Below are positions 1 to 64,000 of a stretch of 64,000 bases of DNA, in pieces. The position numbers and the translations under genes were made by a program. Position 1 is the first letter of the stretch, and each line of letters begins with the position of its first letter. Location of the stretch: positions 186,001 to 250,000 of the forward strand of contig NZ_QZWD01000002.1 in NCBI RefSeq assembly GCF_003602005.1, written 5' to 3'. The notes under the pieces were generated by a model that saw only the letters and a program-made list of their open reading frames with translations, ran no database searches and was not told where the DNA came from. The DNA comes from Salinisphaera sp. Q1T1-3 (GTDB lineage Bacteria > Pseudomonadota > Gammaproteobacteria > Nevskiales > Salinisphaeraceae).

Positions 1-597
1 CGGCATCAGCTCGTATTCGGCCTCTCGGGCCTGCGCGGTGTAATGGATCTGCTGGCTGACCGGTTTGATGAAGCCTTCACGCTCACACACGGCCATGACT
101 TTCATCAGATGCCAGGCCGAAAAATTGGAAATGCCCCAGTAGCGGATCTTGCCGTGGCGTACGAGGGTATCCATGGTTTCAATCGTCTCTTCCAGCGGTG
201 TGGTGCCATCCCACTGATGGAGCTGGTAGAGGTCGATGTAGTCGCTGCCCAGACGCTTGAGACTGGCGTCGATCTGCTGACGAATATGCAGTCGCGACAG
301 GCCCGCGTCGTTGGGGCCGTCGCCCATCGGGAACCGCACCTTGGTCGCAACCAGCACGTCCTGACGCTTGTCGCCGAGCGCCTTGCCGAGGATCTCTTCG
401 GACAGGCCGCCGGAATACATGTTCGCGGTATCGAAGATATTGACACCGGCGTCGATGGCCTTGTCGAGCTGCGTACGGGCTTCATCGACGCCCGTGTTGC
501 CGATCTTGGCCATGTTGCCTTCGCCGCCGAAGGTCATGGTCCCGAGCGTAAGCGCCGAGACCTTCAGGCCGGATCGGCCGAGTTGACGATATTCCAT
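1..597 (-). CDS. aldo/keto reductase (3' part outside window)
   Basis: The first 199 residues of an NADPH-dependent aldo/keto reductase are visible; the gene runs off the left edge. The (beta/alpha)8 signature residues are in place: the GTM-FGG start, Asp56 and Tyr61 in the DTANMYSGG segment, Lys86 in VATK and His127 in LYQLHQW, which together form the catalytic tetrad of the family. The KIRYWGISNF stretch is typical of the YajO/Gra2-like branch. The family reduces aldehydes or ketones in the cytoplasm; the substrate cannot be read from the sequence. The ATG at 597-595 begins the conserved MEYRQLGRSGLKVS start. The neighbour at 735 is divergent, so the 598-734 gap should hold both promoters. 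Confidence 0.93.
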   Translation of the reverse strand, partial: MEYRQLGRSGLKVSALTLGTMTFGGEGNMAKIGNTGVDEARTQLDKAIDAGVNIFDTANMYSGGLSEEILGKALGDKRQDVLVATKVRFPMGDGPNDAGLSRLHIRQQIDASLKRLGSDYIDLYQLHQWDGTTPLEETIETMDTLVRHGKIRYWGISNFSAWHLMKVMAVCEREGFIKPVSQQIHYTAQAREAEYELMP

Positions 598-734
598 GAC
601 TGGCTCGTTGATTGAGAAACCGTGTCAATGTGCCGGCTTTATCGGTTCGGGTTCAACGGCGAGTTCTTATGCGATGCCTCGAAGCCGTGGCATGTGACGT
701 ATCATAGCGACCAGACACCGTGCATTTTCGACCC

Positions 735-1850
735 ATGCCGTTGCTCTTTCGTGCCACAACGACCGCGCGTCGGCTTGCCGAGCGCGCCCCGCGATTGCTG
801 CGTGAGCCGCCGGAATGGCAGACCGGTCTGATTCCGATGGACGAGGCCGCGCCGTTCGACGTGATTCACCGGCGTGCCGGGGCGACGTTGCGTCATTACC
901 CCAAACCGAGCGACATGCCGCAGCCGGCGGCCGCGCCGCGTACGCCGGTGGTGCTCGTGCCCCCGTTGTCAGTGCATGTCGGGGTCTACGATCTGTCGCG
1001 CGAGCGCAGCATGGTCAGTTATCTGCAGGCGCGCGGCTTCGATGTCTATCTCGTCGACTGGGGACGGGCGAGTCGAGCCGACGACCGACGCCGCCTGGCC
1101 GACTATTTCGCCGGGTTGTTGCCGGAGATGCTCAATCGTGTTCGCGTGCACAGCGGGCGCAAGCGCTTGAGCCTGCACGGCTGGGGCGGCGGCGGCCACT
1201 TCGCGCTGTGTCATGCGGCGATGAGCGCGCCGGATGCGATCGCCAACCTCGTGCTGGTCGCGACCCCGATCGACTATCACCACAGCGGCGCGCTGGGCGC
1301 CCGGGTAAGGCGCATGGCCGCGCGTGGTCGTCGTCTGCGCGAGGCCACCGGGCTCGTGTTCGGGCGCATGCCCCCGGTGCTCCTGCATGCCCCGGGCTGG
1401 ATGAGCGAGCTGGCGTTGCGCTGGGGCCCGCGCGACGGACCGGCCGACGGCGATGATGCGGCATACGCCGAAGAAACCGCTCTGCGATTGCGCGCGACCG
1501 GCGTTCAGAGTCACGACGGTGCGGCGGCTTATCCGGGCGGCTTTGTCGCCGATGTCATCGATCATCTCTGGATCGACAACGCGCTGGCTGCCGGCCGCTT
1601 GCCCCTACGCGGCAGCCGGGTAGGGCTGGAAAACGTCCGGGTGCCGATTCTCGTGGTGACCGGTCAGCGGGATCAGCAGGCCACCCCGGCGGCCACACGG
1701 GCCCTGGCCGATGTCGTGTCCAGCCGCGATCTCAGCTTCCTCGATATCGATGCCGGCCACGTCGGCGCGTTGACCGGCGAAGCCGCTGCGCGCGAGAGCT
1801 GGCCGCGCATCGCGGACTGGCTGTGCGCACATGATCGGCCGAGGCGCTAG
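735..1850 (+). CDS. PhaC-like alpha/beta hydrolase with altered nucleophile elbow
   Basis: About 371 residues of the alpha/beta-hydrolase fold, closest in pattern to the PHA synthase (PhaC)/COG3243 group. It has a PPLSVHVGVYDLS segment, then VYLVDWGRAS, a late acid (TGQRDQQATP) and a final His in DAGHVG. The nucleophile elbow, normally G-x-(S/C)-x-G-G, reads GWGGGG (codons near 1179-1196), so the Ser/Cys position is Gly. The Asp and His of the triad remain. Either the protein is non-catalytic or it uses another residue. Start: an upstream in-frame ATG at 720 is also possible; 735 gives the more usual N-terminus, and neither has a clear ribosome site. It is monocistronic. The fold call is firm, the function unknown. 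Confidence 0.8.
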   Translation: MPLLFRATTTARRLAERAPRLLREPPEWQTGLIPMDEAAPFDVIHRRAGATLRHYPKPSDMPQPAAAPRTPVVLVPPLSVHVGVYDLSRERSMVSYLQARGFDVYLVDWGRASRADDRRRLADYFAGLLPEMLNRVRVHSGRKRLSLHGWGGGGHFALCHAAMSAPDAIANLVLVATPIDYHHSGALGARVRRMAARGRRLREATGLVFGRMPPVLLHAPGWMSELALRWGPRDGPADGDDAAYAEETALRLRATGVQSHDGAAAYPGGFVADVIDHLWIDNALAAGRLPLRGSRVGLENVRVPILVVTGQRDQQATPAATRALADVVSSRDLSFLDIDAGHVGALTGEAAARESWPRIADWLCAHDRPRR

Positions 1851-1867
1851 GGCCTGTTGATGTCTCC
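1849..1867 (+). repeat. solitary terminal-repeat-like sequence of the dispersed element
   Basis: Starting in the stop codon of the hydrolase is AGGGCCTGTTGATGTCTCC, which matches the 19-bp terminal inverted repeat of the dispersed element seen at 21107, 27091 and 33769 at nearly every position. No internal part follows, so this is a remnant or chance end at best. Confidence 0.4.
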
Positions 1868-2043
1868 TGCGCGTTCGCGCGCATTTTTGAGGCAGCCGGC
1901 CGGCAGTGCCGCTATATTGCCCCGGCTGCGTTCGGGGGCCGGCTTGACGCTGGCCGGACTCGCCTAAAGTCGAGGGCTGTGCCGGGTGACGCGGCGGGGT
2001 GGGCCGGCTATGGTCGAGCCATGTTCATGGGCGGGGCCGAGCC

Positions 2044-3705
2044 ATGCATGCCGATTGCGATGCGCTGATCGTGGGCGCAGGCCTGGCCGGTCTGGTGGCC
2101 GCCGCCGAGCTTGCCGACGCCGGCAAGCATGTCCACGTCATCGAGCAGGAAAGTGCCGAAAGTATCGGTGGCCAGGCGCACTGGTCGCTTGGCGGGCTGT
2201 TCATGGTGGACACGCCGGAACAGCGCCGGCTGCGGATTCGCGACTCGGCGGACCTGGCTTGGCAGGATTGGCTCGGTTCAGCAGGGTTTGATCGCGTCGC
2301 GGATGACTGGCCCCGACGGGTGGCCGCTGCCTTCATCGAGTTTGCCAGCGGCGAGATGCGCGCCTGGCTTCATGCACAGGGCATGCGATGGTTCCCGGTG
2401 GTCGGTTGGGCCGAGCGCGGGGGCGGTCACGCCGGTGGTCACGGCAATTCCGTACCTCGATTCCATCTGACCTGGGGAACCGGGCCCGGCGTGCTCGCGC
2501 CTTTTCTGCGTCGATTGGCACACCATCGTCAGACCGGTCGGGTCCGTATCCGCTTTCGCCATTGTGTCGATACGCTGCTGCGCCGTGATGGCCGGGTCGT
2601 CGGGGTGGCCGGGCGAGAGCTGATTTCGGATGGCGTTGCGCGCGGCGTACGCTCGAGCCGTGAGCGCGCGGGGAATTTCGTCTTTGGGGCCGGCGTGGTC
2701 ATTCTAGCCACGGGCGGCATCGGCGGCGACCACGAACGGGTGCGCAGCCGCTGGCCGACGGCGCGGCTCGGCCCGCCGCCGGCGCACATGCTCTCGGGCG
2801 TGCCGCATCACGTGGACGGCCGGATGATCGACATTGCCGAGCGTGACGGGGCAGCCACGGTGATCAACGCCGATCGCATGTGGCACTACACCGAGGGCAT
2901 TGCGAACTGGCACCCGATCTGGCCGTCGCACGGTATCCGCATCATTCCCGGACCGTCCTCGCTGTGGCTCGATGCCGATGGCCAGCGCTTCAATGCCCCC
3001 TGTCTGCCGGGCTTCGACACGCTGGCCACGCTGAAAGCGATCCGCCAACGGGACGATGAGTACTCCTGGTTCGTGCTCGATCAGAAGATCATCGAAAAGG
3101 AATTCGCCCTGTCGGGATCCGAGCAGAATCCTGACCTGACGAGCGCCAGCTGGCGCCATGTGCTGGCCTCGCGGCTATCGCGCGGCGCCTCGCCGCCGGT
3201 CGAAGCATTCAAGCGCCACGGCAGCGATTTCGTCGTGGCGGATTCGGTCGCCCGTCTGGCCGAAGGCATGCAGCGCGTCAGCGGTGAGCACCGGATCGAT
3301 GCAGAGCGTTTGCAACGCGTCATCATCGATCGGGATCGACAGATGGCCAACCCCTACAGCAAGGACGCGCAGCTGACGGCCATCGCCGGGGCAAGGGCCT
3401 ATGTGGGCGATCGGCTGTTTCGTATTGCCCGGCCACATCGTCTGCTCGATCCGGCCAACGGGCCGCTGATTGCGGTACGGCTGCACATCCTCACGCGAAA
3501 GACCCTCGGTGGACTGCATACAGATCTCGATGGCCGTGCGCTGGATGCCGCCGGACAGCCGATTCCGGGTTTGTATGCGGCGGGCGAAGTGGCTGGGTTC
3601 GGGGGCGGGGGCTACCACGGCTACAACGCGCTCGAAGGCACGTTTCTGGGCGGTTGTCTTTTTTCCGGCCGTTGTACGGGCCGCCATGCTGCCACCGTCT
3701 GTTGA
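2044..3705 (+). CDS. FAD-binding dehydrogenase (fumarate reductase/ketosteroid dehydrogenase-like)
   Basis: 553-residue flavoprotein. The N-terminus has the Rossmann dinucleotide motif GAGLAGLVAAAELADAG followed by an acidic strand end (VIEQE). The C-terminus has the second FAD contact, PGLYAAGEVAGFGGGGYHGYNALEGT. This layout is that of the COG3573-type predicted oxidoreductases related to 3-ketosteroid-1-dehydrogenase and fumarate reductase flavoproteins. They oxidise or reduce a C-C bond with bound FAD; the substrate here is unknown. The ATG at 2044 starts directly before the FAD motif; a further in-frame ATG at 1999 would add an unlikely 15-residue leader. No operon partner: the next gene starts about 360 bp downstream. 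Confidence 0.85.
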   Translation: MHADCDALIVGAGLAGLVAAAELADAGKHVHVIEQESAESIGGQAHWSLGGLFMVDTPEQRRLRIRDSADLAWQDWLGSAGFDRVADDWPRRVAAAFIEFASGEMRAWLHAQGMRWFPVVGWAERGGGHAGGHGNSVPRFHLTWGTGPGVLAPFLRRLAHHRQTGRVRIRFRHCVDTLLRRDGRVVGVAGRELISDGVARGVRSSRERAGNFVFGAGVVILATGGIGGDHERVRSRWPTARLGPPPAHMLSGVPHHVDGRMIDIAERDGAATVINADRMWHYTEGIANWHPIWPSHGIRIIPGPSSLWLDADGQRFNAPCLPGFDTLATLKAIRQRDDEYSWFVLDQKIIEKEFALSGSEQNPDLTSASWRHVLASRLSRGASPPVEAFKRHGSDFVVADSVARLAEGMQRVSGEHRIDAERLQRVIIDRDRQMANPYSKDAQLTAIAGARAYVGDRLFRIARPHRLLDPANGPLIAVRLHILTRKTLGGLHTDLDGRALDAAGQPIPGLYAAGEVAGFGGGGYHGYNALEGTFLGGCLFSGRCTGRHAATVC

Positions 3706-4063
3706 TGGCCGACGGCGACTGATGCGCCGGGATAAGGCAGTTCGGCATGCGACTGGATCGATCCGCTACCATTCGGTCGTGCTGCGGATGTCCAAAGCGG
3801 CGATGAGCGTTGCTCATCGGTGAATCCACCGAGTCCGCGATAGACAAAAACGGCCGAATTCTTGCTAGGAACTGTCGAGGTTTCTTACAACAATGCGAAG
3901 CGTCGATCGGACGCTCGAATATGTTGTGCGTTCCGCGCGGCGGCGCGGCCACGGGATCGAATGCCGGATGTTGTCGTCAAACTCGGACACGGCATGCCGG
4001 AACACAAGACTGGGGCACGGGGTCACCGTCGCCCCCGACGCTGATCAGACGATGCACAAGACC
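3706..4063. other. intergenic gap without recognisable gene
   Basis: 358 bp between the flavoprotein and the HAD phosphatase. An open frame from 3893 runs into the phosphatase, but its first 57 residues are Arg/Ser/Thr-rich and look like out-of-frame coding bias. I see no convincing promoter, terminator or RNA gene. Confidence 0.5.
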
Positions 4064-4753
4064 ATGCGCTATAACACGCTTCTCTTCGATCTCGATGGCA
4101 CCCTGACCGATCCGTTCGAGGGGATCACGCGCTGTGTCGCGTATGCGCTGGAAGGCCAGGGCATTACCGTGACCGATCGTGCCGAGTTGGCTTGTTATAT
4201 CGGGCCGCCCCTGCAACAGGCCTTCGAGCATTTCCATGGATTGGACGCGGCGCAGTCCGCGCGAGCGCTGGCCGACTATCGCGAGCGTTTTGCAGACGTG
4301 GGTCTCTATGAAAACGTCGTTTATGCCGGCATCCCCGAACTGCTGGCGCGGCTGACAGCCAGCGGCCGCCAGCTGTTCGTGGCCACGTCCAAGCCGTGGG
4401 CTTACGCGCGACGGATCATCGCGCATTTCGGGCTCGCATCCTATTTCGGCAAGGTCTATGGCAGTGAGATGGACGGCCAGCGTGCCGAAAAGCACGCACT
4501 GCTGGCCTACATCATGCGCCAGCAGAAGCTCAAGCCCGGCGAGACGCTGATGATCGGCGATCGACGTTTCGACATCCTCGGGGCGCGTCATAACGGCATG
4601 GACGCGGTGGCGGTCGGGTACGGCTATGGCCAGCCGGAAGAGCTCGCGGCCGCTGAGCCGCTGGGCGTATTCGAATCACCGACCGCGCTCGGCGACTATC
4701 TGCTCGCGCCGGCGCCGGTATCGGCCCCGGCAGAGACGGTGACAATACGCTAA
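4064..4753 (+). CDS. HAD-family hydrolase, phosphoglycolate-phosphatase-like
   Basis: About 229 residues with all HAD motifs. Motif I is FDLDGTLTD (nucleophile Asp9 and acid/base Asp11 counting from this start). Motif II is the Thr in VATSKPW. Motif III/IV is the Lys of AEKHALL and the MIGDRRFDILGARHNG segment that binds Mg. The helical cap between motifs I and II (VAYALEGQGI ... LYENVVYAGI) fits the Gph/YjjG-type cap. Such enzymes dephosphorylate small phosphorylated metabolites in the cytosol; the exact substrate cannot be told. In-frame ATGs exist at 4052 and 4064, neither with a clear Shine-Dalgarno. The stop codon lies in the loop of a hairpin, a likely terminator. Confidence 0.88.
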   Translation: MRYNTLLFDLDGTLTDPFEGITRCVAYALEGQGITVTDRAELACYIGPPLQQAFEHFHGLDAAQSARALADYRERFADVGLYENVVYAGIPELLARLTASGRQLFVATSKPWAYARRIIAHFGLASYFGKVYGSEMDGQRAEKHALLAYIMRQQKLKPGETLMIGDRRFDILGARHNGMDAVAVGYGYGQPEELAAAEPLGVFESPTALGDYLLAPAPVSAPAETVTIR

Positions 4754-4766
4754 CGTATTGTCCACC
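4738..4766 (+). terminator. hairpin around the HAD gene stop codon
   Basis: GACAATACG (4741-4749) pairs with CGTATTGTC (4754-4762), with CTAA in the loop; that loop contains the TAA stop of the phosphatase gene. Flanking GGT/ACC extends the stem. There is no long T run, so termination efficiency is uncertain. Confidence 0.55.
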
Positions 4767-4798
4767 GATTCCAGACGCCGGGCGATCCGGCGAACACG

Positions 4799-5623
4799 AT
4801 GGCCGACACCGATCACCTGACGCCGCTGTCGCGGCTGCTGACTGCCATTCAGGCATCGCCGACTGAAGAAACCACGATCGAGATCCCCGATGACTGGTTG
4901 CAGGGCCGGGCGATCTACGGCGGGCTCTCTGCCGCGCTCTGTCTGCAATCGGTCCTGTCTCAATCGAAGACATTGCCGCCATTGCGCTCGGCACAGCTGG
5001 CGTTCGTCGCCCCGGCCGGTCCAGGCGTGATTCTGGCGCCGCGGATTCTGCGTGAAGGCAAGTCGGCCGTCTTCGCGGCCGCTGACATGTGCCGTGATGA
5101 CGGGGCCGTTGCCGCACGTGCCACATTCTGCTTCGGTCGTGCCCGGCCTTCGAAACTCTCTTATGCGGATGTCGTTGCCCCGGATGTTGCCGAGCCGGAG
5201 GCGGCGCCGCCGTTCTTCGAAATGCCGGACGGTCAATTGATGGGGCCAGAGTTCGCTCGACATTTCGATAGCCGCCACGCGGCCGGCGCGTTGCCGATGG
5301 GCCAGGCGGAGACGCCGGAATTCGTGGCCTGGATGCGACATCGCGATCCCGGAATCACCTCGACGGCCGTGGCGCTCGCGGCGCTGGCGGATGCGTTGCC
5401 GCCGGCGGCCATGGCCTGTTTCGACGCGCCGGCGCCGGTCAGCAGCATGACGTGGCAGTTCGACATGCTCGATGCCGCACCGCAGACCACCGACGGCTGG
5501 TGGCTGTGTCGCTCGGCCGCCGAGGCCATCGACGAAGGCTATGCGGCCCAGACGATGACCATCTGGAATCGGGATTGCCGTCCGATTCTCGTCGGGCGAC
5601 AGCAGGTGGCCGTATTTTACTGA
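4799..5623 (+). CDS. thioesterase family protein (TesB-like double hot dog)
   Basis: 274 residues. The segment DDWLQGRAIYGGLSAALCLQSV matches the N-terminal hot-dog half of acyl-CoA thioesterase II-like proteins (the GG-x-x-A-A helix). The second half carries SSMTWQFDML and ends DCRPILVGRQQVAVFY, the strand pattern of the C-terminal hot dog. The likely role is hydrolysis of an acyl-CoA to free acid and CoA in the cytoplasm. It follows the HAD gene by 45 bp but is separated from it by a hairpin. The opening MADTDHLTPLSRLLTAI is a usual start for this family. Confidence 0.85.
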   Translation: MADTDHLTPLSRLLTAIQASPTEETTIEIPDDWLQGRAIYGGLSAALCLQSVLSQSKTLPPLRSAQLAFVAPAGPGVILAPRILREGKSAVFAAADMCRDDGAVAARATFCFGRARPSKLSYADVVAPDVAEPEAAPPFFEMPDGQLMGPEFARHFDSRHAAGALPMGQAETPEFVAWMRHRDPGITSTAVALAALADALPPAAMACFDAPAPVSSMTWQFDMLDAAPQTTDGWWLCRSAAEAIDEGYAAQTMTIWNRDCRPILVGRQQVAVFY

Positions 5624-5929
5624 GCGTTCGCCCATCGCCGCGTGCGGCATCGATCCGTCCAGGTCGGAACGGCCGTTCGGTCGTCCAACCCGCTCCGGTG
5701 ATCGCTTCGCATTGAGCGGTCGCCGGGGCAGATGCCGCGGCCTCGGGGGGCGCGAATCATCGGCCCATTGCCGGCGACAACCACTGTTTCAGCCGTCGAT
5801 GACGCGGTAATCCCGGCGCGTGCATCACGCCTGCGGTTGCAAATGTGAATGATTCGTATCTACAATCTTTCGCCTGTCGCGATGGAACGGTGCCGTCGCG
5901 GATCGCGCGCAATGATTGGGAGAGCACGA
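5624..5929. other. promoter region of the siderophore island
   Basis: About 300 bp without a gene. It holds the Fur-like site at 5842-5860 and the leader of the TonB receptor. The in-frame ATG at 5849 lies inside the Fur-like site and is therefore unlikely to be the receptor start. Confidence 0.5.
5842..5860 (+). promoter_or_regulatory. Fur-box-like operator
   Basis: AATGTGAATGATTCGTATC agrees with the classic Fur consensus at about 13 of 19 positions in one register (AATG..AATGATT...AT). It lies about 70 bp before the receptor start, in front of a siderophore gene set, where iron repression by Fur would be expected. Inferred from sequence and context only. Confidence 0.5.
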
Positions 5930-8224
5930 ATGGACCAGACGAGGGGTAGACAGGCGGTAAGCAGGGCGCCTTGGATTTCGATCGGACTGCTGATTTCAGC
6001 TGGCATGCTGCCGGCTACGGCGCCGGCTGCCCCCACGGCATCGGCCGCCGGCGACTCGGATACGGCAACGGCAAGACCGCCAAGCAGCGCCGCGGCCAAC
6101 ACGGGGCCGACCACGGCGCTCAAGAACATCGATGTCGTCGGGGATGCGTTGTCCGGCGTCGCGCCGACGCAGGGCTATACCTCCTTCGTCAGCCAGGGGG
6201 CGACGAAGACCGATACCTCGCTGCTGGAAACCCCCCAGACGGTCGATGTGGTCACCCGCCAACAGATCACCGATCAAGGCTCCAAGAACGTCAACGACGC
6301 GCTGCGCTACACGCCCGGCGTGTTCACCGGCATCGCCGGCGCCTCGACACGCCAGGATGCGATCCAGCTCCGTGGTTTTTCCGGCGGCGACGTCAATAAT
6401 GCGTTTCTTGACGGTCTGCGCCTGATGAGCGACCCCGGGGCCTATTCGAATTTCCAGATCGATCCCTACATGCTCGAGCGCATCGATGTGGTCAAGGGCC
6501 CGAGCTCCGTGCTCTACGGTCGCGCCCAGCCGGGCGGTCTGGTCAATTACGTCACCAAGCGTCCTCAGGCCGAGACCGAGCGCCACATCCAGTTCTATGG
6601 CGGCAGTTTCGACACTTTCGGCGGTGGTATCGATCTGACCGGCGCATTGCCGGATCCGTCCTGGGGCAGCTATCGGATCGTCGGCCATGCCGAGACTTCG
6701 GATACGCAATACGACGTGGTCAAGAGCGAACGTTACTCGATCATGCCGGAGGTGGATCTGAATCTCTCCGACAAGACCGATCTGCTGCTCCAGGCCTATA
6801 TCCAGCATGATCCGGCGGCCGGTTTTCACGGCTCGGTGCCCTATGATCTGAGTGTTCGTGGCGATCGCTACGGTGGCACGGTCGCCCCGTCCTGGGTCGA
6901 TACCGATGACGGCCACGAGAAGTTCGATCGGCAGCAGCGCATGTTCACGTATGTGCTGACCCACGAGGCCAACGACCACGTCAAGCTGCAGTCAAAGGCC
7001 CGTTATGCCGACATGGAAACGGATCTGGCGCAGGTCTATCAGTACGGCTTCACCGGCAACGGTGCCGATCTGACCCGTTATTACACCGGTGCACAAGAGC
7101 ATCTCAAGGCGTTCACGACGGACAACCATGCCCAGTTCGATTTCGCCACGGGCGCCATCGAACACACGATGCTGGTGGGTTTCGATTATCAGCAGCGATT
7201 CAACCGCGTCCGCAACTTCGGCGTGCCCTATGACGCCGGCTCGGACGTGCCCACCGGCGTGCGGCCGCTGGATCCGTTCAATCCGGATTACAACAGCAGT
7301 CCGCTCGTGCGTGATCCGGTCGCCACGAGTTCGGGCAATCGCAAACTCAAGCAGTTCGGCGTTTATCTGCAGGACCAGCTCAGCTGGAATCGACTGCATG
7401 TGCTGTTGAGTGGGCGTGAGGATTATCTCAAGCGCGAATATCAGGATCTGACCACCAATGAGGGCGCAACCGACAAGCGTAGCGACGATGCGTTTTCCGG
7501 CCGTGCGGCCGTCCTGTACGAGTCGAAATGGGGCATCTCGCCGTATTTCTCCTACAGCGAAGCCTTCAATCCGACCGCTTACAGCAGCGCCGGCGGTCAA
7601 GTGGCCTCGCCGACCAAGAGCGATCAGTACGAGATCGGTGTCAAGTACAAGCCCAACGGCGTGAATGCGCTGTTCACGCTGGCCCTGTTCGATCTGACCC
7701 AGAAAGACGTACAGCAACGAACCGCGGTGACGCCGATCACGTTTTCCAGCGTCGGCGATATCCAGTCACGCGGCGTGGAATTCACCGCCAAGGGCGATAT
7801 CTCCGACAAGCTCCACGTGATCGCCGGGTACAGCTACCAGGACGTCGATTATCAGGACGACGTCAGCTCCGGTTCGGTGACGGCGCGCAAGGGCGACACA
7901 CCGGCCCGCACGCCGCAGCAGCTGGCCTCGCTCTGGGTGACCTACGATTTTCCGAAGCGCATCAGCGCGGGGATCGGCGGCCATTACGTCGGCAAGAGTT
8001 ACGCCGACGGGCGCAACCAGCTCGAAGTGCCCGATTACGCCGTTGCCGATGCCATGGTCCGGGCGGATCTCGGCGCCTGGTCGCCGCGGCTCGACGGCCT
8101 GTCGGTGCGCGTCAACGCCAACAATCTGTTGGACAAGAATTACGTGGCCGCGTGTTTTGGCGAGCAGAGCTGCTACTCGGGCGAGGAACGAAACATCACC
8201 GCCACGGTGGATTACCGCTTCTAG
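5930..8224 (+). CDS. TonB-dependent siderophore receptor
   Basis: Outer-membrane ferric-siderophore receptor, 764 residues from the ATG at 5930, which is preceded by GGGAGAG five bases upstream and begins a normal signal peptide (SIGLLISAGMLPATAPAAP). Domain order: a short linker; a plug domain with TPQTVDVVTRQQITDQG and the IDVVKGPSSVLYGRAQPGG motif; then a 22-strand barrel ending in Phe (TATVDYRF). The SSVLYGRAQPGGLVNYV pattern is that of FhuA/FoxA-like hydroxamate receptors. It lies directly upstream of the hydroxamate siderophore genes and probably imports their product. No extra N-terminal signalling domain is evident, so it is a plain transporter rather than a FecA-type transducer. Confidence 0.95.
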   Translation: MDQTRGRQAVSRAPWISIGLLISAGMLPATAPAAPTASAAGDSDTATARPPSSAAANTGPTTALKNIDVVGDALSGVAPTQGYTSFVSQGATKTDTSLLETPQTVDVVTRQQITDQGSKNVNDALRYTPGVFTGIAGASTRQDAIQLRGFSGGDVNNAFLDGLRLMSDPGAYSNFQIDPYMLERIDVVKGPSSVLYGRAQPGGLVNYVTKRPQAETERHIQFYGGSFDTFGGGIDLTGALPDPSWGSYRIVGHAETSDTQYDVVKSERYSIMPEVDLNLSDKTDLLLQAYIQHDPAAGFHGSVPYDLSVRGDRYGGTVAPSWVDTDDGHEKFDRQQRMFTYVLTHEANDHVKLQSKARYADMETDLAQVYQYGFTGNGADLTRYYTGAQEHLKAFTTDNHAQFDFATGAIEHTMLVGFDYQQRFNRVRNFGVPYDAGSDVPTGVRPLDPFNPDYNSSPLVRDPVATSSGNRKLKQFGVYLQDQLSWNRLHVLLSGREDYLKREYQDLTTNEGATDKRSDDAFSGRAAVLYESKWGISPYFSYSEAFNPTAYSSAGGQVASPTKSDQYEIGVKYKPNGVNALFTLALFDLTQKDVQQRTAVTPITFSSVGDIQSRGVEFTAKGDISDKLHVIAGYSYQDVDYQDDVSSGSVTARKGDTPARTPQQLASLWVTYDFPKRISAGIGGHYVGKSYADGRNQLEVPDYAVADAMVRADLGAWSPRLDGLSVRVNANNLLDKNYVAACFGEQSCYSGEERNITATVDYRF

Positions 8225-8343
8225 GCAGCGGGGCGGCGCGCCAGGGCGCGTCGCCAACGACACGACAGCGCGGGGCCGTTCGCGCATCCGACGATGCGCG
8301 GGCGGCAGAGGCATGAGGGCGAGCACATTGTTACGGAGTCATC

Positions 8344-9912
8344 ATGGCTTACGAATCAGCGCAGTACGAAACCGCCGGTACGGCGTGTCGCGCGGCCGCA
8401 CCGATCGTCAATCGGCCGGGCAGTGCGACGTTGGCGGCCCAGTCTCATCAGGCGATCGATCGTGTCGTCGCGGCGATCGAAGGAGCACGTCGCCCCTGTG
8501 ACGGCGCGCGGCCCAGCGATATCGCGCCGCGGATCGCGGGCGTGTCGCTGGATGGCCCGGCGATCGGTTTCGATGCCGCGCTGGACGAGCTCGGGCCGCT
8601 CTATCTGGACCCGGCAATCTATTTTCATCATCCACGCTACGTCGCGCATCTGAACTGTCCCGTGCTGACCAGCGCGGTCGCCGCCGAGATGATCGCGGCT
8701 GGCATCAATACGTCGATGGATACCTGGGACCAGAGCACCGGCGCCACGCTGATCGAGCAGAAGCTCATCAACTGGACCGCCCGGCGCGCCGGCCTGGGGG
8801 TGGATGCCGACGGCATTTTCACCAGCGGCGGGACGCAGTCCAATCTGATGGCCATGCTGCTTGCTCGTGAGCAGCACGCCGCGCGTCGTTACGGGGCCGG
8901 GTTCATCCAGCGCAACGGGCTGCCGGCCGAGGCTTCGCGCTGGCGCATCTTCGCCTCGGAGATCAGTCATTTCTCGATCGCCAAGGCAGCCGCCGTGCTC
9001 GGTCTCGGCGAACGAGCGGTGGTATCGGTCGCCGTCGACGAGCAATGGCGCATGGATGCAGATGCGCTGGCCGGGGCGGTCGCCGAGGCGGAAGCGGCCG
9101 GCGAGATTCCGATCGCGGTCGTGGCGACATTCGGCACCACCGATTTCGGCAGTCTCGACGACGTCGCTGGCGCTGCCCGTGTGGCGCGACGCCACGGGCT
9201 ATGGCTGCACGTCGATGCTGCCTACGGATGCGGCCTTCTGGTCTCGCCGACACGCGGGCACGAGGCGCGCGTTCTCGCCGCGGCCGATTCGATCACGGTC
9301 GACTATCACAAAGCCTTCTTCCAGCCCGTGGCCTGCAGTGCGCTGGTGGTGGCCCGCGGTGCCGATCTCGGTCATGTGACCCATCATGCGGATTATCTGA
9401 ATCCGGCCGAGGCCGCGGCGGCGGGCACGCCCGATCAGGTCAACAAGAGCCTGCAGACCACCCGTCGTTTCGATGCGCTGAAACTCTGGATGAGCCTGCG
9501 TACCGTCGGCGCCGAGGCCATCGGCACGCTGTTCGATCGCGGTGTGGCCCTGGCCCGCACGACCTACGAACGCATGCTGGCCGAGCCACGCTTCGATCTG
9601 CTGCATTCCCCCGAGCTCGGCACGATCGTGTTCCGGTTCCGGCCCGATCTTGCGTTGTCCGCCGGCGCCCTCGATGCGCTCAACGATGAAATCCGTGCCG
9701 ATCTCGCGCGCCGCGGTGAGGCGATGGTCGCCGCCACGCGCGTGCACGGCCGGCGCTATCTCAAATTCACGTTGCTCAATGCCGAGACCACGCCGGCCCA
9801 GATGGCCGAAGTGCTGGCGTTGATCATCCACGCCGGTGAGAGACGGGTGGCGGCTCAGCCCGGGCCCCAGCTATCGATCGTCGGCGGCAGCGAGGTGGCG
9901 ACCCATGAATGA
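8344..9912 (+). CDS. desA: PLP-dependent amine-forming decarboxylase (DesA-like)
   Basis: 522-residue group II PLP decarboxylase. Visible motifs: the FTSGGTQSNLMAML substrate loop, HVDAAYGCGLLVS (the Asp that contacts the pyridine N) and the Schiff-base Lys in TVDYHKAFFQPV. In the DesABCD pathway the enzyme converts lysine (cadaverine) or ornithine (putrescine) to the diamine backbone of hydroxamate siderophores; related RhbB enzymes decarboxylate diaminobutyrate. The single NIS synthetase and absence of an aminotransferase here favour the Des/Pub type. ACGGAGT lies before the ATG. The 3' end overlaps the start of the monooxygenase gene by 8 bp, so the four genes are probably one operon. Confidence 0.85.
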   Translation: MAYESAQYETAGTACRAAAPIVNRPGSATLAAQSHQAIDRVVAAIEGARRPCDGARPSDIAPRIAGVSLDGPAIGFDAALDELGPLYLDPAIYFHHPRYVAHLNCPVLTSAVAAEMIAAGINTSMDTWDQSTGATLIEQKLINWTARRAGLGVDADGIFTSGGTQSNLMAMLLAREQHAARRYGAGFIQRNGLPAEASRWRIFASEISHFSIAKAAAVLGLGERAVVSVAVDEQWRMDADALAGAVAEAEAAGEIPIAVVATFGTTDFGSLDDVAGAARVARRHGLWLHVDAAYGCGLLVSPTRGHEARVLAAADSITVDYHKAFFQPVACSALVVARGADLGHVTHHADYLNPAEAAAAGTPDQVNKSLQTTRRFDALKLWMSLRTVGAEAIGTLFDRGVALARTTYERMLAEPRFDLLHSPELGTIVFRFRPDLALSAGALDALNDEIRADLARRGEAMVAATRVHGRRYLKFTLLNAETTPAQMAEVLALIIHAGERRVAAQPGPQLSIVGGSEVATHE

Positions 9913-11260
9913 AACCGTACACGAGACACCGATTCGCGACGTCATCGGCATCGGCGTCGGCCCGTTCAACCTCGGACTGGCCGCGCTCGCCGAGCCGATC
10001 ACGGATCTGGATGTGCTGTTTCTCGACGAGAACACCGGTTTCGACTGGCACCCGGGGCTGTTGCTCGACGGGGCGACGCTGCAGACGCCGTTTCTGGCGG
10101 ATTTGGTCACGCTGGCCGACCCGACCAGCCGTTTCAGTTTCCTCAATTATCTGAAGGCGACGGGGCGGATCTACGCCTTCTATATCCGCGAGCAGTTCTT
10201 CATGCTGCGCGCCGAGTACAACCAGTATTGTCGCTGGGTCGTCGAACAGCTGGATTCGATTGTCTTCGAGCGTCGGGTCACGGCCGTGGACTACGATGCC
10301 GATACCGGTTGCTACTGCGTGACGAGCCGGACACCGCGGACCGGCCAGACACACGTCGATCGCGCCTGGCGACTGGTGCTCGGCAGCGGGCCGCAGCGCT
10401 GGGTGCCGGAGTGCTGTCGCGGTCTCGAAGCCGATGTCTTTCACGCCGCGGATTATCTGGATCATCGGGAGACATTGGCTGATGCCCGGGCCGTGGCGAT
10501 CGTGGGCTCCGGCCAGAGCGCGGCCGAGATATTCGCCGATCGGCTGGAACAGGCCGGGCCGGACCAGCGGCTCGACTGGTTCACGCGCTCGCCGCGGTTC
10601 TTCGCGATGGCCTACGACAAATTGACGCTGGAGTTGACCTCGCCGGAGTACATCGATTATTTCCACGGCCTGCCGGCGCATACGCGCCAGCGTCTCGGCG
10701 CCGCCCAGAAACCGTTGTACAAGGGCATCGATCGGGATCTGTCGGCATCGATCTACGATCGTCTCTACGAAAAACAGGTCCACGGCACGGCGAATGTCGG
10801 CATGCAGGCCAATGCCGGGCTGATGGATGTCACCCGCGATAAGCAGGGACGCCTGGCGCTGACCTTCAGGCAGAGCGAACAGGGCCGCACGTTCGGCCAT
10901 GTCTGCGATGCCCTGGTGCTGGCCACCGGGTTCGCCCAGCGCGTACCGGCTTATCTGGCACCGATAACCGAGCGCATCGTCTGGGATGGCCAGGATCGGT
11001 TCGCCGTCGCGCGGGATTATGCGATCGATCATCGCGGCGAGGAGGTGTTCGTCCAGAACGCAGAACTGCACACGCACGGCTTCTGTGCCTCCGACCTGGG
11101 TATGGCCTGTCATCGCAACGCGATCATCCTGCGCGCCATATTGGGTCGCGAGGTCTATCCCGTGGAGACGGCGATCGCCTTTCAGAGCTTCGATGTGCAG
11201 GATCGTCCGGCACCCTTTGCCTCAGCCGAGGCGCCTGCCGCGGCGGAGCAGCCGTCATGA
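9905..11260 (+). CDS. desB: amine/lysine N6-hydroxylase-type flavin monooxygenase (DesB-like)
   Basis: 451 residues. The N-terminal FAD motif GIGVGPFNLGLAALAEP, the GLLLDGATLQTPFLADLVT segment, the NADPH-binding VGSGQSAAEIF and the C-terminal LATGF motif all define the IucD/PvdA/DesB family of N-hydroxylating monooxygenases. It should hydroxylate one amine of the diamine made by the preceding decarboxylase. A start at 9836 would lie deep inside the upstream gene; the ATG at 9905 overlaps its stop and is preferred. The gene ends in ATGA with the next start. Confidence 0.9.
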   Translation: MNETVHETPIRDVIGIGVGPFNLGLAALAEPITDLDVLFLDENTGFDWHPGLLLDGATLQTPFLADLVTLADPTSRFSFLNYLKATGRIYAFYIREQFFMLRAEYNQYCRWVVEQLDSIVFERRVTAVDYDADTGCYCVTSRTPRTGQTHVDRAWRLVLGSGPQRWVPECCRGLEADVFHAADYLDHRETLADARAVAIVGSGQSAAEIFADRLEQAGPDQRLDWFTRSPRFFAMAYDKLTLELTSPEYIDYFHGLPAHTRQRLGAAQKPLYKGIDRDLSASIYDRLYEKQVHGTANVGMQANAGLMDVTRDKQGRLALTFRQSEQGRTFGHVCDALVLATGFAQRVPAYLAPITERIVWDGQDRFAVARDYAIDHRGEEVFVQNAELHTHGFCASDLGMACHRNAIILRAILGREVYPVETAIAFQSFDVQDRPAPFASAEAPAAAEQPS

Positions 11261-11904
11261 GCCGGCCCGACCCGATCGCCACACGGGCCGTGCCGGCCAT
11301 CGGCTGTCTCGAGATCCTGCCGTTTTGCGCCCAAGCCGATGCACCGACAGCGCACCGCTGGCTGACCGATCCGCACGCGCGGTTCTGGGGCATGGGCGAC
11401 AACACGCCGGCCGATACGAGGCGTTATTTCGACGCGATCGACGATGCGGCCACGCACGAGGCCTGGCTCGGTCGCTGTGAAGGCGTGCCGCGCTTCCTGG
11501 TCGAGGTCTACGACCCGAGAGCCGATGCGATCGGTGCGTACTACGACGTCGCGCCGGGCGATACCGGCATGCACATCCTCATTGCGCCGCCCGAGCGCCG
11601 GATTCCCGGATTCACCTGGGCGGTTTTCGCCTTCGTCGTCGACACGCTGTTCGCGCGGGCCGACGTCGCCCGGCTCGTGGTCGAGCCGGATATCGCCAAC
11701 GACGGCATCCATCCCCTCAACGAGCGGGCCGGTTTTTCTTATGTCCGGCACGTGGACATGGGCGACAAGACGGCGGCCTTTTCGGTTTGCACGCGGGCCG
11801 CGCATGCCGGCGCGATGCAGTCTCTGTCGCCGGCCCACGCCCGTGCCGCCTGTCGAGAGCCGGCTGTCGCTGTCGCGACGGCCGACCAGGAGATCATGCA
11901 ATGA
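11257..11904 (+). CDS. desC: siderophore N-acyltransferase (DesC/IucB-like)
   Basis: 215-residue GNAT-fold acyltransferase of the IucB/RhbD/DesC type: TAHRWLTDPHARFWGMGD near the N-terminus, GAYYDVAPGDTGMHILIAPP in the middle and the VEPDIANDGIHPLNERAGF segment that forms the acyl-CoA site. It should transfer an acetyl, succinyl or longer acyl group from CoA to the N-hydroxy diamine. The acyl donor decides the product (desferrioxamine/bisucaberin-type with succinyl) and cannot be read from sequence. It is coupled to both neighbours by 4-bp overlaps. Confidence 0.88.
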   Translation: MSRPDPIATRAVPAIGCLEILPFCAQADAPTAHRWLTDPHARFWGMGDNTPADTRRYFDAIDDAATHEAWLGRCEGVPRFLVEVYDPRADAIGAYYDVAPGDTGMHILIAPPERRIPGFTWAVFAFVVDTLFARADVARLVVEPDIANDGIHPLNERAGFSYVRHVDMGDKTAAFSVCTRAAHAGAMQSLSPAHARAACREPAVAVATADQEIMQ

Positions 11905-13712
11905 CCGCACAGCCCACCACGGCCGACGAGCGCTGCATTCGGCATCTGGCGCCGCATCACTGGCGCGCCGCGGACGCCGCGCTCGTCGCGAAGATGCTAT
12001 CCGAGTTCAGCCACGAAGGCCTGCTCGACCCAGAACACGAACATCGGCTGCGCTACCGGCTGGTCAGCGACGACGGGCAGACCGTGTATCGATTCGCCGC
12101 GCGTCGTTTCGCGCTCTACCACTGGCACATCGAGCCCGACGATATCGAACGGCTGTGCGACGGTGCCCATCTACCACTGGACGCCGCCGCATTGTTGATC
12201 GATTTCCGCGAACGCCTGGGCATGTCCGATGCCGTCCTGTCGCTCTATCTCGAAGAGATCGCCTCGACCCGCTACAGCGCGGCCTTCAAGCGCGCGACCG
12301 CCCGCATGAGTGCGGCCGATTTCGTCAACGCGGATTTCCAGGCCGTGGAAGCGGCCATGACCGAGGGGCATCCGGCGTTCGTCGCCAACAACGGTCGCAT
12401 CGGTTTTTCGGGGACCGACTTCGCCGCCTACGCACCGGAGGCGGCTGCGCCCATTCGTCTGGTGTGGGTGGCCGGTCATCGCTCGCGGCTGTCTTTTGCC
12501 GTGGCGGACGACCGGACGGTGGCGGATCATCTGGCCGGAGAGCTGGACCAGTGCACGCGTGCCCGCTTCGACGAGACGTTGACCGCACGCGGCCTGTCGC
12601 CGGCGGACTACCACTATATGCCGGTTCATCCATGGCAATGGCAACACAAGCTCGTCTTTGCCTTCGCCGACGAGATCGCGAGCGGCCATCTCGTGCATCT
12701 CGGGTTCGCGCCCAATGCCTACCAGGCGCAGCAGTCGGTGCGGACACTGTTCAATCACGACGTGCCGAGCCGTTGTTACGTCAAGATGAGTCTGTCGATT
12801 CTCAATATGGGATTCTCGCGCGGGCTCTCGCCTTATTACATGGGCGGTACGCCGGCGATCTGCGATTGGCTGGCCGATCTTGTCGCAAACGACACCTATC
12901 TGCAGGACAAGGGATTTTCCATCCTGCGAGAGGTCGCGGCCGTGGGCTATCGGCATCCGCGTTTCGATGCCGGATTGCCGCCCGGCGACGGCGCGAACAA
13001 GATGCTCTCGGCCCTGTGGCGTGAGTCGCCGGTCACGCGACTCGGCCAGGGCGAATCGCTGATGACCATGGCCGCTCTGCTGCATCGCGACACCGAGGGC
13101 CGGGCCGTCATCGCGGCACTGATCGAGGCTGCGGGCGAAGGAGTCCAACCCTGGCTGGATGCCTGGCTCGATGCCTATCTGGGCCCGATCCTGCATTGTT
13201 TCTATGCACACGATCTGGTGTTCATGCCGCACGGCGAGAATCTGATTCTCGTGATGCGTGACCACAAGGTCGACCGTGTGATCATGAAGGATATCGCCGA
13301 AGAGATCGCAGTGATGAATCCGGAGGCGGATCTACCGGAGCGCGTGTCGCGCATCGCCGTCCCGGTACCCGACGAGGTGCGCACATTGTCGATCTTCACC
13401 GATCTGTTCGATCTGATATTCCGCTACGTGGCGCCGATACTCGAACTGCAGTGCGATTTTCCCGAGCATCGGTTCTGGCAACGCGTGGCCCAAGCGATCG
13501 CCCGCTATCAGCAGGCGCATCCGGAACTGGCCGAGAAGTTCGCGGCTTACGATCTGTTCGCGCCGCGTTTCACGCGGTCCTGTCTGAACCGGCTGCAATT
13601 GGCCAATAATCGCCAGATGCTCGATCTGGCCGATCCGACCGCGAGCCTGCAATTCCATGGCCATCTGGATAATCCGGTGGCCGCACTCACGCAGCGTGCC
13701 GTTTCGGCCTGA
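11901..13712 (+). CDS. desD: NRPS-independent siderophore synthetase (IucA/IucC family, DesD-like)
   Basis: 603 residues. The ATP and substrate motifs of NIS synthetases are present: GHPAFVANNGRIGFS, MPVHPWQWQHKL, QQSVRTLFNHDVPSRCYVKMSLSI, and in the C-terminal FhuF-like half MPHGENLILVMRDHKVDRVIMKDI. It would condense N-hydroxy-N-acyl diamine units through acyl adenylates into a linear or macrocyclic hydroxamate. Only one synthetase is present, as in the desABCD set; rhizobactin/aerobactin loci have two. The true start is the ATG at 11901 in an ATGA overlap; the longer frame from 11787 runs inside desC. Confidence 0.93.
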   Translation: MTAQPTTADERCIRHLAPHHWRAADAALVAKMLSEFSHEGLLDPEHEHRLRYRLVSDDGQTVYRFAARRFALYHWHIEPDDIERLCDGAHLPLDAAALLIDFRERLGMSDAVLSLYLEEIASTRYSAAFKRATARMSAADFVNADFQAVEAAMTEGHPAFVANNGRIGFSGTDFAAYAPEAAAPIRLVWVAGHRSRLSFAVADDRTVADHLAGELDQCTRARFDETLTARGLSPADYHYMPVHPWQWQHKLVFAFADEIASGHLVHLGFAPNAYQAQQSVRTLFNHDVPSRCYVKMSLSILNMGFSRGLSPYYMGGTPAICDWLADLVANDTYLQDKGFSILREVAAVGYRHPRFDAGLPPGDGANKMLSALWRESPVTRLGQGESLMTMAALLHRDTEGRAVIAALIEAAGEGVQPWLDAWLDAYLGPILHCFYAHDLVFMPHGENLILVMRDHKVDRVIMKDIAEEIAVMNPEADLPERVSRIAVPVPDEVRTLSIFTDLFDLIFRYVAPILELQCDFPEHRFWQRVAQAIARYQQAHPELAEKFAAYDLFAPRFTRSCLNRLQLANNRQMLDLADPTASLQFHGHLDNPVAALTQRAVSA

Positions 13713-13734
13713 TCGGGCGGCCAGCCGGCGTCAT

Positions 13735-13763
13735 GGCTCGGGGCCTCCGGTGTGCCCCGAGCC
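13735..13763 (+). terminator. terminator hairpin after the siderophore operon
   Basis: GGCTCGGGGC (13735-13744) pairs perfectly with GCCCCGAGCC (13754-13763) across a 9-nt loop, about 22 bp after the NIS synthetase stop. A 10-bp GC stem without a T run; it also faces the convergent small gene at 13807. Confidence 0.6.
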
Positions 13764-13806
13764 GATGCCGGGCCGGCGCAGCGCACGCGGGAAGTGTTGA
13801 CAGACC

Positions 13807-14172
13807 CTAGGCAATCACCCACTGCTGGGCGGATTCGCGCGCGTCGAATCGATAGGTCTGGCATGCCATCTTCGGCGCGAGCTTGTCGAGAACGCTGGTC
13901 GCCGTACGCACGCCGTCGATGTCGGTCACGACTGCCAGCTTGTCGAAGCGATTCCAGTGCCCGATCGCATCCCGAATCTGGTCGAAGGTGTCGGTTACCG
14001 CCATGCCGCCGAGGGATTTCAACTCGATGTAGAGACGCAGGCTGTCGTGTTGTTCCAGGCGATCATTGATCGTGGACACGATGTTCGTGAAATCCTGTGC
14101 ACCGATGGCGCCGTCGATCTCCAGGGCGACCACATGGTCGGCATCGGATTTGAACGGGGCGAGTCGCAACAT
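13807..14172 (-). CDS. SpoIIAA-like STAS/SEC14-fold protein
   Basis: 121 residues matching the PF11964-type SpoIIAA-like family: an alternating beta/alpha pattern, VALEIDGAIGAQDF then RLYIELKSLGGMAVTDTFDQIRDAIGHW, then KLAVVTDIDGVR and a final amphipathic helix (ARESAQQWV). These small cytoplasmic proteins are widespread; some may bind lipids or regulators, but no biochemical role is established that I can assign. The ATG at 14172 has AAGG 10 bases upstream. It is transcribed against the siderophore operon. Confidence 0.75.
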   Translation of the reverse strand: MLRLAPFKSDADHVVALEIDGAIGAQDFTNIVSTINDRLEQHDSLRLYIELKSLGGMAVTDTFDQIRDAIGHWNRFDKLAVVTDIDGVRTATSVLDKLAPKMACQTYRFDARESAQQWVIA

Positions 14173-14484
14173 GATCTTTAACCTTGGGTTGATGATTTAT
14201 CACGTTTCACCGTAACAACGTACCGACCGGACGCCATCCGGGCGATGCCCTATCGTCAAGACGCGGTCGATACACGGGCAATCGCACGCCCGAACAGGCA
14301 GCAACACGGCAAGACATCAGCCGCAGGACGCCGCCGCTGTCGGTCTTCGGACGATAGGCCTGGCGCAGCCGCATCGGACCGCCGAGGGATAGCGGGTCAG
14401 TCGCAAGCGATGGGCCGTGGCGGGGGAACAGAGCCGGCAGGTAGGATGGCCGGTACCCCGAAATCGCTCGAGATCGTCTTGTCC
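14173..14484. other. intergenic gap without recognisable gene
   Basis: 312 bp between divergent genes. It contains the leader and promoter of the SpoIIAA-like gene (AT-rich stretch 14170-14220). The in-frame extension of the acetyltransferase gene back to 14245 has Arg/Gly-rich composition unlike the family and is not treated as coding. Confidence 0.4.
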
Positions 14485-14946
14485 ATGCCTGTTTTGTCCT
14501 GGCACCGGTTATCCGACATGTCGGGCAGCGCGGTGCACGCGATGATCCGGCTGCGAGAGGCTGTGTTCGTCGTCGAGCAACGCTGTGCCTATCAGGAAGC
14601 CGATCGGCATGACGCGGTCGCGCATCATCTGTGCGCCCATGTCGGCGGGCAACTGGTCGGCTATCTGCGCGTCATACCGCCGGCGGCCGGGGCGGCTGGG
14701 CCGGTCATCGGGCGCGTACTCACCGATCGCGACTGGCGCGGGCAGGGCATCGCCCGCGTCCTGATGCAGACGGCGCTGGCGGAGGCGACGCACCAATGGC
14801 CGGGGCAGCCGGTATCGCTCAGCGCTCAGGTTTCGGTCCAGTCGTTCTACGAGACGCTGGGTTTCGTGGCCGAGGGGGCCGAGTATCTGGAAGACGATAT
14901 CCCGCACATCGCCATGCATCGCGCGCCGGAGCGGCACACCGATTGA
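14485..14946 (+). CDS. GNAT N-acetyltransferase, ElaA-like
   Basis: 153 residues. The pattern LSWHRLSDMSG, IRLREAVFVVEQRCAYQEADRHDAVAHH, then LVGYLRVIPP, IGRVLTDRDWRGQGIARVLMQ (the acetyl-CoA-binding R/Q-x-x-G-x-G/A motif) and the FYETLGFVAEGAEYLEDDIPH end is that of the ElaA family. It transfers acetyl from acetyl-CoA to an unknown amine. The start at 14485 gives the usual ElaA length; longer in-frame starts exist but add atypical sequence. Confidence 0.85.
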   Translation: MPVLSWHRLSDMSGSAVHAMIRLREAVFVVEQRCAYQEADRHDAVAHHLCAHVGGQLVGYLRVIPPAAGAAGPVIGRVLTDRDWRGQGIARVLMQTALAEATHQWPGQPVSLSAQVSVQSFYETLGFVAEGAEYLEDDIPHIAMHRAPERHTD

Positions 14947-14970
14947 GCGCGTCCGGTGCGAGGGCTGCGG

Positions 14971-15369
14971 CTAATCGCCGAACGCGCGCTCGAGTTGCTG
15001 GCGGTTCGGGTTGACCGCGCCGTGGTCGAGACGACGATCCCGCTGCCGGTCAGGCAGCGCAGAATGATCGTGCCAGCCGCCGTGCCGGCGATGGCCCGGA
15101 CTATAGCTGTGGTGGCCATCGGGCAGGTGATGCAACTGTCGCGGCAGGGCCTGCAACGCCCGGGGATGTGTCGACTGGCGTTCGGGGACGTACAGATTGC
15201 CGCTCATGGTGCCGTTCGGCCCGGTCGCCTGGCTCTGGGCACCGGCGCCATCGACGACGGGCATCGGTATTGCCGTCTGTGCTCCGACCGGACCGGCCAG
15301 CGCCAGACCGATGCCTAGCGTGATCACGGTCCGTCGACGGGCATGGTTTCGGTTCGTGGCCCAATGCAT
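14971..15369 (-). CDS. small exported protein of unknown function
   Basis: 132 residues from the ATG at 15369, which has GGGAGGA six bases upstream. Residues 1-32 form a signal peptide: positive RNHARRR, hydrophobic ITLGIGLALAG, then VGAQTA as a likely cleavage site. The mature part is rich in Gly, Pro, Ser, Asn, His and Arg, with LYVPERQSTHPRALQALPRQLHHLPDG and a His/Arg/Pro-rich middle; there is no hydrophobic segment or Cys. I do not recognise a family. The good ribosome site and signal peptide support a real gene; the low-complexity tail lowers certainty. Confidence 0.55.
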   Translation of the reverse strand: MHWATNRNHARRRTVITLGIGLALAGPVGAQTAIPMPVVDGAGAQSQATGPNGTMSGNLYVPERQSTHPRALQALPRQLHHLPDGHHSYSPGHRRHGGWHDHSALPDRQRDRRLDHGAVNPNRQQLERAFGD

Positions 15370-15553
15370 GGTTCCTCCCGCGGCGGGGCCGCACGGTATC
15401 TGCACCACGCCTCACACTACGCCGACCGGCTGAACGGCACACGTATCGCCACGCGGCGATGCGCGATCCTCGACCGGGGCCGGCGCGTCGGGCAGGATAA
15501 CTGCTCGATGTGTGCGGCGCCGGTGTGATGCGGTCGTCTGCCAAGGATTATGC

Positions 15554-16480
15554 ATGTCCCGGTCGTCCGATGCCGTCTCGTCTCGATCAATGCCCTTGGG
15601 GCAAGTGCGTGTCGGCTTGTTGGCCGGGCTCGCGGCCTTCATCACATGGGGGTTCTTTCCGCTCTATCTGAGCTGGATCGATGCGTCGGTCTCGCCGCTT
15701 GAGATTCTCGCGCACCGTATTCTCTGGACGGCGGTGATGCTGGGCGCTGCCGCGATCGCGCTCGGCCGGACCCCGTGGCTACGCCGTGCCTGGGCCAGCC
15801 CGCGCCGTCTGGCCACGCTCGCGCTTAGCGCTCTGCTCGTCGGGACCAACTGGGGCACCTTCATCTGGGCCGTGGCGCATCATCGGGTCATCGAGACGAG
15901 CCTGGGCTATTTCATCAATCCGTTGCTCAACGTCGCGCTCGGTTTCGTGTTTCTTGGCGAGCGTCTGCGCCGGCCCCAGTGGCTTGCTGTTGCCCTTGCC
16001 GTGGCCGGTGTCGCATTCGTGCTCGTCATGCACGGACGGCTACCGTGGACCGCACTCCTGGTTGCCGGCTCGTTCGGCACGTACGGCCTCGTGCGAAAAC
16101 AGCTGGATGTCGATGCCCTGACCGGGCTGCTCACCGAGACACTGCTGCTCTCGCCGCTGGCCATCGCCGCACTCGTCTGGCTGAGCGCCCACGGTGCCCT
16201 GTCGTTCGGTCTGGATGCGCCGCGCACCGACATGTTGTTGTTCGGGGCCGCGATCTTCACCGTCGTCCCGTTCACGGCCTTTGCCGTCGCCGCCCAGCGT
16301 CTGCGACTGGCCAGCGTCGGGCTCCTGCAATACATCACGCCGACGCTGCATTTCCTGACCGGCATATTGATTCTGGGCGAGCCGTTGGATTCGGCGCAGT
16401 TCATCACCTTTGTCCTGATCTGGATCGGCCTGGCCATCTATACCCACGATTTGTGGCGCCACCGGCCGGCCCCGGCCTGA
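15554..16480 (+). CDS. rarD: RarD-type EamA transporter
   Basis: 308 residues, about ten membrane helices in two EamA repeats. The hallmark start VGLLAGLAAFITWGFFPLYLSWIDASVSPLEILAHRILW, the mid-segment LGYFINPLLNVALGFVFLGERLRRPQWLAVALA and the GLLQYITPTLHFLTGILILGEPL C-terminal repeat identify RarD. RarD is an inner-membrane drug/metabolite permease; its natural substrate is not known. The ATG at 15554 is preceded by AAGGAT; the in-frame ATG at 15512 would add a Cys/Arg-rich leader and is less likely. Confidence 0.9.
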   Translation: MSRSSDAVSSRSMPLGQVRVGLLAGLAAFITWGFFPLYLSWIDASVSPLEILAHRILWTAVMLGAAAIALGRTPWLRRAWASPRRLATLALSALLVGTNWGTFIWAVAHHRVIETSLGYFINPLLNVALGFVFLGERLRRPQWLAVALAVAGVAFVLVMHGRLPWTALLVAGSFGTYGLVRKQLDVDALTGLLTETLLLSPLAIAALVWLSAHGALSFGLDAPRTDMLLFGAAIFTVVPFTAFAVAAQRLRLASVGLLQYITPTLHFLTGILILGEPLDSAQFITFVLIWIGLAIYTHDLWRHRPAPA

Positions 16481-16591
16481 TACACGTGGCTCATCGCCGG
16501 GAGAGCTCGTCGATCCGGTCTCGAAAGAGGCCGCCGGCGTGCCTCCGGCGGGGCGCACCGGCGGCTGGCCGATCTGACATACTGGCCGGCG

Positions 16592-17563
16592 TTGGCTGGC
16601 GCACTCCGGGAAGGCGCATTGACGGCGTCCGTGATAGATATTGCAGGTCTTTACAAGACTTATGACAACGGTTTTTCCGCACTCGCCGATGTGAATCTGG
16701 CGATCGATCGTGGCGAGATCTTCGCTCTGCTCGGGCCGAACGGCGCCGGCAAGACCACGCTCATCAACACCGTCTGCGGCATCGTCACGCCCACGGCGGG
16801 GACGATTCACGTGAACGGGCACGATGCGCTGCGCGATTTCCGCGCCGCCCGGGCCTGCATCGGGCTCGTGCCCCAGGAGCTCACGGTCGAGCCGTTCGCG
16901 AAGGTGGCGGCGACGACGAAATTCTCCCGGGGACTCTTTGGCAAGCCTCGCGACGATGCCCACATCGAACGCGTGTTGCGCGATCTGTCGCTCTGGGACA
17001 AACGTGACAACAGCAACCGGGAGCTTTCCGGTGGCATGAAGCGCCGTGTGATGATCGCCAAGGCGCTGTCGCATCAGCCCGATGTGCTGTTTCTGGACGA
17101 GCCGACCGCCGGCGTGGACGTCGAGCTGCGTCGCAGCATGTGGAACGTGGTGCGAGGCCTGCGCGATCGCGGCGTGACGATCGTGCTCACGACGCATTAT
17201 CTCGAAGAGGCGGAATTGATGGCCGACCGGATCGGCGTCATCCGTGACGGGCACATCGCGCTGGTCGACGACAAGACCGCGCTCATGGACAAGCTCGGCC
17301 AGAAACGCCTGACCGTACGGCTGTCCACGCCACTCGACCGGGTGCCCGATCGGCTTGCCGATTACGATCTCGCGCTCGCCGGAGACGGCCATGCGCTGGT
17401 CTACACCTACGGACGCGACGGCGATGCGCCAGTGCGCGCGCTGTTCGACGATCTGTCCCGGGCCGGGGTCGCCTGGAGCGATGTCGATACCGACCAGAGT
17501 TCGCTCGAGGAGATCTTCGTCGATCTGATCGGCCGGACGGACGATACGGAGTCAAGCCCATGA
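16592..17563 (+). CDS. ABC-2 type exporter ATPase (YadG-like)
   Basis: About 315-323 residues. Walker [12 protein letters not shown]-loop VPQELT, signature LSGGMKRR, Walker [13 protein letters not shown] and switch His in THYLEEAE are all intact. The C-terminal 80 residues ([14 protein letters not shown] ... [12 protein letters not shown]) are the usual tail of ABC-2 exporter ATPases. It energises the permease whose gene overlaps its stop by 4 bp (ATGA). The start is uncertain: ATG 16592 is the longest; TTG 16619 follows GGGAAGG and GTG 16631 begins closest to the conserved [10 protein letters not shown]. Confidence 0.9.
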
Positions 17564-18321
17564 ACTGGCGTGCCATCGCCACCATCTACGCCGCGGAAAT
17601 GGCGCGAACGTCGCGCACCCTGTTCCAGAGCGTGGTCAGCCCGATCATTTCCACGTCGCTGTATTTCGTCGTGTTCGGATCGGCCATCGGCTCACGGATC
17701 ACCGAAGTGCAGGGGGTGTCCTACGGCGCGTTCATCGTGCCGGGCCTGATCATGCTCTCGCTGATGACCCAGGGCATCTCCAATGCTTCGTTTGCGATCT
17801 ATTTCCCGAAATTCATCGGCACGATCTACGAGCTGCTGTCCGCGCCCATCTCTTTCGTCGAAGTCGTTACCAGCTACGTCGGCGCCGCCGCGACCAAGTC
17901 GGCCGCGCTCGGGCTGATCATTCTGGCGACCGCGGAACTGTTCGTGGACGTGCGGATCGCGCATCCGTTCTGGATGATCACGTTTCTGGCGCTGACCACC
18001 ATCACGTTCAGCCTGTTCGGTTTCATCATCGGCATCTGGGCAGACAACTTCGAAAAGCTCACCATCATTCCGTTGTTGATCGTCACGCCGTTGACCTTTC
18101 TCGGCGGCACGTTCTACTCGCTGGATATGCTGCCCCCGTTCTGGCAGAAGGTCACGCTGGCCAACCCCGTGGTCTATCTGGTCTCCGGTTTCCGCTGGAG
18201 CTTCTACGATACCGCCGATGTGAGCGTCGGCGTGAGTCTGGCGATGATCGGTGTGTTCCTGGCCGTGTGCATCGGTGTCGTGGCCTGGATCTTTCGGACC
18301 GGCTATCGTCTGAAGAACTAG
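17560..18321 (+). CDS. ABC-2 type permease (YadH-like)
   Basis: 253 residues, six predicted membrane helices. It starts in the ATGA overlap with the ATPase gene. The stretch [21 protein letters not shown], the [36 protein letters not shown] segment and [21 protein letters not shown] followed by [16 protein letters not shown] are hallmarks of the ABC-2 membrane family. Together with the preceding ATPase it makes a two-gene exporter; cargo is unknown, as for E. coli YadGH. Confidence 0.92.
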
Positions 18322-18439
18322 GTGGGTAAATCCACCACATTATTCACGGATAGCCGTTTTAGCTTGTCCATGATGTCGGATGTCGGGCCGTCTCGGATGG
18401 CCTGATTTCCCCATCGTCGACCGACGGATCGAATTGTTG

Positions 18440-19636
18440 ATGTCGTACCCTGCCTCTTGGACAACCATACGCCGGGCACGACTCGGCACCACACTGGTAT
18501 TTCTTGGCAACGGGCTGGGCATCGGTGCCTGGTCGATCGAGATCGCCGAACTCAAGGCCCGGCTCGGGGCCACGGGCTTCGAGATGGGCGGGGCGCTGTT
18601 CGCGCTGGCTGTCGCAGCGTTAACCGGCATGGGAATCACGGGCCGGTTGGCACAACGCTACCCGGTGCATCGGTTGTGTCTGCTCGCGGCATTGGCGTTT
18701 GTGATCAGCGTGGCTTTGCCGGGGTTGGCCACCGGTATAGGCGGTCTGGCGATGTGGCTGGTCCTTTTCGGGGCCAGCAACGGCGCGCTCGATGTGACGA
18801 TGAATTCGCGCGCCAGCCTGATCGAGAGCACTTATGACACCCCGATCATGTCGTCGTTTCATGCGGCCTGGAGCCTGGGCGGCGGCATCGGTGCCGCACT
18901 GGCCGGCGGGCTGGTCGGATACGGTTGGCCACCGGCGCATGTGCTGGGGCTGGTAGCGGCGTTGATGCTGGTGCCCATGTGTTTCGCGGCCCGCGGCGGG
19001 GCCATGGGGGCCGGTGATGCATCCGATGAGACGGATCCGCAAAGCGTGCGCCGCGTTGCCTCTTGCGAAGGACGACGGTGGCCGCCCCGTCTGCTGGCGC
19101 TGTGTGTCATCGCATTCTGTGCGCTTCTGACCGAAGGCGCGCTGACCGATTGGATGAGTATCTATCTCAAGGACGCGCTGGGCCGGGACGCCGGCGCGTT
19201 CTCGATTGGTTTCGTTGCGTTCTCGGTCGGCATGTTCGTTGGCCGTCTGGCGGGTGATCGCGTTATCTCATGGCTGGGCAGGCGGCGCGTTGCCATGGCC
19301 GGGGCCAGCGGCGCCGCGGCGGCGCTGGCCGTGGTGCTGGCAGAGCCGTCCTTGATCAGCGCCGGCATCGGTTTCGTGGTCGTGGGACTGGGGCTCGCCA
19401 ATATCGTGCCGATCACGTTCAGTGTCGCCGGTGCGACGGCGCATGCGCGGCCGGCAGGCATCGCGATGGCCGCGACGACGGGCTATACGGGGCTGTTGAT
19501 CGGGCCGGTACTTATCGGCGGCATGACACACGCCTTCACTCTGGACCGCACGTTGTGGCTGCTCGTGGGCACGATGCTGCTGATGGCGGCTATCGGTGCC
19601 GGTGCGTTGCGGGTGCGAGGGAAACGCCCGAGCTGA
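18440..19636 (+). CDS. MFS transporter, YbjJ-like
   Basis: About 398 residues with twelve predicted helices: GTTLVFLGNGLGIGAWSIEIAELKARLG in helix 1, the loop 2-3 region with GRLAQRYPVHRL, ASNGALDVTMNSRASLIE, and a mid-protein cytoplasmic loop around ASDETDPQSVRR. The NGALDVTMN segment resembles the YbjJ-like group of the major facilitator superfamily. Substrate unknown. In-frame ATGs at 18380 and 18440; the second gives the usual short N-terminus. It stands alone just upstream of the inositol genes, without an RpiR-type palindrome in front, so it need not belong to that regulon. Confidence 0.8.
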   Translation: MSYPASWTTIRRARLGTTLVFLGNGLGIGAWSIEIAELKARLGATGFEMGGALFALAVAALTGMGITGRLAQRYPVHRLCLLAALAFVISVALPGLATGIGGLAMWLVLFGASNGALDVTMNSRASLIESTYDTPIMSSFHAAWSLGGGIGAALAGGLVGYGWPPAHVLGLVAALMLVPMCFAARGGAMGAGDASDETDPQSVRRVASCEGRRWPPRLLALCVIAFCALLTEGALTDWMSIYLKDALGRDAGAFSIGFVAFSVGMFVGRLAGDRVISWLGRRRVAMAGASGAAAALAVVLAEPSLISAGIGFVVVGLGLANIVPITFSVAGATAHARPAGIAMAATTGYTGLLIGPVLIGGMTHAFTLDRTLWLLVGTMLLMAAIGAGALRVRGKRPS

Positions 19637-19708
19637 GGGGCGCTCGCAACCGTCTGATGACGGATGCCGACTAAAGTATGAATCGAATAAATTGAAATAG
19701 AAAATAAT

Positions 19709-19722
19709 AGAAAATATGTTCT
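19709..19722. promoter_or_regulatory. IolR-type operator before iolB
   Basis: AGAAAATATGTTCT, a variant of the GGAA-N6-TTCC palindrome that recurs through this cluster, in the AT-rich promoter region 38 bp before iolB. GGAA-N6-TTCC is the site described for RpiR-type IolR in rhizobia. Confidence 0.55.
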
Positions 19723-19759
19723 ATTTTGATCATCGTTCATGAACCCATGAGAGAGCCCC

Positions 19760-20551
19760 ATGCAGTTACTGCTCAACCCCGTGCGCGACGCCGAACAGAC
19801 GCTGGATACGGCCAGTGCCGACAAGCCGCTCGACTATGTGCGATTCCGGCATCGCCAGCTGGCCGAAGGGGCGCGGTATGCCGATGACAGCGGTGATCAG
19901 GAGCTGTGCATCGTGATCCTGTCCGGCCGGGCCAACATCACGGCCGGTGACCAGCATTTCGAAAACATCGGCGAACGGATGAGCGTCTTCGAGCAGATAC
20001 CGCCTTACGCGGTCTATATGCCGAACGACACGGCATTCACGATCGAAGCGCTCACCGCTGTCGAGATCGGGATCTGCGGTGCGCCGGGGCACGGCGGCCA
20101 CCAGGTTCGTCTGATCAAGCCGGATGCGATCAAGCAATCGACGCGAGGCGAGGGGGCCAACGTACGCCACGTGCACGACATCCTGCCCGAGACGGAGCCG
20201 GCCGACAGCCTGCTCGTCGTCGAGGTCTATACGCCGGCCGGGAACTGGTCGAGTTACCCGCCCCACAAGCACGATGAAGACAACCTGCCGACCGAGTCAT
20301 TCCTGGAGGAAAGCTATTACCACCGACTCGATCCGGCGACCGGGTTCGGTTTCCAGCGCATCTATACCGACGATCGTTCAATAGACGAGTCGATGGCCTT
20401 CGGCGACGGTAGTTGTGTACTGGTGCCGCGTGGATATCACCCGGTCGGTGCGCCTTACGGCCATGATCTCTACTACCTGAATGTCATGGCCGGGCCCAAG
20501 CGTGAATGGAAGTTCACGACCGATCCCGATTTCGCGTGGCTCGTGAAATAG
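19760..20551 (+). CDS. iolB: 5-deoxy-glucuronate isomerase
   Basis: 263-residue bicupin. It converts 5-deoxy-D-glucuronate to 5-dehydro-2-deoxy-D-gluconate, the step between IolD and IolC in myo-inositol breakdown. Family marks: LDYVRFRHRQLAEGARY at the start, the metal-binding cupin line SYPPHKHDED with E and H ligands, the ESYYHRLDPATGFGFQRIYTDDRS strand block and VLVPRGYHPVGAPYGHDLYYLNVMAGP. It is the first gene of the inositol cluster and lies behind its own AT-rich promoter with a regulator site. Confidence 0.95.
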   Translation: MQLLLNPVRDAEQTLDTASADKPLDYVRFRHRQLAEGARYADDSGDQELCIVILSGRANITAGDQHFENIGERMSVFEQIPPYAVYMPNDTAFTIEALTAVEIGICGAPGHGGHQVRLIKPDAIKQSTRGEGANVRHVHDILPETEPADSLLVVEVYTPAGNWSSYPPHKHDEDNLPTESFLEESYYHRLDPATGFGFQRIYTDDRSIDESMAFGDGSCVLVPRGYHPVGAPYGHDLYYLNVMAGPKREWKFTTDPDFAWLVK

Positions 20552-20598
20552 CAGTAGAGGCGCCATGACGGCGCAAGCGTTCGGCAAGGAGAACGGCG

Positions 20599-20778
20599 AT
20601 GCGTGATATGACTGTGGAAACCGCTTTCGATACACGATCCGAAGCCAGCGAGCGCGCGAGCTGGGCGCTGGCCCACCCCGTGTGGTCGCGTATCGGTGCG
20701 CTGCTGGACCGTGCCGCCGTATTCTGTGGTACCCATGGCACGGGTTATGTGGCGCCGGTCCGCATCAACCAAGCGTAA
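20599..20778 (+). CDS. small protein of unknown function downstream of iolB
   Basis: 59 codons. The ATG at 20599 has AAGGAGA eight bases upstream, as good as any ribosome site in the cluster, and lies 47 bp after iolB. The product starts MRDMTVETAFDTRSEASERA, is acidic at first, then has an amphipathic ALAHPVWSRIGALLDRAAVF helix and ends GYVAPVRINQA. No signal peptide or membrane helix; I do not recognise a family. A 13-bp hairpin follows its stop by 21 bp, which would close an iolB-small-ORF transcript. Supported by ribosome site and context only. Confidence 0.5.
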   Translation: MRDMTVETAFDTRSEASERASWALAHPVWSRIGALLDRAAVFCGTHGTGYVAPVRINQA

Positions 20779-20799
20779 GACCGCTCTGGATCGCGACGG

Positions 20800-20831
20800 G
20801 GCCGATCAGGCATTCCGATGCCTGATCGGCC
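20800..20831 (+). terminator. 13-bp perfect hairpin
   Basis: GGCCGATCAGGCA (20800-20812) pairs perfectly with its complement at 20819-20831 over a 6-nt loop, just downstream of the small ORF. No T run follows, but the position fits the end of the iolB transcript. Confidence 0.6.
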
Positions 20832-21106
20832 CGGGTCGTCGACCCCGTCGGGCCTGAGCCCGACGCATCAGGACCGGCCGTTTGCGCGGCTGCTTCCGAC
20901 ACATGGCCGTTAATCGTTCGATTCGAGCATCACGCGGCCGCGGTGACGTCGTCGGCGCGTACCGATTGAAACAACCTGCCGATATCGTCAGCCGCCACGG
21001 CGCCGTCCGGCACGTTTGGCGGCAAACTGCACGCCGCCCACTAGCTCACGCTTTCTTCATTGATTGACGTCACGAAGTCGCCCGAGTCCGGCGCGTCGAA
21101 CGCCCC

Positions 21107-21417
21107 AGGGCGTGTCGAGGTTTCGAGGGAGTCCGCGCCAAGGGCGCCCTGAAATTGACGATGGGCGGCAAGACGAGGCGTCGTGCGCGCCGTGCCGCCA
21201 TGCTGCACCCGCGGGCTACAACGCTGGATTGCCGTCGTGTTCTTGATTTCGGGGCGCTTGTCCCGGAGGGTTGGGCCGCCCATAAAAAAGCGACGATTGG
21301 CGTCCGGCGGCGTTGCGAGCCTTGATCGTGGCACGCCACGACCGGCGACTCGCGCCTTGCAGGGCACACTACGGTCTCTCGACGAAAAGGCGCTCGAACG
21401 AAACCTCAACAGGCCCT
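21107..21417. mobile_element. MITE-like dispersed element, copy A (both ends)
   Basis: The left end AGGGCGTGTCGAGGTTTCG (21107-21125) and the complement of the right end at 21399-21417 (AGGGCCTGTTGAGGTTTCG) form 19-bp terminal inverted repeats with two mismatches, bounding 311 bp with no transposase. The right-hand 163 bp (21255-21417) are repeated at 31258-31421 and, inverted, at 33769-33931. An inner GTGGCACGCCAC-type palindrome is shared by all copies. Non-autonomous transposon relic or intergenic palindromic repeat. Confidence 0.6.
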
Positions 21418-21714
21418 TGGGGCGGACGCTGTTTGAGCCCAGCCCAGCCCAGCCCAGCCCGGCTCTGATACCGAATCGACGTCGTCCCGAGAACGCAGCC
21501 GCTATCGCGGCCAGCGCGGCCGATGAGCGACCTCACGCCATGGGTGTGTGTATCGCCCCGGTCCTCGGGCGCGCTGCGCGCCGGCTGAGCGGCGAATTCC
21601 TTCGGCAATACCGGGACGACCGGGTTTCTCATTCGCTCTGGTCACACGCGCGACAAGCGGCTGTGAGGACGCTCGACTAAAGTATGAAATAAAATATTTG
21701 TAAAAAATTAAAAC

Positions 21715-21728
21715 GGAAAATAAATTCT
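21715..21728. promoter_or_regulatory. IolR-type operator upstream of iolG
   Basis: GGAAAATAAATTCT, one base from the GGAA-N6-TTCC palindrome, in an AT-rich block that contrasts with the GC-rich surroundings, 275 bp before the iolG start. Confidence 0.6.
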
Positions 21729-22002
21729 AAAAGCAGAACGTCGTGATAGTGACGAGCCGAGAGGTTGGTGTGGCATGCGAGCTGATCGAAATCGTCCGCA
21801 CCGCCGATGTTCGAAGGGACAGGTGGCATATCGAATGATGCCGCGTGCTGCCAATCGGTAGTCTTTTCTACACGACAGACCCGTTTTAGGTCGCCGGACT
21901 CCGGGCCCGGTGATGCCAACGAATCAGACAATCGATATTGACGTCGCCGGTGCCCGGATACCCCGGGTATCGGCCGACAGGATGTCTTCAGGAGATCAAG
22001 CA

Positions 22003-23013
22003 ATGAGCGATCGCACCATGAATCTCGCCATCATCGGGGCGGGGCGTATCGCCCGGGTCCATGCCGCGGCAGCCCACGCGGATCCGCGTATTCACCTGCG
22101 TTGCGTCGCGGATATCGCCGCAGACGCCGCCGATCAGCTTGCCGCCGAGTACGGCGCGGTCCGCGGTGAGGTTGATGCGGTCTTCGACGACCCGGCGATC
22201 GACGCCGTGCTGATCGCCTCGTCCACTGCCACGCATGCCGATTTCCTCGAGCGGGCGGCGCGGGCCGGCAAGGCAGTGCTGTGTGAAAAACCGATCGCCC
22301 TGGATATCGAGCGCACGCGGGCCGCGGTGGATGTCGTCAACGCGAACCCGGTGGCCTGTGCGCTCGGTTTCAACCGTCGCCACGATGCACAGTTCCGCGC
22401 ACTCAAGTCGCAGCTCGATGCCGGGCGAATCGGTCGCCTGGAAACTCTGACCATCATCAGCCGGGACCCGGCACCGCCGCCGGCCGAATACGTCGGCACA
22501 TCGGGCGGCCTGTTCTTCGACATGATGATTCACGATCTGGACATGGCGCGCTGGTTGTTCGATGAGCCGATCGCGAGCGTCACGGCCGCCGGTTCGGTAC
22601 TCATCGACCCGGCGATCGGCGAGGCCGGTGACGTCGATACCGCGATGGTCACGCTCGTTACCGAATCGCAGCGCCTGTGTCATATCCAGAATTCGCGGCG
22701 CGCGGTCTATGGCTACGACCAGCGCATCGAGGCGTTCGGTAGCGGCGGCATGTTGCAGGCCGTCAACGAGACCGAAACCCGTCTTCGAACGACGACCGAA
22801 GCCGGGCAGACGGAAGAGACCCCGAAGCATTTCTTCCTGGAACGTTACGGGGCCGCCTATGCGCGGGAACTGAGCGATCTGTACGACGCGTGGTCGGGTG
22901 GCGCGCCGCCAACGGCGACGCATGCGGACGGCTACGAGGCGTTGCGACTGGCGGCGGCCGCGGCGCGCTCACTGGCCGAGAACCGCACGGTCGCGCTGAG
23001 TGAGATCGGTTGA
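22003..23013 (+). CDS. iolG: myo-inositol 2-dehydrogenase
   Basis: 336 residues of the Gfo/Idh/MocA family. NAD-binding motif AIIGAGRIARVHAAAA at the N-terminus; catalytic CEKPIALD with the conserved Lys; C-terminal substrate half with FFDMMIHDLDMARWLFDEP, where the Asp and His pair with the substrate. It oxidises myo-inositol to 2-keto-myo-inositol with NAD+, the first catabolic step. The ATG at 22003 is chosen because AGGAGA lies seven bases upstream and the NAD motif follows at once; an in-frame ATG at 21910 is upstream of that site. A second paralogue is at 29956. Confidence 0.9.
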   Translation: MSDRTMNLAIIGAGRIARVHAAAAHADPRIHLRCVADIAADAADQLAAEYGAVRGEVDAVFDDPAIDAVLIASSTATHADFLERAARAGKAVLCEKPIALDIERTRAAVDVVNANPVACALGFNRRHDAQFRALKSQLDAGRIGRLETLTIISRDPAPPPAEYVGTSGGLFFDMMIHDLDMARWLFDEPIASVTAAGSVLIDPAIGEAGDVDTAMVTLVTESQRLCHIQNSRRAVYGYDQRIEAFGSGGMLQAVNETETRLRTTTEAGQTEETPKHFFLERYGAAYARELSDLYDAWSGGAPPTATHADGYEALRLAAAAARSLAENRTVALSEIG

Positions 23014-23059
23014 ATGCCGAGAGCGGCCGACATACGCAATCGCTGGCCGGATACGCCAT

Positions 23060-23093
23060 GCGTGTCGGCCATCGCCGCGGTCGGCCGACACGC
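23060..23093 (+). terminator. hairpin after iolG
   Basis: GCGTGTCGGCC (23060-23070) pairs perfectly with GGCCGACACGC (23083-23093) over a 12-nt loop, 46 bp after the iolG stop. No T run. It suggests that iolC starts a separate transcript. Confidence 0.55.
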
Positions 23094-23218
23094 TGTCATG
23101 CCTGATCTGCGCGGACCGTGTCGTTATCGCGCGCCGTCGGCGCCGATGCGATCGGGGCAGGCAGCGCCGACTTTAGTCGGATTCTGATTGAAAAGAATTT
23201 TTCAAGACGGCAAAATTT

Positions 23219-23232
23219 GGAATAAATAATCT
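23219..23232. promoter_or_regulatory. degenerate IolR-type site before iolC
   Basis: GGAATAAATAATCT keeps the left GGAA half and part of the right half. Just upstream, TTGAAAAGAATTTTTCAA (about 23187-23204) is another AT-rich palindrome. Both lie within 100 bp of the iolC start in an AT-rich block like those at the other operators. Confidence 0.4.
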
Positions 23233-23279
23233 AAAAGGGAATGCGCTGAAGTGCGCGTTCCCGTGTTCGGGAGTCGCCG

Positions 23280-25226
23280 ATGCGTCACAAGTCACTCGAT
23301 CTGATCTGCCTCGGGCGGGCCGCGGTCGATCTGTATTCCCAGCAGATCGGGGCCCGTCTGGAGGATGTCTCCAGTTTCGCCAAGTATCTCGGCGGCAGCT
23401 CGGGCAATTGCGCCTATGGCAGCGCGCGCCTCGGCCTGGCCTCGGCGATGCTCACACGGGTCGGCAATGAGCAGTTCGGGCGGTTCGTGATCGAGGAATT
23501 CCAGCGCGCCGGGGTAGACACCTCGCACATGCCGGTCGACGAGACGCGCTTTACCGCACTGGCCATTCTGGCGATCAAGGATCGCGATACGTTTCCGTTG
23601 CTGTTCTATCGCAAGGACTGCGCGGATATGGCGATCTCGGCCGAGGACATCGACGCCGACTGGATTGCGAGCGCAAAGGCGCTGGCGATCACGGGCACGC
23701 ATCTGTCGACCGAGACCACGCAGGGGGCCTGCCGTGTCGCGCTGAACGCCGCCCGCGACAGCGGTGCCAAGCGGATTCTGGATATCGATTATCGCCCGGT
23801 GCTGTGGGGCCTGGCCGAACTCGGCGACGGTGAGACACGGTATGTCGACGACGCCGAGACCACGGCACATCTGCAGCGCTGGATCGGCGAGTTCGATCTG
23901 ATTGTCGGCACCGAGGAGGAATTCCATATCGCCGGCGGCACGACGGACACCGTCGCTGCGCTCAAGAAGGTGCGCGAGCTTTCCGATGCCGTGCTGGTCT
24001 GCAAGCTCGGTGCATTGGGCTGCACCATCTTCGATGGGCCGGTGGGCAACAGCGTCCATGACGGCGTACTCGTCGAGGGAGTCCAGGTCGACGTGCTCAA
24101 TGTGCTGGGCGCCGGCGATGCCTTCATCTCCGGTTTTCTGCGCGGCTATCTGCGCGGCGAGTCCTGGGAGACCTGCGCGACGTATGCCAACGCCTGCGGT
24201 GCGCTGGTCGTTTCCCGGCACGGCTGCGCGCCGGCCATGCCGACCGAGACCGAGCTGTTCGATTATCTGGCGCGCCGCGACGACGTGGCCCGCCCGGATC
24301 GCGATGCCCGCCTCAACGATCTGCATGCCAAGACGACGCGCCACCCGGCCGCCTGGGGGCCGATCTATGGCCTGGCCTTCGATCATCGGGTCCAGCTTTT
24401 CGACATGGTCGGCGAACTCGGCGTATCGGCCGATCGGCTGTCGCCGTTGAAGGAGCTTTTGGTCCGTGCGGCCGAGCAGGGGTTGGACAAAGCCGGCGTC
24501 GCCGGCACGCCGGCGGTGCTGTGTGACGATGTGATCGGTCAGGATGCGCTCAATGCGATGACCGGCCGCCGCTGGTGGATCGGGCGGCCGGTCGAACAGC
24601 CGGGTTCGCGCCCGCTACGTTTTCAGCACGGTGACGATATCGGCAGCCAGCTGATGACCTGGCCGGCGGAACACATCATCAAGTGTCTGGTGTTCTATCA
24701 TCCGGACGACGAGATCAACCTGCGTCTGGATCAGGAAGACAGGCTCCGGCAACTCGATGAAGCGCGCCGCGTCACCGGCCACGAACTGCTGATCGAAGTG
24801 ATTCCGCCGAAAGACATGACCGTCGACGATCACACCGTCGCGCGCAGTCTGCAGCGCATGTACCACCTCGGCCTGCGTCCGGACTGGTGGAAGCTGCCCC
24901 CCATGGGAACCGCAGCCTGGCAAGCCGTGCGCGAGGTCATCGAGCGCTACGACGCGCACTGTCGCGGCGTCGTGCTGCTCGGCCTCGATGCGCCGATGGA
25001 AGACGTCAAGGCCGGTTTTCGTGACGCCAGCGCATCGGATATCTGTCGCGGTTTCACGATCGGGCGCACCCTGTTCGCCGAACCCGCGCGGCGCTGGCTG
25101 GCCGGCGAGCTGGTCGACGCCGATTTCGTGGCCACGGTATCGGACAATTACGCCGAACTGATCCGCACCTGGCGACAGGCCGCGGGTGAATCGGACAACG
25201 CCGCGTTTGCCGGAGCATTGACATGA
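23280..25226 (+). CDS. iolC: bifunctional 5-dehydro-2-deoxygluconokinase / DUF2090 aldolase fusion
   Basis: 648 residues. Residues 1 to about 335 are a PfkB-type sugar kinase: LDLICLGRAAVDLYSQQIG, YLGGSSGNCAYGSARLG and the catalytic NVLGAGDAFISGFLRGYLRG (Asp base in GAGD). Residues about 345-640 are a DUF2090 domain (WGPIYGLAFDHRVQLFDMV ... FTIGRTLFAEPARRWL), the class that carries the aldolase step in many Proteobacteria. The protein would phosphorylate 5-dehydro-2-deoxygluconate and cleave the product to DHAP and malonate semialdehyde. That fits the absence of a separate iolJ in the window. It is coupled to iolD by an ATGA overlap. Confidence 0.93.
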   Translation: MRHKSLDLICLGRAAVDLYSQQIGARLEDVSSFAKYLGGSSGNCAYGSARLGLASAMLTRVGNEQFGRFVIEEFQRAGVDTSHMPVDETRFTALAILAIKDRDTFPLLFYRKDCADMAISAEDIDADWIASAKALAITGTHLSTETTQGACRVALNAARDSGAKRILDIDYRPVLWGLAELGDGETRYVDDAETTAHLQRWIGEFDLIVGTEEEFHIAGGTTDTVAALKKVRELSDAVLVCKLGALGCTIFDGPVGNSVHDGVLVEGVQVDVLNVLGAGDAFISGFLRGYLRGESWETCATYANACGALVVSRHGCAPAMPTETELFDYLARRDDVARPDRDARLNDLHAKTTRHPAAWGPIYGLAFDHRVQLFDMVGELGVSADRLSPLKELLVRAAEQGLDKAGVAGTPAVLCDDVIGQDALNAMTGRRWWIGRPVEQPGSRPLRFQHGDDIGSQLMTWPAEHIIKCLVFYHPDDEINLRLDQEDRLRQLDEARRVTGHELLIEVIPPKDMTVDDHTVARSLQRMYHLGLRPDWWKLPPMGTAAWQAVREVIERYDAHCRGVVLLGLDAPMEDVKAGFRDASASDICRGFTIGRTLFAEPARRWLAGELVDADFVATVSDNYAELIRTWRQAAGESDNAAFAGALT

Positions 25227-27091
25227 GTTCTGCCACGCCACAAGTCGAGACCGTCCGCCTGACGATGGCACAGGCGCTGGTGCGCCACCTCGCGGCCCAG
25301 TACATCGAAATCGATGGGCAACCCATGTCCCTGTTCGGGGGCTGTTTTGCGATCTTCGGCCACGGCAACGTGGCCGGCATGGGCGAGGCGCTGTACGACC
25401 AGCGCGACGTGTTTCCGACCTATCGCGCGCACAACGAGCAGGGCATGACGCATGCTGCCATCGCGTTCGCCAAGCAGCACCGGCGCCGGCGCATGATGGC
25501 CTGCACGACATCGATCGGGCCGGGCGCGCTCAACATGGTCACCGCCGCCGGGCTGGCCCATGCCAATCGTCTGCCGGTACTGCTGTTGCCCGGCGACACG
25601 TTCGCCACGCGTCAGCCGGATCCGGTGCTGCAACAGGTCGAGCACTACGGTGCGCCGTCGACGACGGTCAATGACGCCTTCATGCCGGTCTCGCGCTATT
25701 TCGATCGCATCAACCGGCCGGAACAACTCGTGACCAGTCTGCCGGCTGCGATTGCAACCCTGCTGGACCCGGTCGATTGCGGGCCGGCGACACTCGCGCT
25801 GCCGCAGGACGTGCAGGCCGAAGCCTACGATTTCCCTGTCTCGTTCTTCGAGCCGCGGGTGCATCGTATTCGCCGGCCGGGCCTCGACGAAGTCGAGCTC
25901 GCCGCGGCGGTCGAGATGTTGCGCGATGCCCGGCAGCCGCTGCTGATCGCCGGCGGCGGGGTGCTGTATTCCGACAATGCCGGCGAGCGTCTGGCAGCGT
26001 TCGCCGAAGCACACGGCGTCCCGGTGGCCGAAACCCAGGCGGGCAAGGGCAGTCTGCGTGCCGATCATCCGGCCAATGTCGGTGCGATCGGGGTGACCGG
26101 TTCGACGGCCGCGAACACTCTGGCCGAACAGGCCGACGTGATCATCGCTCTGGGCACGCGGCTGCAGGATTTCACGACCGGCTCGCGTGCGCTCTACATG
26201 GCACACGGGCCGCGCCTGCTGGGCATCAATGTTGCGCGCTTCGACGCCGCCAAGCACGGCGCGCAATCGCTCGTCGGCGATGCCGGGGTCGCGCTGACTG
26301 CCCTGAGCCAGGCGCTGGATGGCTGGCGCGCGGCGGATGCCTGGCAGCAACAGCGGACCGACCTGCGCCGCGACTGGCACGCGGTGGTCGAGCTGGTGAC
26401 CGCCGACGACGGCGCGGCACGCCCGGCTGACAGCCAGGTGCTGGGCGCCGTCAACCGCGCGGCCGGGAAGACCGGCACCGTGGTGTGCGCGGCCGGGGGC
26501 CTGCCCGGCGAACTGCACAAGCTGTACCAGGCCACGGGGCCGGGCAGCTATCACGTCGAATACGGCTTTTCCTGCATGGGCTATGAAATCGCCGGTGGGT
26601 TGGGCGTGAAGATGGCCGCCCCCGAGCGCGAGGTCTATGTCACCGTCGGTGACGGCAGCTATCTGATGCTCAATTCCGAGCTGGCCACCTCGGTCATGCT
26701 GGGACACAAGCTGATCGTGGTGTTGCTGGACAACCGCGGCTTCGGCTGTATCCATCGCCTGCAGGACGCCACCGTCGGCGTGGAGTTCAACAATCTGTTC
26801 AGCGGGTGCCGCACCGCGCCGGCCGGCGCCCCGGATATCGATTTCGCCGCCCATGCGAAAGCCCTGGGCTGCGAGGCCGAATGGGTGGACGGCATCGCCG
26901 GCCTGGAAGCCGCGCTCCAGCGAGCCCGGGCCGCCGACAAGACTTATCTCATCGCCCTCAAGACGGATGCCGACAAGGCCACCGCCGAAGGCGGCACCTG
27001 GTGGGATGTGCCTGTCGCCGAAGTTTCGAGTCGGGATGCGGTGGCCGAGCGGCGTGCCGGCTACGACGATCAGAAGCAACGCCAGCGCTAA
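25223..27091 (+). CDS. iolD: 3D-(3,5/4)-trihydroxycyclohexane-1,2-dione hydrolase
   Basis: 622-residue ThDP enzyme with the three-domain layout. The N-terminal pyrimidine-binding domain carries the catalytic Glu (YRAHNEQGMTHAAIAFAKQ). The middle Rossmann domain has PLLIAGGGVLYSDNAGERL. The C-terminal pyrophosphate domain has the Mg/ThDP motif GDGSYLMLNSELATSV ending in the DNRG segment. It hydrolytically opens the trihydroxycyclohexanedione ring to 5-deoxy-glucuronate. It starts in the ATGA overlap with iolC; a degenerate copy of the dispersed repeat begins right after its stop. Confidence 0.95.
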   Translation: MSSATPQVETVRLTMAQALVRHLAAQYIEIDGQPMSLFGGCFAIFGHGNVAGMGEALYDQRDVFPTYRAHNEQGMTHAAIAFAKQHRRRRMMACTTSIGPGALNMVTAAGLAHANRLPVLLLPGDTFATRQPDPVLQQVEHYGAPSTTVNDAFMPVSRYFDRINRPEQLVTSLPAAIATLLDPVDCGPATLALPQDVQAEAYDFPVSFFEPRVHRIRRPGLDEVELAAAVEMLRDARQPLLIAGGGVLYSDNAGERLAAFAEAHGVPVAETQAGKGSLRADHPANVGAIGVTGSTAANTLAEQADVIIALGTRLQDFTTGSRALYMAHGPRLLGINVARFDAAKHGAQSLVGDAGVALTALSQALDGWRAADAWQQQRTDLRRDWHAVVELVTADDGAARPADSQVLGAVNRAAGKTGTVVCAAGGLPGELHKLYQATGPGSYHVEYGFSCMGYEIAGGLGVKMAAPEREVYVTVGDGSYLMLNSELATSVMLGHKLIVVLLDNRGFGCIHRLQDATVGVEFNNLFSGCRTAPAGAPDIDFAAHAKALGCEAEWVDGIAGLEAALQRARAADKTYLIALKTDADKATAEGGTWWDVPVAEVSSRDAVAERRAGYDDQKQRQR

Positions 27092-27240
27092 GGGCCTGTT
27101 GATGTTTCGTGCGAGTCCGCTTGTCCCGACGGGTTGGGTTACGAATCCTGCCCTGCGGCGTTGCCAGTCTGGATGGTGGCACGCCACGACCGGCGACTTG
27201 CGTCTTGCAGGACACGATTCGTGGCCCCGACGCGGCGCCC
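27091..27240 (+). repeat. degenerate copy D of the dispersed repeat
   Basis: It begins with AGGGCCTGTTGATGTTTCG (27091-27109), the 19-bp terminal repeat, and continues with scrambled pieces of the inner unit (CGCTTGTCCC near 27118, GGTGGCACGCCACGACC near 27174, CTTGCAGGACAC). It fills the whole iolD-iolE gap, leaving only the iolE ribosome site. Confidence 0.55.
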
Positions 27241-27256
27241 TCTAGGAGAAATAATC

Positions 27257-28162
27257 ATGACCGTTCGACTGGGTGTGAACCCGTTGCTGTGGACCAACGA
27301 CGACCTGCCGCTGCTCGGCGACGAAACCCCGCTGACGCAGTGTCTGGCCGAGGCCCGACGGGCCGGCTATCAGGGCGTGGAAATGGGCCGCAAGTTCCCG
27401 ACGACCTTCGATGCGCTCGGGCCGTTGCTCGCCGACGAATCGCTGGTCCTGGCTTCCGGCTGGTATTCCTCGAATCTGCTCGAGCACGAGGCCGACGTCG
27501 AGATCGAGGCGTTACAGGGCCATCTCGCGCTCATGAAAGCCGCCGGTGTGTCCGACATGGTCTTCTGCGAGACGGCGCGTTGCGTGCATCTCGACCGCGA
27601 TCTGGCGGTCTCGCGTCGCCCGCGTCTCACGGATGCCGACTGGCAGACGCTGGCGCCGCGGCTGAACAGGGTCGCCGATTATCTGGCCGAACAAGGCATT
27701 CGGCTGGCCTATCATCACCACATGGGCACGCCGATCCAGTCCACTGACGATGTCGCCCGGCTGATGAACGAGACCGGCGACAATGTGGGCCTGCTGTTCG
27801 ATACGGGGCATTGCCGTTTCGCCGGCGGTGACCCGCTCGACTGGGTCGCCCGATGGGGCCGCCGGATCAACCACGTGCACTGCAAGGACGTGCGTGAAGC
27901 CGTGATCGCGCGCTCGCGCAACCGCAATGCCAGTTTCCTGGATGCTGTCGTCGACGGTGTGTTCACCATTCCCGGCGACGGCGATCTGGATTTCGAGGCC
28001 ATCCTCGGCCAGCTGGCGGCCCAGGGCTACGACGGCTGGCTGGTCGCCGAAGCCGAGCAGGACCAGACGGTCGCCCCGTCGTGGCCGCTAGCCCAGCGAA
28101 GCTATCGCTATCTGCACGACACTGCCCGAAGCGCAGGCCTGCGGCTCGCCGAAGCCGCGTAA
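27257..28162 (+). CDS. iolE: myo-inosose-2 dehydratase
   Basis: 301-residue TIM-barrel enzyme of the xylose-isomerase-like family that removes water from 2-keto-myo-inositol. Marks: RLGVNPLLWTNDDLPLLGD, the AYHHHMGTPIQ metal/substrate strand, LLFDTGHCRFAGGDP with acid and His ligands, and HVHCKDVRE. The ATG at 27257 has AGGAGA upstream and begins at the family's usual start; longer in-frame starts lie inside the dispersed repeat. It lies between iolD and iolA, all in one direction. Confidence 0.94.
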   Translation: MTVRLGVNPLLWTNDDLPLLGDETPLTQCLAEARRAGYQGVEMGRKFPTTFDALGPLLADESLVLASGWYSSNLLEHEADVEIEALQGHLALMKAAGVSDMVFCETARCVHLDRDLAVSRRPRLTDADWQTLAPRLNRVADYLAEQGIRLAYHHHMGTPIQSTDDVARLMNETGDNVGLLFDTGHCRFAGGDPLDWVARWGRRINHVHCKDVREAVIARSRNRNASFLDAVVDGVFTIPGDGDLDFEAILGQLAAQGYDGWLVAEAEQDQTVAPSWPLAQRSYRYLHDTARSAGLRLAEAA

Positions 28163-28204
28163 GCTGGCCCTGCGTCAACACCGATTGTTCAAAGGATCGA
28201 AGTC

Positions 28205-29704
28205 ATGCGCGAAGTACTGCATTTCATCAACGGCGCCGCGACCGCCGGCGACAACGCCGATCGCGGGCCGGTATTCAACCCGACCACTGGCCAGCAGCAG
28301 GCCGAAGTCGTCCTCGGCAGCACTGCCGACGTGAATGCCGCCGTCGCGGCCGCCAAGGCGGCTCTGCCGGGCTGGTCGGCGACCACGCCGTTGCGTCGTG
28401 CGCGGGTGCTGTTCAAGTACAAGGCGCTGCTCGACGAACACCGTGACGAGCTCGCGCGCATGATCGCCGCCGAGCACGGCAAGGTGTTTTCCGATGCCCA
28501 GGGCGAGGTCACGCGCGGCATCGAGGTCGTTGAGTTCGCCTGCGGCATGCCGCATCTGCAGAAGGGCGAGCACTCGATGAACGTCGGCACCGGCGTGGAC
28601 AGTTATTCCATGTATCAGCCGGTCGGCGTGTGTGCCGGCATCACGCCGTTCAACTTCCCGGCGATGGTCCCGATGTGGATGTACCCGATCGCCCTGGCCG
28701 CGGGCAACACCTTCGTGCTCAAGCCGGCCGACAAGGATCCGTCCGTGGCCGTGCGCATGGCCGAACTGCTTACCGAAGCCGGCCTGCCGGACGGCGTGTT
28801 CAACGTCGTGCACGGTCGCGCCGATGCGGTCAATCATCTGATCACGCATAACGATGTGGCCGCGGTGAGTTTCGTCGGCTCCACGCCGATCGCCAAGCAC
28901 ATCTACGAAACGGCTTCCAGGGCCGAGAAGCGGGTCCAGGCACTGGGCGGCGCCAAGAACCACATGGTCGTCATGCCCGATGCCGATATCGACGGCGCGG
29001 CCGATGCGCTGATGGGCGCGGCCTACGGCAGCGCCGGCGAGCGCTGCATGGCGATCTCGGTGGCCGTGCCGGTTGGCGAAGAGACGGCCGAAAAGTTGCG
29101 TGCGGCGATCGTCGCGCGGCTGGAGGCGCTGCGGGTCGGCCCGTCGCTGGTCGACGGCGCCGACAACGACATGGGCCCGATCGTCTCCGCCGAGCACCGC
29201 GACAAGATCGCCGAGTACATCGGCATCGGCGCCGACGAGGCCGAACTGGTGGTCGACGGCCGCGCCGCGGATTTCTCCACGCATCCGGACGGCTATTTCA
29301 TCGGCGGTTCGCTGATTGACCACACCGGCCCCGGCATGCGGGTCTACGACGAAGAGATCTTCGGCCCGGTGCTGTGCATCTCGCGCGCCGAGTCGCTGGA
29401 CGAGGCGATCGATTTGATCAATGCCAACCAGTTCGCCAACGGGACCGCGATCTTCACCGAATCCGGATACGCCGGGCGTGCGTTCGCCGAGCGTATCGAG
29501 GTCGGCATGGTCGGTGTGAACGTGCCGATTCCGGTGCCGATGGCTTTCCATTCCTTTGGCGGCTGGAAGCGCAGCCTGTTCGGCCCGCTGCACGTGCACG
29601 GCGCCGATGGCGTGCGGTTCTATACCCGCTTGAAGACCATCACGGCGCGCTGGCCGAAGGACGCGGTCTCCGAAGGCAACGCCTTTACGATGCCGACACA
29701 CTGA
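28205..29704 (+). CDS. iolA: methylmalonate-semialdehyde dehydrogenase (CoA-acylating)
   Basis: 499-residue aldehyde dehydrogenase of the MmsA/IolA class. NAD fold with FNFPAMVPMWMYPIALAAGNTFVLKP, SFVGSTPIAKHIYE, the conserved Glu-less KNHMVVMPDAD segment typical of the CoA-dependent class, and the catalytic Cys in GSAGERCMAISVAV. It converts malonate semialdehyde, the product of the aldolase step, to acetyl-CoA with NAD+ and CoA, finishing inositol catabolism. 42 bp after iolE. The long antisense frame on the other strand is composition-driven and not a gene. Confidence 0.94.
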   Translation: MREVLHFINGAATAGDNADRGPVFNPTTGQQQAEVVLGSTADVNAAVAAAKAALPGWSATTPLRRARVLFKYKALLDEHRDELARMIAAEHGKVFSDAQGEVTRGIEVVEFACGMPHLQKGEHSMNVGTGVDSYSMYQPVGVCAGITPFNFPAMVPMWMYPIALAAGNTFVLKPADKDPSVAVRMAELLTEAGLPDGVFNVVHGRADAVNHLITHNDVAAVSFVGSTPIAKHIYETASRAEKRVQALGGAKNHMVVMPDADIDGAADALMGAAYGSAGERCMAISVAVPVGEETAEKLRAAIVARLEALRVGPSLVDGADNDMGPIVSAEHRDKIAEYIGIGADEAELVVDGRAADFSTHPDGYFIGGSLIDHTGPGMRVYDEEIFGPVLCISRAESLDEAIDLINANQFANGTAIFTESGYAGRAFAERIEVGMVGVNVPIPVPMAFHSFGGWKRSLFGPLHVHGADGVRFYTRLKTITARWPKDAVSEGNAFTMPTH

Positions 29705-29750
29705 TCGGCCGGCTTGCACGGCGGCCGTGGTCGCCGTGCCTTGCCCATGC

Positions 29751-29785
29751 CGACAAGGCACGGGCCCCGTGGCCGTGCCTTGTCG
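29751..29785 (+). terminator. 13-bp hairpin after iolA
   Basis: CGACAAGGCACGG (29751-29763) pairs perfectly with CCGTGCCTTGTCG (29773-29785) over a 9-nt loop, 47 bp after the iolA stop. No T run follows. Confidence 0.55.
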
Positions 29786-29955
29786 AGGCCGGCCGCAGCC
29801 GTACGAGGCCGTACCCGAAGACATATCGCAAGCGACGCGTTCGAACGTCGCCTCAGACGCCCTAATCGCCAACATCGGCGCAGCCGGCACGGTCATGCCC
29901 GGAGGAGGCGGCCCGGCCGATGCATCAGGGCAATTCAATCGGAGGAGAATCCCCC

Positions 29956-31119
29956 ATGTCGGACACACTCAATATCGGCATCATCGGCACCGGCTTCATG
30001 GGGCAGGCCCACGCCGAAGCCTTCTGGCGCTGTGGCGTGCTATATACCGATCTGGCGCGCACACCCCGGCTGTATGCCGTGGCCGACACATCGCAGACTC
30101 TGGCCGAGGCCGCTCGTCAGCGTTTCGGCTTCGACAAGGCCTACGACGACTGGCGCGCGCTGATCGACGACCCGGATGTGCACGTTGTCGATATCACCGC
30201 ACCGAACCGGTTTCATCACGAAATGGCACTGGCGGCGATCGCGGCCGGCAAGCATGTGTATTGTGAAAAGCCTATGGCGATGTCGCTTGCCGAAGCATGC
30301 GAGATGCGGGATGCGGCGGCAGCGGCCGGCGTGAAGACGATGATCTCGTTCAACAACATCAAGACACCGGCCGCGATGCTTGCGCGCCAGCTCATCGAGC
30401 GCGGCGAGATCGGCACGCCAACCCGGTTTCGTGGCACCTTCGATCAGGGATTTTTCAACGATCCCGAGCTGCCTTGGTCGTGGCGCTGTTCGCGTGCAGC
30501 GGCTGGGACCGGCTCGCTGGGCGATCTCGGGGCCCACGTGATCGGTGTCGCCCAGTATCTGATGGGCGATTTCCAACGCGTCTGTGGCCAGGCCCAGACG
30601 GTTTTCACCGAGCGGCCGGTGGCCGAGCCGGGCGCCGGCTATGGCAGCCGGGCCGGGGCGGACGCCGAACGGCGGTCCGTGGAGAACGACGACCAGACCC
30701 AATGCCTGGTGCAATTCGCCTCCGGGGCAGCCGGTGTCGTGGAATCCTCGCGCATCGCGGCCGGCCGTATCATGGGCGTCTACTGGGAAGTCTCGGGCAC
30801 GGACGGCACGATCTACATGGACGGCGAACGCTTCAACGAGTTGCAGGTGTTCAAGATGTCCGACGACAAGCGGGATCGTGGCTTCAAGACACTGTATGCC
30901 GGTTCACAGGTGCCACAGTACGCCGGTTTCTTTCCCTACGATTTCGGCGGCGGCGGCCTCGGGTTCTACGATGCCAAGGTCATCGATGTGTACGATCTCA
31001 TCCAGGGTATCGACAGCCCAGCGGGCTGCTATCCCGGGTTCGACTTCGGCACCCACAATCAGGCGATTCTGGATGCCATCGATCGATCCTGTGCCGATCA
31101 GGCCTGGGTCAATGTCTGA
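29956..31119 (+). CDS. second Gfo/Idh/MocA-family dehydrogenase of the inositol cluster
   Basis: 387 residues. The start at 29956 follows GGAGGAGAA and opens with the NAD motif IGIIGTGFMGQAHAEAFW. The catalytic CEKPMAMS Lys and the TGSLGDLGAHVIGVAQYLMG active-site helix are present. It is about 50 residues longer than IolG, with an insert near EPGAGYGSRAGADAERRSVEND that resembles the longer branch of the family. Such paralogues in inositol loci often handle scyllo-inositol or another isomer; which one is used here cannot be told. Followed by a hairpin terminator. Confidence 0.85.
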   Translation: MSDTLNIGIIGTGFMGQAHAEAFWRCGVLYTDLARTPRLYAVADTSQTLAEAARQRFGFDKAYDDWRALIDDPDVHVVDITAPNRFHHEMALAAIAAGKHVYCEKPMAMSLAEACEMRDAAAAAGVKTMISFNNIKTPAAMLARQLIERGEIGTPTRFRGTFDQGFFNDPELPWSWRCSRAAAGTGSLGDLGAHVIGVAQYLMGDFQRVCGQAQTVFTERPVAEPGAGYGSRAGADAERRSVENDDQTQCLVQFASGAAGVVESSRIAAGRIMGVYWEVSGTDGTIYMDGERFNELQVFKMSDDKRDRGFKTLYAGSQVPQYAGFFPYDFGGGGLGFYDAKVIDVYDLIQGIDSPAGCYPGFDFGTHNQAILDAIDRSCADQAWVNV

Positions 31120-31126
31120 ATCGGGT

Positions 31127-31152
31127 ACGACACGCCTAACCGGGCGTGTCGT
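31127..31152 (+). terminator. hairpin after the second dehydrogenase
   Basis: ACGACACGCC (31127-31136) pairs perfectly with GGCGTGTCGT (31143-31152) over a 6-nt loop, eight bases after the stop codon. No T run. Confidence 0.6.
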
Positions 31153-31257
31153 CGATATGCCGGCCTTGGTGGCCGGCTGACCGGCCTCGTGTGATCCGGC
31201 GCAGCCACCGGCATGCCAGATCGATGCGAGCGCCCACACCGCGTCGCCAATGCGCAG

Positions 31258-31421
31258 CGCTTGTCCCTTCAGGTCGGGCCGCCCATGAAAAATCGACGAT
31301 AGGCGCCCGGCGGCGTTGCGAGCCTTGATCGTGGCACGCCACGATACGGCGACTCGCGCCTTGCCGGACACACGGCGGTCTCTCGACGAAAAGGCGCGCG
31401 AACGAAACCTCAACACGCCCT
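31258..31421 (-). repeat. dispersed repeat copy B
   Basis: 164 bp nearly identical to the right part of copy A, including the end CGAAACCTCAACACGCCCT at 31403-31421 and the inner palindrome around 31325-31345. The left terminal repeat is not found, so only half an element is present. Confidence 0.65.
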
Positions 31422-31714
31422 GGGGCCGACCCCGCCAGGCGCGCTCATTCGCCAAGCGTTCCAGCCGGCGCGTGGCGATCGCGGGCACATGTATGTCATC
31501 GGTCTTGCCTGTCTTGCGCCGCGATGGCCACTGACAGGCCGGCATGAACGCGCATCCGCTGCCATTGCCGGCGAGCCCGATGACGTCGCCACTGTCGCTG
31601 GCGCGCCTTCGTTGTCCTCGCTTGTTCAAGGCCGCTTCGATGGCCCGTTGGTCGTGCCCGCGGTATCGCTGACCGCCACGCGCATCACGCAAGCCGTAGG
31701 CTCGTGGGTTTCAT

Positions 31715-31728
31715 GGAATATATTTTCC
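31715..31728. promoter_or_regulatory. perfect IolR-type palindrome, orphan
   Basis: GGAATATATTTTCC, a perfect GGAA-N6-TTCC with flanking AT on each side giving ATGGAA...TTCCAT. It is 460 bp upstream of the MFS porter start and 595 bp after the previous gene, so it does not sit at an obvious promoter of a protein gene. Confidence 0.65.
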
Positions 31729-31929
31729 ATAAAGAAATCGTGTTGCACGGTTTCAGACCGACGGCCCTGCCACGGTATCCGGCCCGATGCCGGCGATATG
31801 CGTCCGCGGTGTCGACGCAGCGCTGACATCAATCCAGCGCGTTAACAATCACGTAGCTCGCCAGGTCGGTTTCATGGACCGTGCTTCATGCGTGGCTGAG
31901 AGGCGGCATGTTTCGGCGAAATACGAATT

Positions 31930-31943
31930 GGAAAATAAATTCC
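31930..31943. promoter_or_regulatory. perfect IolR-type palindrome before the MFS porter
   Basis: GGAAAATAAATTCC, a perfect GGAA-N6-TTCC in an AT-rich block, 244 bp before the MFS porter start. Together with the site at 31715 it could allow looping. Confidence 0.65.
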
Positions 31944-32187
31944 ATAATACCAAATGATGAAACGAAAAGTTTGACCGGTCAGCGCCTGAATCTTACTGTT
32001 CGGATCAAGGATTCGGCCGATCGCGGCGGTCCGGCGCGTGCTTTGCGGTACCCGTCGGCATCATCACGGTCGGCGGCATATCGTGGTTCTCGTCGTGCGG
32101 GCGTGGCACAGCGTTCGCGGCGGTGTCCTGTAATGAAAACAACATGACGAGCCGCATCGGCGGATCACTCTTTCGGAGGAATTTATC

Positions 32188-33603
32188 GTGAGCTCCCGTC
32201 AAACCGCGCCTGGCATGGCGCTGCCGCCCGACGAACCGGGACGGCATACCCGCCAGCTCGGCCTGATCGCCTTCATCGCCACCTTCGGCGGGCTGTTGTT
32301 CGGCTACGACACCGGCGTGATCAACGGCGCCGTGAACCCGATGACGCAAGACCTCGGCCTGACGCCGATGACGCAGGGTTTCGCAGTCAGTATTCTCGTA
32401 TTCGGTGCCGCCATCGGTGCTGCCGTGATCGGGCGACTGGCCGATGCCTACGGCCGGCGGAAGACGATTCTGCTGCTGTCGCTGATCTTCATCGTCGGCA
32501 CCTTCGGGCAGGCGCTGTCGCCGAACTGGCAGATCCTGTCGCTGTTCCGTTTCATACTCGGTATGGCTGTGGGCGGCGCTTCAACCACCGTGCCGGTCTA
32601 TCTGGCCGAAGTGGCGCCAACGGAACGGCGGGGCAGTCTGGTCACACGTAACGAGATCATGATCGTGTCCGGGCAGTTCGCGGCGTTCGTCATCAATGCG
32701 GTGATCCTGCATCTGTGGGGTCAGTCCCCCGATGTGTGGCGCTATATGCTGGTCGTGGGCGTTCTGCCGGCATTCGCGCTGCTGGTCGGCATGCTGCGCG
32801 TGCCGGAGAGCCCGCGCTGGTTGTCGGACCAGAATCAGCGCCAGGCCGCCTTCGATGTGCTCAAGACGATTCGTTCGCCGCGTCGGGCCGAGGCAGAAAT
32901 GGCCGAAGTCAATGCGCTGCTCGAGCGGGAGCGGCACTCCAAATCCGGTGGTATTCGTGATCTGTCCGAGCCCTGGATCCGCTGGTTGATCGTCATCGGG
33001 GCGACGCTCGGCATCTTCCAGCAATTCACCGGCATCAACGCCATCATGTATTACGGCACGCACATGCTGGAAAGCTCCGGCTTTTCCAACAACGGCGCCG
33101 TCATCGCCAACACCTTCAACGGGCTGTTCAGCGTGCTCGGTATCACGGTCGGCATCCTGCTGATCAACAAGCTGGATCGGCGCACGATGCTGATCGGCGG
33201 TTTCGCACTGATCGCACTGTTCCATGTTCTGGTCGGGCTTTCGGCCGCCTTCATGCCCGATACCGCCTACAAGCCCTACGTCACGCTCGTGTTCGTCGTG
33301 GCCTTCGTCTTTTCCATGCAGGGCACGCTCGGGCCGCTGGTCTGGCTCATGCTCTCCGAAATCTTTCCGCTCAAGATCCGCAGCTTCGCCATGGGCATCT
33401 GTGTCTTCGTGCTCTGGATCGCGAATGCGATCGTGGCCTTCGGCTTCCCGCCCGTGGTCGCGGCGCTGGGCATCGGCCCGGCGTTCTTCATCTTCGCCGG
33501 CATCTCGGTGCTGGGCCTGATCTTCACGATCACGGCGGTTCCGGAGACGCGCGGCAAGTCGCTCGAGGAATTCGAGTCGGAGTTCCGCGCCCGGCACGGC
33601 TGA
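32188..33603 (+). CDS. MFS sugar porter, probable inositol transporter (IolT-like)
   Basis: 471 residues, twelve helices, sugar-porter family. FGGLLFGYDTGVINGAV in helix 1, GRLADAYGRRKT in loop 2-3, VPESPRWL after helix 6, QQFTGINAIMYYGTHML in helix 7 and the terminal VPETRGKSLEEFE are all signature sites. The cluster context makes proton-coupled inositol uptake the likely role. The start codon is GTG, with GGAGGA eight bases upstream. An IolR-type site lies upstream and a strong terminator downstream, so it is a single-gene unit in the regulon. Confidence 0.9.
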   Translation: MSSRQTAPGMALPPDEPGRHTRQLGLIAFIATFGGLLFGYDTGVINGAVNPMTQDLGLTPMTQGFAVSILVFGAAIGAAVIGRLADAYGRRKTILLLSLIFIVGTFGQALSPNWQILSLFRFILGMAVGGASTTVPVYLAEVAPTERRGSLVTRNEIMIVSGQFAAFVINAVILHLWGQSPDVWRYMLVVGVLPAFALLVGMLRVPESPRWLSDQNQRQAAFDVLKTIRSPRRAEAEMAEVNALLERERHSKSGGIRDLSEPWIRWLIVIGATLGIFQQFTGINAIMYYGTHMLESSGFSNNGAVIANTFNGLFSVLGITVGILLINKLDRRTMLIGGFALIALFHVLVGLSAAFMPDTAYKPYVTLVFVVAFVFSMQGTLGPLVWLMLSEIFPLKIRSFAMGICVFVLWIANAIVAFGFPPVVAALGIGPAFFIFAGISVLGLIFTITAVPETRGKSLEEFESEFRARHG

Positions 33604-33662
33604 TTCGCGCCGTCATTCCGGCCATCGTGCGTTGCCACATCGGCACGCCCGATGCCTTCTCG

Positions 33663-33688
33663 AAGCCGGCGTTTCGCGCCGGCTTTTT
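33663..33688 (+). terminator. Rho-independent terminator after the MFS porter
   Basis: GCCGGCG (33665-33671) pairs with CGCCGGC (33677-33683) over TTTCG, flanked by AA/TT pairs and followed by a T run to 33688. This is the most canonical intrinsic terminator in the window. Confidence 0.85.
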
Positions 33689-33768
33689 CATGCCCGCTCG
33701 ATGGATATCACGGACGGCGATGGCCGTACCGCGGTGTCGCAGCGGCGATGACTGTTTCCGAGGCTTCT

Positions 33769-33931
33769 AGGGCGTGTTGAGGTTTCGTTCGAGCGCCTTG
33801 TCGTCGAGAGACCGCAGCGTGTCCGGCAAGGCGCGAGTTGCCGATCGTGGCGTGCCACGATCAAGGCTCGCAACGCCGCCGGGCGCCCATCGTCGATTTT
33901 TCATGGGCGGCCCAACCCGAAGGGACGAGCG
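33769..33931 (+). repeat. dispersed repeat copy C
   Basis: Begins with the terminal repeat AGGGCGTGTTGAGGTTTCG (33769-33787) and runs 163 bp, the inverted form of copies A and B. It contains GATCGTGGC and GCCACGATC two bases apart (a 9-bp inverted repeat, about 33844-33863). No second terminal repeat is found. Confidence 0.65.
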
Positions 33932-34312
33932 CTGTTTCACGGCTTGACCCTGGCATGACCAAGGCCGCCGCCATGCGCCTTGCCTGGCCGGTTCCTGGCC
34001 GGTTTTTTGGCCGGTTCCTGGGCGGCAACGCGGTCACGTGCGAAGTGTTGAGAGGCGCTAGATTGCCAGGAACAGGGCCAAGTCGAATCAATGCGCGAAA
34101 GTGTGTGTAGAAAACAGTTTTTTCGACATGACGAGGCCGCATTGATCCGCTGGGCGAGCATGCACAGGGCGTTCTGACGGCGCCCCGATAGCGATTGCCG
34201 CCAGCTGTTTCATGTCGATGAAAAGCGCGCTGTCGAGAAAATATCTTTCAAAATCAAGGGCAACGGTTTTAGCTATTTAAATGGCAATAAATTTTCATAC
34301 AAACGTCGAATG

Positions 34313-34326
34313 GAATATTTTTTCCA
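34313..34326. promoter_or_regulatory. perfect IolR-type palindrome before the ABC importer
   Basis: GGAATATTTTTTCC, a perfect GGAA-N6-TTCC, flanked by AT on both sides, 86 bp before the substrate-binding protein gene. Confidence 0.7.
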
Positions 34327-34411
34327 TTGAATCGTAAGGTCATATTCAGGGTGGATGCTGGTGCCAAACCGGTCTGCTCAATAAAAACAGGTCTTTCGAG
34401 GAGAATGGAAC

Positions 34412-35374
34412 ATGAATATCGGTCACCTGAGACGTGGTCTGGCCACAGCGACCGCCACGGCACTGATCGGCGTCCTGTCGTTTGCGGCGCCAGCGCTGGC
34501 TCAGTCGAATGACAAGCAGCCCGTCTTCGCGCTGATTTCGCATGCCGCACCGGGCGATACGTTCTGGGACATCGAGCGCAAGGGCGCCGAGGCAGCAGCT
34601 GACAAACTCGGCGCGCGCCTGATCTATGCACACAACCCGGCGGCCAGCCAGCAGGCCACGCTGGTCGACAACGTCATCAACCAGAAGGTCGACGGCATCG
34701 CGCTGACGCTGTCGCATCCCGATGCCATGAAGAGCGCGGTGGCCAAGGCCAATCGTGCCGGCATTCCCGTCATCGGCCTGAACAGCGGTTTGAACGAGTG
34801 GAAGAAGACCGGCGTATTCGCTTATATCGGTCAGGATCCGGTCGTGGCCGGTCGGGCCTACGGCGAGCGTCTGAATACCGTTGGCGCCAAGCACGTGCTG
34901 TGCGTGAATCACGAACAGGGCAATGTCTCGCTGGCCCGGCGCTGTGAAGGTATCGAGAAAGGCTTTGAGGGCAAGACCACGATCCTCTACGTCAACGGCC
35001 AGGACATGACGAGCGTGCGCTCGCGCATTCTGGCCAAGCTTCAGCAGGATCCGTCGATCGATTACATCGCCACGCTCGGTTCGCCGTTCGCGATGACATC
35101 ACTGCGGGCGGTTCGCATGTCCGGCCGGCAGGTCGAAGTCACGACGTTCGACCTGGACGAGCGCGTGGTCAAGGCCATCCAGTCCGGCAAGATTCGCTGG
35201 GCCGTCGATCAGCAGCCCTATCTGCAGGGCTATCTGGCGATCCAGTCGCTCTGGCTGAAGGCAACGAACGGCAACGTCATCGGTGGCGGCCAGGCCGTGC
35301 TGACCGGCCCGGCGTTCGTCACCAAGGACAACGTGGCCCAGGTCGCGGAATTCGCCGCGCGCGGCACGCGCTGA
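34412..35374 (+). CDS. sugar/inositol ABC importer, periplasmic binding protein
   Basis: 320 residues. Signal peptide with LRRGLATATATALIGVLSF and cleavage near ALAQS. The mature part is a type I periplasmic binding fold (RbsB/FrcB-like): FALISHAAPGDTFWDIERKGAEAAA, then INQKVDGIALTLSHPDAMK, AGIPVIGLNSG and WAVDQQPYLQGYLAIQSLWL. It captures a sugar or polyol in the periplasm for the permease encoded next. AGGAGA precedes the ATG. Placement in the inositol cluster behind a perfect operator suggests an inositol isomer as ligand; this is inference. Confidence 0.9.
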   Translation: MNIGHLRRGLATATATALIGVLSFAAPALAQSNDKQPVFALISHAAPGDTFWDIERKGAEAAADKLGARLIYAHNPAASQQATLVDNVINQKVDGIALTLSHPDAMKSAVAKANRAGIPVIGLNSGLNEWKKTGVFAYIGQDPVVAGRAYGERLNTVGAKHVLCVNHEQGNVSLARRCEGIEKGFEGKTTILYVNGQDMTSVRSRILAKLQQDPSIDYIATLGSPFAMTSLRAVRMSGRQVEVTTFDLDERVVKAIQSGKIRWAVDQQPYLQGYLAIQSLWLKATNGNVIGGGQAVLTGPAFVTKDNVAQVAEFAARGTR

Positions 35375-35390
35375 GCGCAGGAGAGGCCTC

Positions 35391-36497
35391 ATGTCCGAAA
35401 CCGTATCCAACACGGGCCCGGCGGCGACATCGTCGCCGGCGGCCGCTTCCGACAACACGGCCCAACAGCCGCAGCCGGCATCGCGCGAGCCGCATCGCAG
35501 CATGGGCCAGCGTCTGGCCGGGCTGATCAAGCGCCCCGAGATCGGCTCGATCGGCGGCGCCATTCTGGTGTTCGTGCTGTTCTATGCGCTTGCCGAGCCG
35601 TTTCGCAATCTGGCGTCGTTCTCGACCGTTCTCTACCAGAGCGCCGCACTCGGTATTCCGGCCGTGGCCGTGGCACTGTTGATGATCGGCGGCGAATTTG
35701 ATCTGTCGGCCGGCGTGGCCGTCACTGCCTCGTCGCTGGCAGCCTCGATGTTCGCGGCTCAGATCACCGGCAATGTGTGGGTCGGCGTAGGCTTTGCGCT
35801 CGTGCTGTCCCTGTCCATTGGCGCACTCAACGGCATCCTGCTCATAAAGACCGGGTTGCACAGTTTTCTCGTCACGCTCTCGACATTTCTGATGCTGCAG
35901 GGCCTGAACCTGGCGATCACCAAGCTGGTGACCGGGAACGTGGCCACCGGTGATATCTCCGATCTGGCGGGTTTCGACTCGGCGCAGAGCGTCTTCGCCT
36001 CCTACTTCAACATCTTCGGCATGTCGATCAGCATCATGGTGTTCTACTGGCTGGCCTTTGTCGCCGTGGCCACCTGGATTCTGTTGCGCACCCGTGTGGG
36101 CAACTGGATCTTCGCGGTCGGCGGGCAGGGCGACAGCGCCCGGGCGGTCGGCGTGCCGCTGAACAAGGTCAAGATCGGGTTGTTCATGGGCGTGGGGTTT
36201 GCCGCGTGGTTTGTCGGCATGCACCTGCTGTTTGACTACGTGACGGTCCAGTCCGGCGAAGGCGTCGGCAACGAACTGCTCTACATCGCCCAGGCCGTGG
36301 TTGGCGGTTGTCTGCTGACCGGCGGCTACGGGTCGGCCATCGGCGCGGCGATCGGCGGTTTCATCTTCGGCATGACCACCCAGGGCATCATCTATGCCGG
36401 CTGGGACCCGCAATGGTTCATGTTCTTCGTCGGGGTGATGCTGTTGCTGGCCACCGTGTTCAACGCCTGGATCCGTCGCCAGGTCACGCGAGGGTAA
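35391..36497 (+). CDS. ABC importer permease (RbsC/FrcC-like)
   Basis: 368 residues with a soluble N-terminal stretch of about 45 residues rich in Ser/Thr/Ala/Pro, then eight to ten helices of the BPD_transp_2 family. AVALLMIGGEFDLSAGVAVTASS is the helix typical of RbsC/XylH, and GVPLNKVKIGLFMGVGFAAW contains the coupling region. 16 bp after the binding protein, with AGGAGAGG before its ATG. It forms the inner-membrane channel of the importer. Confidence 0.92.
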   Translation: MSETVSNTGPAATSSPAAASDNTAQQPQPASREPHRSMGQRLAGLIKRPEIGSIGGAILVFVLFYALAEPFRNLASFSTVLYQSAALGIPAVAVALLMIGGEFDLSAGVAVTASSLAASMFAAQITGNVWVGVGFALVLSLSIGALNGILLIKTGLHSFLVTLSTFLMLQGLNLAITKLVTGNVATGDISDLAGFDSAQSVFASYFNIFGMSISIMVFYWLAFVAVATWILLRTRVGNWIFAVGGQGDSARAVGVPLNKVKIGLFMGVGFAAWFVGMHLLFDYVTVQSGEGVGNELLYIAQAVVGGCLLTGGYGSAIGAAIGGFIFGMTTQGIIYAGWDPQWFMFFVGVMLLLATVFNAWIRRQVTRG

Positions 36498-36501
36498 TGC
36501 C

Positions 36502-37290
36502 ATGACACAACAGAAAGGACATCCGCTCATCCGGCTGACCGACGTCAGCAAATCCTTTGGGCCGATCGACGTGCTGCGCGGTATCAATCTCGACGTGGCC
36601 GCCGGCGAGGTCTGCTGTGTGCTGGGCGACAACGGGGCCGGCAAATCCACGCTGATCAACATCATCGCCGGTCTGCATCAACACACCAGCGGCCGTTATA
36701 CCGTCGACGGACACGATGTGCGTTTCGGGTCGCCGCGTGAAGCGCTGGATCTGGGAATCTCCGCGGTATACCAGCATCTGGCGCTGGTACCGCTGCTGCC
36801 GGTCTGGCGCAATTTCTTCCTGGGTTCCGAGCTCACGCGCGGTGTCTGGCCATTCGCCCGTCTCGACAAGGCCCAAATGAAAGAGATCACCGACCAGGCG
36901 CTCCAGAACATGGGCATCGTGGTCAAGGATCTCGAACAGCCCGTGGGCACGCTGTCCGGCGGCCAGCGTCAATGTGTGGCCATCGCCCGCGCCATTCATT
37001 TCGGGGCGCGCGTGCTGATTCTCGACGAGCCGACGGCCGCGCTTGGCGTGAAACAATCGGGTGTGGTACTCAAGTATATTTCCAGGGCGGCACAGGAATC
37101 CGGTGTGGGCGTGGTGTTCATCACACACAACCCGCATCATGCCTACATGGTCGGCGACAGCTTCGCGATCCTGTCTCGGGGCGAAATCGATCTGCGGGCG
37201 CGGCGCGAGGAATTGAGCGTCGACGATCTGATCTACCGCATGGCTGGCGGGGCAGAGCTCGAATCCCTGCAGCACGAGATGGGACGATAG
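36502..37290 (+). CDS. single-domain ABC importer ATPase (FrcA-like)
   Basis: 262 residues with one nucleotide-binding domain: Walker A GDNGAGKSTL, Q-loop YQHLALVP, signature LSGGQRQCVAIARA, Walker B VLILDEPTAALG and the switch His in FITHNPHHAY. Most sugar importers of this class (RbsA, IatA) use a tandem ATPase of about 500 residues. A short one is typical of the fructose-type FrcBCA arrangement, so this system should use a homodimer. It starts five bases after the permease stop. Confidence 0.92.
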   Translation: MTQQKGHPLIRLTDVSKSFGPIDVLRGINLDVAAGEVCCVLGDNGAGKSTLINIIAGLHQHTSGRYTVDGHDVRFGSPREALDLGISAVYQHLALVPLLPVWRNFFLGSELTRGVWPFARLDKAQMKEITDQALQNMGIVVKDLEQPVGTLSGGQRQCVAIARAIHFGARVLILDEPTAALGVKQSGVVLKYISRAAQESGVGVVFITHNPHHAYMVGDSFAILSRGEIDLRARREELSVDDLIYRMAGGAELESLQHEMGR

Positions 37291-37394
37291 CCCAGCGTGT
37301 CGACGTGTCGGCCGTCGGGGTCGACACGTCGCCCGGTGCGGGGGCATCGGGGCGCGGCCGCCCATGGTCCACGACCAGCAACACACAGGGAGCG

Positions 37395-38243
37395 ATGAGC
37401 GACATCCAGATCAACCGGCCCAACACGCCGGCCGAACTACAGCAACGGATACTCGCGCAGTACCCGAACCTGTCGAAACGGCTGCAACAGATCGCCCAGT
37501 TCGCGGTCGACCATCCCAACGACATGGCACTGGAAACCACGGCCGTGATCGCCGAGCGGGCGGCGGTACAGCCGTCGGCCATCATCCGGTTCGCCAAGGC
37601 TTTCGGTTTCTCCGGCTTCTCCGAGCTTCAGCGCATCTACCAGACCCGTCTGGCTGAAACCGCGTCCAGCTACAGCGAACGACTGCGGCGGCTGCGTCAC
37701 GAGGAAAGCCGGGACGGCGATACCTCGGCTCGCGCCATCCTGCAGGAGTTCTGCTACGCCAACCGCATGTCGCTCGAACATCTCGGCGAAGACATCGACG
37801 CCCAGGCGCTGGAACAGGCCGCCGACATCATGGCCGGCGCGCGGCGCATCCACCTGTGCGGCCAGCGCCGCTCGTTCCCGGTCGTCGCCTACATGGGCTA
37901 TGCCCTCGGGCAGATCGATGCCGACGTCACCCTGCTCGACGGCCTGGGCGGCATGCTCGAACAGCAGGCGGCGCGTATCGCGGCCGACGATGTATTGTTC
38001 GCCGTGTCGTTCCACCCCTATGCCGAAGAAACCGCCGACATCATCCGCCGCGCCCACGAAAACGGCGCCCCCATCATTGCCCTCACCGACAGCCCCCTGA
38101 GCCCGGTCGCCGCCCACGCCACCGTCTGCCTGGAAGTCCACGACGCGGAGCTACACAATTTCCGGTCACTGACGGCCTCCATGTGCCTGGCCCAGGCGTT
38201 GACCGTTGCGGTTGGCCTCAGTCTGAACGACGAGTCGAAATAA
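37395..38243 (+). CDS. iolR: MurR/RpiR-family regulator, probable IolR
   Basis: 282 residues. Residues about 10-85 are the RpiR-type winged HTH (LSKRLQQIAQFAVDHPNDMAL ... VQPSAIIRFAKAFGFSGFSELQRIYQ). Residues about 125-265 are a SIS sugar-isomerase domain (ARRIHLCGQRRSFPVVAYMGYALG ... ALTDSPLSPVAAHATVCLEV) that would sense a phosphorylated or keto intermediate. Rhizobial IolR of this family binds GGAA-N6-TTCC, and that palindrome, or a close variant, occurs in front of at least five transcription units here. It is the last gene of the cluster, 104 bp after the ATPase. The ATG at 37395 follows AGGGAG. Confidence 0.88.
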   Translation: MSDIQINRPNTPAELQQRILAQYPNLSKRLQQIAQFAVDHPNDMALETTAVIAERAAVQPSAIIRFAKAFGFSGFSELQRIYQTRLAETASSYSERLRRLRHEESRDGDTSARAILQEFCYANRMSLEHLGEDIDAQALEQAADIMAGARRIHLCGQRRSFPVVAYMGYALGQIDADVTLLDGLGGMLEQQAARIAADDVLFAVSFHPYAEETADIIRRAHENGAPIIALTDSPLSPVAAHATVCLEVHDAELHNFRSLTASMCLAQALTVAVGLSLNDESK

Positions 38244-38289
38244 GCATTGCAATCAGGCATCGAGCAGCGTGGTGTTCCTGACGGCGGTG

Positions 38290-41200
38290 TTTCTGAGCTG
38301 CCTACGCGGCAGCGAACTCTATCGCCAGCACATGGGCGTCGACGAGTTCTTTCTGAGCTGCCTACGCGGCAGCGAACGAGCGTCTGCACGCCGAGTTTGC
38401 GCGAGGTCATTTCTGAGCTGCCTACGCGGTAGCGAACACGACGTGACTCTTATAAGTGCTAACGACAACTTTCTGAGCTGCCTACGCGGCAGCGAACCCG
38501 GCATCGGCCCTCTCGTCGACAAATTCCGAGTTTCTGAGCTGCCTACGCGGCAGCGAACATGCGCGCGCGGCACAGGTAGGCCAGTTCCATTTTCTGAGCT
38601 GCCTACGCGGCAGCGAACACGCTCGGCGATACGTCGGCGGCGATGGGCAATTTCTGAGCTGCCTACGCGGCAGCGAACCCGCGTGGGAGCGCTCGGCGTG
38701 CCTGATATCATTTCTGAGCTGCCTACGCGGCAGCGAACGCGTGGATACGACGTGACAATAACGGAGTGGTTTTCTGAGCTGCCTACGCGGCAGCGAACGG
38801 GCGAGAGCTGTCGTGCCGTCTGGCCGACGCTTTCTGAGCTGCCTACGCGGCAGCGAACATCCGGCCCCTGAACGATCATCCAATTATCAATTTCTGAGCT
38901 GCCTACGCGGCAGCGAACGCCCATCCGCCCACCGAATGAGTATTTCTGAGCTGCCTACGCGGCAGCGAACACTGCCGCTGGTTTTTATCTTGCCCAGGCT
39001 GTTTTCTGAGCTGCCTACGCGGCAGCGAACGGCATCGGCTGCTGCGGGGCGAATGTGATGTATTTCTGAGCTGCCTACGCGGCAGCGAACATCCGAATGG
39101 TTGCTGTTGTTGAGGTCCGCATTTTCTGAGCTGCCTACGCGGCAGCGAACCACGCGCGATGCCCAGCCGCCCGTTAGCGACTTTTCTGAGCTGCCTACGC
39201 GGCAGCGAACTCGCCGATATTTGTTGGAGTCAGCCGCGCTTCTTTCTGAGCTGCCTACGCGGCAGCGAACAACGGCTCGTTGATGGCGCTGTCTCGATTG
39301 TTTTTCTGAGCTGCCTACGCGGCAGCGAACGGCGCCCCGCCCGCCGGCAGCGACGACGACCTTTTCTGAGCTGCCTACGCGGCAGCGAACCAAGGCTTTG
39401 CGCAGTGTCTTCTGATCGTCGCTTTCTGAGCTGCCTACGCGGCAGCGAACAAAACCCAGCGCAGCATCACCGACTGGATCGATTTCTGAGCTGCCTACGC
39501 GGCAGCGAACTCGCCGCACGCCTCGCAAAGCATCCGGCCGGTTTTCTGAGCTGCCTACGCGGCAGCGAACCGGCCCAGGGCGGCAGCGCATGGCATCCCG
39601 ATTTTCTGAGCTGCCTACGCGGCAGCGAACTGCGCGGTTGCAGCGGCGCGGTTTGTTGGATTTTTCTGAGCTGCCTACGCGGCAGCGAACCGGCTGCAGG
39701 CCAAGGGCTGGTGGGGTATCAATTTCTGAGCTGCCTACGCGGCAGCGAACGCGAAAAACGCCGAGGATGCGGCCACGGTTCATTTCTGAGCTGCCTACGC
39801 GGCAGCGAACGTGTATCGAAAAAGGGCTGCGCTCGTTGTGCATTTCTGAGCTGCCTACGCGGCAGCGAACTCTAGAGAGCGGCCAATGTCCTGACCGCGT
39901 TTTTTCTGAGCTGCCTACGCGGCAGCGAACGACCAACGTCGATTTAACGTTTCGACGCGGCGTTTCTGAGCTGCCTACGCGGCAGCGAACCAATGGCTTG
40001 CTGATGTGGAGTGCGAACACGTTTTCTGAGCTGCCTACGCGGCAGCGAACAATGATCGGATAACGATCGTTCAATGGCTTCATTTCTGAGCTGCCTACGC
40101 GGCAGCGAACCTATTGGAGAGGTAACGAAAGGCTAGAGTCTTTTTCTGAGCTGCCTACGCGGCAGCGAACGTTCGCGAGATATACGCCAACGCCCCCGAA
40201 TATTTCTGAGCTGCCTACGCGGCAGCGAACCGCCGGAATATCACGCGGTGCATTCGCGATCGTTTCTGAGCTGCCTACGCGGCAGCGAACACGGGGTACG
40301 GACATGCAAACAAAAAAAGAGTTTTCTGAGCTGCCTACGCGGCAGCGAACATCAAGCATGATCTGGCCGCCGTCTGCCTCGCGTTTCTGAGCTGCCTACG
40401 CGGCAGCGAACCGTCGCGTCGTGATGCGGCTCGGCAACACGCATTTCTGAGCTGCCTACGCGGCAGCGAACGGCGTAATACCGCAGCACGTCCGAATGGG
40501 TCGTTTCTGAGCTGCCTACGCGGCAGCGAACCTTGTTGAACAGCTCTCGGCTGGGCCGGGTCTTTTCTGAGCTGCCTACGCGGCAGCGAACGGTCGGGCG
40601 GCGGCGCCACGACTGATGATAACTTTCTGAGCTGCCTACGCGGCAGCGAACGTCGCTCGTGACGATTTCGCGGAGCGCTTTCATTTCTGAGCTGCCTACG
40701 CGGCAGCGAACGTGACACGATGCCGGCCACGCGTGAATATCTCTTTCTGAGCTGCCTACGCGGCAGCGAACCCTGTGTTGCCGTCGTGCCAAACCTGATT
40801 GCCTTTCTGAGCTGCCTACGCGGCAGCGAACGTGACGTCCATCTGGGCTAGGTCGGCCAGAGATTTCTGAGCTGCCTACGCGGCAGCGAACTGTATGGCG
40901 ACCTTCAGCCGGAGGCGTTGGCATTTCTGAGCTGCCTACGCGGCAGCGAACCCCGGCGATCGGAGCTGATGGCCCGTATTCGATTTCTGAGCTGCCTACG
41001 CGGCAGCGAACATTCGTCAGATGAAATGCCCACCGTTCGACGATTTCTGAGCTGCCTACGCGGCAGCGAACGCGGGGTACTACACCAGCGTAGTCGTGCT
41101 AATTTTCTGAGCTGCCTACGCGGCAGCGAACGGGTGACGCAGTGCATCAACGCAGGCGCGCTCTTTCTGAGCTGCCTACGCGGCAGCGAACCGACTGGCC

Positions 41201-41311
41201 GGCGGCCCGGCCGTCATGGTCGATTTCTGAGCTGCCTACGCGGCAGCGAACCAAATGCCGCCGGGCCCGGGCATCTTGCCCTGTTTCTGAGCTGCCTACG
41301 CGGCAGCGAAC
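38290..41311 (-). CRISPR. type I-F CRISPR array 1 (51 repeats, 50 spacers)
   Basis: 28-bp repeat; on the transcribed (-) strand it begins GTTCGCTGCCGCGTAGGCAG and ends CTCAGAAA, with the I-F hairpin CTGCC/GGCAG. Spacers are 32 bp except two of 33 (one ending at 38530, one ending at 40383) and one of only 24 (38919-38942). The leader is at the high-coordinate end, so the newest spacers are near 41280 and the oldest near 38320. The third repeat from the old end has GGT for GGC. The second-newest spacer (about 41192-41223) is identical to the newest spacer of array 2. Open frames across the array are artefacts of the repeat. Confidence 0.98.
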
Positions 41312-41443
41312 TAGAGCTAAAAGCTCGTATATAGCTGATTCTTAAAGACCTGGGTTTGTGTTGTGCCTCACAACCCTTTTTATAAGGCGATCTGTAAGTG
41401 ATTGATTTATAAATAGCCTTGGATTTGTCGCCAAAAAGGGTCA
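41312..41443 (-). promoter_or_regulatory. leader of array 1
   Basis: Conserved with the array 2 leader at fixed distances from the last repeat: TAGAGC directly at the repeat, TTAAAGA at about 30, an IHF consensus at 84 and GGGTCA at 127 bases. The outermost motif overlaps the cas6f stop codon, so this leader begins inside the end of the cas operon. AT-rich TATA-type boxes (TATATA at about 41330, TATAAAAAG on the - strand near 41388) may start the pre-crRNA. Confidence 0.85.
41395..41407 (-). promoter_or_regulatory. IHF consensus site in leader 1
   Basis: On the - strand AATCAATCACTTA fits the IHF consensus WATCAANNNNTTR at every fixed position. It starts 84 bases from the array edge, the same as in leader 2. 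IHF bending of the leader is required for Cas1-Cas2/3 integration in type I-F systems. Confidence 0.75.
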
Positions 41444-42010
41444 AAACCAGGGGATAGTCGCGTCCGAGCTCAACCCGTAGTGGTTGAAAGCGCCATCCTG
41501 AGGTGCCGACTGTTTCGGGCCGTGTTCGATGAACAGGCTGAAGCGTTGCCCGGTGCTGCTGCTGCGGACCTGCACGAAGGGCAATGAAATGCGTTGCTCG
41601 ACACTTTCGGGAATACGCTCGGCGGCTGTGGCCTCGGATTCGCCGTGGCGTCGCATACGACGGCGGCGAAGGCGATCGGCGTTGGTCTTGAATTGGCGGC
41701 GTCGCACGGTTCGATAGGTGGCGTCTGCCGGCACCGAGGCCATATCACCGACTTCCACGTGATCGCGCATTCCCTTGAGCCAGTCGGTGGCCATGAGTTG
41801 GCCGAGCCGGTCCAAGCCGCCGTGCAGGCGCAGCGTGTCGCCCGGATGACGGGCGCGAACGCCGGTCTTGTGGTCCGGCAGGCTGATGCCGATGTCGTTG
41901 GCCTCGAGCGCCGCGAGCGCCCGGTGCAGCTTGCTGTACAAGGCGCCCATCAGCATGGGCGCCGGAAACTCGGGATCGGGGCGGAGGACGATATCGAGAT
42001 AATGCGTCAT
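41441..42010 (-). CDS. cas6f: Cas6f (Csy4) pre-crRNA endoribonuclease
   Basis: 189 residues. Begins MTHYLDIVLRPDPEFP, as in Csy4 proteins. His29 in YSKLHRAL is the catalytic residue position of the family. The Arg-rich helix (RRRQFKTNADRLRRRRMRR) matches the major-groove-binding helix for the repeat hairpin. C-terminal HYGLSSDATIPWF is the typical end. It cuts after the hairpin of each repeat, leaving an 8-nt 5' handle (CTCAGAAA) and keeps the 3' stem-loop. It ends the cas operon, next to the leader of array 1. Confidence 0.97.
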   Translation of the reverse strand: MTHYLDIVLRPDPEFPAPMLMGALYSKLHRALAALEANDIGISLPDHKTGVRARHPGDTLRLHGGLDRLGQLMATDWLKGMRDHVEVGDMASVPADATYRTVRRRQFKTNADRLRRRRMRRHGESEATAAERIPESVEQRISLPFVQVRSSSTGQRFSLFIEHGPKQSAPQDGAFNHYGLSSDATIPWF

Positions 42011-42012
42011 CG

Positions 42013-43047
42013 CTAGTCGGCCTCCCCGAAGACGCCGCCCCGGATGAGTGTGGCCATGACGAAGTGCTGGTGCTCGACGGCCGGCTTGTCGTCCTTGATC
42101 ATCCAGTTATCGAGCAGCGTGTAGAAATCGACCTTGGCCTTGGGCTGGCGATAGGCGGTACCTTGAGTGGTCACCGAGCCGTAGGGTTCGACCGCGATCG
42201 GGCCCAGGTCTTTTTCGGCGGCTGCCGGGTACCAGGTGTCGACCGTGCGAAGCGCATTGCCGATTTTCTGGGAATGCATGGCCGCGACGTCGCCGACCTT
42301 ATACAAGGTCTTCGATTTGTCGCCTCGGCTCCGGTCGAGCACCAGTTCCTGAGAGGGGAAGACTTCCTGACCGGCGCCGACGCGGGCAAAGGCGACAATA
42401 TCCAGCAGCACGTAATGTTCGCCTGCGAGCCCGGCGGCGATCACGCGTGCCAGCGAATCGAGTTGGTTTTGCGCGTCGCCACTGGCCTCGAAGCCGCGAA
42501 GGCTAAGCTCCTGTGCATCGAAGACCCACTCGGTCTGCGTTTCGCCCTTGGACACGTGGCGAATACGCACTTCGATATCTTCGGCAACGAGTCGGTTGCG
42601 CCACAGAAAACGTCCGTTGGCGAGGTTGTAGGCATAGCGTGCGGCCAGCGTGCCGAAACCCTGTTCGTCGACATAGCCGTTGACCGCAGACAGGAGCTTG
42701 GCTTCGTAGTCGGCGTTGTTACAGGCCGAGGGTTTGCCGGCGCCGCCGAGCACGCGCAGCGTGAAATGTGCTTTGAGGGTGTCGGCATCGTGGGGCAGCG
42801 TGGCGACGTCTACGGTCTGCAGGTTGGGATTTTCGATCGCGGCGTCGAGCTTGGCCGGATCCTGATCCTTGGCTTTCAATCGGTTGGAAATTGTGCCGCG
42901 GACGGATTTCTCTCGGATGCCGATATCCGGCCATTGATCGTGGGAGTCGCGATCGTCCCAGGCGCCGGCCTGGAATAGGGCGTCGGACGGGTCGAGCTTA
43001 CGGTCGAAGGCGAGTACGGATGCTTTGAGTTCGTCTTTCTTGGCCAT
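42013..43047 (-). CDS. csy3: Cas7f (Csy3), backbone of the Csy complex
   Basis: 344 residues starting at [25 protein letters not shown], the usual Csy3 N-terminus. An in-frame ATG at 43179 would overlap csy2 by more than 100 bp and is rejected. Six copies coat the guide in the I-F complex and cause every sixth guide base to be flipped out of pairing. Visible segments include [25 protein letters not shown] and [25 protein letters not shown]. It ends 3 bp before cas6f. Confidence 0.96.
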
Positions 43048-43058
43048 GATGATTCCCC

Positions 43059-44021
43059 TCAGTTTTTGGCGTGCTGCGTGGCGTAGTCGTTGTTCAGTCG
43101 ATAGATGCCCTGGTCGAGGTCGTTGTCGACATACCAGAGCAGGGCTTCCGGTCGGTTCAGCCGATGCGGGCTCACCCATTGCCCGATGGAATAAAGGCTT
43201 TCGACAAATCGAAACGGCGTTGTCGTATCGCGCGCTTTCGCGACTTCACCCGGATCATGTCGCGGGCTCAGGGCGCCGTAGCCCACCGGAATGGGTACAT
43301 GCCAGCCGGGTCGGCTCCGAATTTCCCAGCGGCCATGATCAGCGTTGTCGTCTGTGTGGTAGTCGTGATGCAGGCGGGCGAAATCGAGCCAGGCATCGAG
43401 TAGGCCTGCATTCGGATCGTTTGCTTGCAGTTCCTCGAGCCGACCCTGTAATACCGGCTCGTTGAGCACGAGCGTGAAGCCGGGCAGAAGCGTCCGTTTG
43501 AGCTGGCGGAATTGTTGTTCGTATTCCGTGCTGTCGTCGGACAGGGTATGTAGCTTCGGCCGCGGCTGCTTGCCATGGCTGTCGCCCAGAATGCTGCCGC
43601 CCGCGAGTCGCATGCCGTGAACGTGCTCGAAGATCGCGTCGGCCACGCGCTGCCGGGCCTCGTTGCTCCCGATACAGTTATCGCCGCGGACCGAAAACAC
43701 CAGCGAGATATCCATATGCATCCGGCCTTCCTCGGCAATGGCGGCTGTGGTGCCATCCTTGCCGACCGGATTACGCGTGAGATGGAATTGTTGCAGGTTG
43801 TAGCCGGCAGGCGATGACTGAATTTCGTGCGAGTGACAGACCACGCCGACGCCCTTGAAGGCCAGCCAGTCGTCGTCCGGCAGGCGTCGGTCCAGCGCAT
43901 GCATGAAGCCGACAAAAGCGCTCATTGCGGGGAAGCCCCAGGTCATCGGGCTGGAAATCGCGTTGGCGTTCTGTACCTTCAGGTGGGGCAGGGTGAGCAG
44001 ATGGCGTGGTTTATCGGTCAT
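43059..44021 (-). CDS. csy2: Cas5f (Csy2)
   Basis: 320 residues. [40 protein letters not shown] is the Csy2 N-terminal pattern; [14 protein letters not shown] and [14 protein letters not shown] are further family segments. It caps the 5' end of the crRNA together with Csy1 in the I-F surveillance complex. Its ATG overlaps the csy1 3' end by 11 bp, which implies translational coupling. Confidence 0.96.
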
Positions 44022-45369
44022 CGTCGATCACCTCCGCGAAGCCGGCCATTTCGGCCTGCAGATCGGCCTGCCATTCCCGGTAGGTCTCGGCCAGGGTGGC
44101 CACGTTCTGGTCCTTGGCTGCCGATTGAGCGAAATGCCGATGTTCGGGATCGCCCATGGCCAGTTTCCAGAAGTACTCGAGCCGTCCGTTCAGCCAGCGG
44201 CTGAAATCCGCGCAGATGGTCGTCAGCCAGTCGGTGTCTGCCATCTCGGCGCGAAACTCGTTGTCTTCGGCCGCTCGAAACGGGTCGAGCCAGCATTGAT
44301 GCGCGAAGGCAAGCCGGCAGTGCCAGTGATCGGTCCAACCGGGTTCGAGCTGATGCATCTCAGAAGTAAAGACGATGAGTTCATCGACCAACGCACGCGT
44401 GAGCTCGTCACGCCGATCGCGTGTATCCATATTGGGCTCGGGATCGCCGGCGAGCATATGGCCCAGCGCTCGCAGATTGCGGCGGACATCCGGGCGCCGG
44501 CCAAAGGCCGTGAACGCCGATGAGCCGTGGATGGGCGAGACATGGCGCGAGCGCCAAGTCGGCGGGGCGCAACTCAACAGATAGTTGTTGCCGCCGCGTT
44601 CGCTGTTCAGCTGCGAGATGTTCTGTGGCTTGCTGCCGCCAAAGCGTTGAACGGCCAGACCGGGATAATCCACGTAGCCATGGTCGGCGGGTTCGCCTTT
44701 TTTACGCGCCTCACGAGCGGCCTTGGCCGTATCAGAGAACCGGTCATCGTTGATGGTGCGGAATACCCGATGCGCCAGCGATGTGGCGTAGAGCGGCGAT
44801 ACGAGATGAAAATCGTCGTTGAGCGAGGGATCGTCACCGACCAACCAGTAAAGCTGCTTGCCACGCTTGTGCGACGACAGTTGCCCGGACGGCTCGGTGA
44901 TCGTCGCGAAATCGCGCATCAACTGCTGTGCGACTGCCGGGTCGTCGCTCAAGGCCGCGGCTAACTGCTCGTCCCCTTGTTCGACGCGCTCCAGCAGCGT
45001 TCGGCCATCGTGCTCCAGCTTGAGGAGTTTGAAAACGTCCAGTGCCGCCGCGTTGCCGACCACGTCCACCGTGAAATCATCGTCAAGCGTATGCGTACCG
45101 ATGGTGTGCGATACGGTGTCGTCCCGGGGCGGGGCATAAAGGCTGGAGCCCTTGGCGTCGGGATGGACCGGTTTGAGTGAGTGGGTAACGACCTGAAGTT
45201 GGGCGACGCGGCGGGCCGCGTCCGTCAGCCAGGTCTCGTAGTGAAACTGATCGGTGAGTTTTTGGTACTGCGGTTCGTCGGTCGACAGCTTTTCGGTTTT
45301 AGCCGCAAACCGCTCACCCAGGAAGCGTTCGATCGTCGATCGGAGCGCTTTCGCTTGCGTTTCGGACAT
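44011..45369 (-). CDS. csy1: Cas8f (Csy1), large subunit and PAM reader
   Basis: 452 residues. Typical Csy1 segments: TWLTDAARRVAQLQVVTHSLKPVHPDAKGSS, LDVFKLLKLEHDGRTLLERV, VDYPGLAVQRFGGSKPQNISQLNSERGG and LLSCAPPTWRSR. Csy1 contacts the CC PAM in target DNA and the crRNA 5' handle. The ATG at 45369 has GAGGAA upstream. The nearest upstream element is a strong terminator-type hairpin at 45405-45437, so its transcription must come from read-through of the cas1 operon or of the small unit described at 45405-45615, or from an unseen promoter. Confidence 0.96.
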   Translation of the reverse strand: MSETQAKALRSTIERFLGERFAAKTEKLSTDEPQYQKLTDQFHYETWLTDAARRVAQLQVVTHSLKPVHPDAKGSSLYAPPRDDTVSHTIGTHTLDDDFTVDVVGNAAALDVFKLLKLEHDGRTLLERVEQGDEQLAAALSDDPAVAQQLMRDFATITEPSGQLSSHKRGKQLYWLVGDDPSLNDDFHLVSPLYATSLAHRVFRTINDDRFSDTAKAAREARKKGEPADHGYVDYPGLAVQRFGGSKPQNISQLNSERGGNNYLLSCAPPTWRSRHVSPIHGSSAFTAFGRRPDVRRNLRALGHMLAGDPEPNMDTRDRRDELTRALVDELIVFTSEMHQLEPGWTDHWHCRLAFAHQCWLDPFRAAEDNEFRAEMADTDWLTTICADFSRWLNGRLEYFWKLAMGDPEHRHFAQSAAKDQNVATLAETYREWQADLQAEMAGFAEVIDDDR

Positions 45370-45404
45370 CGCTTGGATTCCTCATTTGCTCCTTATCTGG
45401 CAAA

Positions 45405-45437
45405 ATGAGGCACAGAGCTGCGAGCCCTGTGCCTCAT
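45405..45437 (-). terminator. 11-bp terminator hairpin before csy1
   Basis: ATGAGGCACAG (45405-45415) and CTGTGCCTCAT (45427-45437) form a perfect 11-bp stem with an 11-nt loop. On the - strand the stem is followed at once by TTTT; on the + strand by AGTTTT, so it could stop transcripts from both sides. It closes the short unit containing the 9-codon ORF. Confidence 0.8.
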
Positions 45438-45456
45438 AGTTTTGACTCGCCGTTAC

Positions 45457-45486
45457 TTATATCTCAACGGCATGTTTGCAAGACAT
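45457..45486 (-). CDS. 9-codon ORF with strong Shine-Dalgarno: CreT-like toxin candidate
   Basis: Encodes MSCKHAVEI and stops with TAA. AAGGAGG ends eight bases before the ATG, stronger than the site of any cas gene here. The penultimate codon is ATA, the rare isoleucine codon. Hairpins at 45556-45582 and 45405-45437 frame it, and a CRISPR-type self-target lies just behind its promoter. Known CreT toxins are small RNAs with a strong ribosome site and a mini-ORF that ties up a rare tRNA; one uses AUA codons. An overlapping frame from the ATG at 45509 (18 codons, no ribosome site) has consecutive ATA AGG AGG codons and is the alternative. Toxicity is inference. Confidence 0.5.
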   Translation of the reverse strand: MSCKHAVEI

Positions 45487-45555
45487 GACGCGCTCCTCCT
45501 TATCCACATTGAACCGGTGGATTCGGTTGCGATCGTCTCGATTCGCTAGCTCTTT

Positions 45556-45582
45556 ACAGGCGGTGCTGGAACCACCGCCTGT
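45556..45582 (-). other. 10-bp hairpin at the 5' end of the mini-ORF transcript
   Basis: ACAGGCGGTG (45556-45565) pairs perfectly with CACCGCCTGT (45573-45582) over 7 nt. A start about 7 nt after the proposed -10 box puts this hairpin at the extreme 5' end of the RNA, where it would protect a short transcript. On the + strand it is followed by ATTTATT and could also act as a weak terminator. Confidence 0.6.
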
Positions 45583-45586
45583 ATTT

Positions 45587-45615
45587 ATTCAACCACTCGC
45601 TGGCTCAAACGTCAA
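45587..45615 (-). promoter_or_regulatory. promoter of the CreT-like unit
   Basis: On the - strand TTGACG (45615-45610) and TTGAAT (45592-45587) are separated by 17 bp: a good -35 and a moderate -10. The CC PAM of the self-target at 45616-45617 directly touches the -35 box. A second candidate on the same strand is TATACT at 45670-45665, without a good -35. Confidence 0.55.
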
Positions 45616-45643
45616 CCAGCTTATCTTTTCTTCAACTTATCTT
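45616..45643 (+). promoter_or_regulatory. CC PAM and self-target of the crRNA-like guide
   Basis: CC at 45616-45617 is followed by a protospacer starting AGCTTATCTTTTCTTCAACT. Against the guide at 45705-45730 it matches at 18 of the first 22 positions; mismatches are 6, 9, 12 and 18, so three of four fall on the flipped-out sixth positions. Matching stops after position 22. Extended seed pairing with a broken distal part is expected to allow binding without strong Cas3 cleavage. The site lies immediately behind the promoter that faces csy1. Confidence 0.7.
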
Positions 45644-45676
45644 TTCTCCAGTCCGGTGGTTGAGTATACGATTTCG

Positions 45677-45758
45677 AGCGGCAGCCGGATAGGTTGCTCA
45701 GCAAAGCTTTTCATTGCTTCAGCTTACAAAGTTCGCTGCCGCATAGGCAGTTTTCAGC
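45677..45758 (+). ncRNA. crRNA-like antitoxin/regulator guide (CreA-like)
   Basis: A minimal one-spacer CRISPR on the + strand, opposite to the arrays. The first repeat (45677-45704) has lost its 5' part but keeps the 3' half: stem CAGCC/GGTTG with a compensatory A-T pair, then handle CTCAGCAA (one base from CTCAGAAA). The second repeat (45731-45758) matches the array repeat at 19 of its first 20 bases, then diverges. Cas6f cutting after 45696 and 45750 would give an 8-nt handle, a 26-nt guide (six shorter than normal) and a 20-nt 3' stem-loop. A TATACG box at 45665-45670 could start it. The second repeat overlaps the cas2-3 stop. This is the pattern reported for CreA genes. Confidence 0.75.
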
Positions 45759-48700
45759 GGCGTTTAAACCCGAGCCAGGGATGCGTGAGCCACCCCTGGC
45801 TCGTCTCGTCATCGCCGTTCAACTGCAAGGTGCCGAACGTCCGCGCGCAGTGCGCCAGTCCCATATCGCGGTCGTCTGCCAGCCTGTACAGCTCGGTCAT
45901 GTAATCGACGTTGGCCCAGGGGGTGATGCGCTCGGCTTGTAGTTCGTCGTCCGGCACGCGCTGGTTGAGCCGCTGTTCAACCTCTCTCTCGATCGGTGGG
46001 CCTTTCTTCTGTGATTCGCTGCGCACCAGCCGGTAGTCGGTTTCGTCTTCGGTGGGCAGTAGCACGAGATCGATGGATTGGCCGTGCTGCTTACGAAAGC
46101 GTTGCTGCTGCGGCAGGAGCCCGGTTAACCAAAGATCGGAACGGCTGTAGGCGCTATGGGCAGCCAGCCTGGGCGGCTCCGGCTTCAAGGCGGCGCGGCG
46201 GCCTCGGGACCGCTTCCCTGAGTCCGCTTCGTTATGGCCCGCGTGATCGGGGGCAAGCATTGCGTCCGCCATTCGGGCGTGTTCGAGGTCGGCCAGGCGT
46301 TGGGCCGGGGCGAGTGGTTCGCGCGCCGTCAGGCGAGGCCGCGAATCGATGATCTCGTATTCATTCGGGGCCAGTACATCGCTCAGTGCATGGGCGGTGA
46401 GCTGGAAATCACCGTCCTCGAAACCCGGCCGGATGAAGGCGCGCCCGTCCTGTGCACCGGCGATGGATCGCCAATTCCGATCGAGCAGGGCAATGTTGGG
46501 TTTGTCGACCGGCGCCGTGCGGTGCCGTCGTATGCGGCCGGCCAGCTGGATAATCGAACGCATGGATGACGGCTCGACCACCGCCCAGTCGTAATCATGA
46601 TCACGACCGACTTCGGTTACCGGTGAACCGAGCACGATGAATAGTTGGTCCGGTTCGCTGGCGTTATCCAGGCGTTGCCGGATGTCGGGCAGGCGATACG
46701 CGGCATCCGGCTCGCGTCGGTCGAGCGTTTCATCCAGCGTGCGTTCGATGGCCGAACGGGCAAGCAACGGGAACTGTGAGTGGTAGACACAAAGATGAAC
46801 CCGGCAATCCGCAGGCGCATCTCGGGCATAAAGCGCCCGGGCCACCTCGAATAGCGGCCCGATATTGGCCATGCGGATGAGCCCGAAGCTGACACGATGG
46901 CCGGTCACGGGGTCGATTTGGTGATGCCGGGCATGCAGCGTATGGGCTTGTTCGAGTAACTGGTCGGCGAACTGCCGAGGCAGTTTGTCGCGTTTACGCG
47001 GTGTGAAGCCGATCGGTGCGATTGCACCGCGCTGGCGAGTCTCGGCCGTTGCAAGATTTCCGGCACGTTTCTCGGCGAACGCGTTGTGTGCGGTTCGGAA
47101 GGCCGGGCTATCGGCGCAGTCGTGGTGCCGTTGGTCGTGCTCGTCGAACCAGGCACAACAGATATCGACCGGCTGGCCGGGTTCGCCGCGATTCTTCTGG
47201 AACTCGACGCGCCCCGAGCGATACGCCCGAAACAGGCCTTCGACCATGGCCGGCGGCAGTGTGGCCGAGGACAGTACAACGCGCGAGCCGAGCAAACCGG
47301 CACAGTAGACCAGCCGCGTCAGCGCGGGCATGTCGTCCATCCCGAAATCGTCCGGCTCGTCCAGGATCAAGTCCGAGCCCATCAGACGGAGCATCGGTGC
47401 GATCTGTTGGCCGCCGCGCAGGCTTTCGGTCGCCGGCATGAGATGGTCAATCGTGCAGACGAGAATCGGCGCGCTAATGAGCGAGCGCGCATGCGGCGAT
47501 TCCACGACCTTGGACAAGAGCGGGTGCCGATCGATCTGGCCCTCGTAGTGGACGTAACTGTCGGTATCGAGCAGCGGTTCGGCGGAACCCGCGCCGCGGG
47601 CGTCGAGTTCGGCCTGGTGCTGCTCGAACAGGGCACGCGTGGCCTGACCGCCCACGCGTACCGCCAGATGATCGCTCGACAGGTTGAGATCGTGTCGATA
47701 GGCCTCGCCCGTCTGTAGCGTCAATGTGCGTAGACCGAGTGCGATCGTGAAGCGCGTGCCGCGATCTGGGTCGGCCAGCGCATAACAGATCCGGCCGTTG
47801 GCCAGAGTCTTGCCACGGCCGGTCGAGGCCATATTCACGCCGAAAAAACCCTGGTTCGCGCTCCGCTCTCGTATCGAGCCGGCCAGATCGAACGCCCGAT
47901 CCTGCCAACGGAAACGCGAATTTTGGGTGCGTTTGCGAAATCCCTTGTGGCGGGCAATACGCGGTAGGGCGGCGACCATATCGGGCAGGCGGTGCGTAAT
48001 CTCGCCGACTTCCTGCGTGACGCCGAGCAGGTGATCGTCCAGCCGCTGCGCGAGGGCGCCGCTCTTGTCCGTGTTGGCAAACAGTGGGTATCCGGCGTCG
48101 CCCAGCGTGTTCTTGCTATTCGCCTGGTCGCTTTGGCTCGAGTAGTGATGATCGGCGAGCATCAGGCTTAGCCGGGCGACATGAATCGCGTAGATGTTGT
48201 CGAGCGCGAGTCCGTTGGCCTCTGGCGCGCGCGACAGCGCTTGTCGTGCCAGCCGACTCGCCCGTTTACGCCAGGCCTCGCTTCGCAGGGGCAAGCCTTC
48301 GGCGAACTGCCAATACGGCGCGATCACTGTCTTATCGGGCGGGGCATCGATCTCGTTCCAGGCGGCTTCGATGCCGTCGGGTAACGCGGGCAGTGAGGAT
48401 GCATTGACGCCGGTCGCCGCGCGGCCGATGGGTTGTTGTTTGCCGTCGTCGCCGTAACTCGGATGGACCGGCAAACGATGATGCGACAGGATCAGCCAGG
48501 CAATGCTGCGGGCCAGCGGCGGCAGGCCCACCAACGGCAACGACGTCGCCTCGTCCAGGCCGTCACGCCTCGTGGCATCGAGCCATGCCGTCTCGTCGAT
48601 AGCGTCGGCCTCATATAGCCGGTTCAGCCAGTCGGCGTCGTAGGCGGCATCGCCGACAAACGCCTGAAACAACCGCAGCGAGATCCACTCGTGCCGATAA

Positions 48701-49134
48701 CGATTGCGCTCGGTATTCCGCCCGCGCAGCTTGTTCTGAAAAGCGAGGCATGCCTTGCCGAAATCGTGAAACAGCGCGGCGAGGCTGGCGACCAGATGGA
48801 TATCGGCCAGTGTATGCCAGTCGTTCTCATCGGCTTTTCTTAACACGTCGCTGCGCGTGGTGTGTGTCGGTGTCGCACCGCGCATATTGAAACGCGATGC
48901 ATCGCCGACCACCCACATGAGTTCGCTGTGGTCACGGCCCCGTATCCAGTGACAGGCGACCGCCGTGTTCTTGCGCGCTGTCTTGCGCAGCATCTTGCGA
49001 AGGGTATCGAGCCCGGCTTTCGTGATCGGCGTCTGCCAGGTTCGATCGCCGCGGCGTTCGGCGAACTGGTCCAGAATCCGGCGCGTCTCCTTGAGTGCAT
49101 TCTTGTTGCACTGCGAGACGAGCAGGATATTCAC
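45754..49134 (-). CDS. cas3: Cas2-Cas3 fusion nuclease-helicase
   Basis: 1126 residues. Residues 1 to about 95 are the Cas2 domain (NILLVSQCNKNALKETRRILDQF...), which with Cas1 integrates spacers. HD nuclease motif in AALFHDFGKACLAF; helicase Walker A in STGRGKT; Walker B-type DLILDEPDDF; later helicase motifs SSATLP and QLAGRIRRH. I-F systems carry this fusion. The start is the GTG at 49134, which overlaps the cas1 stop (GTGA); longer in-frame starts lie inside cas1. The C-terminus ends just within the second repeat of the crRNA-like unit. Confidence 0.96.
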   Translation of the reverse strand: MNILLVSQCNKNALKETRRILDQFAERRGDRTWQTPITKAGLDTLRKMLRKTARKNTAVACHWIRGRDHSELMWVVGDASRFNMRGATPTHTTRSDVLRKADENDWHTLADIHLVASLAALFHDFGKACLAFQNKLRGRNTERNRYRHEWISLRLFQAFVGDAAYDADWLNRLYEADAIDETAWLDATRRDGLDEATSLPLVGLPPLARSIAWLILSHHRLPVHPSYGDDGKQQPIGRAATGVNASSLPALPDGIEAAWNEIDAPPDKTVIAPYWQFAEGLPLRSEAWRKRASRLARQALSRAPEANGLALDNIYAIHVARLSLMLADHHYSSQSDQANSKNTLGDAGYPLFANTDKSGALAQRLDDHLLGVTQEVGEITHRLPDMVAALPRIARHKGFRKRTQNSRFRWQDRAFDLAGSIRERSANQGFFGVNMASTGRGKTLANGRICYALADPDRGTRFTIALGLRTLTLQTGEAYRHDLNLSSDHLAVRVGGQATRALFEQHQAELDARGAGSAEPLLDTDSYVHYEGQIDRHPLLSKVVESPHARSLISAPILVCTIDHLMPATESLRGGQQIAPMLRLMGSDLILDEPDDFGMDDMPALTRLVYCAGLLGSRVVLSSATLPPAMVEGLFRAYRSGRVEFQKNRGEPGQPVDICCAWFDEHDQRHHDCADSPAFRTAHNAFAEKRAGNLATAETRQRGAIAPIGFTPRKRDKLPRQFADQLLEQAHTLHARHHQIDPVTGHRVSFGLIRMANIGPLFEVARALYARDAPADCRVHLCVYHSQFPLLARSAIERTLDETLDRREPDAAYRLPDIRQRLDNASEPDQLFIVLGSPVTEVGRDHDYDWAVVEPSSMRSIIQLAGRIRRHRTAPVDKPNIALLDRNWRSIAGAQDGRAFIRPGFEDGDFQLTAHALSDVLAPNEYEIIDSRPRLTAREPLAPAQRLADLEHARMADAMLAPDHAGHNEADSGKRSRGRRAALKPEPPRLAAHSAYSRSDLWLTGLLPQQQRFRKQHGQSIDLVLLPTEDETDYRLVRSESQKKGPPIEREVEQRLNQRVPDDELQAERITPWANVDYMTELYRLADDRDMGLAHCARTFGTLQLNGDDETSQGWLTHPWLGFKRR

Positions 49135-50114
49135 GTCGACGCTGCCTTGCGGGCCGTGTCGTCGGCCACGCGTTTGATGGTATCGATCATGCCGTCGAGA
49201 GCTTCGACTTGCGTCAGGCGCTCGATACAGGCCTGACGAAATTCCTGTTCCTCGTCGCCGCGCACGGCCGAAATGAACGCTTGCGGGAGAATCACCGCGT
49301 CCTTCACCAGATCGGCGACATCGAAAACCAGACCGCCTCGGCGTGTCTTGCCGTGGAGTACGGCCAGCCCGTGCGGCAAACCCAGCACCCAACAGGCCGT
49401 AGCGGCCAATCCGTAGGCCAGATAATTGCCGTGATCGAGAAACCGGTTGGCGGGATCGGTCCCGCCGCCGCGCTTGGCGCGCGTGAACTCGCCGTAGTCG
49501 ACGCTGCGAGCCGCCAGCTTGAAAAGCAGGCGCGTCAGACGGGCTTCGAGCGTGAGCAGTTCGGTCGTGTCATGGGCGGTGTCGATGGCCTGGAATTGCG
49601 CATCGAGTGCCTCGGTCAGGCGTTTGTCGTTGATTCGGAAGCCGGCATCCTGCAAGGCGCGGTCCGAGGTCCAGAGCGATCGAATGGTTGCCAGACGCGA
49701 ATGCTGGAATGCGCGGGCGGCGTCGAGCCGCAGGGCGTCATCGAACCAGAAGGCCACCCACTGCTGTAGATATTCCGTGGGCCGGTATTCGCTCTGCGGC
49801 GAAAACCAGGCGAGGTCGGTATCGACCTCGTTGGCCGAAAACAGCGGCGTGCCGCCGCCACCGCAGAAGCCGACCAGGACACCGGCCTTGGCCAGCTCGC
49901 GTACCGCGGCCTGCGTGATGGACGTGCCGGTGCCGAGCAGCATCGAGGTCGTATTGGCGATCGGGATATTCCAGTACTTGGATTCCCGCCCCTCGTCGGT
50001 CACGTACGACACACGCCCGCCTTTGACCAGCACACGACAATGCTGCAGGTAATAAAGATTCGCCCGCTTGGAATGCAGGATCGTCTTCAGATCGCTCGGC
50101 GCGAGATCTTCCAT
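49131..50114 (-). CDS. cas1: Cas1 integrase, type I-F
   Basis: 327 residues. Begins LKTILHSKRANLYYLQHCRVLVKGGRVSYVTDEG, characteristic of Cas1 of I-F systems. Catalytic metal site residues are in the C-terminal helical domain: Glu in LLTLEARLTRLLFKLAA, His in FLDHGNYLAYGLA, and the acid in DVADLVKDAVILP. It joins new spacers at the leader end of both arrays with Cas2/3. The ATG at 50114 has GGAGGGGG five bases upstream. It is the first gene of the cas run. Confidence 0.96.
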   Translation of the reverse strand: MEDLAPSDLKTILHSKRANLYYLQHCRVLVKGGRVSYVTDEGRESKYWNIPIANTTSMLLGTGTSITQAAVRELAKAGVLVGFCGGGGTPLFSANEVDTDLAWFSPQSEYRPTEYLQQWVAFWFDDALRLDAARAFQHSRLATIRSLWTSDRALQDAGFRINDKRLTEALDAQFQAIDTAHDTTELLTLEARLTRLLFKLAARSVDYGEFTRAKRGGGTDPANRFLDHGNYLAYGLAATACWVLGLPHGLAVLHGKTRRGGLVFDVADLVKDAVILPQAFISAVRGDEEQEFRQACIERLTQVEALDGMIDTIKRVADDTARKAAST

Positions 50115-50387
50115 GTCTTTCCCCCTCCGTCATGAAATTAACGGAGCGGGGATTTTCGTCGCAAGAGATGGTTCTAAATCCAATCAAAACGTCAGCTGCG
50201 CGGGGCGTCGCCGCGCAAGACCACGACACCATCAAGGCTCAGCGCCAGAAGTCAGTGCCCGGGGCTTGCTTGCGATGCCACGTCCACGGATGGCTCGCCG
50301 GCTTGCGCTTGACGACGTTCATCTGCTGCGGGCGCGATTGACATGGCAGCAAATCATGCAATGTCCCAGTGGAGCGATCTCGAAACA
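50115..50387. other. gap between cas1 and the old end of array 2
   Basis: 273 bp containing the cas1 leader with its ribosome site (50117-50128) and presumably the cas1 promoter. I could not assign -35/-10 boxes with confidence. No gene or RNA recognised. Confidence 0.4.
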
Positions 50388-52520
50388 TTTTTCGGCTGCC
50401 TACGCGGCAGCGAACATTAATACCAGTATGGTGCGAAATGCCCAGGATTTCTGAGCTGCCTGCGCGGAAGCGAACTTTCAGAAGGAGGGCGAAATGACTG
50501 TCGAGGATTTCTGAGCTGCCTACGCGGCAGCGAACGTCGTCTCGACAGCCGGGAAAGCATTTGACCATTTCTGAGCTGCCTACGCGGCAGCGAACCGAAC
50601 AATGGCCGCTTATGTATTTGAACAGATTTTCTGAGCTGCCTACGCGGCAGCGAACAGCATGCGCTCGGCGCTGACGTGAGTTTGTCCTTTCTGAGCTGCC
50701 TACGCGGCAGCGAACGTAGTACCCCCTAAGTCCTCAAAGGAAGCAAGGTTTCTGAGCTGCCTACGCGGCAGCGAACGTTATGCCCCTACGAATTGAATGC
50801 GCTTTTCCTTTCTGAGCTGCCTACGCGGCAGCGAACCAGGACGAAACGGCTTGGTCGAATCGCATCATTTTCTGAGCTGCCTACGCGGCAGCGAACGTGC
50901 AGGTTGAGCCGAAACGGGGTCGCGCCGTGTTTCTGAGCTGCCTACGCGGCAGCGAACATCCAACGCCGCATTGCCGCTGTCGATGTACGGTTTCTGAGCT
51001 GCCTACGCGGCAGCGAACTGATGCTGTCTGCGTACTCGCGCGTCTCTGCCTTTCTGAGCTGCCTACGCGGCAGCGAACCATTACCCATGCCCCTGCGTCG
51101 TGTTCGCAGCTTTCTGAGCTGCCTACGCGGCAGCGAACGACGACGCTCTCGCAGCGCTTGCGGATCGTTTTTTCTGAGCTGCCTACGCGGCAGCGAACAC
51201 GCCTGAAATCAGAATGGCGCGGTTAAATACTTTCTGAGCTGCCTACGCGGCAGCGAACGTTACTTGGTCGCGTGTTGTGTTCGCTGTCCTTTTCTGAGCT
51301 GCCTACGCGGCAGCGAACTTGAAGCGCGTCGAACACTGGATCGACCAATCATTTCTGAGCTGCCTACGCGGCAGCGAACATCGACACGGAACGTATCGCC
51401 ATCGTAGATGCTTTTCTGAGCTGCCTACGCGGCAGCGAACGCCCGATCATGTCGGATCTTCGCGAGTCGGGCTTTCTGAGCTGCCTACGCGGCAGCGAAC
51501 GTCTTCGATGAAGAAATCGTCTCCGTGCCAATTTTCTGAGCTGCCTACGCGGCAGCGAACGCCGAGCAGGTGCGCGCCGGTCTGGGCGATCTTTTCTGAG
51601 CTGCCTACGCGGCAGCGAACGTATATTCGTGGTCGACGGGTAACACGTTCGGTTTCTGAGCTGCCTACGCGGCAGCGAACTGCGTATGCAACGATCGCAG
51701 GTCTCAACGATTTTTCTGAGCTGCCTACGCGGCAGCGAACCGTCCTCGGCATGATCGGTCGATAGGCCATCTTTTCTGAGCTGCCTACGCGGCAGCGAAC
51801 TTGCGTCGATTCATCCCGCCCTCGTCCGTAATTTTCTGAGCTGCCTACGCGGCAGCGAACCGCCAGCGCGCCAGCCGTATACAACGGATTCTTTTCTGAG
51901 CTGCCTACGCGGCAGCGAACAACGTATCGGATTCGTTGTGCGTCGACGCCTCTTTCTGAGCTGCCTACGCGGCAGCGAACCGTGGCGCTGTCGTGAGCGC
52001 CGAGATTTTCCGTTTCTGAGCTGCCTACGCGGCAGCGAACGGCAAGGACGGCATGGTCTACAGCGGGGCGAATTTCTGAGCTGCCTACGCGGCAGCGAAC
52101 CCAATAACCGCTATGTCATAAAAGGCCCCGATTTTCTGAGCTGCCTACGCGGCAGCGAACGCCTTGCGATTGACCTGAATCCGAGCGAAACCTTTCTGAG
52201 CTGCCTACGCGGCAGCGAACGGCGACAGCAATGCAGCGATTGGCCGCGTCGGTTTCTGAGCTGCCTACGCGGCAGCGAACGCTGCCGGTCAACCCGTCGG
52301 TCTGGCGAATCTTTTCTGAGCTGCCTACGCGGCAGCGAACCATCCGGGTTTCGGATAGCGCTCGGTTGAATTTTTCTGAGCTGCCTACGCGGCAGCGAAC
52401 CGCAGCGACCTGCAAACCGATTACAAAGGCCTTTTCTGAGCTGCCTACGCGGCAGCGAACCGACTGGCCGGCGGCCCGGCCGTCATGGTCGATTTCTGAG
52501 CTGCCTACGCGGCAGCGAAC
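50388..52520 (-). CRISPR. type I-F CRISPR array 2 (36 repeats, 35 spacers)
   Basis: Same 28-bp repeat and orientation as array 1; leader at the high-coordinate end. The two oldest repeats are degenerate: the one at 50388-50415 has three changes in its first seven bases, and the one at 50448-50475 has TGC for TAC and GGA for GGC. Spacers are 32 bp, a few 33. The newest spacer (52461-52492) is the one shared with array 1. Confidence 0.98.
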
Positions 52521-52652
52521 TAGAGCGAAATCACTGTAGCGCTTTGTTGTTAAAGAGCCGAGGCCTATTTTGTCCGAATCACCCCTTTTTGACAGCGCTT
52601 CTGTAAGTGATTGATTTCTTGTGCTGATTATACGGGGGGCAAAAAAGGGTCA
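52521..52652 (-). promoter_or_regulatory. leader of array 2
   Basis: Shares with leader 1, at the same distances from the last repeat, TAGAGC, a TTAAAGA-type box, the IHF site and the GGGTCA motif, while the sequence between has drifted. It separates the array from the convergent EamA gene. Confidence 0.85.
52604..52616 (-). promoter_or_regulatory. IHF consensus site in leader 2
   Basis: AATCAATCACTTA on the - strand, the same 13 bases as in leader 1 and again 84 bases from the array edge; fits WATCAANNNNTTR fully. Confidence 0.75.
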
Positions 52653-52688
52653 TCCCGGACGCGTCGCGTTGCCGGTACATTTGCATGT

Positions 52689-53561
52689 TTAGCCGCCTCT
52701 CTGCCGCCCGGCGAGGGCGACGCCGGCCACGGCGATCAGCATGCCGCCGATTTGAATGGGCTGGAGGTTTTCGTCGAAGAGCAGCCAGGCCAGTACCGCG
52801 ACGACGGGCGGGACGAGATAGAACAGGGCGGCGACGCTGGCCACGGAGCCGCGTCGAATCATGACGAGCAGCAGGGAGATGGCGCCGACGGACAGGCCGA
52901 GCACGGACCAGGTCAGGCCGAGCCAGGCCTGCCATGTGGCTTCGAAGCGTCCGGCCTCGGTCGCCAGGGCGGCGGGGATGGTGACGATGGCGGCGCCGAT
53001 GAATTGGACGGCGGCGTTGGTGCGTAGATCGGCCGCGGCGCTGGTGTGTTTCTGCCAGATCGTGCCGAGCGTGATGCCGAACATGGCGGCGATGACCGCC
53101 AGCAATGGCGCGATGTCGAGGCCGTGCAGACCGGCCGCCAGGCCGGGGGCCAGGACGAGCATCGCGCCGCCAAAGCCCAGCCCGATGCCGAGCCATTTGC
53201 GCGGCCCGACCCGTTCGCCCAGCAACGGGAAGGCCAGCAGGGCGGTGAGCAGCGGCTGCAGGCCGACGATGAGCGAGGCGATGGCTGTGGGAAAGCCGTG
53301 CCGGACGGCCCAGAAGACGCCGCCGAGGTAGATGCCCTGCAGGAGGATGCCGGTCAGCAGCGTGCGGGCCCAGGCCGCGGGCGTGTCGGGCCAGCGGGCG
53401 CCGACGGCCAGTGCCAGGGCGATGAAGGCGGCAGCGCTGAGCAGATAGCGATAGCTCAGAAAGGTGAGAGGATCGGTATAGGGCGCGACCAGCCGCGCGA
53501 CGATGAAGCCGGTCGACCAGATACCGACGAAGGCGATGGGCATGATCCGTTCCAGGCGCAT
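52689..53561 (-). CDS. EamA-family (DMT) permease
   Basis: 290 residues, ten predicted helices in two EamA repeats: MPIAFVGIWSTGFIVARLVAPYTDPLTFLSYRYLL at the start, GLQPLLTALLAFPLLGERVGPRKWLGIGLGFGGAMLVL at the end of repeat 1 and LFYLVPPVVAVLAWLLFDENLQPIQIGGMLIAVAGVAL at the end of repeat 2. These are inner-membrane exporters of amino acids or metabolites; the substrate is unknown. The alternative start at 53543 would remove six residues. Not related in function to the CRISPR locus beside it. Confidence 0.9.
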   Translation of the reverse strand: MRLERIMPIAFVGIWSTGFIVARLVAPYTDPLTFLSYRYLLSAAAFIALALAVGARWPDTPAAWARTLLTGILLQGIYLGGVFWAVRHGFPTAIASLIVGLQPLLTALLAFPLLGERVGPRKWLGIGLGFGGAMLVLAPGLAAGLHGLDIAPLLAVIAAMFGITLGTIWQKHTSAAADLRTNAAVQFIGAAIVTIPAALATEAGRFEATWQAWLGLTWSVLGLSVGAISLLLVMIRRGSVASVAALFYLVPPVVAVLAWLLFDENLQPIQIGGMLIAVAGVALAGRQRGG

Positions 53562-53654
53562 GCGGGGCTCTCTCTGATTGTCTGTCGCGATGACGACGGC
53601 TGCCGAGACGGTGCGGCGGGCGATCGTACAAGGCCGCCCGCGGGCCGGTTGATG

Positions 53655-55520
53655 TCAGCGGCGTGTCGTGTCGGTTGGGGTGTCGATATCCTCGGCGAGA
53701 AAACCGCCGGACTGCATGTGCCATAGCCGGGCGTAGAGCCCGTCGGCGGCGATCAATGCGTCGTGGGTACCGGTTTCGACGATGGCGCCCTCGTCGATGA
53801 CGACCAGCCGGTCGAGCGCGGCGATGGTGGACAGACGATGGGCCACGGCGATGACTGTCTTGTCGGCCATCACGGCATGCAGGTTGTCGGTGATCGCGGC
53901 TTCGATTTCCGAGTCCAGCGCGGCCGTGGCCTCGTCGAGCAGGAGGATCGGCGCGTTCTTGAGCATGACACGCGCGAGCGCGACACGTTGGCGCTGGCCG
54001 CCGGAGAGTTTCACGCCGCGCTCGCCGACGTGGGCATCCAGGCCACGCCGGCCCTTGTTGTCGACCAGATCACGGATGAAGCCGGCATGGGCGGCCTCGA
54101 TTGCCGCCCAGAGTTCGGCGTCGGTGGCTGCCGGGCGGCCGTAGCGGATGTTGTCGGCGATCGAGCGATGCAGCAGGGCGGTGTCCTGCGTGACCATGCC
54201 GATGGCCTCGCGTAGCGATGCCTGGGTGACGGTGGTGATGTCCTGGCCGTCGATGGTGATCCGGCCGTTTTCGAGTTCGTGAAAGCGCAGCAGCAGCGAC
54301 AGCAGCGTGGATTTGCCGGCGCCCGACCGGCCGACGAGGCCGATCTTTTCGCCGGGGGCGATGTGCAACGAGAAATCCGCGATCACGCCGGCATCGTCGC
54401 GGCCATAGTGGAAGGCGATGTTGTCGAAGTCGATGGCACCGGCGGTGACGGCCAGCGGCGCGGCGCCCGGCGTATCCACGATGGCGCGATTGGCCGTGAA
54501 GCTGCCCATGCCGTCGCGAATGGTGCCAATATGCTCGAACAGGTTCGAGACTTCCCACATGATCCACTGGCTCATGCCGTTGAGCTGGAGCACGAGGCCG
54601 ACGGCAGTGGCCACGGCACCGGCGGTGATGGCCCGTTCGCTCCAGAACGCGATGCCCAGGCCAGTGACGGAAAACAGCAGACAGGCGTTCAGCAGATACA
54701 GGCTGGCGTAGAAGCCGTTGATGCGCCGCATCTGGGTATAGACGGTCGACAGGAACGCCTGCATCGCATCGCGGGCGTAGTCGGATTCGCGCTCGGTGTG
54801 GGCGAACAGTTTGACGGTGGCAATGTTGGTGTAGGCATCCACCACGCGGCCGGTCATCTCGGCGCGCTCGTTGGCCTGGGCCTGGGCGATGGCCTGTAGC
54901 CGCGGCAGGAAATAGCGCAGCAGCGCGATGTAGCCGATCAGCCAGCCGAGAAAGGGCAGTGCCAGCCGCCAGTCCGCACCGGCGACCATGACCACCACGC
55001 CGCCGAAATACACGGCGACGTAGAGCAGCACGTCCACGAATTTCATCATCACTTCGCGGATGGCCAGAGCCGACTGCATCATCTTGGAGGCGATGCGCCC
55101 GGCGAAGTCGTCCTGGAAATAATCCAGCGACTGGGCGAGCAGCCAGCGGTGGACCTGCCAGCGAAAGCGCATGGGGACGTTCGGCGCCATGGCCTGGAAC
55201 GTGGTGAGCCCCTGGCCGAACACCAGAGCCGGCAGCAGGGCCAGGACCACCAGCGCCATGCCCAGCAGTTGCCAGGCGTTGTTCGCCAGAAAATGCGCAC
55301 GGTCGGCGGTGGCGAACCAGTCCACGATGTGCCCGAGAAAGCCGTAGAGCGAAACCTCGATGATCGAGGCCGCGGCCGTCAGCACGGCGGTCGCGATCAA
55401 CAGTTTCCAGACCGGCCGGGCATAGAACGCCACGAAGCGCGGAATGCTGGTATCGGGGGGCGTCCGGTCGTCGGCAGGGAACGGATCGACCAGGCGTTCA
55501 AACAGACGGAACACGGCCAC
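53655..55520 (-). CDS. ABC exporter half-transporter (MsbA/MDR type)
   Basis: 621 residues with a fused membrane and nucleotide-binding domain. N-terminal about 330 residues: six helices of the ABC type I exporter fold (VWKLLIATAVLTAAASIIEVSLYGFLGHIVDWF; FGGVVVMVAGADWRLALPFLGWL). C-terminal: Walker A GRSGAGKSTLLS, Q-loop VTQDTALLHRS, signature LSGGQRQRVALARVML, Walker B ILLLDEATAALD and switch His AVAHRLST. It works as a homodimer exporting lipids or drugs. Adjacent to the EamA gene on the same strand with an 93-bp gap. Confidence 0.93.
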   Translation of the reverse strand: MAVFRLFERLVDPFPADDRTPPDTSIPRFVAFYARPVWKLLIATAVLTAAASIIEVSLYGFLGHIVDWFATADRAHFLANNAWQLLGMALVVLALLPALVFGQGLTTFQAMAPNVPMRFRWQVHRWLLAQSLDYFQDDFAGRIASKMMQSALAIREVMMKFVDVLLYVAVYFGGVVVMVAGADWRLALPFLGWLIGYIALLRYFLPRLQAIAQAQANERAEMTGRVVDAYTNIATVKLFAHTERESDYARDAMQAFLSTVYTQMRRINGFYASLYLLNACLLFSVTGLGIAFWSERAITAGAVATAVGLVLQLNGMSQWIMWEVSNLFEHIGTIRDGMGSFTANRAIVDTPGAAPLAVTAGAIDFDNIAFHYGRDDAGVIADFSLHIAPGEKIGLVGRSGAGKSTLLSLLLRFHELENGRITIDGQDITTVTQASLREAIGMVTQDTALLHRSIADNIRYGRPAATDAELWAAIEAAHAGFIRDLVDNKGRRGLDAHVGERGVKLSGGQRQRVALARVMLKNAPILLLDEATAALDSEIEAAITDNLHAVMADKTVIAVAHRLSTIAALDRLVVIDEGAIVETGTHDALIAADGLYARLWHMQSGGFLAEDIDTPTDTTRR

Positions 55521-55644
55521 TGGCAGCGTCGTTGGAGGCCGCCATCGAGGAATTTGGGGGCGAGTCTAAACCAATCGCGGCACCGGGCTGACCGCGGACG
55601 CGCGATCGGTTATCGCTTTGCGAATGCCCGCAGAGAAAAGACCG

Positions 55645-56877
55645 TCAGGCCGGCTTGGCATGTTGTGCCCGATGCCGGGCATGGCAACCGGCCGCCGTCT
55701 GTAGCGCGCCGGCCACGAGCAGCGCGTTGAGCGGCGCAATGCCGGGCAACAGATGCGCGCCGAGAATGCCGGCGGCCCAGGCGATCAGCGGCGCGGCGCG
55801 CCAGGCCGGCGCCTCGGCCAGTGCTGTCTGGTGATCGCGCTGTTTCGTCCGCATCGCATGGTCGACGATCAACACCGCGCCGATCGGCGGCAGGGCGCTC
55901 GACAGAAACGTCAGCCAGCCGACGAAATCCTGATACAGCCACTGTGCGCTCACGGTGCCGATCGCGCCGCCGGCCAGCACGAGCCAGCGCTTGGGCCAGC
56001 CCGTGATGTTGGCCAGACCCAGCGACGAGGCATAAAGCGCGTTGTCGTTGGTGGTCCAGATATTCAGCCCGAGCACGAGAATCGCCGGCAGGATCAGGCC
56101 CTGCGCGAACATCACGCGCGAGATGTCGGCCTCGCCGTAGACCAGCGCACCGGCTGCGCCGAAGACGAACATCAGCGCATTGCCCAGCGCGAAGGCGATG
56201 AGAGTCGCGGTGACGGCGGCGGCCGGCGTCCGCGCGAAACGCACGAAGTCCGGCGTGAGCGTCGCCGCGCTGATGAACGAGCCGATGCAGGTCGAGAGCG
56301 CCGCGGCGAGCGTGATCGGCTGCTGTGGCTGCAGTGTCATCATCGCTGCCGGGCCGCCCGCCTGCGAGACTGCCTCGATTACCGAGAACGTGCCGAGCAG
56401 GGCGATCGCAGGAACGGCGATTACGCTGAGGACCGTCAGCGCTCGGAAACCGAGATAGGCCGTGGCCGTCATCAGAATACCGCCGGCGGCGATGAGTATC
56501 GGCATCGGGACCGGGCTGACCTCGGCGATCGGCAGGGCGAACATCACCACGCCCACACCGAACCAGCCGATCTGGGTGCCGGCCAGCGCGGCCGAGGCCA
56601 GAGCCGAGCCACGGCGGCCGAACGTCAGCCGGGCCAGCAGGTGTGTCGACAGGCCCGTGCGCCCGGCGAACCAGGCCAGGGCCGCCGCATACAGGCCGAG
56701 TACGAGATTGCCCGCGGCCACGACCGCAAAGAACGTCGGGGGCGCCACACCGTTGCCGAGCGTGCCGCCGGCCCACATGCTGGCCGAGAAGAACGTCAGG
56801 CCGAGCATGACGGCGAGAATCGAGATGAATCCGCGCCGCGCGTCGGCGGGCACCGCGGTGAACTCGTGGTCGGTCAT
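55645..56877 (-). CDS. CodB-like cytosine/purine permease (NCS1 family)
   Basis: About 410 residues, twelve helices. LGLTFFSASMWAGGTLGNGVAPPTFFAVVAAGN and LSTHLLARLTFGRRGSALASAALAGTQIGWFGVGVVMFALP match the CodB pattern of NCS1 nucleobase:cation symporters. The ATG at 56877 gives MTDHEFTAVPADARRG, the common NCS1 cytoplasmic N-terminus; a frame from 56919 adds 14 atypical residues. No codA deaminase is adjacent, so the nucleobase is not certain. Confidence 0.88.
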   Translation of the reverse strand: MTDHEFTAVPADARRGFISILAVMLGLTFFSASMWAGGTLGNGVAPPTFFAVVAAGNLVLGLYAAALAWFAGRTGLSTHLLARLTFGRRGSALASAALAGTQIGWFGVGVVMFALPIAEVSPVPMPILIAAGGILMTATAYLGFRALTVLSVIAVPAIALLGTFSVIEAVSQAGGPAAMMTLQPQQPITLAAALSTCIGSFISAATLTPDFVRFARTPAAAVTATLIAFALGNALMFVFGAAGALVYGEADISRVMFAQGLILPAILVLGLNIWTTNDNALYASSLGLANITGWPKRWLVLAGGAIGTVSAQWLYQDFVGWLTFLSSALPPIGAVLIVDHAMRTKQRDHQTALAEAPAWRAAPLIAWAAGILGAHLLPGIAPLNALLVAGALQTAAGCHARHRAQHAKPA

Positions 56878-57104
56878 GGTCGAGGCGCGCTCCGTGCAGC
56901 GATAATCGGGCCGACACAAGCAAGCATCGCGCCGTTATCGGTGCGATTCGGCCGGCCACGGGGAGACGACTCACGCCGCCGGTTGGCAGTCCGACACATC
57001 AAAAGGCCAGGCCGTCAGGGCGATCGTCGGTGCGCGATTTTCGGCCGGCCTGTCCCGGCTTGCAATGCCGGCGCGGCAATATAGCGCCGGCGACGGTGGC
57101 GCGT

Positions 57105-57725
57105 TCAGCGCAGCGGGTGAAACGTGAGTGCGGCCGAGTTCATGCAGTAGCGCAGCCCGGTGGGTTGCGGCCCGTCGTGGAAGACGTGGCCAAGATGGGC
57201 CGCGCAGCGTGTGCAGGCGATCTCGGTTCGGGTGACGCCGAAGCTGCTGTCGCGATGCTCGACCACGTTATGTGCGTTGATCGGCTGGTAGAAGCTCGGC
57301 CAGCCGGTGCCGGAATGAAACTGCGTGGCGCTGTCGTAGAGCGCGGTATCGCAGCAGACACACCGATAGAGCCCGTGCTGTGACGGCAGTTTGTAATACG
57401 CCCCCGTGAACGCGCGTTCCGTGCCCGATTCGCGCGTGATGTGATACACCGCCCGGGACAGTTGCGCACGCCATTCGGCCGGTGTGTGGATGACACGAGG
57501 CCGCTGTTGCAGACCCTGGAGACGACCGTCGCTGTCGTAGACCGCAATGGTCACCGGGCCCTGATCGGCAGGTGTATTGGCATTGGCCGCCGTCCGGCCC
57601 GTCGTTTCTTCGGCCCGGGCGCAGCCGCTCAGACCGCCGAAGGCGAGTACGCCGGCCCCGGCCAGCGTGCCGACGAGTAATCGGCGGCGCGTGGTATTCG
57701 TATCGTCATGTCGCTGATCTGTCAT
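57105..57725 (-). CDS. msrB: Tat-type lipoprotein methionine-R-sulfoxide reductase
   Basis: 206 residues. N-terminus TTRRRLLVG, a hydrophobic run and the lipobox LSGC: a twin-arginine lipoprotein signal. The MsrB domain follows: zinc site CVCC and CTRC, FHSGTGWPSFYQPI, AHLGHVFHDGPQPTG and the catalytic Cys of RYCMNSAAL. It reduces methionine-R-sulfoxide in proteins, here in the envelope. Its ATG overlaps the stop of the molybdoenzyme gene upstream (57722-57725), so the two are coupled. Most MsrB are cytoplasmic; a Tat-lipoprotein form beside a molybdoenzyme is less common. Confidence 0.9.
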   Translation of the reverse strand: MTDQRHDDTNTTRRRLLVGTLAGAGVLAFGGLSGCARAEETTGRTAANANTPADQGPVTIAVYDSDGRLQGLQQRPRVIHTPAEWRAQLSRAVYHITRESGTERAFTGAYYKLPSQHGLYRCVCCDTALYDSATQFHSGTGWPSFYQPINAHNVVEHRDSSFGVTRTEIACTRCAAHLGHVFHDGPQPTGLRYCMNSAALTFHPLR

Positions 57726-58516
57726 ATGCCGGCCCACCAGTTGTAGCCGCGATCCTCCCAGTAGCCGCCCTTGCCGCCCTGGATATGATCGAAGGATTCG
57801 ACGAGTTCGATATTCATGACGTATTTGGCCATCTTGTAGCCGAGCTGGCGCTCGGCTCGCAGCCGGATCGGGGCACCGTTGGCGACCGGGAGATCGGCCC
57901 CGTTGAGGCCATAGGCCAGCAACGTCTGTGGGTGATGGGCCTCGATCATGTCCAGGCTTTCGTAATAGGGCTGCGGCGCGTTGTAGAGATGGTCCGCGCA
58001 GTGGAAGACCACGAACCGCGCGCGATCGGTCGGGCCGACGCGCTCGAGCACATGGGCCAGCGGTACGCCGGTCCACTGACCGATACAGGACCAGCCCTCG
58101 ACACAATCGTGTCGCGTGATCTGCGTGCGTGACGGCATGGCTTTCAGGTCCGCCAGCGAGAACTGCATCGGTGTCGTCACGGCCCCGTGCACGCCGAGCC
58201 GATAATCGGCAAAGCCGTCGGCGAGCAGCGATCGATAGACATCGCTCTGGGGCTGGATCGAGCCGTTGGCGCGGAATTCCGGCGCAATGTCCCGGGCCGG
58301 ATACTCGCGCGCCAGGGCCTCGCGCGAGGAGACAAGACGCATCGCGGCCTGTGTCAGATCCTGGGTACGCGAGAGCGCATCCTGTACGGGTTGGCTCTGG
58401 GTCCAGTCGCAGCCGGCGAGCAACCCGGTAGCACCGAGCGCGCCGATTCCGCGTAGCAGGCGCCGGCGGGCCGGGTTGACGGCGCCGGGCCGCGGGACAG
58501 TTCTGTCGTCACTCAC
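57722..58516 (-). CDS. molybdopterin-dependent oxidoreductase, Tat lipoprotein (sulfite-oxidase fold)
   Basis: 264 residues. Signal with PARRRLLRG and lipobox LAGC. The Mo-cofactor domain has the ligand Cys in RHDCVEGWSC, then IGQWTGVPLAHVLERV, and RLRAERQLGYKMAKYVMNIELV near the end, as in the YedY/MsrP-like sulfite oxidase family. In E. coli MsrP repairs oxidised methionine in periplasmic proteins, with electrons from the heme protein MsrQ. The next gene upstream encodes a cytochrome b and the next downstream MsrB, so a repair role is likely but not proven. Confidence 0.88.
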   Translation of the reverse strand: MSDDRTVPRPGAVNPARRRLLRGIGALGATGLLAGCDWTQSQPVQDALSRTQDLTQAAMRLVSSREALAREYPARDIAPEFRANGSIQPQSDVYRSLLADGFADYRLGVHGAVTTPMQFSLADLKAMPSRTQITRHDCVEGWSCIGQWTGVPLAHVLERVGPTDRARFVVFHCADHLYNAPQPYYESLDMIEAHHPQTLLAYGLNGADLPVANGAPIRLRAERQLGYKMAKYVMNIELVESFDHIQGGKGGYWEDRGYNWWAGI

Positions 58517-59366
58517 GATCGGTCTCCGGGGCAGCCGTGGCCTCGTCGGCGCGTCGCTCGATGCGATACCCGCCGGTGATCATCGCGCGCATGTTGTTGA
58601 ACACGCCCGAAACCAGGACCAGCAGGACGTGCACGAAAAAGAAACCGACGAGCAGGAAGGCCGAGATGAAATGCAGTGTCCGTGCGCTCTGATGACCGCC
58701 GAACAGATACGTCAGCCAGGGCCAGGCGGCATCCATGTAGGGCGACATCGTCAGTCCGGTCAGCACCATCATGGGCAGGAGCACGAACAGGACCAGCAGA
58801 TAGGTCAGTTTCTGGATGACGTTGTAACCGGCCATGCGCACGAACCGGAACCGCGCATGGGCTGCGACTTCGCGGCCGAGATGCCGCATCTCGCCGCGAT
58901 GTACACCGATCAGGCGCCGGCGTCGACGGCTTGCGATTGAATAGACGAGATAGCCCGCCAACAGCACGCCGAATACCCAGGCCGCAGCGAAATGCCATTG
59001 CCGGCCAAGCGCCAGCCACTGGCTGTCGGGCAGGGTGGCCCAGGCCGGGAACGCCCGGACCTGGCCCTGGCCGTCGGCCCGTGACCAGCCGAGCACGCCG
59101 GTGGTCGGAATATGCCAGCCGTCGATCGCCAGATAGCCCTGGGGATTGCCATCCGGCCCCCGGCGGGCGCCGATCGAAAGGACGGGGTCGTCGAAGCTGG
59201 ACCCGTGGCCCCAGTAAAGCGCTGGATGGGCGTTAAAAATCTGCAGCCCGCTCATCAATAGAACAAGCAGGCAGAGTGCATTGACCCAGTGCCACAGGCG
59301 GGTCGTGATGCCATGACGCTTGATGCGCATCGTTTCCGATCGAGTGTCGGCGCCGGGCTCGGACAT
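58509..59366 (-). CDS. membrane cytochrome b (b561/Ni-Fe hydrogenase type)
   Basis: 285 residues with four to five helices. IKRHGITTRLWHWVNALCLLVLLMSGLQI carries the first heme His; GRQWHFAAAWVFGVLLAGYLVYS the second; LHFISAFLLVGFFFVHVLLVLVSGVF the C-terminal pair. This is the PF01292-type di-heme cytochrome b that passes quinol electrons to a periplasmic partner. It overlaps the molybdoenzyme gene by 8 bp, so it is probably the electron donor of that enzyme, taking the place of MsrQ. In-frame ATGs at 59366 and 59330. Confidence 0.9.
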   Translation of the reverse strand: MSEPGADTRSETMRIKRHGITTRLWHWVNALCLLVLLMSGLQIFNAHPALYWGHGSSFDDPVLSIGARRGPDGNPQGYLAIDGWHIPTTGVLGWSRADGQGQVRAFPAWATLPDSQWLALGRQWHFAAAWVFGVLLAGYLVYSIASRRRRRLIGVHRGEMRHLGREVAAHARFRFVRMAGYNVIQKLTYLLVLFVLLPMMVLTGLTMSPYMDAAWPWLTYLFGGHQSARTLHFISAFLLVGFFFVHVLLVLVSGVFNNMRAMITGGYRIERRADEATAAPETDRE

Positions 59367-59499
59367 GGCAGGACCAGGGCAGCGGGATGATATTCGAATT
59401 GTACGCGACCGAATTGCGAGCTATGGAAATCCGCGCAGCCGGCCGGTGTTGTGTCTCCTATCTACTACGCATGCCCGGGCGGTGCCGTTGCAGTGGGGC

Positions 59500-59895
59500 T
59501 CAGCCGGCGGTCGGCGGTGTCGCGTCCTCGGCCGAGGTTTCCGACAGGTCATCGTCCGGCATGGGGGCGTCGGATGTGCCTGCCGTCGGCGCCGTGTCGT
59601 TGTCGGAGCGGGCCGTATCCGGGCGCTGATCACCGTGCTGTTCGGCCTGGTGGGCCTGTTCATACTGCTTGAGCTGGGCGTCGTCCGGTGCGTGGAAATT
59701 GTCGGCGCCGTAATCGGTGCTGCTGGGTTGCGGTAACGGGCCGTCCGACGAGGGATCGTCGCCGGATGCCGCCGGGGCGCCGACATCGGATGCATCGACG
59801 GTCTGGTTGTCGGCGGCCGCGGCGGTACCACCGGCCAGCGTGCCAAGCACGAGTGCGAGTGCGAGCGCGCCAGTCTGGCGCCAGTCGATCTTCAT
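59500..59895 (-). CDS. exported acidic low-complexity protein
   Basis: 131 residues from the ATG at 59895 (GGAGAC upstream). Signal peptide with WRQTGALALALVLGTLAGGTAAAAD; the mature part is rich in Asp, Ser, Pro, Gln, Thr and Ala (TVDASDVGAPAASGDDPSSDG; QLKQYEQAHQAEQHGDQRPD) with no Cys and no predicted fold. A disordered periplasmic or surface protein; I do not recognise a family. It is divergent from modA. The in-frame extension to 60066 overlaps the modA leader and is rejected. Confidence 0.65.
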   Translation of the reverse strand: MKIDWRQTGALALALVLGTLAGGTAAAADNQTVDASDVGAPAASGDDPSSDGPLPQPSSTDYGADNFHAPDDAQLKQYEQAHQAEQHGDQRPDTARSDNDTAPTAGTSDAPMPDDDLSETSAEDATPPTAG

Positions 59896-59978
59896 GAAGC
59901 CTGTCTCCGTGGGATGACATTGCAGGACCGGCAACGTGCACCGGTTTGAATACGTGCGCTCGGCGCGATCCTGTGTTT

Positions 59979-60002
59979 CGATATGTAGCCGTATAAATTG
60001 CG
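59979..60002. promoter_or_regulatory. possible ModE-like site overlapping the modA -10
   Basis: CGATATGTAGCCGTATAAAT is a loose inverted repeat of TAT-type halves around a 6-bp centre, similar in shape to ModE operators, and includes a TATAAA box at 59992-59997 that would be the modA -10. No modE gene is in the window. Confidence 0.3.
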
Positions 60003-60044
60003 CGCCGGCCGGTCCGGCCGGCCCGTACTCGAGGGAGTTTTCCA

Positions 60045-60860
60045 ATGAAGCGTCTGTCTGTGACAACGGCTGCGGTCGTATGTTTCCTGGCCGCGGCTGT
60101 GAGCGCGCCCGTCCAGGCCGCCAGCGATACGCCGGATCAGAGTAAACCGCTGGTGGTGTTTGCCGCCGCCAGTCTGAAGAATGCGATGGACGGGGTGGTC
60201 TCGGCCTACGAGAAGCAGCATCCCGACACCGATGTGAAAGTCAGTTATGCCGGCAGCTCCACGCTGGCGCGACAGATCGAGGCCGGGGCACCGGCCGATG
60301 TCTATGTCTCGGCCAATCAGCAATGGATGGACAAGCTCGGCGACGACGGGCTCATCGACAAGCAGAGCCGCTACAACCTGCTCGGCAATTCGCTGGTGCT
60401 GGTTGCGCCGAAGGACAGCAAGGCCCAGGTCAAGCTCGTCAAGAACGTCGATCTGGCCAGCAAGCTCGGCCAGGGCGGTTATCTGGCGATGGCCAATACC
60501 GACGCCGTCCCGGCCGGCATCTACGGCAAGCACGCGTTGCAGCATCTTGGCGTGTGGAAGAGTCTGTCCGGCCGTATTGCCCAGGCGGACGACGTTCGCG
60601 CCGCGCTGGCGCTGGTCTCGCGTGGCGAGTCGCCGTTCGGTGTGGTCTATTCCTCCGATGCCGTCGCCGACAAGGGTGTGCGGGTGGTCGACACCTTCCC
60701 CGAGGACAGTCACAAGCCGATCGTGTATCCGGCGGCGGCCACGGCCGACAGCGATAACCCCGCCGATGCCGAGTTTCTGGGCTTTCTCAAGTCCGATACG
60801 GCGGCGCCCATCTTCAAGCGCTGGGGATTTCGTCTCGTCTCGCAGAGCGGCGGCCAGTAG
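60045..60860 (+). CDS. modA: molybdate ABC importer, periplasmic binding protein
   Basis: 271 residues. Signal peptide ending VQAASD. Mature ModA pattern: LVVFAAASLKNAMDGVVSAYEK, VSYAGSSTLARQIEAGAPADVYVSANQQWMD, RYNLLGNSLVLVAP, LAMANTDAVPAGIYGKHAL and YPAAATADSDNPADAEFLGFL. It binds molybdate and hands it to ModB. The molybdoenzyme encoded 1.5 kb to the left is one user. First gene of modABC; GAGGGAG precedes the ATG. Confidence 0.95.
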   Translation: MKRLSVTTAAVVCFLAAAVSAPVQAASDTPDQSKPLVVFAAASLKNAMDGVVSAYEKQHPDTDVKVSYAGSSTLARQIEAGAPADVYVSANQQWMDKLGDDGLIDKQSRYNLLGNSLVLVAPKDSKAQVKLVKNVDLASKLGQGGYLAMANTDAVPAGIYGKHALQHLGVWKSLSGRIAQADDVRAALALVSRGESPFGVVYSSDAVADKGVRVVDTFPEDSHKPIVYPAAATADSDNPADAEFLGFLKSDTAAPIFKRWGFRLVSQSGGQ

Positions 60861-60872
60861 GACTGCCCGGCG

Positions 60873-61571
60873 TTGTCGGCGCTCGACGTGCTCGATGCCG
60901 AGCAGTGGACGGTTGTCGCCCTCAGTCTGAGAGTGGCGGCCACGGCCGTGGCCTTCAGTCTGCCGCTGGCGCTGCTGGTGGCCTGGTTCCTGGCGCGCTC
61001 GCGCTCGCGGTGGCGCATGGTGGTCGATGCGCTCGTTCATCTGCCGCTGGTGCTGCCGCCGGTGGTCACGGGCTATCTGTTGCTCGTGGTCCTCGGGCGG
61101 CGTGGCCTGATCGGCGGCTGGCTGGATACCCATCTGGGCATTGTGTTCGCGTTTCACTGGACCGGCGCCGCGCTGGCCGGGGCCATCATGGGTTTCCCTT
61201 TGATGGTCCGGCCGATCCGTCTGTCGCTGGAGGCCATCGATCGTCGCGTGGAATCGGCTGCATCCACGCTCGGCGCCTCGTCGGTGATGGTCTGGCTGAG
61301 CGTGACCGTGCCGCTGGCCCTGCCGGGCGTGCTCGCCGGGCTGGTACTGGCCTTCGCGCGCGCGCTCGGCGAGTTCGGGGCCACGATCACGTTTGCCTCC
61401 AATATTCCCGGTGAAACCCGGACGCTGCCGCTGGCCATCTACAGCTATATCCAGATCCCGGGCGGGGAAGGTCAGGCCGCCCGCCTGATCGTGATCTCGG
61501 TGGTCGTCTCGCTCGGTGCCTTGATGGTCTCCGAGCTGGTCGCCCGACGGATCAAACGGCTGCAGGCATGA
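60873..61571 (+). CDS. modB: molybdate ABC importer permease
   Basis: 232 residues, five to six helices. FHWTGAALAGAIMGFPLMVRPIRLSLEAIDRRVESAASTLGAS and the EAA-type coupling loop ending in LGEFGATITFASNIPGETRTLPLAIY identify ModB. The start is taken as the TTG at 60873, 12 bp after modA; a GTG at 60888 is the alternative. The stop overlaps the modC ATG by 4 bp. Confidence 0.93.
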   Translation: MSALDVLDAEQWTVVALSLRVAATAVAFSLPLALLVAWFLARSRSRWRMVVDALVHLPLVLPPVVTGYLLLVVLGRRGLIGGWLDTHLGIVFAFHWTGAALAGAIMGFPLMVRPIRLSLEAIDRRVESAASTLGASSVMVWLSVTVPLALPGVLAGLVLAFARALGEFGATITFASNIPGETRTLPLAIYSYIQIPGGEGQAARLIVISVVVSLGALMVSELVARRIKRLQA

Positions 61572-62677
61572 GTATCGCGCTCGATTTCCGTCTCACGCAG
61601 GGCCGCTTCACGCTGGACTGCTCGCTTGCCAGCGCAGAACGCGTGGTTGGGCTGTTCGGCCCGTCCGGGGCGGGCAAGAGTTCGATCCTGCGGGTGCTGG
61701 CCGGGCTCGCCCGACCGGAAACCGGGCGCGTGGTCATCGGCGATCGCGTGGTCTTCGATGCCGAGCGCGGCATCAACGTGCCCGCGCACAAGCGTCGTAT
61801 CGGGTTCGTCTTCCAGCAGGCCCGGCTGTTTCCGCATTTCAACGTACGACATAACCTGGCCTATGGCGGCTGGTTCGCCCGTCATCGGCCGGATGCGCGC
61901 CGTTTCGACCAGGTGGTCGAGATGCTGGATATCGGCCCGCTGCTGGGCCGGCGCGTGGCGGCCCTGTCCGGCGGTGAGGCCCAGCGGGTGGCGATCGGCC
62001 GGGCGCTGTTGTCCGATCCTGCGATGCTGCTGCTCGACGAGCCGCTGGCCTCGCTCGATGCCTCGCGCAAGCAAGAGGTATTGCCTTACATCGCGCGTCT
62101 GAGCGCCGAAAGCGAGCTGCCCATCGTCTTTGTCAGTCATCAGCTGGATGAGCTGTTGCGCCTGGCCAATCGACACGTTGCGGTCGTCCAGGGCGGGCGC
62201 GTGGTCTTTTCCGGGGCGACCGCCGATTTTCTCTCGCGGCCGTCACTGCTCGGAGCCGAGGGGCATAAGGACACCGGCGTGCTGCTCAAGGCCCATGTGC
62301 ACGCCCACGATGTGGACGATGGATTGAGCGTTCTGGCCTGCCCACAGCAGCGTCTGTACGTGCCGCATCTGCCCGGTTATGCGCCGGGCGCCGAAGTGAC
62401 GGTGCACGTGCGCGCCCGCGACGTGATTCTGGCGCGGGCCGAACCCGGCGTGACCAGCGCGCTCAACGATCTGCGCGGTATCGTGGTGCACATCGCCGAG
62501 GATGCACCGGCGCATGCGGTTGATGTGATTCTGGATATCGACGGCCAGCGGCTCGATGCCCGGATCACGCGCAAGTCGGCGGCCGCGCTGGCGCTCCGGC
62601 CGGGCGACGGGGTACACGCGATCATCAAATCGCTGGCACTCGCCGAGCAGGCCTGGCAGCGGCTCGGCGGTCTCTGA
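61568..62677 (+). CDS. modC: molybdate ABC importer ATPase with Mop/TOBE domain
   Basis: 369 residues. Walker A GPSGAGKSSIL, Q-loop VFQQARLFPHFNVRHNL, signature LSGGEAQRVAIGRALL, Walker B MLLLDEPLASLD and switch His VSHQLDEL. The last 70 residues (ARAEPGVTSALNDLRGIVVHIAED ... LRPGDGVHAIIKSLAL) are the oxyanion-binding TOBE/Mop domain that can sense molybdate. It completes modABC. Confidence 0.95.
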   Translation: MSIALDFRLTQGRFTLDCSLASAERVVGLFGPSGAGKSSILRVLAGLARPETGRVVIGDRVVFDAERGINVPAHKRRIGFVFQQARLFPHFNVRHNLAYGGWFARHRPDARRFDQVVEMLDIGPLLGRRVAALSGGEAQRVAIGRALLSDPAMLLLDEPLASLDASRKQEVLPYIARLSAESELPIVFVSHQLDELLRLANRHVAVVQGGRVVFSGATADFLSRPSLLGAEGHKDTGVLLKAHVHAHDVDDGLSVLACPQQRLYVPHLPGYAPGAEVTVHVRARDVILARAEPGVTSALNDLRGIVVHIAEDAPAHAVDVILDIDGQRLDARITRKSAAALALRPGDGVHAIIKSLALAEQAWQRLGGL

Positions 62678-62844
62678 CGACCTGTGTCAACTTGGTCGAA
62701 GGCGCCGGTCATGCCACGTGACGCCGCGGGGCAGGCGTTGTAGTTTTAACCTGCATCGCGCCGCGTCGCGTTTGGCCTGGTCCCGTTGGGTGGGGAAGTG
62801 CCAGACGACTCGCGCCGGTCTTTTTATTCAAACCAGGGGGCAAC

Positions 62845-63369
62845 ATGAAGAAAGGATTGATCATCGGGTTGGCATGTCTGTGCATCGCACCGGCGGCCAT
62901 GGCCGAAGCGCCGTCGAAGGCGTCGATCGACAAGCTGCTGAAGGTGATGCACAGCCAGCAGCTCGTCGAGAGCATGCAGTCTCAGATCGAACAGTCGAGT
63001 CGTCAGGCGATGCAGGCGGCATTGAAGGGAGAAAAACCCAGCGCGGCCGAGCAGAAGGCCATCGACGACATGCAGGATCAAATGATGGCCGTGATCCAGG
63101 ACAGCACGAAGTGGTCCGACATGCGGCCGATGTTCGTCAAGATATACCAGCAGTCGTTCGATCAGCACGAGGTCGACGGCATGACGAAGTTCTACAGTTC
63201 CGACGTCGGGCAATCGGTCGTCAAGAAGATGCCCAACGTCATGCACCAGACGACCGAGATCATGCAGCAGAAAGTCCAGGCGATGATGCCGCGTATCGTG
63301 GCCATCCAGAAACGGTTCCAGCAGCGCATGAAGACGATTCACGCGCAATCGGACGACGGCGCTTCCTGA
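62845..63369 (+). CDS. DUF2059 exported protein
   Basis: 174 residues. Signal peptide KKGLIIGLACLCIAPAAMAEA, then an all-helical domain: SIDKLLKVMHSQQLVESMQSQI, DMRPMFVKIYQQSFDQHEVDGMTKFYSSDVGQSVVKKMPNVM and a Gln/Met-rich last helix, which is the DUF2059 pattern. Periplasmic, function unknown. GGGGGCAAC precedes the ATG; monocistronic, convergent with the arsB-like gene. Confidence 0.9.
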   Translation: MKKGLIIGLACLCIAPAAMAEAPSKASIDKLLKVMHSQQLVESMQSQIEQSSRQAMQAALKGEKPSAAEQKAIDDMQDQMMAVIQDSTKWSDMRPMFVKIYQQSFDQHEVDGMTKFYSSDVGQSVVKKMPNVMHQTTEIMQQKVQAMMPRIVAIQKRFQQRMKTIHAQSDDGAS

Positions 63370-63417
63370 GCCGGACGGGTGTCGCGGGGCCCGTGGTTGT
63401 CGGGTCCCGCGGCGGGG

Positions 63418-64000
63418 TCAGCCGCTTGGTGCCGGGCTCACCAGCGGCAGCCACAGGGCAAGCATCAACAGGGTGGCGATCAAGACCGGCGGCGTGAGCA
63501 GCAGGCCGATCTTCATGTACTGCCCCCAGCCGATGCGATATCCCTTCCTGGCCAGCACGTGCAGCCACAAGAGCGTGGCGAGGCTGCCGATCGGCGTGAA
63601 TTTCGGCCCCAGGTCGTTGCCGATGACGTTGGCGTAGATCATCAGCTGCGCGGTCTGGTGCGAAAGCTCGGCATGATCGATGGCCAGCGCCCCGAGGAGC
63701 GTGGCCGGCAGATTGTTCATCACCGAGGCCAGCCCGGCGGCCAGCAGCCCGCTGCCCACGGTCGCCAGGATCGTGCCCCGGTCGGCCAGCCATTCCAGCG
63801 CCTGTACGCCGTAGTCGGTCAGGCCGGCCCGACCGAGGCCGTAGACCACGATATACATGCCGACCGAGAACAGCACGATCTGCCAGGGGGCACCGGCCAG
63901 GATCGGTTTCAGCGCGATGTGTGCCCCGCGGCCCCGGCGCCAGAAGCGCGAGGCCAGGGCCAGCAGCAGGGCCGCGACGAGGCCCGTCACGAACGCGAAC
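63418..64000 (-). CDS. arsB: ArsB-like arsenite/anion pump, C-terminal part
   Basis: The last 190 or so residues; the gene starts beyond the right edge. Helix pattern and the segments VMNNLPATLLGALAID, YANVIGNDLGPKFTPIGSLATLLWLHVLARKGY are the conserved C-terminal half of ArsB. ArsB exports arsenite or antimonite across the inner membrane. No arsR or arsC is visible on this side, so the operon, if any, lies to the right. The broader ion transporter superfamily is certain; arsenite as substrate is likely. Confidence 0.85.
   Translation of the reverse strand, partial: FAFVTGLVAALLLALASRFWRRGRGAHIALKPILAGAPWQIVLFSVGMYIVVYGLGRAGLTDYGVQALEWLADRGTILATVGSGLLAAGLASVMNNLPATLLGALAIDHAELSHQTAQLMIYANVIGNDLGPKFTPIGSLATLLWLHVLARKGYRIGWGQYMKIGLLLTPPVLIATLLMLALWLPLVSPAPSG

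Follow-up and report, generated by a model that had tools for sequence, protein, structure and literature searches.

In CreTA modules, the CRISPR machinery restrains a tiny toxic RNA, so that loss of CRISPR is punished. The type I-B modules of the haloarchaea H. hispanica and H. hubeiense combine divergently degenerated repeats with a partial match between the guide and a promoter, in which positions 6 and 12 are unpaired and positions 1–5 and 7–11 form the seed, and their CreT RNAs, which carry two consecutive rare codons, sequester Arg and Ile tRNAs (PMC8501985). In the type I-F modules of Acinetobacter (sp. WCHA45, LoGeW2-3 and ANC3789), creA and creT lie opposite to each other in a cas3–csy1 gap of ~400 bp, the two psi-repeats of creA keep their stems, the CreA RNA was sequenced as 8 + 20 + 20 nt, and a partial target flanked by CC, the I-F PAM, is located between the two genes (PMC10097628). 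There, a Shine–Dalgarno (SD) sequence precedes a mini-ORF, and a 5-bp hairpin with a 7-nt loop, centred on the AUG, is required for CreT toxicity (PMC10097628). The same work mentions 19 further modules found by hand beyond the first three (methods) and "a dozen homologs" (discussion), and a Salinisphaera module may already be among them; our literature search found no CreTA from Salinisphaera, nor any from Halomonas. In the related CreR systems, the partial match of a mini-CRISPR sends the effector to a cas-locus promoter (PMC13131331, PMC12948488, PMC12737573). CreR is generally uncoupled from a toxin gene (PMC12737573), and is described for types I-B, I-E and V-A (PMC13131331) or for type I and V-A generally (PMC12737573); the accessible passages of two reviews describe no type I-F CreR, and one of them calls CreR widespread in type I (PMC12948488, PMC12737573).

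Here we describe a segment of a 64,000-nt stretch of DNA from Salinisphaera sp. Q1T1-3 (hereafter referred to as the window) that is very probably the creA gene of a type I-F CreTA module filling the gap between cas2-3 and csy1, in which RNA processing, repression and toxicity are expected by analogy with the published relatives. The type I-F system of the window is encoded on the minus strand, in the order array (50388–52520), cas1, cas2-3, gap, csy1, csy2, csy3, cas6f and array (38290–41311), and 84 of the 87 copies of the array repeat GTTCGCTGCCGCGTAGGCAGCTCAGAAA in the two arrays (minus strand) are identical. A 38-nt direct repeat (79%) is found ~60 bp past the high-coordinate ends of the arrays, at 41371–41408 and 52580–52617, and probably represents their matching leader ends. 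The cas2-3/csy1 gap spans 384 bp, and its features, together with the flanking genes, are as follows.

45754–49113, minus strand: cas2-3 (Cas23f)
45677–45704, plus strand: creA psi-repeat 1, 18/28 identical to the array repeat; 5′ part degenerate, stem CAGCC/GGTTG and 8-nt handle CTCAGCAA kept
45705–45730, plus strand: creA guide (psi-spacer), 26 nt, between the two psi-repeats
45731–45758, plus strand: creA psi-repeat 2, 21/28 identical to the array repeat and 19/20 over the first 20 nt; 5′-handle part lost
45697–45750, plus strand: predicted mature CreA RNA, 8 + 26 + 20 = 54 nt, assuming that Cas6f cuts at the stem base
45618–45639, plus strand: CreA target (protospacer), 18/22 identical to the guide
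45616–45617, plus strand: CC PAM of the CreA target, from the sequence
45610–45615, minus strand: TTGACG resembling a −35 box, assigned to the presumed promoter of creT; read from the sequence, directly adjoining the PAM
45592–45587, minus strand: −10-like TTGAAT, weak, read from the sequence
45555–45583, minus strand: 11-bp stem-loop close to where the creT RNA is expected to begin, −20.9 kcal/mol, z −6.67; terminator-like if read on the plus strand
45495–45501, minus strand: creT Shine–Dalgarno sequence AAGGAGG, 7 nt, from the sequence
45457–45486, minus strand: SD-led creT mini-ORF, 9 codons, 30 bp (ATG TCT TGC AAA CAT GCC GTT GAG ATA TAA)
45471–45487, minus strand: 5-bp start-codon hairpin CAUGU-CUUGCAA-ACAUG, in which codon 5 pairs with the AUG; z −1.81, −1.7 kcal/mol
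45405–45437, minus strand: terminator-like stem-loop past creT, 15 bp followed by UUU, −26.1 kcal/mol, z −5.36
44011–45369, minus strand: csy1 (cas8f, Cas8f/Csy1); starts 35 nt past the terminator-like stem-loop

The first-pass annotation of this DNA had claimed two degenerate I-F repeats, separated by 26 bp, on the strand opposite to both arrays, between cas2-3 and csy1. The repeat pair is indeed present and its place in the gap stands, except that the last 5 bases of copy 2 fall within the end of cas2-3. The divergent decay described there was likewise confirmed: copy 1 has lost its 5′ part and keeps a stem with a swapped A-T pair and one G-T wobble, as well as a handle that is one base off the array handle CTCAGAAA, and copy 2 has lost the handle part and keeps the first 20 nt, which correspond to the 3′ handle of the mature RNA. 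The guide is thus flanked by divergently degenerated repeats, as in both the haloarchaeal (PMC8501985) and the Acinetobacter (PMC10097628) modules, and both copies fold (z −2.97 and −3.18, respectively). Among ungapped matches to the repeat outside the arrays, on both strands of the 64 kb, copy 2 ranks first (21 matching bases; the next, with 20, is at 15038), and it alone was matched by Rfam CRISPR-DR4, at 23.7 bits (E 0.34), under the gathering score of 35. Copy 1 (18) shares third rank with two further sites on the plus strand, and its resemblance to the repeat, taken alone, is not significant. The weight lies with the repeat pair.

The best non-self match of the guide in the 64 kb begins at 45618, upstream of creA at a distance of 37 bp. 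It matches 18 of the 26 guide positions, all within the first 22, with mismatches at positions 6, 9, 12, 18 and 23–26, so that a CC-flanked partial target lies between creA and creT. The free positions 6 and 12 are those of the haloarchaeal modules (PMC8501985). The next-best CC-flanked site, at 37614 (16/26), is mismatched at positions 1, 6, 9, 10 and 11 and at five later ones, and was taken as a chance match. When the 3.87-Mb assembly of the window's genome was searched, allowing up to three mismatches, with a pattern made of the PAM and those of the first 20 positions at which this very target matches the guide, this target was the sole CC-flanked site; the pattern also matched creA itself, without a PAM, and a reversed control pattern gave one match.

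On its PAM side, the target faces the presumed creT promoter. The promoter call rests on the TTGACG beside the PAM, because a consensus sigma-70 promoter scan of the gap found none; no separate csy1 promoter is visible either. The target is thus at the −35 end of the presumed promoter, whereas in Acinetobacter it is downstream of the start site (PMC10097628). The 246 bp between the PAM and csy1 hold the mini-ORF, which is divergent from creA and downstream of the target, and the terminator-like hairpin, which was not among the calls of a stricter terminator scan. The mini-ORF ends in the rare codon ATA (1.05 per 1,000 codons in 11 window genes), preceded by GAG, and thus has a single rare codon and no tandem rare pair of the tRNA-sequestering kind. 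Its start-codon hairpin, with a 7-nt loop, is weak and absent from the minimum-energy fold of its 65-nt context, although all five pairs are possible.

Overall, the module resembles those of Acinetobacter in its gap position, gene orientation, psi-repeats, CC-flanked target, SD sequence and start-codon hairpin, and differs in genus, in guide length (26 versus 20 nt) and in mini-ORF length (30 versus 33 bp) (PMC10097628). Within the hairpin, the window has U4-A12 and C5, and both changes (U4-G12 to U4-A12, and U5 to C) were tolerated in Acinetobacter CreT (PMC10097628). The window loop carries U7, whereas the Acinetobacter loop carries A7 (third codon AGC), where toxicity was lost on transversion of six of the seven loop bases, base 7 among them (PMC10097628). 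Since U7 belongs to this class of changes, the mechanism may differ from that of Acinetobacter CreT. As to the pairing of loop bases 5–9 with 23S rRNA, a mark of type I-F CreTA, the search found no 23S match in the assemblies of the window's genome and of its relative Salinisphaera sp. UBA1666. With H. hubeiense CreT, the window creT shares the rare AUA codon and a stem-loop past the mini-ORF, and with H. hispanica the strong SD sequence, which H. hubeiense CreT lacks; the haloarchaeal modules belong to type I-B and have two consecutive rare codons, compared with one in the window (PMC8501985). Because the hairpin is kept but there is only one rare codon, the window creT might kill by either the hairpin or the rare-codon mode; given also U7, the weakness of the hairpin and the negative promoter scan, its toxin may be weakened or act differently.

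A whole-genome comparison places the window's genome (G000) in one genus with Salinisphaera orenii (G003), S. halophila (G004) and Salinisphaera sp. UBA1666 (G006, survey locus L057), and csy1 is present in 6 of the 14 genomes examined, including the window's own. UBA1666 has the same module layout, again with a handle-bearing first and a second repeat that keeps the first 20 nt, and a different guide, AGACTGTCGTTTGCTCAAAT, which matches its own target at 17 of 20 positions. The stems of both repeats and the handle CTCAGCAA have been preserved there and not randomly substituted, a possibility that the first-pass annotation had proposed to examine in relatives. The guides match their own targets at 16/20 (window) and 17/20 (UBA1666) positions, and the crossed pairs at 9/20 and 13/20; guide and target changed together at five positions (3, 4, 13, 14 and 19). 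Its mini-ORF begins ATG TCT AGC GAG CAT and has TTA ATA at codons 8–9. G003 and G004 have gaps of ~100 bp and no module. The modules of two other Salinisphaera, G001 and G002 (L027 and L028), have another mini-ORF, GTG AAA GAC CGT CGC AGA AGA, with AGA AGA at codons 6–7, a pair absent from G000 and G006. The toxin-like gene thus varies within the genus, given that this mini-ORF is unlike that of G000 and G006, and the difference is, as judged from sequence, an apparent toxin exchange within a genus.

We surveyed the cas3–csy1 gaps of 111 csy1 loci, comprising 31 from the genome set and the 80 best among 470 named loci; L024, L025 and L026 had been dropped beforehand as duplicates of L057, L085 and L058. 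The 31 loci with gaps under 150 bp were left unscanned, leaving 80 gaps, and for five loci without cas3 in reach, 1,500 bp or the available sequence was scanned. A fixed rule, written after the first cases had been seen and requiring four or more of the five stem pairs, was applied to these gaps. On the strand opposite to csy1 it detected mini-CRISPRs in 45 of the 80, the window included, and hence in 45 of the 111 loci, a rate not to be extended to all I-F systems, as the loci were chosen for closeness to the window csy1 or drawn from its class. Because L106 duplicates L029, the distinct loci number 110, and 44 of them have a module. Shuffled gaps, scored on the opposite strand only, gave 16 hits in 1,600 (1%), and the same rule run on the csy1 strand gave two weak matches in 80 gaps (L027 and L038), both of which also contain an opposite one. 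A chance resemblance to the repeat would fit the rank of copy 1, which two other places in the 64 kb equal and the one at 15038 exceeds, and its probability is nevertheless negligible in view of this excess of real over shuffled gaps, the target, the PAM and the relatives.

After L099, L106 and L113 were dropped as identical, 42 distinct guides remained. In 39 of these 42 modules, the cognate CC-flanked match exceeds that of every non-cognate guide; the exceptions are L129 (11 versus 14, no target), L066 (12 versus 12, weak) and L074 (16 versus 17), which loses to one other guide. We regard the cognate site as convincing for 40 of the 42 distinct guides. In the 36 modules with guides of at least 18 nt (L066 and L129 excluded), own pairs match at a mean of 14.6 of 18 positions, and crossed pairs at a mean of 5.6 and a maximum of 15. 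L129 aside, 40 of 41 sites are on the creA strand, the target of L081 being on the other; in the remaining 40 modules, excluding L081, TTGA occurs 0–2 nt from the PAM in 20, compared with 35 of the 2,085 remaining GG dinucleotides of the gaps. Natural double changes also separate sister modules, for example at position 3 in L061/L064 and at positions 10, 13 and 17 in L118/L135. In L129 (Carnimonas nigrificans), the 32-nt guide has no cognate target in the gap, and a creT-like mini-ORF, ATG GTT GGT TAT CAT TCC GGT AGA AGA TAA, lies nearer csy1; the pair has perhaps been displaced or rewired.

The mismatches follow a regular pattern. Over 41 modules (L066 included, L129 excluded), none occurs at any of positions 1–5, 36/41 are mismatched at position 6, 14/205 over positions 7–11, 34/41 at position 12, none at position 13 and 24/37 at position 18. 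Position 14, which is not an every-sixth position, is mismatched in 13/41, beside the never-mismatched position 13. The length of the window guide had been remarked on as one six-base step under 32 nt, which fits the survey, where 20 of the 42 distinct guides have a length of 32 nt less some multiple of 6, a count given without a p-value as the species are related. A worn-out, functionless one-spacer array would account for the degenerate state of both window repeats and for the one module in 42 (L129) whose gap lacks a cognate target. Such an array is very unlikely, as the guide has changed together with its target without loss of stem or handle and the mismatches recur by sixes, although the stem conservation in the survey set is partly a product of the rule; the first 22 nt of the guide have no exact match in viral_contigs, by itself a weak argument. 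A lone mini-CRISPR or decayed array was rejected because the cognate CC-flanked target co-changes with the guide in relatives.

We then compared the mini-ORFs of the modules. A fixed SD rule for ORFs of 7–15 codons found one in 29 of 41 modules; 9 modules with less than 170 nt past the target, L032, L038 and L052 without an SD-led ORF, and L129 were left out of the hairpin count, and the rule-picked ORFs of L081 and L089, which look wrong, were retained as picked. A hairpin of at least 8 bp is present at the corresponding 5′ part in 14 of the 29 modules (shuffled, 40/580), and a terminator-like hairpin at the corresponding place past the mini-ORF in 22 of 29 (shuffled, 16/580). The start codon is fully pairable with codon 5 in 25 of the 29 mini-ORFs, compared with 4 of 80 SD-less ORFs of the same regions, and ATG-CAT and GTG-CAC are swapped for each other. 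Among 26 distinct 17-mers, whose pairs were counted ungapped as a MAFFT alignment shifted three rows, pairing between codons 1 and 5 is complete in 22 (shuffle mean 17.0, reached by 1 of 10,000) and pair 1:15 is Watson–Crick in 23 (shuffle mean 12.2, reached by 0 of 10,000); the outer pairs are looser, with −1:16 pairable in 18/26 and 4:12 in 19/26.

Codons AGA, AGG, ATA, TTA and CTA were taken as rare, their rarity being counted only in the 11 window genes. Tandem rare codons (AGA AGA, AGG AGA, ATA ATA, TTA TTA or mixed) occupy codons 8–9 in 21 of the 29 mini-ORFs and codons 6–7 in two further Salinisphaera, and occur anywhere in 7 of 80 controls. The gap of L077 (Pokkaliibacter plantistimulans) contains two mini-ORFs of the creT kind, both with start codon–codon 5 pairing and AGA AGA. 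In L083 (Halomonas sp. DQ26W) and L128 (Xylophilus sp. ASV27), codons 8–9 are TTA TTA, a pair that would implicate the leucine tRNA for UUA, in addition to the AGA and AUA kinds already described. A literature search, outside which most subscription papers lay, found no CreT of the UUA type; in the accessible passages, UUA is a stop-codon mutant in PMC8501985, and the text of PMC12737573 contains neither UUA nor leucine.

The first-pass annotation had likened the segment to creA or to a cas-regulating guide and left the choice between them open. The likeness holds, and the target and the mini-ORF, both absent from that annotation, as were the PAM and the relatives, favour CreA over a cas regulator. 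In the latter case, guide-loaded Csy would repress a promoter that mainly serves csy1–csy4, and the mini-ORF and stem-loop would be a leader or attenuator and no toxin. We consider this unlikely: the gap mini-ORF with its strong SD sequence and start-codon hairpin is kept in relatives, the tandem rare codons of 21/29 mini-ORFs resemble those of tRNA-sequestering toxins, and, unlike in CreR, the window promoter faces a mini-ORF and a terminator-like hairpin that stands between it and csy1. In its favour, the 35 nt between the stem-loop and the csy1 start were judged too short for a csy1 promoter, so that csy1 may be transcribed by read-through from the targeted promoter, and in 9 of 41 modules no more than 150 bp separate the target from csy1. 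In 7 of these, no SD-led mini-ORF was found; the remaining two are ambiguous, namely L066, with its weak target, and L105, with creA ~1 kb away. In L051, L061, L064, L066, L082, L084/L099, L088 and L108, the best CC-flanked site is at most ~140 bp from csy1, with no SD-led mini-ORF between them except in L066. Such csy1-near mini-CRISPRs without an SD-led mini-ORF are candidate type I-F CreR (cas-regulating) guides. The window does not belong to this group, as its PAM is 246 bp from csy1, with the mini-ORF and the terminator-like hairpin in the interval.

On the preferred CreTA reading, Cas6f would cut a short plus-strand transcript inside both degenerate repeats, and the resulting CreA RNA would load the Csy complex, which would bind the CC-flanked site by the −35 box of creT and block creT transcription; Cas3 recruitment is not expected, because pairing is partial (18/22). 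If the Csy complex or Cas6f were lost or inhibited, creT would be transcribed. The creT RNA, with its strong SD sequence, start codon within a hairpin, 9-codon ORF ending in the rare AUA and strong stem-loop, would then tie up translation and harm the cell, which would thus depend on its own CRISPR–Cas system. A more speculative and rather doubtful possibility is that one guide has two jobs, in that CreA–Csy represses a promoter that serves creT, with its toxic RNA, and also csy1–csy4 whenever transcription runs past the terminator; the toxin would be a composite of a start-codon hairpin and a rare-codon trap at codons 8–9, with a target tRNA that is swapped between lineages (Arg AGA, Ile AUA or Leu UUA).

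These findings extend the probable range of the CreTA safeguard to a further genus and suggest that the cas3–csy1 gap of I-F loci, within the survey sample, often houses such a module. The natural guide–target pairs amount to a large mutation test, in which bases 1–5 never mismatch and each sixth base is mostly free, and the mismatch pattern and guide lengths provide testable statements on the shortest Csy complex that still represses. If the dual reading is true, losing or inhibiting Csy would at first increase the amount of Csy made, with poisoning of the cell to follow only later, and CRISPR dose control and addiction would share one switch.
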